NCBI GenBank assembly: GCA_903892635.1
Contig: CAITJH010000086.1
Location: forward strand, 1-36,226
Length of the DNA stretch: 36,226 bases
Source of the DNA: an uncultured Actinomycetes bacterium
GTDB taxonomy: Bacteria; Actinomycetota; Actinomycetes; S36-B12; UBA5976
Direction of reading: 5' to 3'
Numbering within the stretch: the stretch's first letter is position 1; the number at the start of each line of letters is the position of its first letter. The notes beneath the pieces are model-generated. The model saw only the letters and a list, made by a program, of their open reading frames with translations. It was not told where the DNA came from and searched no databases. Positions 1-36,226 of this stretch are shown here, one piece after another. Position numbers and translations under genes: made by a program.

Positions 1-1
1 C

Positions 2-79
2 AGCCTTCTTGGCTGGAGCCTTCTTCTTAGCTGGGGCCTTCTTGACGGCCTTCTTAGCTGTGGTCTTCTTGGCAGCCAC
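2..79 (-). CDS. Lys/Ala-rich basic protein, N-terminus only (cut by left edge)
   Basis: A GTG start at 79 is preceded by a strong ribosome binding site (GAGGAGG, 4 bases upstream on the minus strand). It opens a frame of 26 codons that runs off the left edge. The visible peptide is almost entirely Lys, Ala and Pro in AKK/KKAPA repeats. Such tracts bind DNA non-specifically in histone H1-like proteins and in the tails of actinobacterial HU proteins. They also occur as N-terminal extensions on other actinobacterial DNA-associated or DksA/TraR-like proteins. The part that would decide the family lies outside the window, so I do not name it. The ORF is absent from the supplied track because it is short and truncated. 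Confidence 0.72.
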   Translation of the reverse strand, partial: MAAKKTTAKKAVKKAPAKKKAPAKKA

Positions 80-482
80 AGTTCCTCCTCGAGGGTAGTA
101 CTTTCGGACTTCCCGAAAGTTCTTAAGTAATAGCGTGGCAGAACTTTTGATGCTTATTGGTTAAATTTCAAACATTTCTTTGCGCGTGTCGCGATTCACA
201 TCTGTCACAAAATTGTGTATGTGAGGAAAAGTTTCGACGGCAAAAATAAATAAATTGCGAAAAATCCTTGTAATTACTGATGAATTATGAGTTTTCATCA
301 TCAAATATTTCGTGATGAATCAACAAAATCGTGCGATTGTGAAAGATAAGAAATAGAAAAAAATTTTAAAAAAATTTTCGATTTTTAGATTTTTTCTTCA
401 TAAAAATAATTATTTTGAAAACCGCGTCCCAATTTCTTGCAAAAAGTATTTCGATGAGGCGCAGAAAATATTTAAACGTGAA
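80..482. other. 400-base AT-rich intergenic region
   Basis: No gene of credible length or composition is visible here. Bases from about 230 to 440 are strikingly AT-rich, with runs of A and T around 355-400 and 405-420. The heptamer TGATGAA occurs at 278-284 and 313-319, and inverted (TTCATCA) at 294-300. A hairpin lies at 100-120. The region must hold the promoter of the basic protein and the 3' end of the panB transcript. I could not pick a convincing -10/-35 pair or a rho-independent terminator for panB. Confidence 0.6.
100..120. repeat. Hairpin in the leader of the basic-protein gene
   Basis: ACTTTCGG and CCGAAAGT form a perfect 8-bp stem with a 5-base loop. It ends about 10 bases upstream of the ribosome binding site of the minus-strand gene that starts at 79. 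There is no following T run, so it does not look like a terminator. It could be an operator or an mRNA structure controlling translation. Confidence 0.55.
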
Positions 483-1307
483 TTATTCGTAGGAGTGATC
501 GAGATCTGGATAAGTCGAATTAATTACTTCGGTAGCCCATGCAGCACTTGCTTGCGAAATTTCTGAGCGTAAATTTGCAAATTGTTTAACGAACTTGGCT
601 GGTTTTCCAGGCGTCAAACCAAGCAAGTCTTGCCACACGATGATTTGTGCATCGCAGTGTGGTCCAGCACCGATACCAATGGTTGGAATCGGAATGCTCT
701 GCGTAATTTCCTTCGCAAGTTCGTAAGGTATGACTTCGAGAACAAGCGCAAAAACGCCAGCACTAACGAGGGCATGTGCATCAGTCAAAATTGCCTGTGC
801 TTGTTCACCGCGGCCCTGCACTCGGTAACCTCCCATGGAAAATACGTGTTGAGGGCGTAACCCAATGTGTCCGATGACTGGGATTCCTGCAGATACGAGA
901 GCGTGCACATGCGGCGCAACTTCACTGCCACCTTCAATTTTGACGGCGTGCACACCGGCTTCTTTCATGAATCGGGTCGCAGTGGCAACTGCCATGTCTG
1001 CTGTAATGCAAGTTCCGAACGGAAGATCTGCAACGACCATTGCTCTGGAGCTTCCACGAACAACTGCTGCAGCCAATGGAATTAGGTCGTCGGTTGTTAC
1101 AGGGATCGTACTGTCGTATCCAAAGACAACCATGGCTGCAGAGTCGCCAACTAAGAGGACTGGGTAACCGGCCTCATCAAAGATTCCGGCAGTCAACGCG
1201 TCGTAACTAGTGATCATTGGCCATTTCTCGCCAACTGATTTTGCCGAGATCAAATCATGCGTAGTGATTCGACGTTGATGCGCGCCACCATACAAAGGCA
1301 TTGACAT
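483..1307 (-). CDS. panB: 3-methyl-2-oxobutanoate hydroxymethyltransferase
   Basis: PanB transfers a hydroxymethyl group from 5,10-methylene-tetrahydrofolate to alpha-ketoisovalerate, giving ketopantoate, the first committed step of pantothenate and CoA synthesis in the cytosol. The sequence matches actinobacterial PanB along its length: LLVGDSAA and VVADLPFG carry the metal-binding aspartates, HAVKIEGG the metal-linked glutamate, and GIGAGPHCD and QDLLG are family signatures. The track begins at 1352, but I place the start at the internal ATG at 1307. That ATG has GGAG 5 bases upstream, while the longer start has no ribosome binding site and would add 15 unconserved residues. The resulting 274 aa is normal for the family. 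It lies downstream of nadE on the same strand and is probably cotranscribed with it. panD and panC are not in the window. Confidence 0.95.
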   Translation of the reverse strand: MSMPLYGGAHQRRITTHDLISAKSVGEKWPMITSYDALTAGIFDEAGYPVLLVGDSAAMVVFGYDSTIPVTTDDLIPLAAAVVRGSSRAMVVADLPFGTCITADMAVATATRFMKEAGVHAVKIEGGSEVAPHVHALVSAGIPVIGHIGLRPQHVFSMGGYRVQGRGEQAQAILTDAHALVSAGVFALVLEVIPYELAKEITQSIPIPTIGIGAGPHCDAQIIVWQDLLGLTPGKPAKFVKQFANLRSEISQASAAWATEVINSTYPDLDHSYE

Positions 1308-1311
1308 GTGA

Positions 1312-1317
1312 ACTCCG
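1312..1317 (-). promoter_or_regulatory. Ribosome binding site deciding the panB start
   Basis: On the minus strand CGGAGT lies just 5' of the ATG at 1307. The longer frame starting at 1352 has no comparable site, so this favours the 274-residue product. Confidence 0.65.
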
Positions 1318-1368
1318 ATTCTCGAGGCTACGCAACGGTAGTCCCCGGACATTTACAGCATAGGGGAG

Positions 1369-3087
1369 TTAGCGCGATTCTTTCCATTTGTTTGTCATAG
1401 GAAGTCGGCGATCTCGACCAAATGCTCTACGAGAAACCTTTGTGCCTGGCGGATATTGGCGCCGCTTGTACTCAGCGCCATCTGTTAGACCAAGCGTGCG
1501 AGTGACCATTTCTGCATCAAAACCTGCCGCGATGATCTCTGTCGCACTTTTATCGAGTTCGACATAGAGATACAGAACTGCATCAAGCTCGTCGTAATCA
1601 GGTAGTGAGTCACTATCGAGTTGTCCAGGGCGCAATTCTGCACTCGGTGGCTTCGTAATGCTGCTCTCGGGAATCGGAGGAACTTCGCCACGTTCCAGTG
1701 CAATTCGATTTCGCCAGCGCGATAGTTCCCAGACGTCAACTTTGGGTACATCTTTAATGGGCGCAAAACCACCGACAGCATCACCATAGATTGTTGAGTA
1801 GCCTACGGACAGTTCGCTCTTATTTCCTGTGGCGAGCACCAAATGATTTTCTTGATTTGAAATGCCCATCAACGTAGTTCCACGAACTCGAGCCTGCAGG
1901 TTTTCCTCGGCAAGTCCTGTGAGTCCCAATGAGTTCAAGTAAGCATCAATCATTGGGGCAATCTCGACAGTACGAATATTGATGCCGAGTCGTTTGGCAG
2001 TATCTGTGGCATCGCTCTTGGAGTGCGCGGATGAATACTCGGAAGGCATTGAAACGCCAAACACGCGATCGGCACCAAGAGCGTCGCAGGCTAGTGCAGC
2101 GACAAATGCGGAATCGATTCCGCCGGAAAGGCCCAGGAGCACAGATCTGAATCCGTTTTTATTCACGTAGTCGCGCAAGCCCAAAACCAATGCGCCATAC
2201 ACTTCGGCCTGCCAATCAAGTCGATCAGTGACGATTCCAGAAATTTCGACAGTTTCTTGAGTCAACGTCGAATCCAGGACGACATCCGCATGGCCGGTAG
2301 CCATTGGAAGTTCGACGTCGAATACAGCGATGGTGGATTCGAATTGCACCGTTCGTGCGAGGATCTCACCGTTTGGAGTAACCACTATGGAATCACCGTC
2401 AAAGACAAGCTCGTCTTGACCGCCAACCATGTTCACATAGGCAAGCACTGAATTTGTCTCTCGGGCACGCCTTTGTACTAATTCCAACCGCACATCATCT
2501 TTATCGCGTTCAAACGGTGAACCATTAAGGACGGCGAGTAAACCGCATTCGAGATCACGGACTCGAGCAACAGATCCACCTTCTTGCCACAAGTCCTCGC
2601 AAATAGCGATCGCAATGTCTACGTTAAATGCACGAACCACTAATGATTCAGTTCCGGGAACGAAGTATCTGTATTCATCGAAGACACCATAATTTGGCAA
2701 ATGATGCTTGTCGTAATGTGCAACGACCGCGCCGCGGTGAATGACGGCTGCACTGTTCTTAGATTTACCGTCGGGTGTGCCTAAGTCAGAGAGATTAGTG
2801 CCGCCAGCCGTACGCAGGTAGCCAACGAGAACTACGCACTCGCCAAATCCAGCGTCATCGATCTGTCGAGCTAAATCTGCAACTGCCTTCTCACTTGCAG
2901 CCTGAAACGAATTGCGTAGCGCTAAATCCTCTATGGGATAGCCTGTGATAATCATTTCGGGTAGAACAATGAGTTGTGCACCTTGTCCTGCAGCTTCTGA
3001 GACGGCATCGAGACATAGGGCTGTGTTTCCAGAAATATCCCCAACTACTGGGTTGATCTGGGCTAAACCAAGGCGAATAACAGGCAC
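1369..3087 (-). CDS. nadE: NAD+ synthase (glutamine-hydrolysing), short type
   Basis: This cytosolic enzyme amidates nicotinic acid adenine dinucleotide to NAD+, using ATP and ammonia taken from glutamine. The N-terminal half is a nitrilase-type glutaminase with its Glu-Lys-Cys triad in LPEMIITGYP, YDKHHLPNYG and ICEDLWQ. The C-terminal half is the synthetase with the ATP-binding P-loop LGLSGGIDSA at roughly residues 320-330 and the GNKSELSVGYSTIYGD signature. Its 572 residues fit the shorter two-domain class, not the roughly 680-residue mycobacterial enzyme. The start is GTG. Homology begins at once (VIRLGLAQINPVVGD), and a -10-like TACGCT lies exactly 6 bases upstream, so the mRNA is probably leaderless. 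It is divergent from glnA2 across only 56 bases. Confidence 0.95.
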   Translation of the reverse strand: MPVIRLGLAQINPVVGDISGNTALCLDAVSEAAGQGAQLIVLPEMIITGYPIEDLALRNSFQAASEKAVADLARQIDDAGFGECVVLVGYLRTAGGTNLSDLGTPDGKSKNSAAVIHRGAVVAHYDKHHLPNYGVFDEYRYFVPGTESLVVRAFNVDIAIAICEDLWQEGGSVARVRDLECGLLAVLNGSPFERDKDDVRLELVQRRARETNSVLAYVNMVGGQDELVFDGDSIVVTPNGEILARTVQFESTIAVFDVELPMATGHADVVLDSTLTQETVEISGIVTDRLDWQAEVYGALVLGLRDYVNKNGFRSVLLGLSGGIDSAFVAALACDALGADRVFGVSMPSEYSSAHSKSDATDTAKRLGINIRTVEIAPMIDAYLNSLGLTGLAEENLQARVRGTTLMGISNQENHLVLATGNKSELSVGYSTIYGDAVGGFAPIKDVPKVDVWELSRWRNRIALERGEVPPIPESSITKPPSAELRPGQLDSDSLPDYDELDAVLYLYVELDKSATEIIAAGFDAEMVTRTLGLTDGAEYKRRQYPPGTKVSRRAFGRDRRLPMTNKWKESR

Positions 3088-3093
3088 ATAGCC

Positions 3094-3099
3094 AGCGTA
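3094..3099 (-). promoter_or_regulatory. -10 box of nadE, leaderless promoter
   Basis: On the minus strand TACGCT is followed by 6 bases and then the GTG start. This TANNNT-N6-start layout recurs at several genes in the window and places the transcription start at or next to the first base of the start codon. Confidence 0.6.
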
Positions 3100-3105
3100 A
3101 TGCGT

Positions 3106-3121
3106 GTAACACAGCCGTAAC
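3106..3121 (+). promoter_or_regulatory. Possible GlnR half-sites between nadE and glnA2
   Basis: Two copies of GTAAC are separated by 6 bases (GTAAC-acagcc-GTAAC). This satisfies the AC-N9-AC spacing known for actinobacterial GlnR operators. Only two half-sites are present and no GAAAC partner is seen, so the call is much weaker than the site upstream of glnA1. Confidence 0.35.
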
Positions 3122-3143
3122 GAACGCAGGGCAATATGAATTC

Positions 3144-4481
3144 GTGGATAAGCAAACAGAATTCGTATTACGCACCATGGAAGAGCGCGACATTCGTTTC
3201 GTGCGCCTCTGGTTCACTGACGTGCTCGGCACGCTTAAATCAGTTGCTATTGCTCCAGCCGAGCTTGAAGGTGCCTTTGCCGAGGGTATTGGTTTTGACG
3301 GATCAGCGATCGAAGGGTTCGCCCGAGTATATGAATCCGACATGTTAGCCAAGCCAGATCCTGAAACGTTCGCGGTGTTGCCATGGCGCGGAGAAGAGCA
3401 AGGCGTTGCCCGCATGTTCTGCGACATCATGTTGCCAGATGGATCTGCTTCGTTTGCTGATCCTCGAAATGTGCTAACTCGGCAACTCGCAAAAGCAGCA
3501 GATCTTGGATTTACTTTTTATACACATCCAGAAATTGAATTCTTCTTGTTTAAAGATCAACCAGAACGTGGCAAGCGTCCCGTACCAGTGGATGAAGTTG
3601 GATACTTTGATCACTCACCACTTGGAATTGGTTATGACTTCCGTCGAACGGCGATCACGATGTTGGAGTCGATGGGGATTTCTGTTGAGTTCAGTCATCA
3701 TGAGGGAGCACCCGGTCAACAAGAGATCGATTTACGTTATGCCGATGCTCTGACTACGGCAGACAACATCATGACATTTCGGGCTGTGATGAAGGAGGTT
3801 GCCTTGTCTCAAGGTGTCTACGCATCATTCATGCCCAAGCCGTTTGCTGAATATCCAGGGTCGGGAATGCATACGCACTTGTCACTTTTCGAAGGCGACC
3901 GGAATGCGTTTTACGAACCGAGCTCTGAATATCAATTGAGCAAGACTGGGCGTCAATTTATTGCGGGCTTGCTCAAGCACGCACCTGAGATAACAGCCGT
4001 AACTAACCAATGGGTGAATTCGTACAAGCGTCTAGGCGGTGGCGGCGAGGCTCCTTCGTACGTATGTTGGGGTCATAACAATCGTTCCGCATTAATTCGC
4101 GTTCCGATGTACAAGCCGAACAAGGGCAACTCGACGCGCATTGAATTCCGTTCTGTCGATTCTGCATGCAATCCATATTTGTCATTCGCCTTGATGCTCG
4201 CGGCTGGATTAAAGGGCATTCAGGAGGGATACGAGTTGCCACTTGGCGCTGAAGATGATGTGTGGTCGCTTACTGATGGTGAACGTGCAGCGTTAGGAAT
4301 TGAACGTTTGCCCGAGTCGCTCGGTCAGGCGATCAAGGTGATGGAGAAAAGTGAACTCGTAGCTGAAACGCTTGGCGAGCATGTTTTCGACTTCTTTTTG
4401 CGCAATAAGCGGGCAGAATGGCAGGAGTATCGATCGCAAGTAACTGCGTTCGAACTTGATCGCTATTTGCCGTTGCTCTAG
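3144..4481 (+). CDS. glnA2: Glutamine synthetase-family ligase GlnA2
   Basis: This is a class I glutamine synthetase-type enzyme, the orthologue of mycobacterial GlnA2 from the first residue (DKQTEFVLRTMEERDIRFVR). Family motifs are present: HPEIEFFL, EFSHHEGAPGQQEIDLR, GSGMHTHLSLF, NRSALIRVP and the NPYLSFALM segment. The tyrosine that GlnE adenylylates in GlnA1 is absent; the equivalent segment reads DVWSLTDGE, so it should escape that control. Its Streptomyces orthologue was shown to gamma-glutamylate polyamines, not ammonia, so the true substrate here is open. The start is GTG, fixed by homology; no good ribosome binding site is seen and an out-of-frame ATG sits 8 bases upstream. It is the first gene of an operon with a glutamine amidotransferase and glnE. 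Confidence 0.95.
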   Translation: MDKQTEFVLRTMEERDIRFVRLWFTDVLGTLKSVAIAPAELEGAFAEGIGFDGSAIEGFARVYESDMLAKPDPETFAVLPWRGEEQGVARMFCDIMLPDGSASFADPRNVLTRQLAKAADLGFTFYTHPEIEFFLFKDQPERGKRPVPVDEVGYFDHSPLGIGYDFRRTAITMLESMGISVEFSHHEGAPGQQEIDLRYADALTTADNIMTFRAVMKEVALSQGVYASFMPKPFAEYPGSGMHTHLSLFEGDRNAFYEPSSEYQLSKTGRQFIAGLLKHAPEITAVTNQWVNSYKRLGGGGEAPSYVCWGHNNRSALIRVPMYKPNKGNSTRIEFRSVDSACNPYLSFALMLAAGLKGIQEGYELPLGAEDDVWSLTDGERAALGIERLPESLGQAIKVMEKSELVAETLGEHVFDFFLRNKRAEWQEYRSQVTAFELDRYLPLL

Positions 4482-4505
4482 CAAAGAACAAGGAGTCTTT
4501 TCGTT

Positions 4506-5231
4506 ATGAATCCACGTGTGCTCGTTATCCAGAACGAAGAGTCGGCTCCAGCCAATATGGTCGGTGAGTGGCTTGAAGAGTGCGGTTTAGTTCTCGATGT
4601 GATTCATGCCTACGCCGGCGAGGACATCCCAGCGCACGTACCCAGTGATTATGCAGGAGTACTTGCTTTTGGCGGAGCAATGGGCGCCAACGACGATTCT
4701 GATTTTCGATGGCTGACAGCCGAGCGACAATTACTCGCAGATGCTGCACACAACGACGTGCCAACATTTGGAATTTGCTTGGGTGCACAGGTACTTGCAA
4801 CCGCAATAGGTGGAACGTCAACTCGGGCTGATGTCATTGAGATAGGTGCATATGAATTCGACGTACTTGATGTTGCTCGAAATGATTCGGTATTCGCAAC
4901 ACTTGCTGGATCTACGGTTAAGGCTGCTCAATGGCATCAGGATTGGATTGCAACATTGCCGACACAGGCTGTGGTCTTGGCATCCAACGACAACTGTCCT
5001 GTTCAAGCGTTTCGCTTTGGAAACAATGTCTATGGAGTTCAATTTCATCCTGAGGTAGATGCTGCTTCGTTTAAAGAGTGGTACAACGTGGCCGACGAAG
5101 CTGCGGATCGTTCAGGTATCGACATGGTGGTAGCCGTTGATCAGGTCCGCGAATCCGAATCCGAGATGATCGCTACGTGGCGTCCGGTATTTCATGCGTG
5201 GGCTGAAGTGGTCAAGCAGCGCCAAGAGTAA
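4506..5231 (+). CDS. Class I glutamine amidotransferase-like protein
   Basis: A stand-alone class I glutamine amidotransferase domain of 241 residues, resembling the GMP synthase glutaminase subfamily. The nucleophile elbow FGICLGAQVLA places the catalytic cysteine at residue 91, and GVQFHPEVD supplies His181 and Glu183, so the triad is complete. An oxyanion-type loop AFGGAMGANDD lies near residue 55. No synthetase domain follows it. It begins 24 bases after glnA2 behind AAGGAG and ends 2 bases before glnE, so the three genes are almost certainly one transcript. Enzymes of this fold hydrolyse gamma-glutamyl bonds, which would suit a partner of a gamma-glutamyl ligase, but the substrate is unknown. 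An ordinary glutaminase role is equally possible. Confidence 0.88.
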   Translation: MNPRVLVIQNEESAPANMVGEWLEECGLVLDVIHAYAGEDIPAHVPSDYAGVLAFGGAMGANDDSDFRWLTAERQLLADAAHNDVPTFGICLGAQVLATAIGGTSTRADVIEIGAYEFDVLDVARNDSVFATLAGSTVKAAQWHQDWIATLPTQAVVLASNDNCPVQAFRFGNNVYGVQFHPEVDAASFKEWYNVADEAADRSGIDMVVAVDQVRESESEMIATWRPVFHAWAEVVKQRQE

Positions 5232-5233
5232 CT

Positions 5234-8134
5234 ATGGCAACTTCGCGCGAGCCTTCATTACAGGCACGATTAGCACGACTTGGTTTTTCGCAGACTCAAG
5301 AATGTGCTGAAATCGTGGCACGGTTTCCTGTCATCGATCAGCATTTGGAAATGATTCGTACTGCAGCAGATCCAGATCAGGCAATACGCATGATTGGAGA
5401 CATTGTTGATAGCGGAGCGATCGATCCAACAGGATGGGACGATCAACAGTGGGGCAATGTTGTCGGAGTCTGTGGATCGTCAATAGCTCTTGCACAACAT
5501 CTAGTGCGTCATCCGACACAAGCGCATTATGTGGCGCATGCAAATTCAGTGCCAACTCGTGACGAACTTATCGAGTCACTGAAGAATTCGGTTCGTGGAT
5601 TGGATTGGGAAGAAGCGCTCATTGCTTTGCGAATCGCATACCGAAAAGAAGTGAGTGCGATCGCTGCGTTAGATATTGCAGCTGGATCGCGCAGTGTGAC
5701 AATTCTTCCAGGGATTGCGCATGCGTTGTCCGACCTTGCTGATGCTGTGGTGACAGTCGCACTCGATATTGCGCTAGTACATGTACCAGGCTCAAGTGCG
5801 ATTCGTATGGCCGTCATTGCGATGGGCAAATGTGGCGCTCGCGAACTTAATTACGTCAGCGATGTCGACGTCATTTTCGTCGCTGAACCTGCCAATGAAG
5901 TTGCCACTGAGGTTGCAAAGCGATTGATGAGTGTGTGCTCATCGGTTACTCCTGAGGGACAGATCTGGGAAGTCGATCCAGCGTTGCGCCCTGAAGGTAA
6001 GGCTGGGGCATTGGTACGCACGCTGGAGAGTCATAAGGACTATTACGATCGCTGGGCGCAGGATTGGGAGTACCAAGCTCTTCTCAAAGCGCGCCACATG
6101 GCTGGGGACATTGACCTTGGCACAGCGTTCGTAGATTCCGTTGCACCTCATGTCTGGCAAGCAGCAGGACGGAAAGGGTTCATTGAATCGGTTCAAGCAA
6201 TGCGCGAACGAGTCACAGAACTTATTCCCGCCAAAGAAGCAGAGCGCGAATTAAAACTAGGTCGTGGTGGACTTCGGGATGTTGAGTTTGCGGTTCAGCT
6301 TCTCCAAATGGTTCATGGTCGTAGCGATGACATGGTCCGAAGCCCAAATACTTTGGTTGCTCTCGAGCAATTAGCAACGTGGGGCTATGTCGGGCGTGAA
6401 GACGCGGCAACACTCTCGGATGCTTATCGTTTCTTGCGCACACTTGAACATCGCATTCAACTGTCACGAATGCGACGCACTCACACTGTTCCCACCGACG
6501 AACATGAGTTACGCGTTCTTGGTCGATCAATGGGCTATGTGCTCGAACCTGTTGATGAATTAACAAAAGAGTGGCGAAAACATGCGCGTGAAGTTCGACG
6601 AATTCACGAGAAGCTTTTTTATCGACCGCTCCTTGAAGCTGTAGCAAAATTGGATAGTGCTGATGCTCGATTGACTACTGAAGCAGCGCGGGTTCGACTT
6701 GAGGCACTTGGTTACAAGGATCCCGAAGGAGCGTTGCGTCACCTTGAAGCTATGACTTCTGGAGTAAGTCGGCGTGCGGCAATTCAACGTACTTTATTGC
6801 CTGTGATGCTTCAATGGTTTGCCGAGACTCCTGATCCTGATGCGGGACTTTTAGGGTTTCGACGAGTTTCTGATGCGCTAGGGAATTCACCGTGGTACCT
6901 GCGCTTGTTACGCGACGAATCGATTACAGCCGAACGTCTGGCAGTAGTGCTGGGAAGTAGCCACTATGCCACCGAATTGTTGATGAAATCTCCCGATGCC
7001 GTGAGTCTCTTAGCTGATGAAAATCTGCTTCAACCTCGAAGTCGCGATGAATTGCTGAGTGAGGCGCACGCAATCGCGAGTCGTTATGACGAGCCGGCAG
7101 GTGCTGTTGATGCCCTTCGTGCAATGCGTCGTCGTGAACTATTTCGGATCAGCGTTGCAGAAGTACTGAACCTCTCAGACATCGAGACCGTTGGCAATTC
7201 ATTGACCGATGTGACAGACGCAGTTATTCAAGGCGCTGTCGCTGCCATTTCGAGATCGATTGCTAACCTCCCGCGCTTTGCTGTGATTGCAATGGGTCGT
7301 TACGGTGGCGGCGAACTTGGTTTCGGTAGCGATGCTGATGTGATGTTTTGTTTCGATGACAGTGGTGATGCTCAAGAAGCGGGCCGAGCAGCTCATCAAC
7401 TTGCGAATGAGCTGCGCACATTGTTGATGGCGCCCAGTACTGATCCAGAACTCATTATTGATGCAGACTTGCGGCCTGAGGGTAAGAACGGTCCGATGGT
7501 TCGAAGTTTGGCCTCATTTGCCGCCTATTACGCTCGTTGGTCGGTTGGCTGGGAAACTCAAGCGCTCTTACGAGCTAACTTCGCCGCTGGAGATGAGTCG
7601 TTAGGTGCCGAATTTGTTGCTCTCATCAATCCACTGCGCTACTCACTGAATGGGTTAAGTGACGAAGCGTTGCTGGACATTCGGCGGTTAAAGGCACGGA
7701 TGGAATCCGAACGCTTGCCCCGTGGTGCTGAACCTGCACTTCACACCAAACTCGGTCCTGGAGGACTGTCGGACGTGGAATGGGTTGCACAGATTCTTCA
7801 GATGAATCATGGTCACGAGTGCGTTGATTTGCAGACGACAAGGACTGTTGAGGCATTGCGTGCGGCTCAGAATTTTCAATTGATCAGTCCATCCGATGCA
7901 GGTGCACTTATCGAATCATGGTCGTTAGTAACGCGCGTGCGAAACACCATGATGCTTATTAAGGGGCGTCCCAGTGACGTGCTGCCAAAGGATCCAATTG
8001 AGTTATCTCGACTTGCTCAATCTTTGGGCTATGGGCCGCGAGCCGGGCAACAATTTATCGATGACTATCGCCGAACAACCAGACGAGCACGTGGCGTAGT
8101 TATGCGTTTACTCTTTGGGCAAAGCGCCGAATAG
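5234..8134 (+). CDS. glnE: Bifunctional glutamine synthetase adenylyltransferase/deadenylase
   Basis: GlnE attaches AMP to, and removes it from, a tyrosine of GlnA1, tuning nitrogen assimilation to supply. Both nucleotidyltransferase domains are visible. The first has GKCGARELNYVSDVDVIF at about residues 198-215 (deadenylylation half) and the second GRYGGGELGFGSDADVMF at about 688-705 (adenylylation half). Each contains the G-S/N-D-x-D metal-binding core. Each half also ends in its own helical domain, with ELKLGRGGLRDVEF and TKLGPGGLSDVEW as matching motifs. The 966 residues are close to the usual 950-1000. The start ATG lies 2 bases after the amidotransferase stop, so translation is probably coupled. 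Its target GlnA1, with the conserved tyrosine, is encoded at 17418-18863 in the same window. The gene converges on the decarboxylase gene with a gap of 3 bases. Confidence 0.97.
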   Translation: MATSREPSLQARLARLGFSQTQECAEIVARFPVIDQHLEMIRTAADPDQAIRMIGDIVDSGAIDPTGWDDQQWGNVVGVCGSSIALAQHLVRHPTQAHYVAHANSVPTRDELIESLKNSVRGLDWEEALIALRIAYRKEVSAIAALDIAAGSRSVTILPGIAHALSDLADAVVTVALDIALVHVPGSSAIRMAVIAMGKCGARELNYVSDVDVIFVAEPANEVATEVAKRLMSVCSSVTPEGQIWEVDPALRPEGKAGALVRTLESHKDYYDRWAQDWEYQALLKARHMAGDIDLGTAFVDSVAPHVWQAAGRKGFIESVQAMRERVTELIPAKEAERELKLGRGGLRDVEFAVQLLQMVHGRSDDMVRSPNTLVALEQLATWGYVGREDAATLSDAYRFLRTLEHRIQLSRMRRTHTVPTDEHELRVLGRSMGYVLEPVDELTKEWRKHAREVRRIHEKLFYRPLLEAVAKLDSADARLTTEAARVRLEALGYKDPEGALRHLEAMTSGVSRRAAIQRTLLPVMLQWFAETPDPDAGLLGFRRVSDALGNSPWYLRLLRDESITAERLAVVLGSSHYATELLMKSPDAVSLLADENLLQPRSRDELLSEAHAIASRYDEPAGAVDALRAMRRRELFRISVAEVLNLSDIETVGNSLTDVTDAVIQGAVAAISRSIANLPRFAVIAMGRYGGGELGFGSDADVMFCFDDSGDAQEAGRAAHQLANELRTLLMAPSTDPELIIDADLRPEGKNGPMVRSLASFAAYYARWSVGWETQALLRANFAAGDESLGAEFVALINPLRYSLNGLSDEALLDIRRLKARMESERLPRGAEPALHTKLGPGGLSDVEWVAQILQMNHGHECVDLQTTRTVEALRAAQNFQLISPSDAGALIESWSLVTRVRNTMMLIKGRPSDVLPKDPIELSRLAQSLGYGPRAGQQFIDDYRRTTRRARGVVMRLLFGQSAE

Positions 8135-8137
8135 TCG

Positions 8138-9592
8138 TTATTGAGCAACCACTCGAAACGCTGTCATGTCAGCGCTAGCTCCACCACGCACATGTCCGTA
8201 TGGAGCGGCAATAGTTGCTTGCAAAAAATCGATTGTTTCGCGTGTTATGCGCTCGCCGGGTAACAAATTTGGAATCCCTGGGGGATAGGCAGCCACCGAG
8301 TCTGCGGATACCTGTCCGACTGCTTCGTCTGCGTTGACAACAATGCTTTGGGCAAAGTACGCATCGCGAACAATAGAAACCCTCTCACCTGCGGCCGGAA
8401 GTTCTAGCGCTGGCACATTGACATCTGCACGCAAAGGAAGCGAGTGAAATGCTTCGAGAATTCGATCGACATCTGGAAGTGCCCCAGCACCTACAAGAAG
8501 CACGATTGTCGAATGAGTCGCGATCTCACACAAAATGCCAAACTCACTAAACAGAATTGAGCGAGCCTCATGTCCACTGATGCCGCCACTAATTGTGTTT
8601 AGTGCAATGCGAAGCGGATCAATGTCGATGACGTCATCATGAAGGAGAAGGTCCGCAGCGATGTCATGAAAACGTCCACGAAGTGCAAAGCCCTCTCGAA
8701 GCGCATTCATTCGCTCTAATGTGGCAGTAATCGTGGTCGATCCACAGGTGGCAATTTCCATACGTGCAATATCAAGCGATGAAGTCAGCAAGGCACTTGC
8801 ACTCGTTGACTGCAAGGATTTAAAAGCTCGATCAAGAAGTGGTTCTAGGTCATCCGAAAAAGGGCCGTTTCCGAGATGAAGCATGGCTGATTGCGTCAAA
8901 CTCCCAGCGAGTTTGTGGGTACTGCTGATGACGATATCGGCGCCAAGTCGGATCGCATTCGTGGGAAGTTGCGGATGAAAGCCGAAGTGGGCACCCCATG
9001 CTTCATCAACGATGAGTGGAATGTTGTGTCGGTGAGCAACGTCGGCCAAAGCTGCTACGTCAGCAACAGCACCAAAATAGCTTGGCGTGACGATATAAGC
9101 TGCGACTGGATGTGGGCTCGCAGAAATAGAAGCGTCTAGCGCGGCTGGAGTCACCCCGTTGGCGATACCAAGACTTTTATCGACTGAGGGATAAACAAAG
9201 TGAGCATCAAGTCCAGTCAGTCCAAGTGCATCAATAACACTTGAATGAACGCTTCGTTGCACCACGATCTGTTCGCCACGATTGCGAATCGCCAAAGTCG
9301 CCATCATGTTTCCTTGCGAGGCGCCATTAGTAAGAAACCAAGTTTTGCGTGCTCCCCACGCTTGTGCAGCTAGCTCTAAGGATTCATCAAGTGGAGTGGG
9401 ATATGTGCCGTAATCAATTCCATCAACAAATGGCTGCACATCAAGGTCAAGAATCTTTACGCCAAAGAACTCTGTCAGCCCTGGATGAGCATCGAGCGCA
9501 ACTTGGTGACCTGGCGTGTTGAGATGTTCAATGTCGCGTGCCGCGTAAGCCTTAACGGCATCGGCATATGGTGTCTGATCTTGATTGAGCAT
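8138..9592 (-). CDS. Orn/Lys/Arg decarboxylase family, PLP-dependent
   Basis: A fold-type I PLP decarboxylase of the SpeA/CadA/LdcC superfamily, 484 residues, the compact type without the N-terminal wing domain. The PLP lysine lies in ISSTHKLAGSLTQSA. IVDEAWGAHFGF holds the aspartate that pairs with the pyridine nitrogen, followed by the histidine typical of this family. HLNTPGH is the conserved N-terminal motif. Products would be putrescine, cadaverine or agmatine; the sequence alone does not tell me which. The start ATG is 2 bases after the TAG of the upstream ornithine cyclodeaminase-family gene (TAG-tc-ATG), so both are translated from one message. It has no ribosome binding site of its own beyond the end of that gene. 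Confidence 0.92.
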   Translation of the reverse strand: MLNQDQTPYADAVKAYAARDIEHLNTPGHQVALDAHPGLTEFFGVKILDLDVQPFVDGIDYGTYPTPLDESLELAAQAWGARKTWFLTNGASQGNMMATLAIRNRGEQIVVQRSVHSSVIDALGLTGLDAHFVYPSVDKSLGIANGVTPAALDASISASPHPVAAYIVTPSYFGAVADVAALADVAHRHNIPLIVDEAWGAHFGFHPQLPTNAIRLGADIVISSTHKLAGSLTQSAMLHLGNGPFSDDLEPLLDRAFKSLQSTSASALLTSSLDIARMEIATCGSTTITATLERMNALREGFALRGRFHDIAADLLLHDDVIDIDPLRIALNTISGGISGHEARSILFSEFGILCEIATHSTIVLLVGAGALPDVDRILEAFHSLPLRADVNVPALELPAAGERVSIVRDAYFAQSIVVNADEAVGQVSADSVAAYPPGIPNLLPGERITRETIDFLQATIAAPYGHVRGGASADMTAFRVVAQ

Positions 9593-9594
9593 GA

Positions 9595-10542
9595 CTATCC
9601 GAGATTCGCGCTTTCGTGGATGGCGATAGCCGCGGCAAGATCCTCAAGTGCAGTTCCAACAGATTTGAAAAATGTTATGTCCTGCGAGTTTGTGCGTCCT
9701 TGCACTGTGCCTCGAGTGAGGTCGTGCAAGTCTCCAAGAATGTCGTCTTCAGTGATGATTCCATCTGCAAGTGGCATCGCGATGTCTCCACCTTCGTGGG
9801 TAGCACCCCAGCGGGTATCGCAATAGATCTTTGCTAAGCGAATGAATTCATCGTCGGTCTCACGTCGAGTTGGAGTGAAGGCGCCGACGGCATCAACGTG
9901 CGTACCGGGCTTGAGCCACTTACCAAAGACGAGTGGAGTCATTGAAAGCGTCGCGGTAGACACAATGTCGCTGCGACCAACCGCACTGACTAAATCTGGG
10001 TGCGCTGTCACTGGTAAGCCCTCGGCCTGAAGTTCTTCAGCAAGCAAGTGGGCTTTACGAATGTTGTGATTCCACAGGTGAACTTCGGTGATCGGACGCA
10101 CCGACATGTGCGCGCGAATCATGAAAGGAGCAAGAGCTCCCGTACCAACCATGGTCAGCACACTGCTTTCAGGGCGCGACAGAAAAGTACTTGCCAAAGC
10201 CGATGCAGCAGCGGTGCGCCAAACGGTCATTCGTGTTCCATCCATTGTTGCGATGGGTTGCCCGGTATCGCCATTGACGAGGTAGTACAAGCCGTGGATG
10301 CTCGGCAGGTTTCGCTCGCCGTTACCTGGATTACTAGTGACGATTTTGATTCCTGCATATTGAGTTGCACTTGGCCCGGTCCACGAAGGCATAAGCAGTA
10401 GGTACTTTTCAGGAGATTCTGACATGGTCAGGTGAATGCGATTCGGGGTCGTCCATTCTCCTTGAAACGCATTATTTAAGGTGTTTACCAGCGATTCGAA
10501 CGTCAGTAGCCCGTCAATGTCCGTTGCATCAAAATGTTTCAT
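9595..10542 (-). CDS. Ornithine cyclodeaminase/mu-crystallin family protein
   Basis: This NAD(P)-binding family includes ornithine and lysine cyclodeaminases, alanine dehydrogenase and ketimine reductases. GIKIVTSNPGN holds the substrate-binding lysine near residue 75 and VGTGALAPFMIRAH is the Rossmann dinucleotide-binding loop. VDAVGAFTPTRRE and EGGDIAMPLADG are conserved family segments. The track start is 10563, but I choose the ATG at 10542. It has GAGAGGAG 7 bases upstream and gives 315 residues, normal for the family. The gene forms a tight operon with the following decarboxylase, which suggests both act on ornithine, lysine or a derived cyclic imine. Whether it makes proline, pipecolate or reduces an imine cannot be settled from sequence. 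It is divergent from bioY. Confidence 0.9.
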   Translation of the reverse strand: MKHFDATDIDGLLTFESLVNTLNNAFQGEWTTPNRIHLTMSESPEKYLLLMPSWTGPSATQYAGIKIVTSNPGNGERNLPSIHGLYYLVNGDTGQPIATMDGTRMTVWRTAAASALASTFLSRPESSVLTMVGTGALAPFMIRAHMSVRPITEVHLWNHNIRKAHLLAEELQAEGLPVTAHPDLVSAVGRSDIVSTATLSMTPLVFGKWLKPGTHVDAVGAFTPTRRETDDEFIRLAKIYCDTRWGATHEGGDIAMPLADGIITEDDILGDLHDLTRGTVQGRTNSQDITFFKSVGTALEDLAAAIAIHESANLG

Positions 10543-10549
10543 AATGTCA

Positions 10550-10557
10550 CTCCTCTC
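10550..10557 (-). promoter_or_regulatory. Ribosome binding site deciding the cyclodeaminase-family start
   Basis: GAGAGGAG on the minus strand stands 7 bases before the ATG at 10542. A possible -10 (TACCCT, 10563-10568 on the minus strand) just upstream would give a very short leader that includes this site. Confidence 0.65.
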
Positions 10558-10580
10558 TAACAAGGGTACTGAGTTAGCGG

Positions 10581-10586
10581 TAGGGT
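10581..10586 (+). promoter_or_regulatory. -10 box of bioY, leaderless promoter
   Basis: TAGGGT is followed by 7 bases (TTTTCCC) and the ATG of bioY. No Shine-Dalgarno sequence lies between them, so transcription probably starts at the A of ATG. Confidence 0.6.
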
Positions 10587-10593
10587 TTTTCCC

Positions 10594-11175
10594 ATGAGTA
10601 CTCAGTTTGCAGCCCCAGTCGTGGTCGATTCATGGGCCCAAAAATCAGTTGCTAAAAATGTCGTATTGGTCGTTGGCCTCGTGGCATTGACCGCCGTATG
10701 CGCTCAAGTCTCAATTCCGCTGTGGTTCACGCCGGTGCCATTAACCTTGCAGACTTTCGCTGTTCTTGGTGGCGCCGCAGCACTTGGTGCTGAACGCGCT
10801 GTAATCGCTCAGGTGCTCTATGTGCTGCTTGCGGTCGCAGGCGTCCCAGTTCTAGCAGGTGGCGCTTCGGGAGCTCAGACAGTCGTAGGAGCAACTGGCG
10901 GATACCTGGTTGGCTTCGTGGCAGCTTCATACGTTGTTGGACGCATTGCCCAGCGCGGTGCTACTCACACAGTCCGCTCAACAGTTGCTGCCTATGTAGC
11001 CGGTTCTGCCGTCATTTACACATTTGGCGTGTTGTGGCTCGCGCATTACATGGGGATTTCCCTTGGCGCTGCGATCTCGGCAGGAATGACACCATTCTTG
11101 ATCGGCGATGCCATCAAAGCGATCGTTGCTGGCGCGGCGCTTCCATTCGCATGGAAAATTTCGCAAGAGGCATAG
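10594..11175 (+). CDS. bioY: Biotin transporter BioY (ECF substrate-binding component)
   Basis: BioY is the biotin-binding membrane S component of an energy-coupling factor transporter. The 193 residues form about six hydrophobic segments. Family motifs are visible: PVPLTLQTFAVLGGAAALG, and GGYLVGF near residue 105, the biotin-pocket region. No bioM/bioN or other ECF genes are adjacent, so it either uses a shared energizing module encoded elsewhere or works alone, as some BioY proteins do. The ATG at 10594 is supported by the leaderless -10 box. A 19-bp perfect inverted repeat follows the stop codon and may end the transcript. No BirA-type operator could be identified. Confidence 0.93.
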   Translation: MSTQFAAPVVVDSWAQKSVAKNVVLVVGLVALTAVCAQVSIPLWFTPVPLTLQTFAVLGGAAALGAERAVIAQVLYVLLAVAGVPVLAGGASGAQTVVGATGGYLVGFVAASYVVGRIAQRGATHTVRSTVAAYVAGSAVIYTFGVLWLAHYMGISLGAAISAGMTPFLIGDAIKAIVAGAALPFAWKISQEA

Positions 11176-11188
11176 ACGTTAAATTCTG

Positions 11189-11240
11189 CATAATAACTAT
11201 GCGGCCACGACTTGAGTGTCATGGCCGCATAGTTATTATG
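11189..11240. repeat. Perfect 19-bp inverted repeat after bioY
   Basis: CATAATAACTATGCGGCCA (11189-11207) is repeated exactly in inverted form at 11222-11240, with a 14-base loop. Within the loop GAC and GTC could extend the stem after one mismatch. There is no T tract after either arm. It may act as a two-way terminator or be a palindromic repeat element. The arms are longer than a typical intrinsic terminator needs. Confidence 0.85.
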
Positions 11241-11328
11241 TCAGTGCAAGGTGCTTAACTTCACACGTCAAACAAATGCAAAGACTGTCTAAAGATAGTA
11301 GTGTTGCACAATAACAACGTCGTTAATT

Positions 11329-11334
11329 GAGGAG
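11329..11334 (+). promoter_or_regulatory. Ribosome binding site supporting a TTG start
   Basis: GAGGAG lies 5 bases before the TTG at 11340. No ATG or GTG in this frame is comparably placed. Confidence 0.55.
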
Positions 11335-11339
11335 TCACT

Positions 11340-11627
11340 TTGATCGAGCTCGCTCTGCGTGATGAACAGATCGCTCCATACATCGAACGACTTCCAGGGC
11401 CAGTTGTTCGTCTGCACATGAGCGCGACAGACGATTTGTCTTCGGCCCTAAATGCTTGCAGTCAAGATTTGATGGCTGCAGTGAACTGGGCCATCGGTTC
11501 GGTTTACAGTGACGACGAAGCTCCCGGTCGCGTATTTATGCGCAATACCGAAGGTCCCGAGATGGGGACTGTGACTTTGGTCGATCCGTGTATGACCTAC
11601 GGGTCACAAACGCTCGTTCGCCCCTAG
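11340..11627 (+). CDS. Small hypothetical protein (95 aa)
   Basis: I do not recognise this protein. It starts with TTG behind a strong ribosome binding site (GAGGAG, 5 bases upstream), which makes it a credible gene despite the rare start codon. The product is acidic, with no membrane segment and no signal peptide. Its middle (DDLSSALNACSQDLMAAVNWAIG) looks helical, and the C-terminal half contains short hydrophobic stretches (GTVTLVDP) that look like beta strands. Its last 24 bases overlap the convergent HTH gene. The long palindrome upstream separates it from bioY. Confidence 0.62.
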   Translation: MIELALRDEQIAPYIERLPGPVVRLHMSATDDLSSALNACSQDLMAAVNWAIGSVYSDDEAPGRVFMRNTEGPEMGTVTLVDPCMTYGSQTLVRP

Positions 11628-11861
11628 GATTTCGAGAGCCTTCAGTACCTCTGCGGGTGAGGCCTTTAGTGCGCGGCACAAATCTGGAAGCAGGGCAACA
11701 CTTGGTCGGGTTTCTAGCGAAAAATAGCGGTAAAGATTTCCGCGGTTAATTCCAATTTCGTTGGCAACTTCTTCGAGCGATGAATAGCCAAGTTTGTCCA
11801 TTCGTGCGCGTAGCCATTCGAGACCAGTTGCCTGTGACGTGCGAGCTTTTGTGGAAGCCAT
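11604..11861 (-). CDS. Small XRE-type helix-turn-helix protein
   Basis: An 85-residue protein that is essentially one lambda-repressor/XRE-like DNA-binding domain. SLEEVANEIGINRGNLYRYFS at roughly residues 27-47 has the spacing of a helix-turn-helix, followed by helices in LLPDLCRALKASPAEVLKAL. No sensor or dimerisation domain is added, so it is probably a small transcriptional regulator. GGAG lies 9 bases upstream of its ATG. It converges on the 95-aa ORF with a 24-base overlap. The roughly 200-base gap upstream of its start is the best place to look for its own operator. Its targets are unknown; the neighbouring MFS gene is one candidate. Confidence 0.82.
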   Translation of the reverse strand: MASTKARTSQATGLEWLRARMDKLGYSSLEEVANEIGINRGNLYRYFSLETRPSVALLPDLCRALKASPAEVLKALEILGANERL

Positions 11862-12038
11862 TGGTTGGTAACTCCTGTGATGAATGTGTGCGCCTTCGTA
11901 ATGTCACCTAGAACACGCTTGCTTTGATTTGTTAAACGTAACACTATTTCGGCACACCTGACGCTTAGGGCAGGTGGTATGTCACGAGAGTTTACCGTAA
12001 GCGTAATAAATTTCTGTCAGATTCTTACAAATAGATTG
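11862..12038. other. Intergenic region upstream of the HTH gene
   Basis: This gap contains the ribosome binding site of the HTH gene but no further gene. The sequence around 11925-11955 (TTTGTTAAACGTAACACTATTTCGG) is AT-richer than its surroundings and is a plausible promoter or operator area. I see no clear -10/-35 pair. Confidence 0.4.
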
Positions 12039-12072
12039 CTACTAATGAGTAAGTGGACTTACTCATTAGTAG
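12039..12072. repeat. 16-bp perfect palindrome overlapping the MFS stop codon
   Basis: CTACTAATGAGTAAGT (12039-12054) is repeated exactly inverted at 12057-12072, with only two bases (GG) between the arms. The right arm contains the TAA stop and last codons of the MFS gene. With so little spacer it would form a stem with a loop of about 6 bases. It is AT-rich and lacks a T tract, so it could be a weak terminator or a binding site for a dimeric regulator. Confidence 0.82.
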
Positions 12073-13288
12073 ATTCCAAATCGGCAAGAGCCTCGGTCTT
12101 CTCAATCTCTGACAGCGGTCGATCGGCCGCGGATAGTCGAGGCGCTGCATAGGTCCAAATGAATAGCGCCGATGCTGCAAGGGAAAGGCTAACTCCTGCT
12201 AATGCCACTTGAGGAGTCAATTTGTCCACCAGATAAGCGCCGAGTGCCGTGCCAAGGGCCAGCGTGGTTCCTTCAACTGTCCAGAGCCACGCTTGGGCAG
12301 CGGTAGCCGAACCAACTGGTCGCACTGCCTCGACGATTTCCCAGTGGTAGACCATCGAAAAGCCAATTGCCAGACCAATGAAAGCCAAAATGATGCCCAT
12401 AGACCAGCCTGGACGAGTGAGTGCCAGGGGAGCAGCTGATACCGTCACACATAGACTCGCAAGCTTGAATCCACGAAGAGGAGTCACGGCATTCTTTCGA
12501 CCGCCAATGACAAGTCCGCCAATGATGCTTGCCGTAGCCAATGTGGCGATCAGTGGCGCTGACAGTTCAGGGTGAAGTGCTTTTGTTGATGTTGAGGGAA
12601 TGGCAATCTCAAGTAAGCCCCATCCCAAACCAAAGATCATTCCTTCAATAGCAAGAATGCGAAAACTCTTGTCGCGAAGAACTGCAAATGCATTTCCTTC
12701 AGATGGTTCGGGCACCCAATTGCGCGACAGTGGCATGGAAATCATTGCGAGCCCACCGATCAGCATGAAAGCGGCCGTGAGCCATAGGCACTCGTGTGCG
12801 CCAATGTTCAGTGCGACGTACGTTGCAATAACTGGACCAATGACGGTCGTGAGATTCATCATCGTTGTGTCCAAGGCGTATGCAGTTCGTAAATTGTCTG
12901 CTCCTACGGCTGCACGCCACAAGGGGCGAGCAGAAAGATTGATCGGAGGAGAAGACAACCCGACACAAGCGCTAACAATGATGATTGCGACTGAACTGTG
13001 AACTTGGCTCAAGACGATCAGGGAGATTACCCACGATGGAATGAAGAGACTGAGAGGTCGAGTCTGGCCAAATTTATCTATGGCGTGTCCACGCATTCCG
13101 GCAGTCAAACTTGAAGCCACAGTTTCGGCGCCAGTGGCAATACCTGCAATGGTGATGGAACCTGTGACATCGTGTACAAAAAAGTAAGTGGCAAGAGTGA
13201 TCATTGAATACGCTAAGCGACCGGGAAATGTGCTGAGCACAAATCGCTTTACTCCAGGCAAGCTCAGTAAGTTCAAATATGCGCGCAT
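12059..13288 (-). CDS. MFS transporter
   Basis: A 409-residue major facilitator superfamily protein with about 12 hydrophobic segments. The loop between helices 2 and 3 reads GMRGHAIDKFGQTRP, a variant of the MFS signature (G-x-x-x-D-R-x-G-R type) with the usual Asp and basic residues. The hydrophilic C-terminal tail (about 30 residues) is cytosolic and acidic. Such proteins resemble drug-efflux-like permeases (MFS_1), but the substrate cannot be read from sequence. It is divergent from the GNAT gene. Its start ATG has no strong Shine-Dalgarno sequence; CTAGAGA upstream does not match the TANNNT rule well, so its promoter is unclear. Its stop lies inside a palindrome. Confidence 0.85.
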   Translation of the reverse strand: MRAYLNLLSLPGVKRFVLSTFPGRLAYSMITLATYFFVHDVTGSITIAGIATGAETVASSLTAGMRGHAIDKFGQTRPLSLFIPSWVISLIVLSQVHSSVAIIIVSACVGLSSPPINLSARPLWRAAVGADNLRTAYALDTTMMNLTTVIGPVIATYVALNIGAHECLWLTAAFMLIGGLAMISMPLSRNWVPEPSEGNAFAVLRDKSFRILAIEGMIFGLGWGLLEIAIPSTSTKALHPELSAPLIATLATASIIGGLVIGGRKNAVTPLRGFKLASLCVTVSAAPLALTRPGWSMGIILAFIGLAIGFSMVYHWEIVEAVRPVGSATAAQAWLWTVEGTTLALGTALGAYLVDKLTPQVALAGVSLSLAASALFIWTYAAPRLSAADRPLSEIEKTEALADLESTNE

Positions 13289-13333
13289 GATCGTTTTCTC
13301 TAGGGTCTTTAGGAACAGACTATCGCGATCATC

Positions 13334-13339
13334 TACGCT
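13334..13339 (+). promoter_or_regulatory. -10 box of the GNAT gene, leaderless promoter
   Basis: TACGCT, then 6 bases (GGTCGC), then ATG at 13346. No Shine-Dalgarno sequence is present. Confidence 0.55.
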
Positions 13340-13345
13340 GGTCGC

Positions 13346-13792
13346 ATGAGTGAAGTATCAATAGTTCGTGCCACCGTTGATGATGTGCATGTCTTGCATC
13401 CACTGGTCGAGGCATATCGCGATTTTTATAAGCAGGCACCAAGTGATAAAACGCTTGCGTACTTAAGTGAACGCCTCGCTAACAACGAAGCCATTGTCTA
13501 TCTCGCACTGGTGAATGGTGTTGCTGCAGGTTTTACGATGATCTATCCAACGTTCTCAACGGTTTCGCTGAGTCAGATTTGGCTCCTGAATGATCTTTTT
13601 GTTACTCCTGAATCACGTGGAAATGGAATTGCCAGCACTCTGATGCAGACAGTTGAGGATGCAGCTCGCGAGGCTGGAGCAACGCGTGTGTTCCTTCGCA
13701 CAGCCAATGACAACACTGCTGCACAGGCGCTGTACGAAGGTCGTGGTTGGGTTCAGGACACCGTTTTTCGTCGTTACGACATCATCTTTTAA
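13346..13792 (+). CDS. GNAT family N-acetyltransferase
   Basis: A 148-residue single-domain acetyltransferase that would transfer an acetyl group from acetyl-CoA to an amine. The CoA-binding motif A is clear as FVTPESRGNGIASTLM (R-x-x-G-x-G/A type) near residue 95. The last strand and helix hold LRTANDNTAAQALYEGRGW, the usual C-terminal signature. The substrate is unknown. Polyamines or a small metabolite are possible, but nothing in the sequence decides between them. It stands alone on the plus strand and converges on the glutaredoxin-like gene. Confidence 0.88.
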   Translation: MSEVSIVRATVDDVHVLHPLVEAYRDFYKQAPSDKTLAYLSERLANNEAIVYLALVNGVAAGFTMIYPTFSTVSLSQIWLLNDLFVTPESRGNGIASTLMQTVEDAAREAGATRVFLRTANDNTAAQALYEGRGWVQDTVFRRYDIIF

Positions 13793-13804
13793 AACAGAGT
13801 TGGC

Positions 13805-14056
13805 TTAGATAATTCCAAGCTCGGTGAGCTTTGCCCGTAGGGCTGGATCGCTTGGTTCAGTCAGATGTGTGCCGTCGGGAAAGACGATGACCGGAATCGA
13901 CTGTGCGCCGCCGTTGATCTCGACTACTTTGTCAGCCGCGCCGTCGACTTGCTCAATGTTGATGTATTCGTAGTTGACGTTGAGTTCTTTGAGTAATCGA
14001 TGTGACCGAACACAGTCGCCACACCATTCTGCGCCGTACATAACGATGTCATTCAT
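13805..14056 (-). CDS. Glutaredoxin-like (mycoredoxin/NrdH-type) redox protein
   Basis: An 83-residue thioredoxin-fold protein with the active-site motif WCGDC at residues 11-15 and a conserved cis-proline in QSIPVIVFPDG. Actinobacterial mycoredoxins have a similar W-C-x-x-C site (often WCGYC) and reduce mycothiol mixed disulfides. NrdH-type proteins of the same size supply ribonucleotide reductase. The GD pair between the cysteines differs from both common forms, so I leave the subfamily open. The ATG at 14056 follows a TATGAT box by 6 bases, and the mRNA is probably leaderless. Confidence 0.88.
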   Translation of the reverse strand: MNDIVMYGAEWCGDCVRSHRLLKELNVNYEYINIEQVDGAADKVVEINGGAQSIPVIVFPDGTHLTEPSDPALRAKLTELGII

Positions 14057-14062
14057 ACTTTC

Positions 14063-14068
14063 ATCATA
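14063..14068 (-). promoter_or_regulatory. -10 box of the glutaredoxin-like gene
   Basis: TATGAT on the minus strand, then 6 bases, then the ATG at 14056. It overlaps the -10 box of the divergent aldo/keto reductase gene by two base pairs. Confidence 0.6.
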
Positions 14069-14072
14069 GGCT
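14067..14072 (+). promoter_or_regulatory. -10 box of the aldo/keto reductase gene
   Basis: TAGGCT, then 6 bases (TACAGC), then ATG at 14079. It shares bases 14067-14068 with the opposite-strand TATGAT box. Confidence 0.6.
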
Positions 14073-14078
14073 TACAGC

Positions 14079-15032
14079 ATGATGCCATCTCGAAATCTCA
14101 CAACATTGTCTGTCTCGGCTATTGGCCTGGGGTGTATGCCTATGTCGTGGGGATATAACGTTGAAGGGGCTGACCCGGACGAGAGTCGTGCAACATTGCA
14201 TCGAGCAGTAGAACTAGGCGTCACACTCTTTGATACGGCTGATGTTTACGGTCCCTTCACCAACGAAGAAACCATTGGTCAGTTCCTCGTTGCAGAAGGC
14301 TTTCGAGATCAAATTAACATTGCGACCAAATGTGGCCTCATTTTCAAAGACAAAGTGTCATATGCCAACAACGGTGATCCCGATTATGTCGTTCAAGCCT
14401 GCAACGATTCGTTAAGCCGTCTTCAAACGGACTACATCGACCTTTACCAACTCCATCGTGTCGATCCCAAAGTTCCACTCGAAGAAACTTGGGGTGCTAT
14501 GGCGCAGTTAGTTGCAAGTGGAAAGGTGCGCCACATCGGATTGTCCGAAGTGACTGTTGAGCAAATCAAGTTAGCTAATGCGATTCATCCAGTGGCTAGT
14601 GTGCAATCTGAATTGTCTATTTGGACCAGTGAAAATGTCGATAACGGCGTACTGAACTATTGCAATGAGAATGGCATTGGCTTTTTAGCCTATTCGCCGC
14701 TGGGTCGTGGTTTTCTCACTGGCGCTCTTGATTCCAGTGACATCAAGAGCGGCGATTTCCGAAGTAATAATCCTCGATTCACTCCAGAGGCGCTTGCCGC
14801 AAACCAAGCAATTGTGGACGGCATTGCAGCTATTGCGCAACGACATGGAGCAACTGCTGCTCAAATTTCTTTGGCTTGGGTATTGGCACAAGGTCCACAT
14901 GTTGTTCCCATTCCAGGAACGAAGCGCCGCACGTGGCTCGAGCAAAATGTGCAGGCGACGAATATTTCGCTGACCGATCAAGATTTTGCTGAAATTGCGC
15001 AATTACCTAAATCGGTCGCTCCTCGATATTAG
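14079..15032 (+). CDS. Aldo/keto reductase
   Basis: A 317-residue NADPH-dependent (beta/alpha)8-barrel oxidoreductase of the AKR11/13-like group. The catalytic tetrad is visible: Asp and Tyr in LFDTADVYGPFTNEE, Lys in NIATKCG and His in YQLHRVD. The C-terminal VPIPGTKRRTWLEQN binds the cofactor phosphate. The carbonyl substrate is unknown. Two ATG codons stand side by side; the -10 box spacing favours the first. The stop codon overlaps that of the convergent S9 peptidase by 4 bases. Confidence 0.93.
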   Translation: MMPSRNLTTLSVSAIGLGCMPMSWGYNVEGADPDESRATLHRAVELGVTLFDTADVYGPFTNEETIGQFLVAEGFRDQINIATKCGLIFKDKVSYANNGDPDYVVQACNDSLSRLQTDYIDLYQLHRVDPKVPLEETWGAMAQLVASGKVRHIGLSEVTVEQIKLANAIHPVASVQSELSIWTSENVDNGVLNYCNENGIGFLAYSPLGRGFLTGALDSSDIKSGDFRSNNPRFTPEALAANQAIVDGIAAIAQRHGATAAQISLAWVLAQGPHVVPIPGTKRRTWLEQNVQATNISLTDQDFAEIAQLPKSVAPRY

Positions 15033-16912
15033 GAAGTCTCGCCGCTCAGAATCTCTTGGAAGAACTCAAGTTCTTCTCGAGCGCAGGTCACAATGGTTTC
15101 TGCCTGGCGGAAGCCGTGGCTCTCGCCGGCAAATTCGAAGTATTTGTACTTCAGCCCATTTGCAATACAGGCGTCGCGAAACGCTTCAGATTGTGCCGGT
15201 GGGACGATCGGATCATCAAGACCTTGGAAAAAGATCAGCGGAGCGCTGACTTTGTCTGCATGGGTTAATGGAGAGCGCTGAACGTATAGTTCGCGCGTTT
15301 CGGGGAAGGGCCCAACCAACCTGTCCAAGTAGCGAGATTCGAAGTCATGCGTGTCCAAGGCAAGCGGAATGAGATCGGCGACACCATAGTGATCAGCACC
15401 GCCGCTAAAGAGTTGGCTCTGGGTGAGTGCGTTAAGTACGGCAAAACCGCCCGCACTGCCGCCTCGAATAAAGAGCTTGCCTTGATCAACAGTGCCGTTG
15501 TCAATCAAACCCTGTGCCACCGCAATGATGTCTTCGGTATCAACGACGCCCCACTGTCCTCGTAAAGAATTTCGATACTCTCGTCCGTATCCAGTCGAGC
15601 CACCATAGTTAACGTCGACAACCGTGAAGCCTCGTGAGGTCCAGAAAGCAAACTTCAGATTTGCGGCGGCAGAACTATGAGCGGTAGGGCCGCCATGAGC
15701 CGTGATAATGACGGGAGGATTCTCATCCGACGCGACATCGGGATTATGTGCCGGATGCACAATCGCATGAACGACTCTGTCGTTGACGCTTGGCAATGTG
15801 ATGTGTTGCGGTTGAGCGAAGTACTTGACGTCGATAGGAGACTCAAGTTGCTTGATCACCGATTGTTTTTTGTGAGTGTGCAAATCGTATGCTTCGACAC
15901 TTGCAAGCGAGTGTGAATGTTCCGCAACGATGTAAGCATGTGTTGGAGACAGACTCAAGCTGCTCACTTCGGCAATTGCAGGCGTGAAGGCTGTGCACGT
16001 TTTCAAGGCTGGGTCGTATGCCACGAGTTCGCGCGATTCAGGATTGCCGCGCATGCCGATGACTTGGCCATTTGCGCTTATGCGCAGGAAGTTCCAGCCC
16101 ACGATCCACAGTGGCAGCGCCCACTCGGATTCTTCCTGCACCACGTGTTCTCGATCGCCATTCACGGTCACGTGCCAGAGATTCCACCAGTTTGATGCGT
16201 CGCTGATGTAATACAAGGAACGATTGCTATCCCACGCAGGGCTATTGACTGATTCTTCAAGGCCTCCAGCTAAAACCACGACATCGCCAAGTGTGCCGTC
16301 GTCATTGATAGGTGCCACCCGAAGCTCGGTACCGTCCCACGGCATCTGAGGATGTTCCCACGCCACCCATGCCAAGGAATTCTGATCTGGTGACAAAGCT
16401 AAATGTGCATAAAAATGAGATTGATCGTCGAGAACTCGAATGCAGCCATCGGGCTCGATCGCAATAATGGCTCGTGTTGTTTTACCGTGTTTATCAGCTT
16501 CGCGAACGCACCACACCTCGCCATTGCGAATGAGCATGTCGCAATGGCGCCATGAAACACCCTCGGGTGATTCAGGCGTGATTGCGCGAGGTGTACCGCT
16601 CTCGGTCTTCCAGTACAGACGTTGGTCTGATGCTTCGCAAAACAATAACCCCGGTTCGCCATTCCACACCGTTATAAGCCAGCTCAGACCACCCATTTCG
16701 TGTACTCGAGTCTTGGCACTCCACGGCGCTGGAAGTATGTCACCGTACTTGTTGCTGACAACGACATTGCGACCGGCCTCACTAGGTCGGGTTTCATCCC
16801 AGTACACGTCATCGTGAAAACTTTGTACAAACGCCAGACGTGAACCAGCGGTGGCAAGAATTTCAGGTGAGATCGGAGAATCCCAAAATCCTGGTGTTGT
16901 TGAAGAAGTCAT
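15029..16912 (-). CDS. S9 family (prolyl oligopeptidase-like) peptidase
   Basis: A 627-residue serine peptidase of the acylaminoacyl-peptidase/dipeptidyl-aminopeptidase type. The N-terminal two thirds resemble a beta-propeller (repeated segments such as SPDQNSLAWVAWEHP). The C-terminal alpha/beta-hydrolase domain carries the triad: Ser in IRGGSAGGFAVL, Asp in FFQGLDDPIVPPAQ and His in GESHGFR. HGGPTAHSS is the oxyanion-hole motif. No signal peptide is evident, so it should be cytosolic and cleave short peptides. It follows the ectC-like gene by 26 bases on the same strand and may share its transcript. Confidence 0.93.
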   Translation of the reverse strand: MTSSTTPGFWDSPISPEILATAGSRLAFVQSFHDDVYWDETRPSEAGRNVVVSNKYGDILPAPWSAKTRVHEMGGLSWLITVWNGEPGLLFCEASDQRLYWKTESGTPRAITPESPEGVSWRHCDMLIRNGEVWCVREADKHGKTTRAIIAIEPDGCIRVLDDQSHFYAHLALSPDQNSLAWVAWEHPQMPWDGTELRVAPINDDGTLGDVVVLAGGLEESVNSPAWDSNRSLYYISDASNWWNLWHVTVNGDREHVVQEESEWALPLWIVGWNFLRISANGQVIGMRGNPESRELVAYDPALKTCTAFTPAIAEVSSLSLSPTHAYIVAEHSHSLASVEAYDLHTHKKQSVIKQLESPIDVKYFAQPQHITLPSVNDRVVHAIVHPAHNPDVASDENPPVIITAHGGPTAHSSAAANLKFAFWTSRGFTVVDVNYGGSTGYGREYRNSLRGQWGVVDTEDIIAVAQGLIDNGTVDQGKLFIRGGSAGGFAVLNALTQSQLFSGGADHYGVADLIPLALDTHDFESRYLDRLVGPFPETRELYVQRSPLTHADKVSAPLIFFQGLDDPIVPPAQSEAFRDACIANGLKYKYFEFAGESHGFRQAETIVTCAREELEFFQEILSGETS

Positions 16913-16938
16913 TAGTCACTTTCAGTAGGTACTGGAAA

Positions 16939-17319
16939 TTAGAGCAGGGGATACGAACCGTCTTCATCGTGCTTTTCGGTTCCAACGACTGCTGGGTTGA
17001 AAACGCAAATGAGCCGTAGGTCTGTAATGGCTGTGAGTTTGTGTCGGTCGTGCTTATCTAACGTGTACGAAACGCCGGGGTGGATTGAAAACACTTCATT
17101 GGTCGTCAGGTCTTGAACTTCGCCAGTTCCCTCAATGCAGAGGTTGGCTTCGATGTGATGTTTATATTCCAATGTCAGGCTTGTTCCAGCCTCGAGGAAT
17201 GTGTCGTGCAATGAAAATCCCACACCGTCGATGCGAGTCAGATGACGCACACTTGTGCCGCCGTTGAACTGCGAGTGGTTTGGGCCACCGATTAAATCTG
17301 CCTTATCTCTGATGATCAT
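16939..17319 (-). CDS. ectC: Ectoine synthase EctC, solitary (no ectA/ectB nearby)
   Basis: A 126-residue cupin matching ectoine synthase over its full length. EctC closes N-gamma-acetyl-diaminobutyrate into the compatible solute ectoine. The iron ligands known from EctC structures are at the same numbers here: Glu57 (HHIEANLCIEG), Tyr85 and His93 (YTLDKHDRH). Arg25, Thr40, Cys105, Phe107 and Glu115 also agree with the substrate-site residues as I recall them, while the usual Trp21 is Gly. The ending EDGSYPLL is close to the normal tail but short. No ectA, ectB, ectD or ask gene lies in the window. A leaderless -10 box fits the ATG at 17319. It is flanked by the glnA1 terminator hairpin and a peptidase gene. 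Confidence 0.88.
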   Translation of the reverse strand: MIIRDKADLIGGPNHSQFNGGTSVRHLTRIDGVGFSLHDTFLEAGTSLTLEYKHHIEANLCIEGTGEVQDLTTNEVFSIHPGVSYTLDKHDRHKLTAITDLRLICVFNPAVVGTEKHDEDGSYPLL

Positions 17320-17325
17320 GCCGTC

Positions 17326-17331
17326 AGCCTA
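17326..17331 (-). promoter_or_regulatory. -10 box of ectC, leaderless promoter
   Basis: TAGGCT on the minus strand, then 6 bases (GACGGC), then ATG at 17319. It abuts the terminator hairpin downstream of glnA1. Confidence 0.6.
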
Positions 17332-17337
17332 CAATCG

Positions 17338-17371
17338 CAAAGGCCCTGCTACCGAGGTAACAGGGCCTTTG
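17338..17371 (-). terminator. Terminator hairpin downstream of glnA1
   Basis: CAAAGGCCCTG pairs with CAGGGCCTTTG over 11 bp. The 12-base inner segment can pair further (TACC/GGTA) after one mismatch. It sits in the 98-base gap between the glnA1 stop and the ectC start, so it should end the glnA1 message. Only a short T run follows on the minus strand. Confidence 0.72.
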
Positions 17372-17417
17372 GTTCTTTCGAGGCGACTCGAAAGGCTGCC
17401 AAATTTCTTAGCGGGAT

Positions 17418-18863
17418 CTAGATGTCGTAGTACAGTTCGAATTCGGCTGGATGTGGACGCAAGCGCACGTAGTCCACTTCTGCTTCGTTCTTGTAGTTGA
17501 TCCAGGTTTCGATGAGATCCTTGGTGAATACTCCACCTTCGAGCAAGTATTCGTGATCTGCTTCAAGTGCTGCTAGAACTTCTGGAAGTGTTCCTGGAAC
17601 CTGTGGGATGTCAGCTGCTTCCTCTGGTGGAAGTTCGTAGAGATCCTTATCGACAGGAGCGTGTGGCTCGATCTTGTTCTTGATGCCATCAAGGCCGGCC
17701 ATCAACATCGCTGCAAACGCCAAGTATGGGTTACTCGATGGATCTGGGCAGCGGAATTCGATGCGCTTGGCTTTCGGGTTGCTTCCGGTGATTGGAATTC
17801 GCAAGCAAGCCGAACGGTTGCGCTGGCTGTAAACCAAGTTCACTGGAGCTTCGTAACCCGGCACTAGACGGTGGAATGAGTTCACAGTTGGGTTGGTGAA
17901 AGCAAGAAGCGATGGAGCGTGCTTCAAGATGCCACCGATGTACCAGCGAGCCATGTCCGATAGTCCTGCGTAACCGCGCTCGTCGTAGAACAACGGGACG
18001 CCATCTGACCACAAGGACTGATGAACGTGCATGCCAGATCCGTTGTCGCCAAAGAGTGGCTTTGGCATGAAGGTTGCGGACTTACCAGCTTCCCAAGCAG
18101 TGTTGCGAATGACGTATTTGAACAGCATTACTTCGTCAGCGGCTTTGAGCAGGGTGTTGAACTTGTAGTTAATTTCCATCTGGCCAGCGGTACCGACTTC
18201 GTGGTGCGAACGCTCGACGAGCAAACCAACTTCGGCAAGCTTGACGACCATGTGATCGCGAAGGTCTGCCATCTGGTCGGTTGGTGCCACAGGGAAATAG
18301 CCACCCTTAACGCGTGTCTTATAGCCACGGTTGTCGGATCCATCGGCGTTGAATTCAGCACCTGAGTTCCAAGCGCCTTCAATGGAATCCACGTGATGGA
18401 ATGAATGGTTGATGCCGGTTGAGTAGCGAACTGAATCAAAGATGAAGAATTCTGCTTCTGGAGCGAAGAATGCTGTGTCTGCGATACCAGTGGATTTGAG
18501 GTATGCCTCGGCCTTTGCTGCAACGTTACGTGGGTCGCGGCTGTAAGGCTCATCGGTGAATGGATCGCGAACTGAGAAGTTCATGACCAAGGTCTTTTCC
18601 TTGCGGAATGGATCAACAAATGCCGTGGTTGGGTCAGCAATGAGCTTCATGTCAGATTCGTGAATCTGCTGGAAGCCACGAATTGATGAGCCATCAAACA
18701 TCTGGCCGCCGGTGAAGAACGCTTCATCGACTGATTCCACGGGAACGTTGAAGTGCTGCATTACGCCAGGTAGATCGCAAAAGCGAACGTCGACAAAACG
18801 AATGTTGTTGTCTGCTATGTACTTCAGTACATCTGCTGCGCTGGTGAGTCCAAGGTTGGACAT
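17418..18863 (-). CDS. glnA: Glutamine synthetase type I (GlnA1)
   Basis: The main ammonia-assimilating enzyme: glutamate + NH3 + ATP to glutamine, a dodecamer in the cytosol. Motifs include FDGSSIRGF, the metal ligands in [12 protein letters not shown] and [15 protein letters not shown], the ATP/glutamate site [20 protein letters not shown], and [19 protein letters not shown]. The adenylylation tyrosine is present in [11 protein letters not shown] at about residue 409, so GlnE can control it. At 481 residues it has the length of the beta-type enzyme of Actinobacteria. The ATG follows GGAGG closely. Four GlnR half-sites lie upstream (18940-18977), showing a second, transcriptional control. 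A terminator hairpin follows the gene. Confidence 0.98.
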
Positions 18864-18939
18864 TCATCCTCCATGTATAAGTAGTCGCCTCTGGGGAAGT
18901 GGTCGATTGTGACCGTTACCGCAAAGGTAGGGCATGGCG

Positions 18940-18977
18940 ATTTCACAGTCGTATCCCGAATGTTTCACTTATGTTAC
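18940..18977 (-). promoter_or_regulatory. GlnR operator upstream of glnA1 (four half-sites)
   Basis: Read on the minus strand the sequence is GTAAC-N6-GAAAC-N6-GATAC-N6-GAAAT, with each spacer exactly 6 bases. The Streptomyces GlnR consensus alternates gTnAc and GAAAc half-sites with the same spacing, and the AC-N9-AC rule also holds for the first three. It ends about 77 bases upstream of the glnA1 start codon, a usual position for an activator/repressor of nitrogen assimilation. Confidence 0.8.
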
Positions 18978-19000
18978 GTCTTGACCGTGTCGCAAGATGC

Positions 19001-20131
19001 TCAGAGTTTGTAGGCGCGATGAGCGTTTTCGGACGCCATCCACGTGAGGTATTTCCGCGCGTCGCTTTCACCCATAGCGTCTGAATCTACCCAGCCCTGC
19101 ATGATGTCACCGATTGCTTGTCGCCAAATTGCTGCGCCGCAGTAGTAGAGCTCTGGTAGTCCAAAAGCATCAGACGAGAAGAGCACTTTGCCAAATGGCG
19201 CCATTTCAACGCTGTGACGAATCAAACTTGCATGTTCTGGGCCGGTGTAGTTAATTGCAGCGCCAGTGTCCAGGAACACGTGAGGAAACACGTGGGCAAG
19301 ATAGCCTGCCTCACGTATGAAAGGGTAGCAATGCAACAGCATGATGTTTGTTCCGGAGTCAACTGTTCGACGTAGGAACTCAGTCATTTGAGTCGGGTCG
19401 CATCGGTGCAGGTTGATATCAGAATCGCCAAAACCAACATGGAATTGGATGGGTTTCTTGTGGCTCACCGCTTCCCACAAGACATGGCGCAATAGAACTG
19501 GATGTGACAACCGAATCTTGTCGGTAGCTTCGATTTCTGCAATCCACTCTGCCGCTGCTGCAGCGACCTCGGATTCCGAAGGCTTCTCTGGATCAAAATC
19601 AAGTCCGTAGCGATACGCGATGATTGATTTGAAGCCAACCGCATCCTTACTTTCTTCTGCAAGGTACTTGGCATAGTCAGCACTGAACGCGGTGGCCGAG
19701 GATGACGTGATCATTCGCTCAGCCGCAGTCTCGAGTCGAACAATTTCAACCGCACGACCATTTCCGACCGCTGCCAACTGGTCGGGAGTCAGAATGTTGT
19801 CGCTCTTAAAGCCCGTGTCAACGATGAATGTTTCAATTCCTGTCAGCGGAAGCAACTTTTCAGCGAGTGCTGTTTGTCCGATTTCACGTCGTCGAGTCCA
19901 GTACTCATCTGGTGAGCAGTGTTTTTTTAGGCCAAGCAGTGGTGCAACAAGAGCACGAGTCAGCACACCAAACTGTTCATCAAGTACAGATAATCCATTG
20001 CGAGGCAACCAGTCGCCCTCGGTGGCGTAAATCTCGTATTGGTCGCGTTCTATTTCATGATTGATGGTGCCGTGGCAATGGTTGTCAATCAGTGGTATTT
20101 CTGCTGCTAGTTGTCGTATCTGTTGTCCCAT
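19001..20131 (-). CDS. Amidohydrolase family protein, FluG N-terminal-like
   Basis: A 376-residue metal-dependent hydrolase of the amidohydrolase-2 fold. The metal ligands are in order: HxH in IDNHCHG (His18 and His20), a His in IQFHVGFGD, a His in MLLHCYPF and an Asp in LFSSDAFGLPE. The sequence resembles the N-terminal half of FluG/nodulin-GS proteins, in which this domain is fused to a GS-type ligase. Here the ligase is the divergent gene starting at 20176. That suggests hydrolysis of a gamma-glutamyl or amide product, but the substrate is unknown. A TAGCCT box 6 bases before the ATG indicates a leaderless mRNA. The stop lies just upstream of the glnA1 GlnR box. Confidence 0.88.
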   Translation of the reverse strand: MGQQIRQLAAEIPLIDNHCHGTINHEIERDQYEIYATEGDWLPRNGLSVLDEQFGVLTRALVAPLLGLKKHCSPDEYWTRRREIGQTALAEKLLPLTGIETFIVDTGFKSDNILTPDQLAAVGNGRAVEIVRLETAAERMITSSSATAFSADYAKYLAEESKDAVGFKSIIAYRYGLDFDPEKPSESEVAAAAAEWIAEIEATDKIRLSHPVLLRHVLWEAVSHKKPIQFHVGFGDSDINLHRCDPTQMTEFLRRTVDSGTNIMLLHCYPFIREAGYLAHVFPHVFLDTGAAINYTGPEHASLIRHSVEMAPFGKVLFSSDAFGLPELYYCGAAIWRQAIGDIMQGWVDSDAMGESDARKYLTWMASENAHRAYKL

Positions 20132-20136
20132 AAACG

Positions 20137-20143
20137 TAGGCTA
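20137..20143. promoter_or_regulatory. Shared bidirectional -10 element of the amidohydrolase/GS-like pair
   Basis: The heptamer TAGGCTA reads TAGGCT on the plus strand and TAGCCT on the minus strand. The minus reading sits 6 bases from the amidohydrolase ATG (leaderless). The plus reading would give the GS-like gene a leader of about 27 bases containing AAGGAG. One element may therefore serve both directions. Confidence 0.5.
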
Positions 20144-20175
20144 TCTAGTAGAAGGTGCGTTAAGGAGAAAATGGC

Positions 20176-21489
20176 ATGAGTGATAGCGATCTCGTATTAT
20201 TGGCATGGAGTGATTATGTAGGAATCACGCGTGTCCGAGGGCTTGTCTCCGAAATTTATCCCAAGCGCATGACAACCGGAATTGGTTGGGCGGTTGCCGG
20301 GCAAGTGTTGACGCCTTTTGAGGAACTAGGCCCAAATCCATGGGGCTCAATGATGGAAGTACGTCAAGTGCCGGTAGCCGATACGTTTCGCACGATTGAT
20401 ATTTGGAATGACGCACCTCCTTTGGCGATGGTTCTGTGTGATGCTCGCACGCTCGAAGGGCAACTGTGGGAATGTGGCACTCGAACCTTTTATCAGAATG
20501 CACTTGAAGATTTCCGCGCAGAAACTGGTCTGGAATTTATCGCTGCGTTTGAGCATGAATTCCAATTGCTTGGGGTTGAAGGACCAGATGCGCCACCATT
20601 TTCAATTGAACATGTGCGTAAAGTACCGCAGTTCGTGAATGATCTGGCCCGCGCTTTGAAACAAGCTGATGTGGATGTTGAATCAATCGAACCCGAGTTT
20701 GGCGTGAACCAGTTTGAGGTTACGACAGGTCCTGCAGTTGGACTGGCTGCAGCGGACAATCCGATAATTGTTCGCGAAGTTATTCGAGAAGTTGCTCGTC
20801 GATTGGGCTATCGAGCAACATTTACTCCAAAGCCAACACCTGACTCCGTTGGGAATGGTGCTCATGTGCACCTTAGTTTCTTGGATCAACAAGGTAACAA
20901 TGCGACTTATGATTCCAGCCAACCTGGAGATGCAAGCGTCATTGCACAACACTTCATCGCTGGAGTAGTGAAGTACTTGCCGTCGTTGTGTGCATACATG
21001 GCCTCTAGTCCTGTGTCGTACATGCGTCTTGGTCCACATCACTGGGCGTGCGGTTTCGCGAGCTTTGGAATTCAGAATCGTGAAGCGGGTATTCGCATTT
21101 GTCCATCTCCTGATCCTGATCCTGCAAAACAAGCGCGCTCATTCAATCTGGAGGTTCGCGCTCCAGATGCGACAGCAAGTCCGTATATCGTGCTTGGTTC
21201 GCTCATTCGTGCAGGGCTTCAGGGAATTCGCGACGAGTTGCCACTGCCGCCTGCGGTGGATGGCGACCCTGCAGATCTCACGCAGGAACAACGGAACGAG
21301 ATGGGAATTGTTGCCCTGCCAACAAGTCTTGCTGAAGCGCTCGACGTTTTGGATGCTGATCCCATCGCGCGATCGTGGATGCCTGAACTCATGTACCAGT
21401 GTTTTACGGGAGTTAAACGTACTGAAATTGCACTCGCTGCTGCCTACACTGACGAGCAATTGTGTGAACGTTACCGAAACGTCTATTAG
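20176..21489 (+). CDS. Glutamine synthetase-like gamma-glutamyl ligase (FluG C-terminal/GlnA3-GlnA4 type)
   Basis: A 437-residue GS-fold ligase, more divergent than the other two. Catalytic motifs are kept: FEHEFQLL and EPEFGVNQFEVTTGP (metal ligands), GNGAHVHLSF (glutamate/ATP site), NREAGIRIC and VRAPDATASPYIVLG, where the usual Asn before PY is Ser. It lacks the adenylylation-loop tyrosine. Such enzymes join glutamate to amines other than ammonia (polyamines, ethanolamine, isopropylamine or anilines in studied cases). The ATG at 20176 follows AAGGAG by 8 bases. The divergent amidohydrolase, 44 bases away, matches the other half of FluG. The amine substrate cannot be read from sequence. Confidence 0.9.
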   Translation: MSDSDLVLLAWSDYVGITRVRGLVSEIYPKRMTTGIGWAVAGQVLTPFEELGPNPWGSMMEVRQVPVADTFRTIDIWNDAPPLAMVLCDARTLEGQLWECGTRTFYQNALEDFRAETGLEFIAAFEHEFQLLGVEGPDAPPFSIEHVRKVPQFVNDLARALKQADVDVESIEPEFGVNQFEVTTGPAVGLAAADNPIIVREVIREVARRLGYRATFTPKPTPDSVGNGAHVHLSFLDQQGNNATYDSSQPGDASVIAQHFIAGVVKYLPSLCAYMASSPVSYMRLGPHHWACGFASFGIQNREAGIRICPSPDPDPAKQARSFNLEVRAPDATASPYIVLGSLIRAGLQGIRDELPLPPAVDGDPADLTQEQRNEMGIVALPTSLAEALDVLDADPIARSWMPELMYQCFTGVKRTEIALAAAYTDEQLCERYRNVY

Positions 21490-21511
21490 TCCACGTGAGC
21501 TCTCTTGCGAA

Positions 21512-21517
21512 TAGGCT
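21512..21517 (+). promoter_or_regulatory. -10 box of the RDD gene, leaderless promoter
   Basis: TAGGCT, then 6 bases (AGAAGT), then GTG at 21524. It selects this GTG over the one two bases earlier, which is out of frame. Confidence 0.58.
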
Positions 21518-21523
21518 AGAAGT

Positions 21524-21991
21524 GTGGATCGTAGAGATGTGTCATCGTGGCTTTCGGGACCAAAAGAAACCCTTGAACAGCAGGGGATTAATTTTGGATA
21601 TCCAGGTGAGCGACTTGGCTTCGTTAAAGATGGTCCGGGGAGCGTTGCGCGCACAGGCAGACGCCTCGTTGCGCTAACAATCGACTGGTTTGCGGCTCTA
21701 TTTATTGCCAACGCTTTTGGTTCCAGTTTGAGTAAGAACGCTCATTCGTGGTTGGTGCTCAATATCTTTACAATCCAAGTGCTGCTCTTGACGATTTTTA
21801 CGGGTTCTTCCTTTGGTCAACGCATCATGGGCATTGGAGTTCGACGACTAGATGATGAACGACTCGACATCCTTGGTGTCCTAGTCAGGACACTGCTTTT
21901 ACTACTTGTGATTCCCGCCGTCGTTTACGATCGCGATGGTCGAGGTCTTCATGACAAAGCGGTTGGTTCCGTCGTTAAGCGCCTGCGCTAG
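21524..21991 (+). CDS. RDD family membrane protein
   Basis: A 155-residue membrane protein with an N-terminal soluble stretch of about 45 residues, then hydrophobic segments near residues 48-66, 74-92 and 115-135. The RDD motif is recognisable by its arginine and two aspartates (RTGRRLVALTIDW, GQRIMGIGVRRLDDE, DRDGRGLHDKAVGS). Mycobacteria have an RDD gene at the same place between lipA and glnA. Function is unknown; some RDD proteins act in ion transport. The start is GTG, set by a leaderless -10 box. Its TAG shares the palindrome CTAG with the stop of the convergent 68-aa gene. Confidence 0.88.
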   Translation: MDRRDVSSWLSGPKETLEQQGINFGYPGERLGFVKDGPGSVARTGRRLVALTIDWFAALFIANAFGSSLSKNAHSWLVLNIFTIQVLLLTIFTGSSFGQRIMGIGVRRLDDERLDILGVLVRTLLLLLVIPAVVYDRDGRGLHDKAVGSVVKRLR

Positions 21992-22194
21992 AAACCGAGC
22001 TTAGTTCGGATTTGTTCAATCGTTCCGTTGTCGTTCAGATAAGGAATCACAACGATAAAAAGTGCGCCAAGGATAATGGCCCATTTGATTAGTTTCTTAA
22101 ATAAGAAAATGACAACGAAAGCTACTCCGACAATTTGCATCGGGGTAACGTTGCTCAAAAAGTCTGGCAATTGAAGTCCATTAATCGAATTCAT
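21988..22194 (-). CDS. Small membrane protein (68 aa)
   Basis: I do not recognise the family. One or two hydrophobic segments (IVGVAFVVIFLF and WAIILGALFIVVIPYL) are separated by KKLIK, so it is probably a small inner-membrane protein with a short basic loop. Its ATG overlaps the stop of the DUF4191 gene in the sequence TAATG, implying translational coupling and a shared role. It is the last gene of the lipB-lipA-DUF4191 operon. It overlaps the convergent RDD stop codon by 4 bases. Confidence 0.75.
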   Translation of the reverse strand: MNSINGLQLPDFLSNVTPMQIVGVAFVVIFLFKKLIKWAIILGALFIVVIPYLNDNGTIEQIRTKLGF

Positions 22195-22856
22195 TAACGG
22201 CGTGGAATCTTTCGACCTTGGGGAAGTGGACCCTTTGGAATTGGCAAAATGTTTTTAGGCATTGCATCTACGCGACGGCGTAGTTCGGTAACTTCTGCAG
22301 GACGTAGGGATTTCTTAAGCTTGCGAACAGTCTTGTTGAGTTCAGGAAGTGCGACGCCGCCCTGTCCAACAACAATTTCATGAATCTCTACGCCAGGAAC
22401 AATGCGCTGGTGAGCTTTGCGTTGTTCGGCAAGAAGTGCTTGTGGTCGGGCACCTTCACCAACCAAGATAATTCCTGGGCGTCCAACAACACGATGAACC
22501 AAATTCTGATTCTTGTCGACTCCAACACCTGGAGTTGAAAACCAGCCACCTCGAAGCGAGTTGAGGACTGATGCGGCGGCGCCCATCTGGTCCGCGATTG
22601 AGGCGTAGGCAGCCTTTTCGGCAATCTTTCCGAAAGTAAATGTCGTTGTCAGCAACGCGACGCCAAAACCAAAGATGTCCATGATGATGACATAGCCGAG
22701 CAATTGACCGACGATCACAAAGGCCGCAAGCACTCCAGCAAACAAGGCCAACATTTTCAGGCCAATGTAGGGGACGTGCTTCTTGGTAAATGTGTAAGTT
22801 TCGCGAAGTTGAACGTGCCACTTCTGCTTTGCTGGTTCTGGAGTGCGTACTGACAT
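22194..22856 (-). CDS. DUF4191 family membrane protein
   Basis: A 220-residue protein of the actinobacterial DUF4191 family, orthologous in position to the gene after lipA in mycobacteria. Two hydrophobic segments lie between about residues 33 and 75, followed by a conserved soluble part (RGGWFSTPGVGVDKNQN, HRVVGRPGIILVGEG) and a basic C-terminus. The track extends the frame to 22949 into lipA, but the natural start is the ATG at 22856, 10 bases after the lipA stop and followed by MSVRTPEPAKQKW. No clear Shine-Dalgarno sequence precedes it. Function is not known. Its constant link to lipA suggests a supporting role in lipoylation or envelope biology, but this is inference. Confidence 0.88.
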   Translation of the reverse strand: MSVRTPEPAKQKWHVQLRETYTFTKKHVPYIGLKMLALFAGVLAAFVIVGQLLGYVIIMDIFGFGVALLTTTFTFGKIAEKAAYASIADQMGAAASVLNSLRGGWFSTPGVGVDKNQNLVHRVVGRPGIILVGEGARPQALLAEQRKAHQRIVPGVEIHEIVVGQGGVALPELNKTVRKLKKSLRPAEVTELRRRVDAMPKNILPIPKGPLPQGRKIPRR

Positions 22857-22866
22857 GTCTATAACT

Positions 22867-23817
22867 TTAGAGGGTAGCTTGGCCGCGGGCCGCGATGGCT
22901 TGCTGGTAGAGCCGACCAGCTCGATATGACGAGCGAACCAACGGACCACTCATGACTCCAGCAAATCCAATGCTTGTTGCGTAATCCGCTAGAGCAACGA
23001 ACTCTTCAGGCTTAACCCAGCGCTCGACTGGATGATGTCGCACAGAAGGCCGTAGATATTGCGTAATCGTGATCAGGTCGCATCCGGCCTTGTGAAGGTC
23101 ATCAAGAGCTTGTTCGACCTCGGAAATCTCTTCGCCCATTCCTAGAATGAGATTGCTCTTAGTGACAAGTCCAAAGTCACGGGCCTTCGTGATGACTTCG
23201 AGTGAACGTTCATAACGAAAAGCTGGACGGATTCGCTTGAAGATGCGAGGAACTGTTTCGATGTTGTGTGCGAAAACTTCTGGGCGCGATTCAAATACTT
23301 CGGCAAGTAGGTGATCTTCGTTATTGAAATCAGGTGCAAGCATTTCAACGCCGCAACCCGGAACTTCCTGATGGATTGCATTGATAGTTTCCGCGTACAA
23401 CCATGCGCCACCATCAGATAAATCGTCACGGGCAACGCCGGTGACAGTCGCATACTTCAACTGCATGGACTTCACAGATTCAGCCACACGTCTTGGTTCG
23501 TCACGATCAAGCGGTTGAGGTTTTCCAGTATCGATTTGGCAGAAGTCACAGCGACGAGTGCATTGATCGCCACCGATAAGAAATGTTGCTTCGCGATCTT
23601 CCCAACATTCAAAAATGTTTGGGCACCCAGCTTCTTGGCACACTGTATGCAAACCTTCGCTTTTTACGAGGTTCATTATCTGGGTGTATTCAGGGCCAGT
23701 TTTGAGCTTGGTTTTAATCCACTCAGGTTTACGCTCGATTGGAGTCTGTGAGTTGCGTGCTTCAATTCGTAGAAGTTTACGCTCGTCGCCAGAGTTTTCA
23801 ATGAATGGAGTAGTCAC
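22867..23817 (-). CDS. lipA: Lipoyl synthase
   Basis: LipA is a radical-SAM enzyme that inserts two sulfur atoms into protein-bound octanoyl groups, making lipoyl groups on E2 and GcvH. Both Fe-S clusters are complete: the auxiliary cluster Cys60, Cys65 and Cys71 ([12 protein letters not shown]), and the radical-SAM cluster Cys86, Cys90 and Cys93 (CTRRCDFC). The auxiliary-cluster serine is expected in VRSSYRAG near the C-terminus. Its 316 residues are normal. The GTG start is 11 bases after the lipB stop and has GAGG 4 bases upstream. Substrates in this window are the E2 protein at 29715-31427 and, elsewhere, the glycine cleavage H protein that partners GcvT. Confidence 0.98.
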
Positions 23818-23828
23818 AAAACCTCAGT

Positions 23829-24506
23829 CTAAGTGTGAGTAGGGGATAGCGGAGAAAGATTTGCTGGAATTGTCAGAGGATCGAACACTCGATGCATGTG
23901 TGTGACGACAAGTGGTGTGATCTGCGTGATCGTGACCTCGCTGCCTAATTCTTGAGTCAAAGAGGTCACGCCTGCGTCTCGAATGCCGCAGGGCACGATT
24001 CGGTCAAACCACGACTGATCGTTATTGCAGTTAATTGCAAAACCGTGCATAGTGACGCCTTGAGCAACGCGTACTCCTATGGCAGCAACTTTGCGTGCTT
24101 GAACTGCATCAGGTATCCAAACGCCACTTCGCCCTTTGATTTGTTCAGCGTAAATTCCTAGGTCAGCACAAACTCCGATGATTACATCTTCAAGTCGACG
24201 AACGTGAGCAACAACATCCATCGCGCTAGGCAGGTGAAAAATTGGGTAACCAACAAGTTGGCCAGGTCCATGCCATGTGATTTTTCCGCCACGATCGACA
24301 TCAACAACTGGAGTTCCATCCATGGGGCGTTCAAATGGTTCAGTGCGGCGACCTGCTGTGTAAACGGGTTCGTGTTCAAGAAGATAAAGAACATCTTTAC
24401 GTTCATTCGCAACAACGTCGGCGTGAGTTTGACGTTGTAGTTCCCACGCCTCGAGATAGCCCACTTGGGTTGTCCCTAGTCCGAGAGTTTCGACATCAAA
24501 GTCCAT
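23829..24506 (-). CDS. lipB: Octanoyl-[ACP]:protein N-octanoyltransferase
   Basis: LipB moves octanoate from acyl carrier protein to the lipoyl domains, giving the substrate for LipA. The catalytic cysteine lies in [14 protein letters not shown] and the conserved lysine in [10 protein letters not shown]. The signatures TYTAGRRTE and [17 protein letters not shown] (here YTAGRR and [10 protein letters not shown]) are intact. The 225 residues are typical. A TAGCCT box 6 bases upstream of the ATG indicates a leaderless operon message for lipB-lipA-DUF4191-small membrane protein. It is divergent from the MMPL gene. Confidence 0.97.
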
Positions 24507-24512
24507 AGAACA

Positions 24513-24518
24513 AGGCTA
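24513..24518 (-). promoter_or_regulatory. -10 box of lipB, leaderless promoter
   Basis: TAGCCT on the minus strand, then 6 bases (TGTTCT), then ATG at 24506. No -35 hexamer is evident. Confidence 0.58.
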
Positions 24519-24617
24519 TCCAGTTGGCTGGCAGTGGCTTTCCTCGGCAGGAGAGTTGACCGAATTGACGGTAGATTGGGGTGACCAACCGTACTGAAAC
24601 CAAGGATTGTTGAAACT

Positions 24618-26801
24618 ATGTCTGAAGTTAGCTCCCTTTCAAGCAAGAAGTCTTCACGGCCAAAATTCCTCGCCCTTGCGATTGCCGTGATCTTGGGTTG
24701 GTTCTTGATCAGTGGCGCGACTGGCCCGTTGTTTGGCAAACTCTCGAGCGTTCAAAAAAACGATTCGACAAGCTTTTTGCCCGGCTCTGCCGAATCAACT
24801 AAGGCATATCAAATTTCGACGAAATTTACGACCAAGGATGCAACAGTTCTTCCTGCGATCGTCATCTTTAGTGGCGACGGAAGCGCCACGGGACTTGCCA
24901 ATGTGCAGGCGTTCGCAAAAAGTCTTGTTACCGTGCCTGTGCCTAATACCGACAAAACGGTTGGCGATTACCTCACTCCTGATGGGGTGACAAAACTTAT
25001 TCCGATCCCTTCGCAAGATGGGAAAGGTGTTTTGTTGTCGGTGTCTTTGGATAACGATAAATTGTCGACCCCGTTGGCAAATAACAAGCCTGCACTTCCA
25101 GAAGTTGTTCAAGCAATTCGTACTCAAGCAAAGACCGTTTCAGGATTTTCAGAATCGCACGTGACTGGTTTCGGTGGCATTCTGGCCGACTTGTTTGCAA
25201 GCTTTGGAACTATTGATACCAAACTGCTTGGCATCACCTTTGCAGTAGTTGGAATCATCCTGATCTTTGTTTACCGTTCGCCTGTTCTATGGTTCATCCC
25301 ACTGTTTTGTGCAGTGATGTCGTTGAGTTTCTCTGGCGGCATTGTCTACCTTCTTGCCAAGCACAGCATCATCGACTTGGATGGACAATCTCAGGGAATC
25401 CTGTCGGTGCTAGTCATTGGTGCTGCCACGGACTATGCGCTCTTGCTTATTGCGCGCTACCGAGAAGAATTACATCACTACGACGACCGCGTGAAGGCGA
25501 TGCGCGTAGCGTGGCGAGGCGTTGTCGAGCCGATTGTTGCATCGGGTCTTACGGTTATCGCAGGTCTTGCAGTTCTGTCGCTGTCCGATTTGAAGAATGT
25601 GCGTTCGCTTGGACCGGTAGCCGGTTTGGGAATTCTTGGAGCGCAGATGGTCATGCTCACATTGCTGCCTGCGCTGCTTGTATTGCTTGGCCGTTGGATT
25701 TTCTGGCCAAAGGTTCCTCATCATGATGATGTTGACGAACGTCTCTCTGGCGTGTGGTCCAAGGTTGCTGGAATTGTGGGACGCCACCCGCGTCGCACGT
25801 GGGTTTCAGCAGGTTCCTTCTTGCTGATTGCAACAGCGTTTGCTTTTTCGTTGAACACGCGTGGTTTGGCTCAAACCGAATCGTTTACATCAAAGCCTGA
25901 TTCGGTTGTAGGACTGACGGTACTTTCTGAGCACTTCCCAGCTGGTTCAGGCGATCCCACGATGGTGCTGGTGCACGAGGCTGACGCCCAAAAAGTTGCT
26001 CAAGTGTTGACCGGAACTAAGGGAGTCAGTTCAGTCACTCCAACGATGGATACCTCGGCGATGGCAACGGGTGGCCAACCTGCAATCAAGGTCGTTGACG
26101 GTTGGATTGAACTTCAGGCAGTTCTCGACAAACCTGCAGACTCGCTGGAAGCGCAAGCGTATGTACCAGCGATTCGCGACGCGGTACACAAGGTGAGTCC
26201 AACGTCACTTGTGGGTGGAACTACACCGACTAGCTATGACATCCAACAGACGAATAAGCGAGATCGGGAATTAATCATTCCAGTAGCCCTACTTGTTATT
26301 GGCATCATTTTGGCGCTACTGCTTCGCAGTTTGGTTGCTCCAGTTTTGTTGGTACTGACGACTGTGCTTTCCTTCGGAGCTACTTTGGGCATTTGTCATC
26401 TTGTGTTCTCTGACGTATTCCATTTCAAGGCCACCGATGGCTCTTTCCCATTGTTTGCATTCGTATTCCTCGTGGCACTCGGTATCGACTACAACATCTT
26501 CTTGATGACACGTGTTCGAGAAGAAGCCAAGAAGATTGGAACTCGACCTGGAATTCTCAAGGGTGTCACAGTGACTGGAGGAGTCATTACTTCTGCCGGT
26601 GTAGTGCTGGCAGCAACATTTGCCGTACTGGGAACTTTGCCTCTGGTATTCCTTGCTGAACTGGGCTTTGCTGTTGCTTTCGGCGTACTTTTGGACACGA
26701 TCGTTGTACGAAGTCTGTTGGTTCCGGCTCTGTCGTACGACCTCAATAAGCGCATTTGGTGGCCCAGCCAATTGTCCAAAGTGGACGGCTCTGCAGAATG
26801 A
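24618..26801 (+). CDS. MMPL family RND-type transporter
   Basis: A 727-residue membrane transporter with the duplicated RND layout. There is one N-terminal helix (about residues 16-33), an outside domain to about 200, a helix cluster to about 360, a second outside domain to about 555 and a second helix cluster. The proton-relay motif occurs twice: GAATDYALLLIARYREEL and ALGIDYNIFLMTRVREEA. Actinobacterial MMPL proteins export lipids or drugs; the cargo here is unknown. AAGGA precedes the ATG. The ATG of the next gene overlaps the stop codon (ATGA), so both are cotranslated. Confidence 0.93.
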   Translation: MSEVSSLSSKKSSRPKFLALAIAVILGWFLISGATGPLFGKLSSVQKNDSTSFLPGSAESTKAYQISTKFTTKDATVLPAIVIFSGDGSATGLANVQAFAKSLVTVPVPNTDKTVGDYLTPDGVTKLIPIPSQDGKGVLLSVSLDNDKLSTPLANNKPALPEVVQAIRTQAKTVSGFSESHVTGFGGILADLFASFGTIDTKLLGITFAVVGIILIFVYRSPVLWFIPLFCAVMSLSFSGGIVYLLAKHSIIDLDGQSQGILSVLVIGAATDYALLLIARYREELHHYDDRVKAMRVAWRGVVEPIVASGLTVIAGLAVLSLSDLKNVRSLGPVAGLGILGAQMVMLTLLPALLVLLGRWIFWPKVPHHDDVDERLSGVWSKVAGIVGRHPRRTWVSAGSFLLIATAFAFSLNTRGLAQTESFTSKPDSVVGLTVLSEHFPAGSGDPTMVLVHEADAQKVAQVLTGTKGVSSVTPTMDTSAMATGGQPAIKVVDGWIELQAVLDKPADSLEAQAYVPAIRDAVHKVSPTSLVGGTTPTSYDIQQTNKRDRELIIPVALLVIGIILALLLRSLVAPVLLVLTTVLSFGATLGICHLVFSDVFHFKATDGSFPLFAFVFLVALGIDYNIFLMTRVREEAKKIGTRPGILKGVTVTGGVITSAGVVLAATFAVLGTLPLVFLAELGFAVAFGVLLDTIVVRSLLVPALSYDLNKRIWWPSQLSKVDGSAE

Positions 26802-27517
26802 CCCAGCGCTACATCGTCGCATCAAGCGGCGGCTTCGTACAGACAGATCGTTGGGGAGTCATGAAGCCCGGGGGAATTTTTACGCGTGCTCTTGAGCTCA
26901 CAGGCAAAGAACGCCCTCGTGTCCTTTTCGTGATGACAGCAAGCGGTGACGACATGAGTTACATCGCTCGAAGTCATCAAGCGGTCAGTAACTTGGGTGT
27001 CGATTCCGATCATCTTGCTCTCTTTTCCCAGCCCACAAGTCCAGTCGACGAAGCAATTGGTCGGGCCGACTTAGTTTGGGTCGGCGGGGGATCAGTCGCC
27101 AACCTGTTAGCAGTTTGGCGACTTCATGGTGTTGATTCTGCACTTCGAGATGCTTGGGAATCAGGCACAGTTCTTGGCGGTGTAAGTGCAGGTTCGATTT
27201 GCTGGCACGTTGGTGGTCCTACGGACTCGTTCGGACCGCAATTGCAAGTTGTTGACAATGCATTGGGCTTTTTGCCATATGGCAACGGAGTCCATTACGA
27301 CACAGAGGCGCAACGCCGACCACTCTTGCAGTCAATTGTGGCCCAGGGAACGTTACCGCTGTCGTATGCCACCGATGATCATGCTGGCATTGTTTACCAA
27401 GGAACGGATGCGGTAGAAGTTATCGTCGATGATACTTCAAGTGCAGCAGCTGCGTATCGACTAGAAAGCGTTAATGGAGAAGTAGTCGAAACCAAACTTC
27501 CCAGTGGCGTTCTTTAA
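26798..27517 (+). CDS. Peptidase S51 family protein (dipeptidase E/cyanophycinase-like)
   Basis: A 239-residue class I glutamine amidotransferase-like fold serine peptidase. The nucleophile elbow GGVSAGSICW places the catalytic serine at residue 130, and GNGVHYDTE has a candidate catalytic histidine at 166. GGGSVANLLAVW is the family's substrate-side loop. S51 enzymes cleave Asp-X dipeptides (PepE) or cyanophycin (cyanophycinase); this one has the size of the PepE/cyanophycinase-like group and no signal peptide. The track starts at 26756, but the ATG at 26798, overlapping the MMPL stop, fits both homology and coupling. Its stop shares TTAA with the convergent FAD oxidoreductase stop. Confidence 0.88.
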   Translation: MTQRYIVASSGGFVQTDRWGVMKPGGIFTRALELTGKERPRVLFVMTASGDDMSYIARSHQAVSNLGVDSDHLALFSQPTSPVDEAIGRADLVWVGGGSVANLLAVWRLHGVDSALRDAWESGTVLGGVSAGSICWHVGGPTDSFGPQLQVVDNALGFLPYGNGVHYDTEAQRRPLLQSIVAQGTLPLSYATDDHAGIVYQGTDAVEVIVDDTSSAAAAYRLESVNGEVVETKLPSGVL

Positions 27518-28785
27518 AGATCATCCTCAAGGATCGCTGTTGCCGCTCGGCGTCCACTAACGAATGCTCCATTGATCGAGGACACTTCGCGGTAGTCGCC
27601 CGCAACATAAATTCCTTGACTGAGTCGTGGATTTGTTGCCGCCTTGTGTGGTGGCAACATCGCAGGTAGCGCATCAGGAATTGGATAGGTCGCAACATGT
27701 TGCCAGCCAGATGTTGGCACACCATAGAGCGAAGCTAGGTGTGATCGAACGACTGCTTCTGACTGAGTACTGTCATGAACACCGAGTGCCGACGACGAAA
27801 TTAAGACTCGTCCTGGCGCATATTCAGGTGCTGCATGTGTGATGACAACGCTATTCACCAGTGGGCGGGAACCATCTGGAACTCCATTATCAAAGCGTCG
27901 ACCATCGACAAGGATGGTGCTCCGGCCTTCGGTTAACTCGTCGGGATCACAATCTGCCAAGTGGTACCACGTAGTCACAGTTTGTGATGGTGGCGCTTTG
28001 ACTAATTGGGAAAGCGTTGCCGCACTTCGTGCATTTGTGGCAAGAACAATGCTTCGACATGAAATGGTTCCCTGTGAAGTGACCACGCGATTAGCAGAAA
28101 TCGATGTGACGCTTGTGTTCAGATGAATTCGACCGGCAGGAAGTTGAGTTGCAAGTTGTCGAGGAATTTGTTGCATACCTTGGGCAGGTACGCCGGGAAC
28201 GCCTTTAACGAATGAGCGCAAAACTACGTCCAAGAATCGTTTCGAGGTGTCAAGGTGATCGTCGAGAAAAACACCACTGAGGAAAGGTTGCAACAATTTG
28301 CGAGTCAGGTCCTTTCCAAACTTTCGCTCGAGAAATGCGCCACTTCGTTGATCAATGTCATCGTTATGTTGTTCGCGAATGGCCAGTGCTGCAACATATT
28401 TTGCAAAGGAAATTTTCGATTTGATCGAGCCCACTGGCGCTAGGAGTGAATCGACAGCCCACGACGGTGCATGACGCGGATCGGCTAAGCGGTGATGGCG
28501 ACCATCTATCGAAACGATCACACCAGGAGTAAAACTTCGCACATCAAGAGAATTAAGATCGAGGATTCGAGCACCCTCTTCGTAACCAGGGTTATACAGT
28601 TGGAAACCGCGATCGAGAACTATTCCATCAACTACATCCGTGCGTACCCGTCCGCCGATGTCATCGCTCGCTTCGATGACATGCACGTCCCGTCCCGAAA
28701 CAGTCAATTGTCGGGCGGCTGCCAAACCAGCAAGACCTGCACCAATAACTACTACGTCGCACTCGGTAGGAAATGAGTCACTCAT
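27514..28785 (-). CDS. FAD-dependent amine oxidase-like oxidoreductase
   Basis: A 423-residue flavoprotein of the NAD(P)/FAD amine-oxidase/phytoene-desaturase superfamily. The N-terminal dinucleotide-binding loop reads VVVIGAGLAGLAAARQL, followed by DIGGRVRTD. The C-terminal FAD-binding end is GIYVAGDYREVSSINGAFVSGRRAATAIL. The substrate is unknown; amine, carotenoid or protoporphyrinogen oxidation are all precedented in the superfamily. The ATG overlaps the stop of the upstream TIGR01777 epimerase gene (ATGA), so they belong to one operon. Confidence 0.88.
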   Translation of the reverse strand: MSDSFPTECDVVVIGAGLAGLAAARQLTVSGRDVHVIEASDDIGGRVRTDVVDGIVLDRGFQLYNPGYEEGARILDLNSLDVRSFTPGVIVSIDGRHHRLADPRHAPSWAVDSLLAPVGSIKSKISFAKYVAALAIREQHNDDIDQRSGAFLERKFGKDLTRKLLQPFLSGVFLDDHLDTSKRFLDVVLRSFVKGVPGVPAQGMQQIPRQLATQLPAGRIHLNTSVTSISANRVVTSQGTISCRSIVLATNARSAATLSQLVKAPPSQTVTTWYHLADCDPDELTEGRSTILVDGRRFDNGVPDGSRPLVNSVVITHAAPEYAPGRVLISSSALGVHDSTQSEAVVRSHLASLYGVPTSGWQHVATYPIPDALPAMLPPHKAATNPRLSQGIYVAGDYREVSSINGAFVSGRRAATAILEDDL

Positions 28786-29669
28786 TTGGCTACAAGGGTC
28801 TCCATTGCTGATTGAACGTCTGGATCAGAAAAAGTAAATCCAGCGGCTAACAGTTTAGTTGGTAGCACGCGAGAGCTTCCGAGAACCTCTTGTGAAAACT
28901 CACCAAGGACAATCTTTAAAGCAGTAGCAGGTACGTGAAAGAGAGCTGGCCGCTTGTAGGCCTTGCTCATGGCAGAAGTCACTTCAGCATTAGTCGCAGG
29001 ATGCGGCGACGTGAAATTCACAGGACCTGAAAGCGATTCGTGGGTCATGACAAATTTCATAGCGGCGATTTCATCGCGCATAGAAATAAATGACCAGTAC
29101 TGAGATCCCTTTCCTAATTTGCCGCCAAGTCCCATCTTGAATAGGGGAATCAAGCGTGCCCAAGCACCCCCTTTAGGGCTAACGACGAGGCCAGTTCGAG
29201 GATGCACCACTCGAATTCCTGCAGCGCGTGCCTCATCGGCTGCGCCCTCCCAAGCGACAACTACATCTGGCAAAAAACCAGTTCCGGCAGCGTTGGATTC
29301 ATCTACTGATGTACTTCCGGTATCGCCGTACCAACCGATTGCGGATGCATTGATGAGTGTCTTGACATGCAGTTGAACTGCGGCGCGGGAAATTGTCTTA
29401 GTTGTGGTCAGTCGTGAGTTGAGAATCTCTGCCTTGTATGCATCGCTCCATCGGTGATCGCCGACACCAGCACCTGCAAGGTTGATCAATACTTCAGTAC
29501 CGGCTAGAGCGTCGAGATCAATGTCGCCCGTAGCAGGGTTCCATTGCACTTCAGTCGGGGCGGTCGCGGTACGACGGACAAGCCGAAGTACTTCATGACC
29601 ATCATTTCGCAATGATTCAACTAACTCGCTACCAATAAGACCTGAAGAACCCGCTATTGCAATACGCAT
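28782..29669 (-). CDS. TIGR01777 family NAD-dependent epimerase-like protein
   Basis: A 295-residue short-chain dehydrogenase/epimerase-fold protein (YfcH-like) with the Rossmann motif IAGSSGLIGSELVESL and the segment INLAGAGVGDHRW. INASAIGWYGD is conserved in the family, and a C-terminal DUF1731 part (VPATALKIVLGEFSQEVLGSSRVLPTKL) confirms the assignment. Mycobacteria have the same gene directly after the E2 gene and before lipB. Biochemical function is unknown. It is 45 bases after the E2 stop and overlaps the next gene by 4 bases. Confidence 0.93.
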   Translation of the reverse strand: MRIAIAGSSGLIGSELVESLRNDGHEVLRLVRRTATAPTEVQWNPATGDIDLDALAGTEVLINLAGAGVGDHRWSDAYKAEILNSRLTTTKTISRAAVQLHVKTLINASAIGWYGDTGSTSVDESNAAGTGFLPDVVVAWEGAADEARAAGIRVVHPRTGLVVSPKGGAWARLIPLFKMGLGGKLGKGSQYWSFISMRDEIAAMKFVMTHESLSGPVNFTSPHPATNAEVTSAMSKAYKRPALFHVPATALKIVLGEFSQEVLGSSRVLPTKLLAAGFTFSDPDVQSAMETLVAK

Positions 29670-29714
29670 AGTTCTACTTTGCCTTGTCGGCGAGGCAAGC
29701 GCGACTCGGGGTCC

Positions 29715-31427
29715 TTAAAGGCCTAAATCAGCGTCGAAGGAACCCTCTTCAAGGCGTGCCTTGATGGAGCTAAGGAATCGAGCTGCATCTGCACCATCGA
29801 CTAAACGGTGATCGTAAGTCAGTGCCAAATAAACCATCTGGCGAACTGCGATGACATCAGAACCAGTTTCATCAGTGATGACTACTGGACGCTTGACGAC
29901 GGCTCCAGTTCCCAGAATTGCCACCTGTGGCTGATTGATAATTGGTGTGTCAAACAATGCGCCACGAGAGCCAGTGTTGGTGAGCGTGAATGTTCCGCCG
30001 CTGAGTTCATCAGGCGACAGTTTATTGGTACGGGTGCGTTCTGCAAGGTCAGCAATCTTTCGTGCTAATCCAGAGATGTTCAGATCACCTGCATTTTGAA
30101 TGACGGGAACAAGCAGGCCGCGCTCGGTATCGACGGCAATACCAAGATGTTCGGAATCAAAATAAGTGACAGTTCCCGCTTCTTGATCTATCTGCGCGTT
30201 GACAGTTGGGAATTGTTTGAGGGCTTCACAAGCAGCCTTGGCGAAGAACGGCAAGAACGAAAGCTTGACTCCTTCACGTTGTTCGAAGGCAGCCTTGGAG
30301 CGATTGCGGAGTGCAGCAATTTTGGTGACATCAACTTCAACGACTGATGTCAACTGTGCAGATACTTGAAGTGATTCAACCATTCGCTCGGCAATGACCT
30401 TGCGAAGGCGTGACATGGGTTCAGTACGTCCACGCAAGTCACTGATAGGCGCAGGCTTTGACGTTGGTGTTGGAGCAGCAGCAGGTGTTGATGCTGGCGC
30501 GCTAGCGACAGGTGTTGATTCAACTGGTCGAACTGGGGTGGAAGCAACAGGCGCCAAAGTAGCCGTTGTGTTGAGGATGTCTTCTTTACGAATGCGTCCA
30601 CCGACGCCAGTGCCAACAACGGTCGCAAGGTCCACGCCGCGTTCGGCAGCAAGCTTGCGAACAATTGGTGTTGCGTAAGCATCATGGTTTGCAGTGGCCG
30701 GAGCGCTTGGTGCAGGTGCTGCTTGTTCTGCTACCGGCGCGACCGTTGGTTGCGAAGGCATCGATGCTGCCGCGGGGACTGGAGCTGGGGAAGTCACAGC
30801 AGGAGCAGGAGCATCACTTCCAGCAGAACCAATGACACCAAGCTGTCCACCAACTTGTGCAACACCGTCTTCGCCCACTGTAATTTCGAGCAACACACCT
30901 GCAACAGGGGAAGGGATCTCGGTATCAACTTTGTCGGTCGACACTTCAAGTAGAGCCTCGTCAACAGCAACAGTGTCGCCAATGGCTTTGAGCCAGCGGG
31001 TAACAGTTCCTTCGGTGACGCTTTCGCCAAGAGCAGGAAGCACGATTGATGTTGTCGAAATTCCGCCACCTGAACTTGGTGCTGGAGCAGCAGGAGGAGC
31101 TACTTCCACAACTGGGGTAGTCACTGGCGCTTCGGTAACAGCAACCGGAGCTGCTGGTGGAGTTGCCACAGGAGCGCTTCCAGCTTCATTGGAGTCACCA
31201 ATAACTGCTAGCGCACCACCTACGAGTACGACTGCATCTTCGCCAGCGACGATTTCAAGCAGTACGCCACTAACTGGCGAAGGGATTTCGGTATCGACCT
31301 TGTCTGTTGATACTTCAAGTAACGGTTCGTCGGCAGTGACGGTGTCGCCGACGGCCTTAAGCCAGCGGGTAACTGTTCCTTCGGTGACGCTTTCGCCAAG
31401 TTGTGGCATGGAAACGGTGGTGGACAC
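29715..31427 (-). CDS. sucB: 2-oxoacid dehydrogenase E2 (dihydrolipoyl acyltransferase), two lipoyl domains
   Basis: The E2 core of a pyruvate or 2-oxoglutarate dehydrogenase complex, 570 residues. There are two lipoyl domains with lipoylated lysines at 43 and 166 (both in STDKVDTE). Ala/Pro-rich linkers follow, then a peripheral subunit-binding domain ([33 protein letters not shown], roughly 250-285). The C-terminal catalytic domain has [18 protein letters not shown] and the active-site motif YDHRLVDG. In mycobacteria the orthologue (DlaT) serves pyruvate dehydrogenase, so sucB is a family name, not proof of substrate. The start is GTG with AAAGGAG upstream. It is followed by the TIGR01777 gene and preceded by lpd. 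Confidence 0.96.
30882..31037 (-). repeat. Second lipoyl-domain copy (direct repeat within the E2 gene)
   Basis: This segment encodes residues 131-182 and is strongly similar in DNA to the copy at 31251-31406, offset by 369 bases. Stretches such as GCGGGTAAC(A/T)GTTCCTTCGG are nearly identical in both. Confidence 0.8.
31251..31406 (-). repeat. First lipoyl-domain copy (direct repeat within the E2 gene)
   Basis: Encodes residues 8-59 and pairs with the copy at 30882-31037. Such repeats are prone to in-frame recombination that changes the number of lipoyl domains. Confidence 0.8.
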
Positions 31428-31481
31428 TCGTGACTCCTTTGTGCGGTCTTACTTGTCTTAGGTTATTGGTTTGCTCGTGGT

Positions 31482-32843
31482 TTAAGCGTGTGCGTGAAGC
31501 GGTTTGCCCGAAAGTGCCATGAAGGCTTCTCCAAGAGCTTCGTTCTGAGTTGGGTGTGCATGCACTAGCGGAGCAACATCTTCAGCCGTTGCTTCCCAGT
31601 TGTACACAAGCTGTGCCTCACCAATGAGTTCGCCGACCCGAGCACCGATCATGTGAACGCCAACGACTACATTGTCTGACTTGCGACGCACAAGCTTGAT
31701 GAATCCTGTTGTTGCAAGGATTTGGCTCTTTCCGTTGCCACCAAGGTTGTATTCATATGCTTCGACGTCACCAAATTTTTCGCGTGCCACGGCTTCGGTG
31801 AAGCCGATGCTTGCAATTTCTGGCTCGCTATATGTGACGCGTGGAATACCGGTTTCGTCAATTTCGCGTGGCGCAAGCCCAGCAATTTCTTCAGCGACGA
31901 AAATTCCTTGTTGAAATCCGCGATGAGCAAGTTGAAGACCGGGAACAATGTCACCGACTGCATACACACCAGGCACGTTGGTCGCGAGGCGTTCATTCGT
32001 CAATACAAACCCGCGATCCATCGCCACGCCATTTGCCTCGTAACCCAGGTCAGCAGTGCGTGGTCCTCGACCAACCGCAACGAGAAGTAGGTCAGCGCGG
32101 AGTTCCTTGCCATCTTCAAGAGTGACAGTAACGCCTGTTGCATCTTGAACAGCGCCTTGGAACTTCACACCAACACTGAAGTTGATTCCACGTTTGCGGT
32201 AAGAACGCTCCATTGTCTTAGAAATTGATTCATCTTCTGCAGGAACAAGTCGTGGCGCGCCTTCAACGATCGTGACATCAACACCAAAGGATTTCCATAC
32301 GGAAGCGAATTCAACACCGATGACACCGCCACCAAGGATGATCGCGCTCGATGGAACATAATCCAAAGTCAAAGCTTGATCACTTGTGATGATGCGACCG
32401 TCAATGTCCAGGCTCGGAATAGAACGCGCGTACGAACCGGTAGCGAGAACTACATTCTTGCCTTCGTAACGTTCACCATTTACTTCGACCGTGTTTGGTG
32501 CGACAAGTTTTCCGTAACCCTCGACGTATGTAATCTCGCGGCTCTTGACGAGTCCCTGCAGACCTTTGTACAGCCGACCAATTACGCCATCTTTATATTC
32601 GTTGACCTTTGGCATGTCGATGCCATTGAAAGTGCTGTGAACGCCGAACTTATCGCCTTCGCGAGCGGTGTCAGCAACTTCGGCTGCGTGAAGTAAGGCC
32701 TTTGTGGGGATGCAACCTCGATGCAAACATGTGCCACCAAGTTTGTCGGCCTCAATTAAGACAACAGATAGTCCCAACTGTGAAGCTCGTAGGGCACAGG
32801 CGTAGCCACCGCTACCGCCACCAAGGATTACAACGTCATGCAT
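31482..32843 (-). CDS. lpdA: Dihydrolipoyl dehydrogenase (E3)
   Basis: Lpd reoxidises dihydrolipoyl groups on E2 and GcvH, passing electrons to NAD+. It has the FAD-binding loop VILGGGSGGYACA, the redox-active disulfide in GGTCLHRGCIPTKALL, the NAD-binding loop ILGGGVIGVEFAS and the C-terminal catalytic HAHPTQNEALGEAF (His and Glu). The track begins at 32867, but the ATG at 32843 with GGAGG 4 bases upstream gives MHDVVILGGG and a normal 453 residues. It lies 81 bases after pepA and 54 bases before the E2 gene on the same strand. Confidence 0.97.
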   Translation of the reverse strand: MHDVVILGGGSGGYACALRASQLGLSVVLIEADKLGGTCLHRGCIPTKALLHAAEVADTAREGDKFGVHSTFNGIDMPKVNEYKDGVIGRLYKGLQGLVKSREITYVEGYGKLVAPNTVEVNGERYEGKNVVLATGSYARSIPSLDIDGRIITSDQALTLDYVPSSAIILGGGVIGVEFASVWKSFGVDVTIVEGAPRLVPAEDESISKTMERSYRKRGINFSVGVKFQGAVQDATGVTVTLEDGKELRADLLLVAVGRGPRTADLGYEANGVAMDRGFVLTNERLATNVPGVYAVGDIVPGLQLAHRGFQQGIFVAEEIAGLAPREIDETGIPRVTYSEPEIASIGFTEAVAREKFGDVEAYEYNLGGNGKSQILATTGFIKLVRRKSDNVVVGVHMIGARVGELIGEAQLVYNWEATAEDVAPLVHAHPTQNEALGEAFMALSGKPLHAHA

Positions 32844-32847
32844 GGAT

Positions 32848-32852
32848 CCTCC
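32848..32852 (-). promoter_or_regulatory. Ribosome binding site deciding the lpd start
   Basis: GGAGG on the minus strand stands 4 bases before the ATG at 32843. It falls inside the longer track ORF, ruling that start out. Confidence 0.68.
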
Positions 32853-32924
32853 ACGTGAAGATTTCAATACGCTTTTGGGCGCACCTCTATTGTTCCACTT
32901 GGTGGTACTTGTTTGTGACTTGGG

Positions 32925-34445
32925 CTAGACGTTACCTGTGCCTTCGGCCACATCTTCGATGAAGCCCAACATGGTTCGGATGCCAAATCCAACGCCGCCC
33001 TTGTGTGTGTAACCGTATGGCGCTTGTTCGTGGAAGGCTGGCCCAGCGATGTCCAAGTGCGCCCAAGGAGTGCCTTCGGGTACAAATTCCTTGAGGAACC
33101 AAGCCGCAGAGAGAGTTCCACCTTCACGAATACCAATGTTGGCAATGTCGGCATGTACTGAATCAAGCGGAGCGCGAAGTTCCTCTGGCATCGGTAGCGG
33201 CCAAAATTCCTCACCTACGCGATCGGCGGCGTTCTTGATTGCAGTGCGGATTTCCTCATCGCCCATAACTCCGGCAGTGCGATGTCCCAGAGCGATGACG
33301 CACGCTCCGGTCAATGTTGAAATGTCGATGATGACGTCTGGTTCATCTTCGCCAGCACGTACGAGGACGTCGCACATCACAAGGCGACCTTCAGCGTCTG
33401 TGTTGAGGACTTCTACTGTTCGGCCACCGTAGGTGGACACGATGTCTCCGGGACGCTGAGCATTTCCACCAGGCATGTTTTCAGCACATGCTGCATAGCC
33501 GGTCACTGCAATGGAGAGTTCAAGTTCTGCAATCGCATGCATCGTTGCAATTACTGCAGCTGCGCCAGACATGTCACCCTTCATTGCGTGCATACCTGCT
33601 GGTGGCTTGAGCGAGATGCCGCCGGTATCAAAAGTGATTCCCTTGCCAATGAGAACTACGTGCTTAGTTGCTCCCTCGGGTGAGTACTCCATACGAAGAA
33701 GTCGTGGTGGTCGTGAAGAACCTTGACCAACGCCTGTTATTCCACCGTAGCCCTGAGCCTTCAGTTCCTTCTCGTCCAAGATCGAGACGTCAACCATTGT
33801 GTCTTCCAGCAAGACTTTGCCTCGAGTAACGAGTTCTTCAGGAGGCATTTGTAGTGGAGATGTATTAATGACATCGCGGGCAAAGTAAATGTTGTCAGCA
33901 AGTACACGCGCGCGATGCAAAGCGCTCTTGTAGTCGGATTGACGAGCCTGATCGGTCAATAAAATTATTGAACTTGTTGGCGTCTTGAGCTTGCTCAAAG
34001 TTGAATGACGGTGATCTCGGAAACTGTAGGCGCCGAGTGCTGCACCTTCAAGGACAGCGCCTGCTGCTGGAGCGCACTTTGACGGAAGCGCAAGAGCAAT
34101 CTTTTTTGTACCTGCCAGTGCGCGGGTGGCGTTGCCGGCAGCTCGACGCAAGACCTCAGAATTGATTCCATCTTTAATGCTGCCGAGTCCAACGGCAACA
34201 ATCACTGGTGCCTTTGTCAGGCCGTTACTAGGAATTCGGATTGCCTCATCCTTTGCACCGTTAGCTCCGAGAGCCAGTAACGCGGTGCGAAGTTTGGCTG
34301 CAGCACTCTTAGTTAGTCCATCCGAGACGATCGAAAACTTATCGTCTGAACTTGTGCCGATAACGGCAGCATCGACGAGTACTGAAGAAATGTCGCCTGA
34401 TTTCAAGGTCAACGTCGGGACAGAGACAGATGTGTAGAGAGTCAT
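32925..34445 (-). CDS. pepA: Leucyl aminopeptidase (M17)
   Basis: A 506-residue cytosolic metallo-aminopeptidase that removes N-terminal residues from peptides. The metal-binding and catalytic motifs are intact: LIGKGITFDTGGISLKPP, MKGDMSGAAAV and the family signature NTDAEGRLVMCDVL. The N-terminal macro-like domain (residues 1-160) is more variable, as usual. GAGGAG lies 7 bases before the ATG. A TAGATT box on the minus strand (about 34478-34483) could be the -10. It heads the minus-strand series with lpd and the E2 gene and is divergent from gcvT. Confidence 0.96.
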   Translation of the reverse strand: MTLYTSVSVPTLTLKSGDISSVLVDAAVIGTSSDDKFSIVSDGLTKSAAAKLRTALLALGANGAKDEAIRIPSNGLTKAPVIVAVGLGSIKDGINSEVLRRAAGNATRALAGTKKIALALPSKCAPAAGAVLEGAALGAYSFRDHRHSTLSKLKTPTSSIILLTDQARQSDYKSALHRARVLADNIYFARDVINTSPLQMPPEELVTRGKVLLEDTMVDVSILDEKELKAQGYGGITGVGQGSSRPPRLLRMEYSPEGATKHVVLIGKGITFDTGGISLKPPAGMHAMKGDMSGAAAVIATMHAIAELELSIAVTGYAACAENMPGGNAQRPGDIVSTYGGRTVEVLNTDAEGRLVMCDVLVRAGEDEPDVIIDISTLTGACVIALGHRTAGVMGDEEIRTAIKNAADRVGEEFWPLPMPEELRAPLDSVHADIANIGIREGGTLSAAWFLKEFVPEGTPWAHLDIAGPAFHEQAPYGYTHKGGVGFGIRTMLGFIEDVAEGTGNV

Positions 34446-34490
34446 GTTCGAGCTCCTCGCGTTCCAGTGATGACACCAATCTAGTGGGAG

Positions 34491-34496
34491 TAGTCT
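34491..34496 (+). promoter_or_regulatory. -10 box of gcvT, leaderless promoter
   Basis: TAGTCT, then 7 bases (TTTGACT), then ATG at 34504. This choice discards the in-frame TTG at 34498, which lies inside the spacer. Confidence 0.58.
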
Positions 34497-34503
34497 TTTG
34501 ACT

Positions 34504-35589
34504 ATGCCTGAAGTTCCATTACATCAAACACACATTGCTCTTGGCGCCAAGATGGGTCCATTCGGTGGCTGGGATATGCCGATTGAATATGCTGCTGGAA
34601 CAGTAGCTGAACACACTGTCGTACGAACTGCAGTAGGAATCTTTGACGTTTCCCACATGGGCAAACTTCGCATTGTTGGACCAAATGCATATGACTTCGT
34701 TAATAGCGTGCTGGCCAACGATCTTGATCGCATTGAGCCAGGTCAAGCTCAATACTCAATGTTGTGCAACGAATCTGGCGGCATCATTGACGACCTCATT
34801 GTTTATCTCGTTGGTCGCGATGAAGTACGCATCATTCCAAATGCTTCGAATGCTTCAACAGTTGCTGCTGCTTTAGAGGCTGCAGCGCCAACGGGAATAG
34901 AAGTTAAGAATCTTCACACGGAGCAGGGAATTATTGCTGTGCAAGGTCCGCGTGCTGGCGATGCATTAAAAGCGCTTGGTTTACCAACTGAACATGCGTA
35001 CATGGCATTTGTCGATGCCACATGGCAAGGACATAACCTCACTGTTTGTCGTACTGGTTACACCGGCGAGCACGGCTATGAAATTGTGATTGACAATTCA
35101 GGTCTGGTGCCGTTGTGGAATGCATTGCTTGAACAGGGTGAACAGTTTGGAATCTTGCCGTGCGGTTTAGGTGCTCGCGACACTTTGCGCACTGAAATGG
35201 GTTATCCACTACATGGTCAAGATATTTCGCCTGAAATTTCGCCAGTGCAGGCACGCACTGGCTGGGCAGTTGGCTGGAAAAAAGATCACTTTGCTGGACG
35301 TGAGGCTCTCGTAGCTGAAAAGGAAACCGGTGCCAAGCGGTTGGCATGGGGACTCCTTGCTACAGGGCGCGGAATTCCGCGTTCCCACATGCAAGTAAAG
35401 AACGCTGCTGGAGAAGTCGTTGGTGAAACAACCAGCGGTACGTTTTCTCCAACGCTTCAAGTAGGCATCGCGCTTGCTTTGTTGGCACCTAATGTCGCCG
35501 AGGGTGATGAATTAGTGGTTGATGTTCGTGGACGCGACTTGGCAGTGAGGGTTGTTAAGCCGCCATTCGTTAAGGCAAATACCAAATAG
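34504..35589 (+). CDS. gcvT: Glycine cleavage system T protein (aminomethyltransferase)
   Basis: GcvT releases ammonia from the aminomethyl-lipoyl H protein and passes the methylene group to tetrahydrofolate. The 361-residue sequence matches the family from HIALGAKMGPFGGWDMPI onward. VFDVSHMGK-type (here GIFDVSHMGKLRI), CRTGYTGEHGYEI, GLGARDTLRTEMGYPLHG and the folate-site aspartate region are present. The track start (34498, TTG) is replaced by the ATG at 34504. No gcvH or gcvP is in the window. Its H-protein partner depends on the lipB/lipA products encoded here. A strong terminator follows. Confidence 0.97.
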   Translation: MPEVPLHQTHIALGAKMGPFGGWDMPIEYAAGTVAEHTVVRTAVGIFDVSHMGKLRIVGPNAYDFVNSVLANDLDRIEPGQAQYSMLCNESGGIIDDLIVYLVGRDEVRIIPNASNASTVAAALEAAAPTGIEVKNLHTEQGIIAVQGPRAGDALKALGLPTEHAYMAFVDATWQGHNLTVCRTGYTGEHGYEIVIDNSGLVPLWNALLEQGEQFGILPCGLGARDTLRTEMGYPLHGQDISPEISPVQARTGWAVGWKKDHFAGREALVAEKETGAKRLAWGLLATGRGIPRSHMQVKNAAGEVVGETTSGTFSPTLQVGIALALLAPNVAEGDELVVDVRGRDLAVRVVKPPFVKANTK

Positions 35590-35599
35590 CCATACACAT

Positions 35600-35637
35600 A
35601 AAAATGAGCCCCGATCAAGTGACCGGGGCTCATTTTT
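35600..35637. terminator. Bidirectional rho-independent terminator between gcvT and the aquaporin gene
   Basis: AAAATGAGCCCCG and CGGGGCTCATTTT form a perfect GC-rich stem (14 bp with the flanking A-T pair) around a 10-base loop. Six T residues follow on the plus strand and five on the minus strand. It lies 10 bases after gcvT and 10 bases after the aquaporin stop, so it can end both transcripts. Confidence 0.93.
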
Positions 35638-35646
35638 TATGACTAT

Positions 35647-36226
35647 TTAGTCGCGTGCTGGTTTGATAACTGCGTCGTAGACAAACGCTGCAACAAGAGC
35701 GCCAACGATTGGACCAACAATCCACACCACTGCGTTGCTCATGTCGCCCTTGACAAGTGCTGGGCCAAACCAACGAGCTGGATTCATAGCAGCGCCGGTA
35801 ACTGGGCCAGACCACATGATGTCGCCAAAGATTGCCAGGCCGATTGGAAGGCCAGCGACGATTGAAAATGCGCCACGGCTATCTACTGCAACACCCATGA
35901 TGGTGACCATCAGAATGAAAGTTGCAATGGCTTCGATGATGATTCCAGTGGATACTGAAAGACCTGAGCCGAGTGCAGGAACGCCCTTGAATGTACCGAA
36001 GGCAAGATTTGCTACGTAGGCAGCAGCCAGACCACCGACGAGCTGAGCCACGATGTAGGCGATTGCATCAACCGGGGCAATGCGTCGTGTTGCTGCAAGT
36101 GCCACAGTGACGGCAGGGTTGAAGTGTGCGCCTGAGACGTGAGCAAATGCAGCAATGGCAATAAAGATTGCAAGACCGTGAGCAAGTGCAATGCCAGTGA
36201 GGCCAGCATCGTTAGTGATTGCACCG
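35647..36226 (-). CDS. Aquaporin / glycerol facilitator (MIP family), N-terminus cut by right edge
   Basis: A channel protein for water or small neutral solutes. Both half-helix motifs are visible: SGAHFNPAVT in the first half and GAAMNPARWFGPAL in the second. The track starts at 36105 at an internal GTG (in PAVTVALAA), but the frame stays open to the window edge and carries the first NPA motif, so the gene is truncated, not short. About 30-40 N-terminal residues are missing. The selectivity residues cannot all be placed, so water and glycerol types are not distinguished, though the overall look is AqpZ-like. Confidence 0.92.
   Translation of the reverse strand, partial: GAITNDAGLTGIALAHGLAIFIAIAAFAHVSGAHFNPAVTVALAATRRIAPVDAIAYIVAQLVGGLAAAYVANLAFGTFKGVPALGSGLSVSTGIIIEAIATFILMVTIMGVAVDSRGAFSIVAGLPIGLAIFGDIMWSGPVTGAAMNPARWFGPALVKGDMSNAVVWIVGPIVGALVAAFVYDAVIKPARD

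Follow-up and report, generated by a model that had tools for sequence, protein, structure and literature searches.

A stretch of 36,226 nucleotides from an uncultured Actinomycetes bacterium (the window) was analyzed around glnA (glnA1), which encodes a type I glutamine synthetase (GSI). As summarized in Table 1, glnA lies on the minus strand and is preceded by a 38-bp element that we predict to be a GlnR operator, by a -10 hexamer and by a Shine-Dalgarno-like sequence. The GlnA translation contains DLYELPPEE, the site of the presumed adenylylated Tyr, and GlnE, also encoded in the window, is presumed to control GlnA post-translationally.

Table 1. Features of the glnA region and of the genes for its predicted regulators
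Feature	Position	Strand	Evidence or remark
Predicted GlnR operator, four half-sites, 11-bp period	18940..18977	-	sequence; score 16/18; conserved in relatives
Half-site a1, GTAAC	18973-18977	-	
Half-site b1, GAAAC	18962-18966	-	
Half-site a2, GATAC	18951-18955	-	
Half-site b2, GAAAT	18940-18944	-	
-10 hexamer TACCTT	18924..18929	-	exactly 10 bp downstream of operator; TANNNT at same offset in 97/97 loci
Shine-Dalgarno-like GGAGG of glnA	18868..18872	-	sequence
glnA, type I glutamine synthetase, 481 aa	17418..18863	-	TIGR00653, 674.9 bits
Amidohydro_2 family gene	19001..20131	-	PF04909; stop 23 bp upstream of operator; neighbor, outside operator
glnE, GS adenylyltransferase/deadenylase	5234..8134	+	PRK14109, 1273.6 bits (cut-off 625)
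glnR	G000:C45:16030-16734	minus	8hih, E = 1.5 × 10−79; PF00486, 104.6 bits

Upstream of glnA1, the Amidohydro_2 gene stands back to back with a third, divergent GS-like gene (19001-21489); the best NCBIfam model for the latter, gamma-glutamylputrescine synthetase, scored below its cut-off, and the pairing recalls FluG, an amidohydrolase-GS fusion. Among 30 whole-genome glnA loci (L091-L120), an amidohydrolase beside glnA was found only in the window's genome and its two closest sisters (L092 and L093), and one named locus, L024 (Micromonospora), also had an amidohydrolase match. Immediately downstream of glnA is an ectoine synthase-like gene (16939-17319; PRK13290, 152 bits). Some 9 kb from glnA1, the plus strand carries in succession (3144-8134) a second GS gene (445 aa), a gene resembling class I glutamine amidotransferases, and glnE; this second GS gene may be equivalent to the glnA2 of other actinobacteria.

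Read on the minus strand from 18977 to 18940, the element is GTAAC ATAAGT GAAAC ATTCGG GATAC GACTGT GAAAT, in which alternating gTnAc and GaAAc half-sites are separated by 6-bp spacers throughout, giving the 11-bp period of an actinomycete GlnR operator. An earlier note on this DNA had given these half-sites, their strand and their exact spacing correctly to the base; its statement that the operator abuts the 3′ end of the amidohydrolase gene was loosely right as to adjacency, but 23 bp separate the operator from the stop codon. Scored against the Streptomyces a-b-a-b consensus (GTnAC/GAAAC), the element reached 16/18, in agreement with the proposed match to the Streptomyces GlnR layout. This is the top score in the window, the runner-up among ~72,000 positions on both strands being 13/18. 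From base composition, the chance of a score of at least 16/18 is ~2 × 10−8 per position, ~1.5 × 10−3 for the whole window and ~2 × 10−6 for the glnA upstream region. The literal four-half-site pattern with 0 mismatches matched the 1.68-Mb genome at the glnA operator alone. After dinucleotide shuffling of the window, 12 of 100 shuffles held a match with no more than 3 mismatches, compared with a single 0-mismatch match in the unshuffled window, a comparison that flatters the operator since the pattern was derived from it. The departures from the Streptomyces consensus are two, GATAC instead of GTnAC at a2 and the terminal T of b2; because position 2 of a2 is an A in 18 of 18 sites from the genus, this is a lineage form.

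Conservation was determined at glnA loci from 80 named genomes and from relatives of the window's genome, which together gave 105 upstream regions long enough for the test. With a period of 11, the operator score was at least 13/18 in 97 and at least 15/18 in 83 of these 105 regions, and the mean best score was 15.1, versus 9.9 to 10.5 at periods 8 to 10 and 12 to 14, at which at most 5 of the 105 attained 13/18. For 300 letter-permuted consensuses, the mean best score did not exceed 11.9, and none had more than one region at 15. Information content over the 18 genus sites was 1.88 bits in the half-sites versus 0.99 in the spacers and 0.32 in the upstream flank, and the corresponding values for 69 named actinobacteria were 1.46, 0.55 and 0.17 bits; since score-based site selection inflates the half-site values, the permuted and shifted-period controls are the fairer test. 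A sequence-only model built on 24 sites recovered the operator in genomes outside its training (e.g., G021, G051, G037 and G042), its match in the window's own genome being by construction. The hexamer TANNNT lay exactly 10 bp downstream in each of the 97 regions scoring at least 13, and it had no part in the selection of sites. These results indicated that the operator is conserved ahead of glnA, within the genus as well as across Actinomycetes and in relatives both near and distant, a point on which the earlier note had made its reading depend.

The same tests bear on whether the repeats are merely a chance arrangement in intergenic DNA, a reading that could draw on the shortness of the half-sites and on the genome-wide occurrence of looser versions at about the control rate. 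Conservation in 97 of 105 upstream regions, at period 11 only and with an invariant -10 spacing, refuted it, and we assign it a negligible probability. The comparative picture of the promoter is two boxes, 10 bp and then TANNNT. One genus member, G011 (L109), apparently has a single a-b box (GTAAC-N6-GAAAC) at an unchanged distance from the -10 hexamer, which would fit a loss of the distal box.

No sigma-70-type promoter having a -35 hexamer was detected in 18700-19100; where that hexamer would lie is the proximal box. Together with the fixed 10-bp spacing, this arrangement fits a class II activator promoter. Judged from the position of the -10 hexamer, the 5′ leader of glnA would be ~53 nt.

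The genome encodes six proteins that carry an OmpR-type DNA-binding domain, among them the GlnR homologue on whose presence the earlier note had staked its reading beforehand. Its closest solved structure is 8hih (E = 1.5 × 10−79), which we take to be M. tuberculosis GlnR, followed by the related 8hig (E = 2.7 × 10−77), and its DNA-binding domain is nearly identical to that of M. tuberculosis GlnR. Asp50 and Arg52, residues of the unphosphorylated GlnR dimer type (PMC10704036), are kept (VDGR at 49-52), and like the DNA-binding domain they are features of GlnR. GlnR proteins are atypical, orphan response regulators of the OmpR/PhoB family, with no neighboring sensor kinase gene. Judged by eye, the ORFs within 3.5 kb downstream and 2.8 kb upstream of glnR (acetyltransferase, thioredoxin-like and others) included none resembling a histidine kinase. 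A GlnR was detected in each of 34 good-quality relatives, and none of the 24 genera searched lacked one.

Two others of the six OmpR-type proteins are a clear MtrA (2.2 × 10−88 to 2gwr) and a RegX3-type regulator (7.7 × 10−102 to 2oqr), and the repeats might be read mainly by MtrA or a PhoP/RegX3-type regulator with GlnR in a secondary role, or the site might be shared, with MtrA repressing in rich conditions. There is precedent in Streptomyces, where MtrA binds GlnR boxes, those of glnA included (PMC6988585), and PhoP competes with GlnR at glnA (PMC9045223). Streptomyces MtrA sites resemble the element in being direct repeats, there overlapping GlnR boxes (PMC6988585), but they consist of 6-nt repeats with a 5-nt gap, and MtrA represses nitrogen genes whereas GlnR activates them. 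The a-b alternation and the association with glnA and amtB are the GlnR pattern, and in Streptomyces, where tested, GlnR has the decisive role (PMC10704036). We consider it improbable that MtrA or a PhoP/RegX3-type regulator accounts for the site in these ways; by analogy, shared use of the operator is quite possible, and its sole use by MtrA is unlikely.

We are highly confident that the 38-bp element serves as the GlnR operator in a class II-type glnA promoter, with GlnR acting as an activator and GlnE adding adenylylation. GlnR, probably as two head-to-tail dimers, would occupy both a-b boxes in the -35 place and recruit RNA polymerase to TACCTT, the -10 hexamer that lies 10 bp beyond them. 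GSI would accordingly be produced under nitrogen shortage, and when the nitrogen supply is ample GlnE would tune its activity by adenylylation. What was observed here is the operator sequence, its conservation at an invariant distance from the -10 hexamer, and genes for GlnR, GlnA and GlnE; by analogy with Streptomyces and mycobacteria, GlnR would bind and activate, and GlnE would adenylylate. In the GlnR transcription activation complex, four DNA-binding domains are arranged head to tail on the promoter, and at glnA two boxes are needed and GlnR control is positive (PMC10704036). The GSI of S. coelicolor is subject both to positive control by GlnR and to adenylylation by GlnE, the latter independent of GlnK/GlnD (PMC10704036). 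Given glnE in the window and DLYELPPEE in GlnA, dual control is the expected reading, and the earlier proposal that GlnR and GlnE together control GlnA was soundly drawn. Counting against this explanation, a2 and b2 are each one base off the Streptomyces consensus, and MtrA and RegX3-type regulators might read similar repeats.

The closest known counterpart is the glnA GlnR operator of S. coelicolor, for which a-b-a-b half-sites with 6-bp spacers before a type I GS gene are described in the account of Tiffert et al. (2008) given in PMC10704036. The Streptomyces glnA loci that we compared have the layout of the window, including the 10-bp spacing to TANNNT, but differ from it at a2 (GTnAC there, GATAC here) and a1 (TTAAC there, GTAAC here), and the GC content of the window (51%) is lower than that of Streptomyces.

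The genome was then searched for a wider regulon using patterns and the sequence-only model, with reversed-pattern controls, and no convincing GlnR site beyond glnA emerged relative to those controls; as a key to the GlnR regulon of the lineage, the use suggested earlier, the motif yielded little. When up to 3 mismatches were allowed, the four-half-site pattern gave three weaker sites besides glnA, which were discarded (4 in total versus 5 for the reversed control); by eye, the best of them lies between genes resembling phoH and uppS. A stricter pattern (a-b, 10 bp, TANNNT) gave no site in the window's genome. Matches to an a-b-x-b pattern with one mismatch were likewise rejected (24 versus 16 for the control in the window's genome, 71 versus 89 in five relatives taken together); at glnA the match to this pattern was exact in 6 of 6 genomes, with one further exact match each in G015 and G016.

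The other classical GlnR target is amtB. Relatives that have this gene carry, by eye, GTCAC-N6-GAAAC-N17-G(A/C)AAC boxes upstream of it, and these boxes provide a positive control for this group's GlnR system. Like the glnA operator, they have an a-b box with a 6-bp spacer, but they show a degenerate third half-site, and 17 bp separate their first box from the final half-site (a1-b1-b2 type). Searches of the window's genome for AmtB, PII and GlnD found none, the GlnD search having no positive control. In the sister species G022, the gene order is ftsY-amidase-amtB-glnK-glnD, and the ftsY-carrying contig of the window's genome (C64) ends 85 bp past a similar amidase, where amtB-glnK-glnD starts in G022. 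Since C64 ends at this very place, a single assembly gap could explain all three absences, and gene loss was dropped as an account of them.

The AmtB search likewise gave no match in a further six members of the genus with a completeness of at least 90% (G001, G010, G013, G014, G015 and G016), all of which have GlnR and the operator. Among these six, the PII search gave a divergent PII-like match only in G013, G014 and G015 and none in G001, G010 and G016. This divergent protein, seen in these three and other AmtB-less members, matched at E ~1 × 10−16 versus ~1 × 10−31 for a normal GlnK. Because several near-complete relatives keep glnR and the full operator but gave no AmtB match, and some of them no PII match either, GlnR could in part of the genus have been reduced from a global regulator to one with hardly any target but glnA, a suggestion we offer tentatively and think on balance doubtful. 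The window's genome, with its contig break at the expected amtB place, may be among these members.

The operator is real but ordinary, a standard GlnR operator with a layout known from most actinobacteria; as related in PMC10704036, the glnA GlnR operator has been described for actinomycetes generally since Tiffert et al. (2008). Experimental studies of this lineage were not found in the literature. The accepted view is unchanged, as GlnR/GlnE control of glnA and the sharing of sites with MtrA and PhoP are established biology. What is modestly new is the persistence of the operator in relatives for which the amtB search was negative. Judged from its draft genomes, through which it is known here, this small-genome actinobacterial lineage appears to retain the standard GlnR control of glnA.
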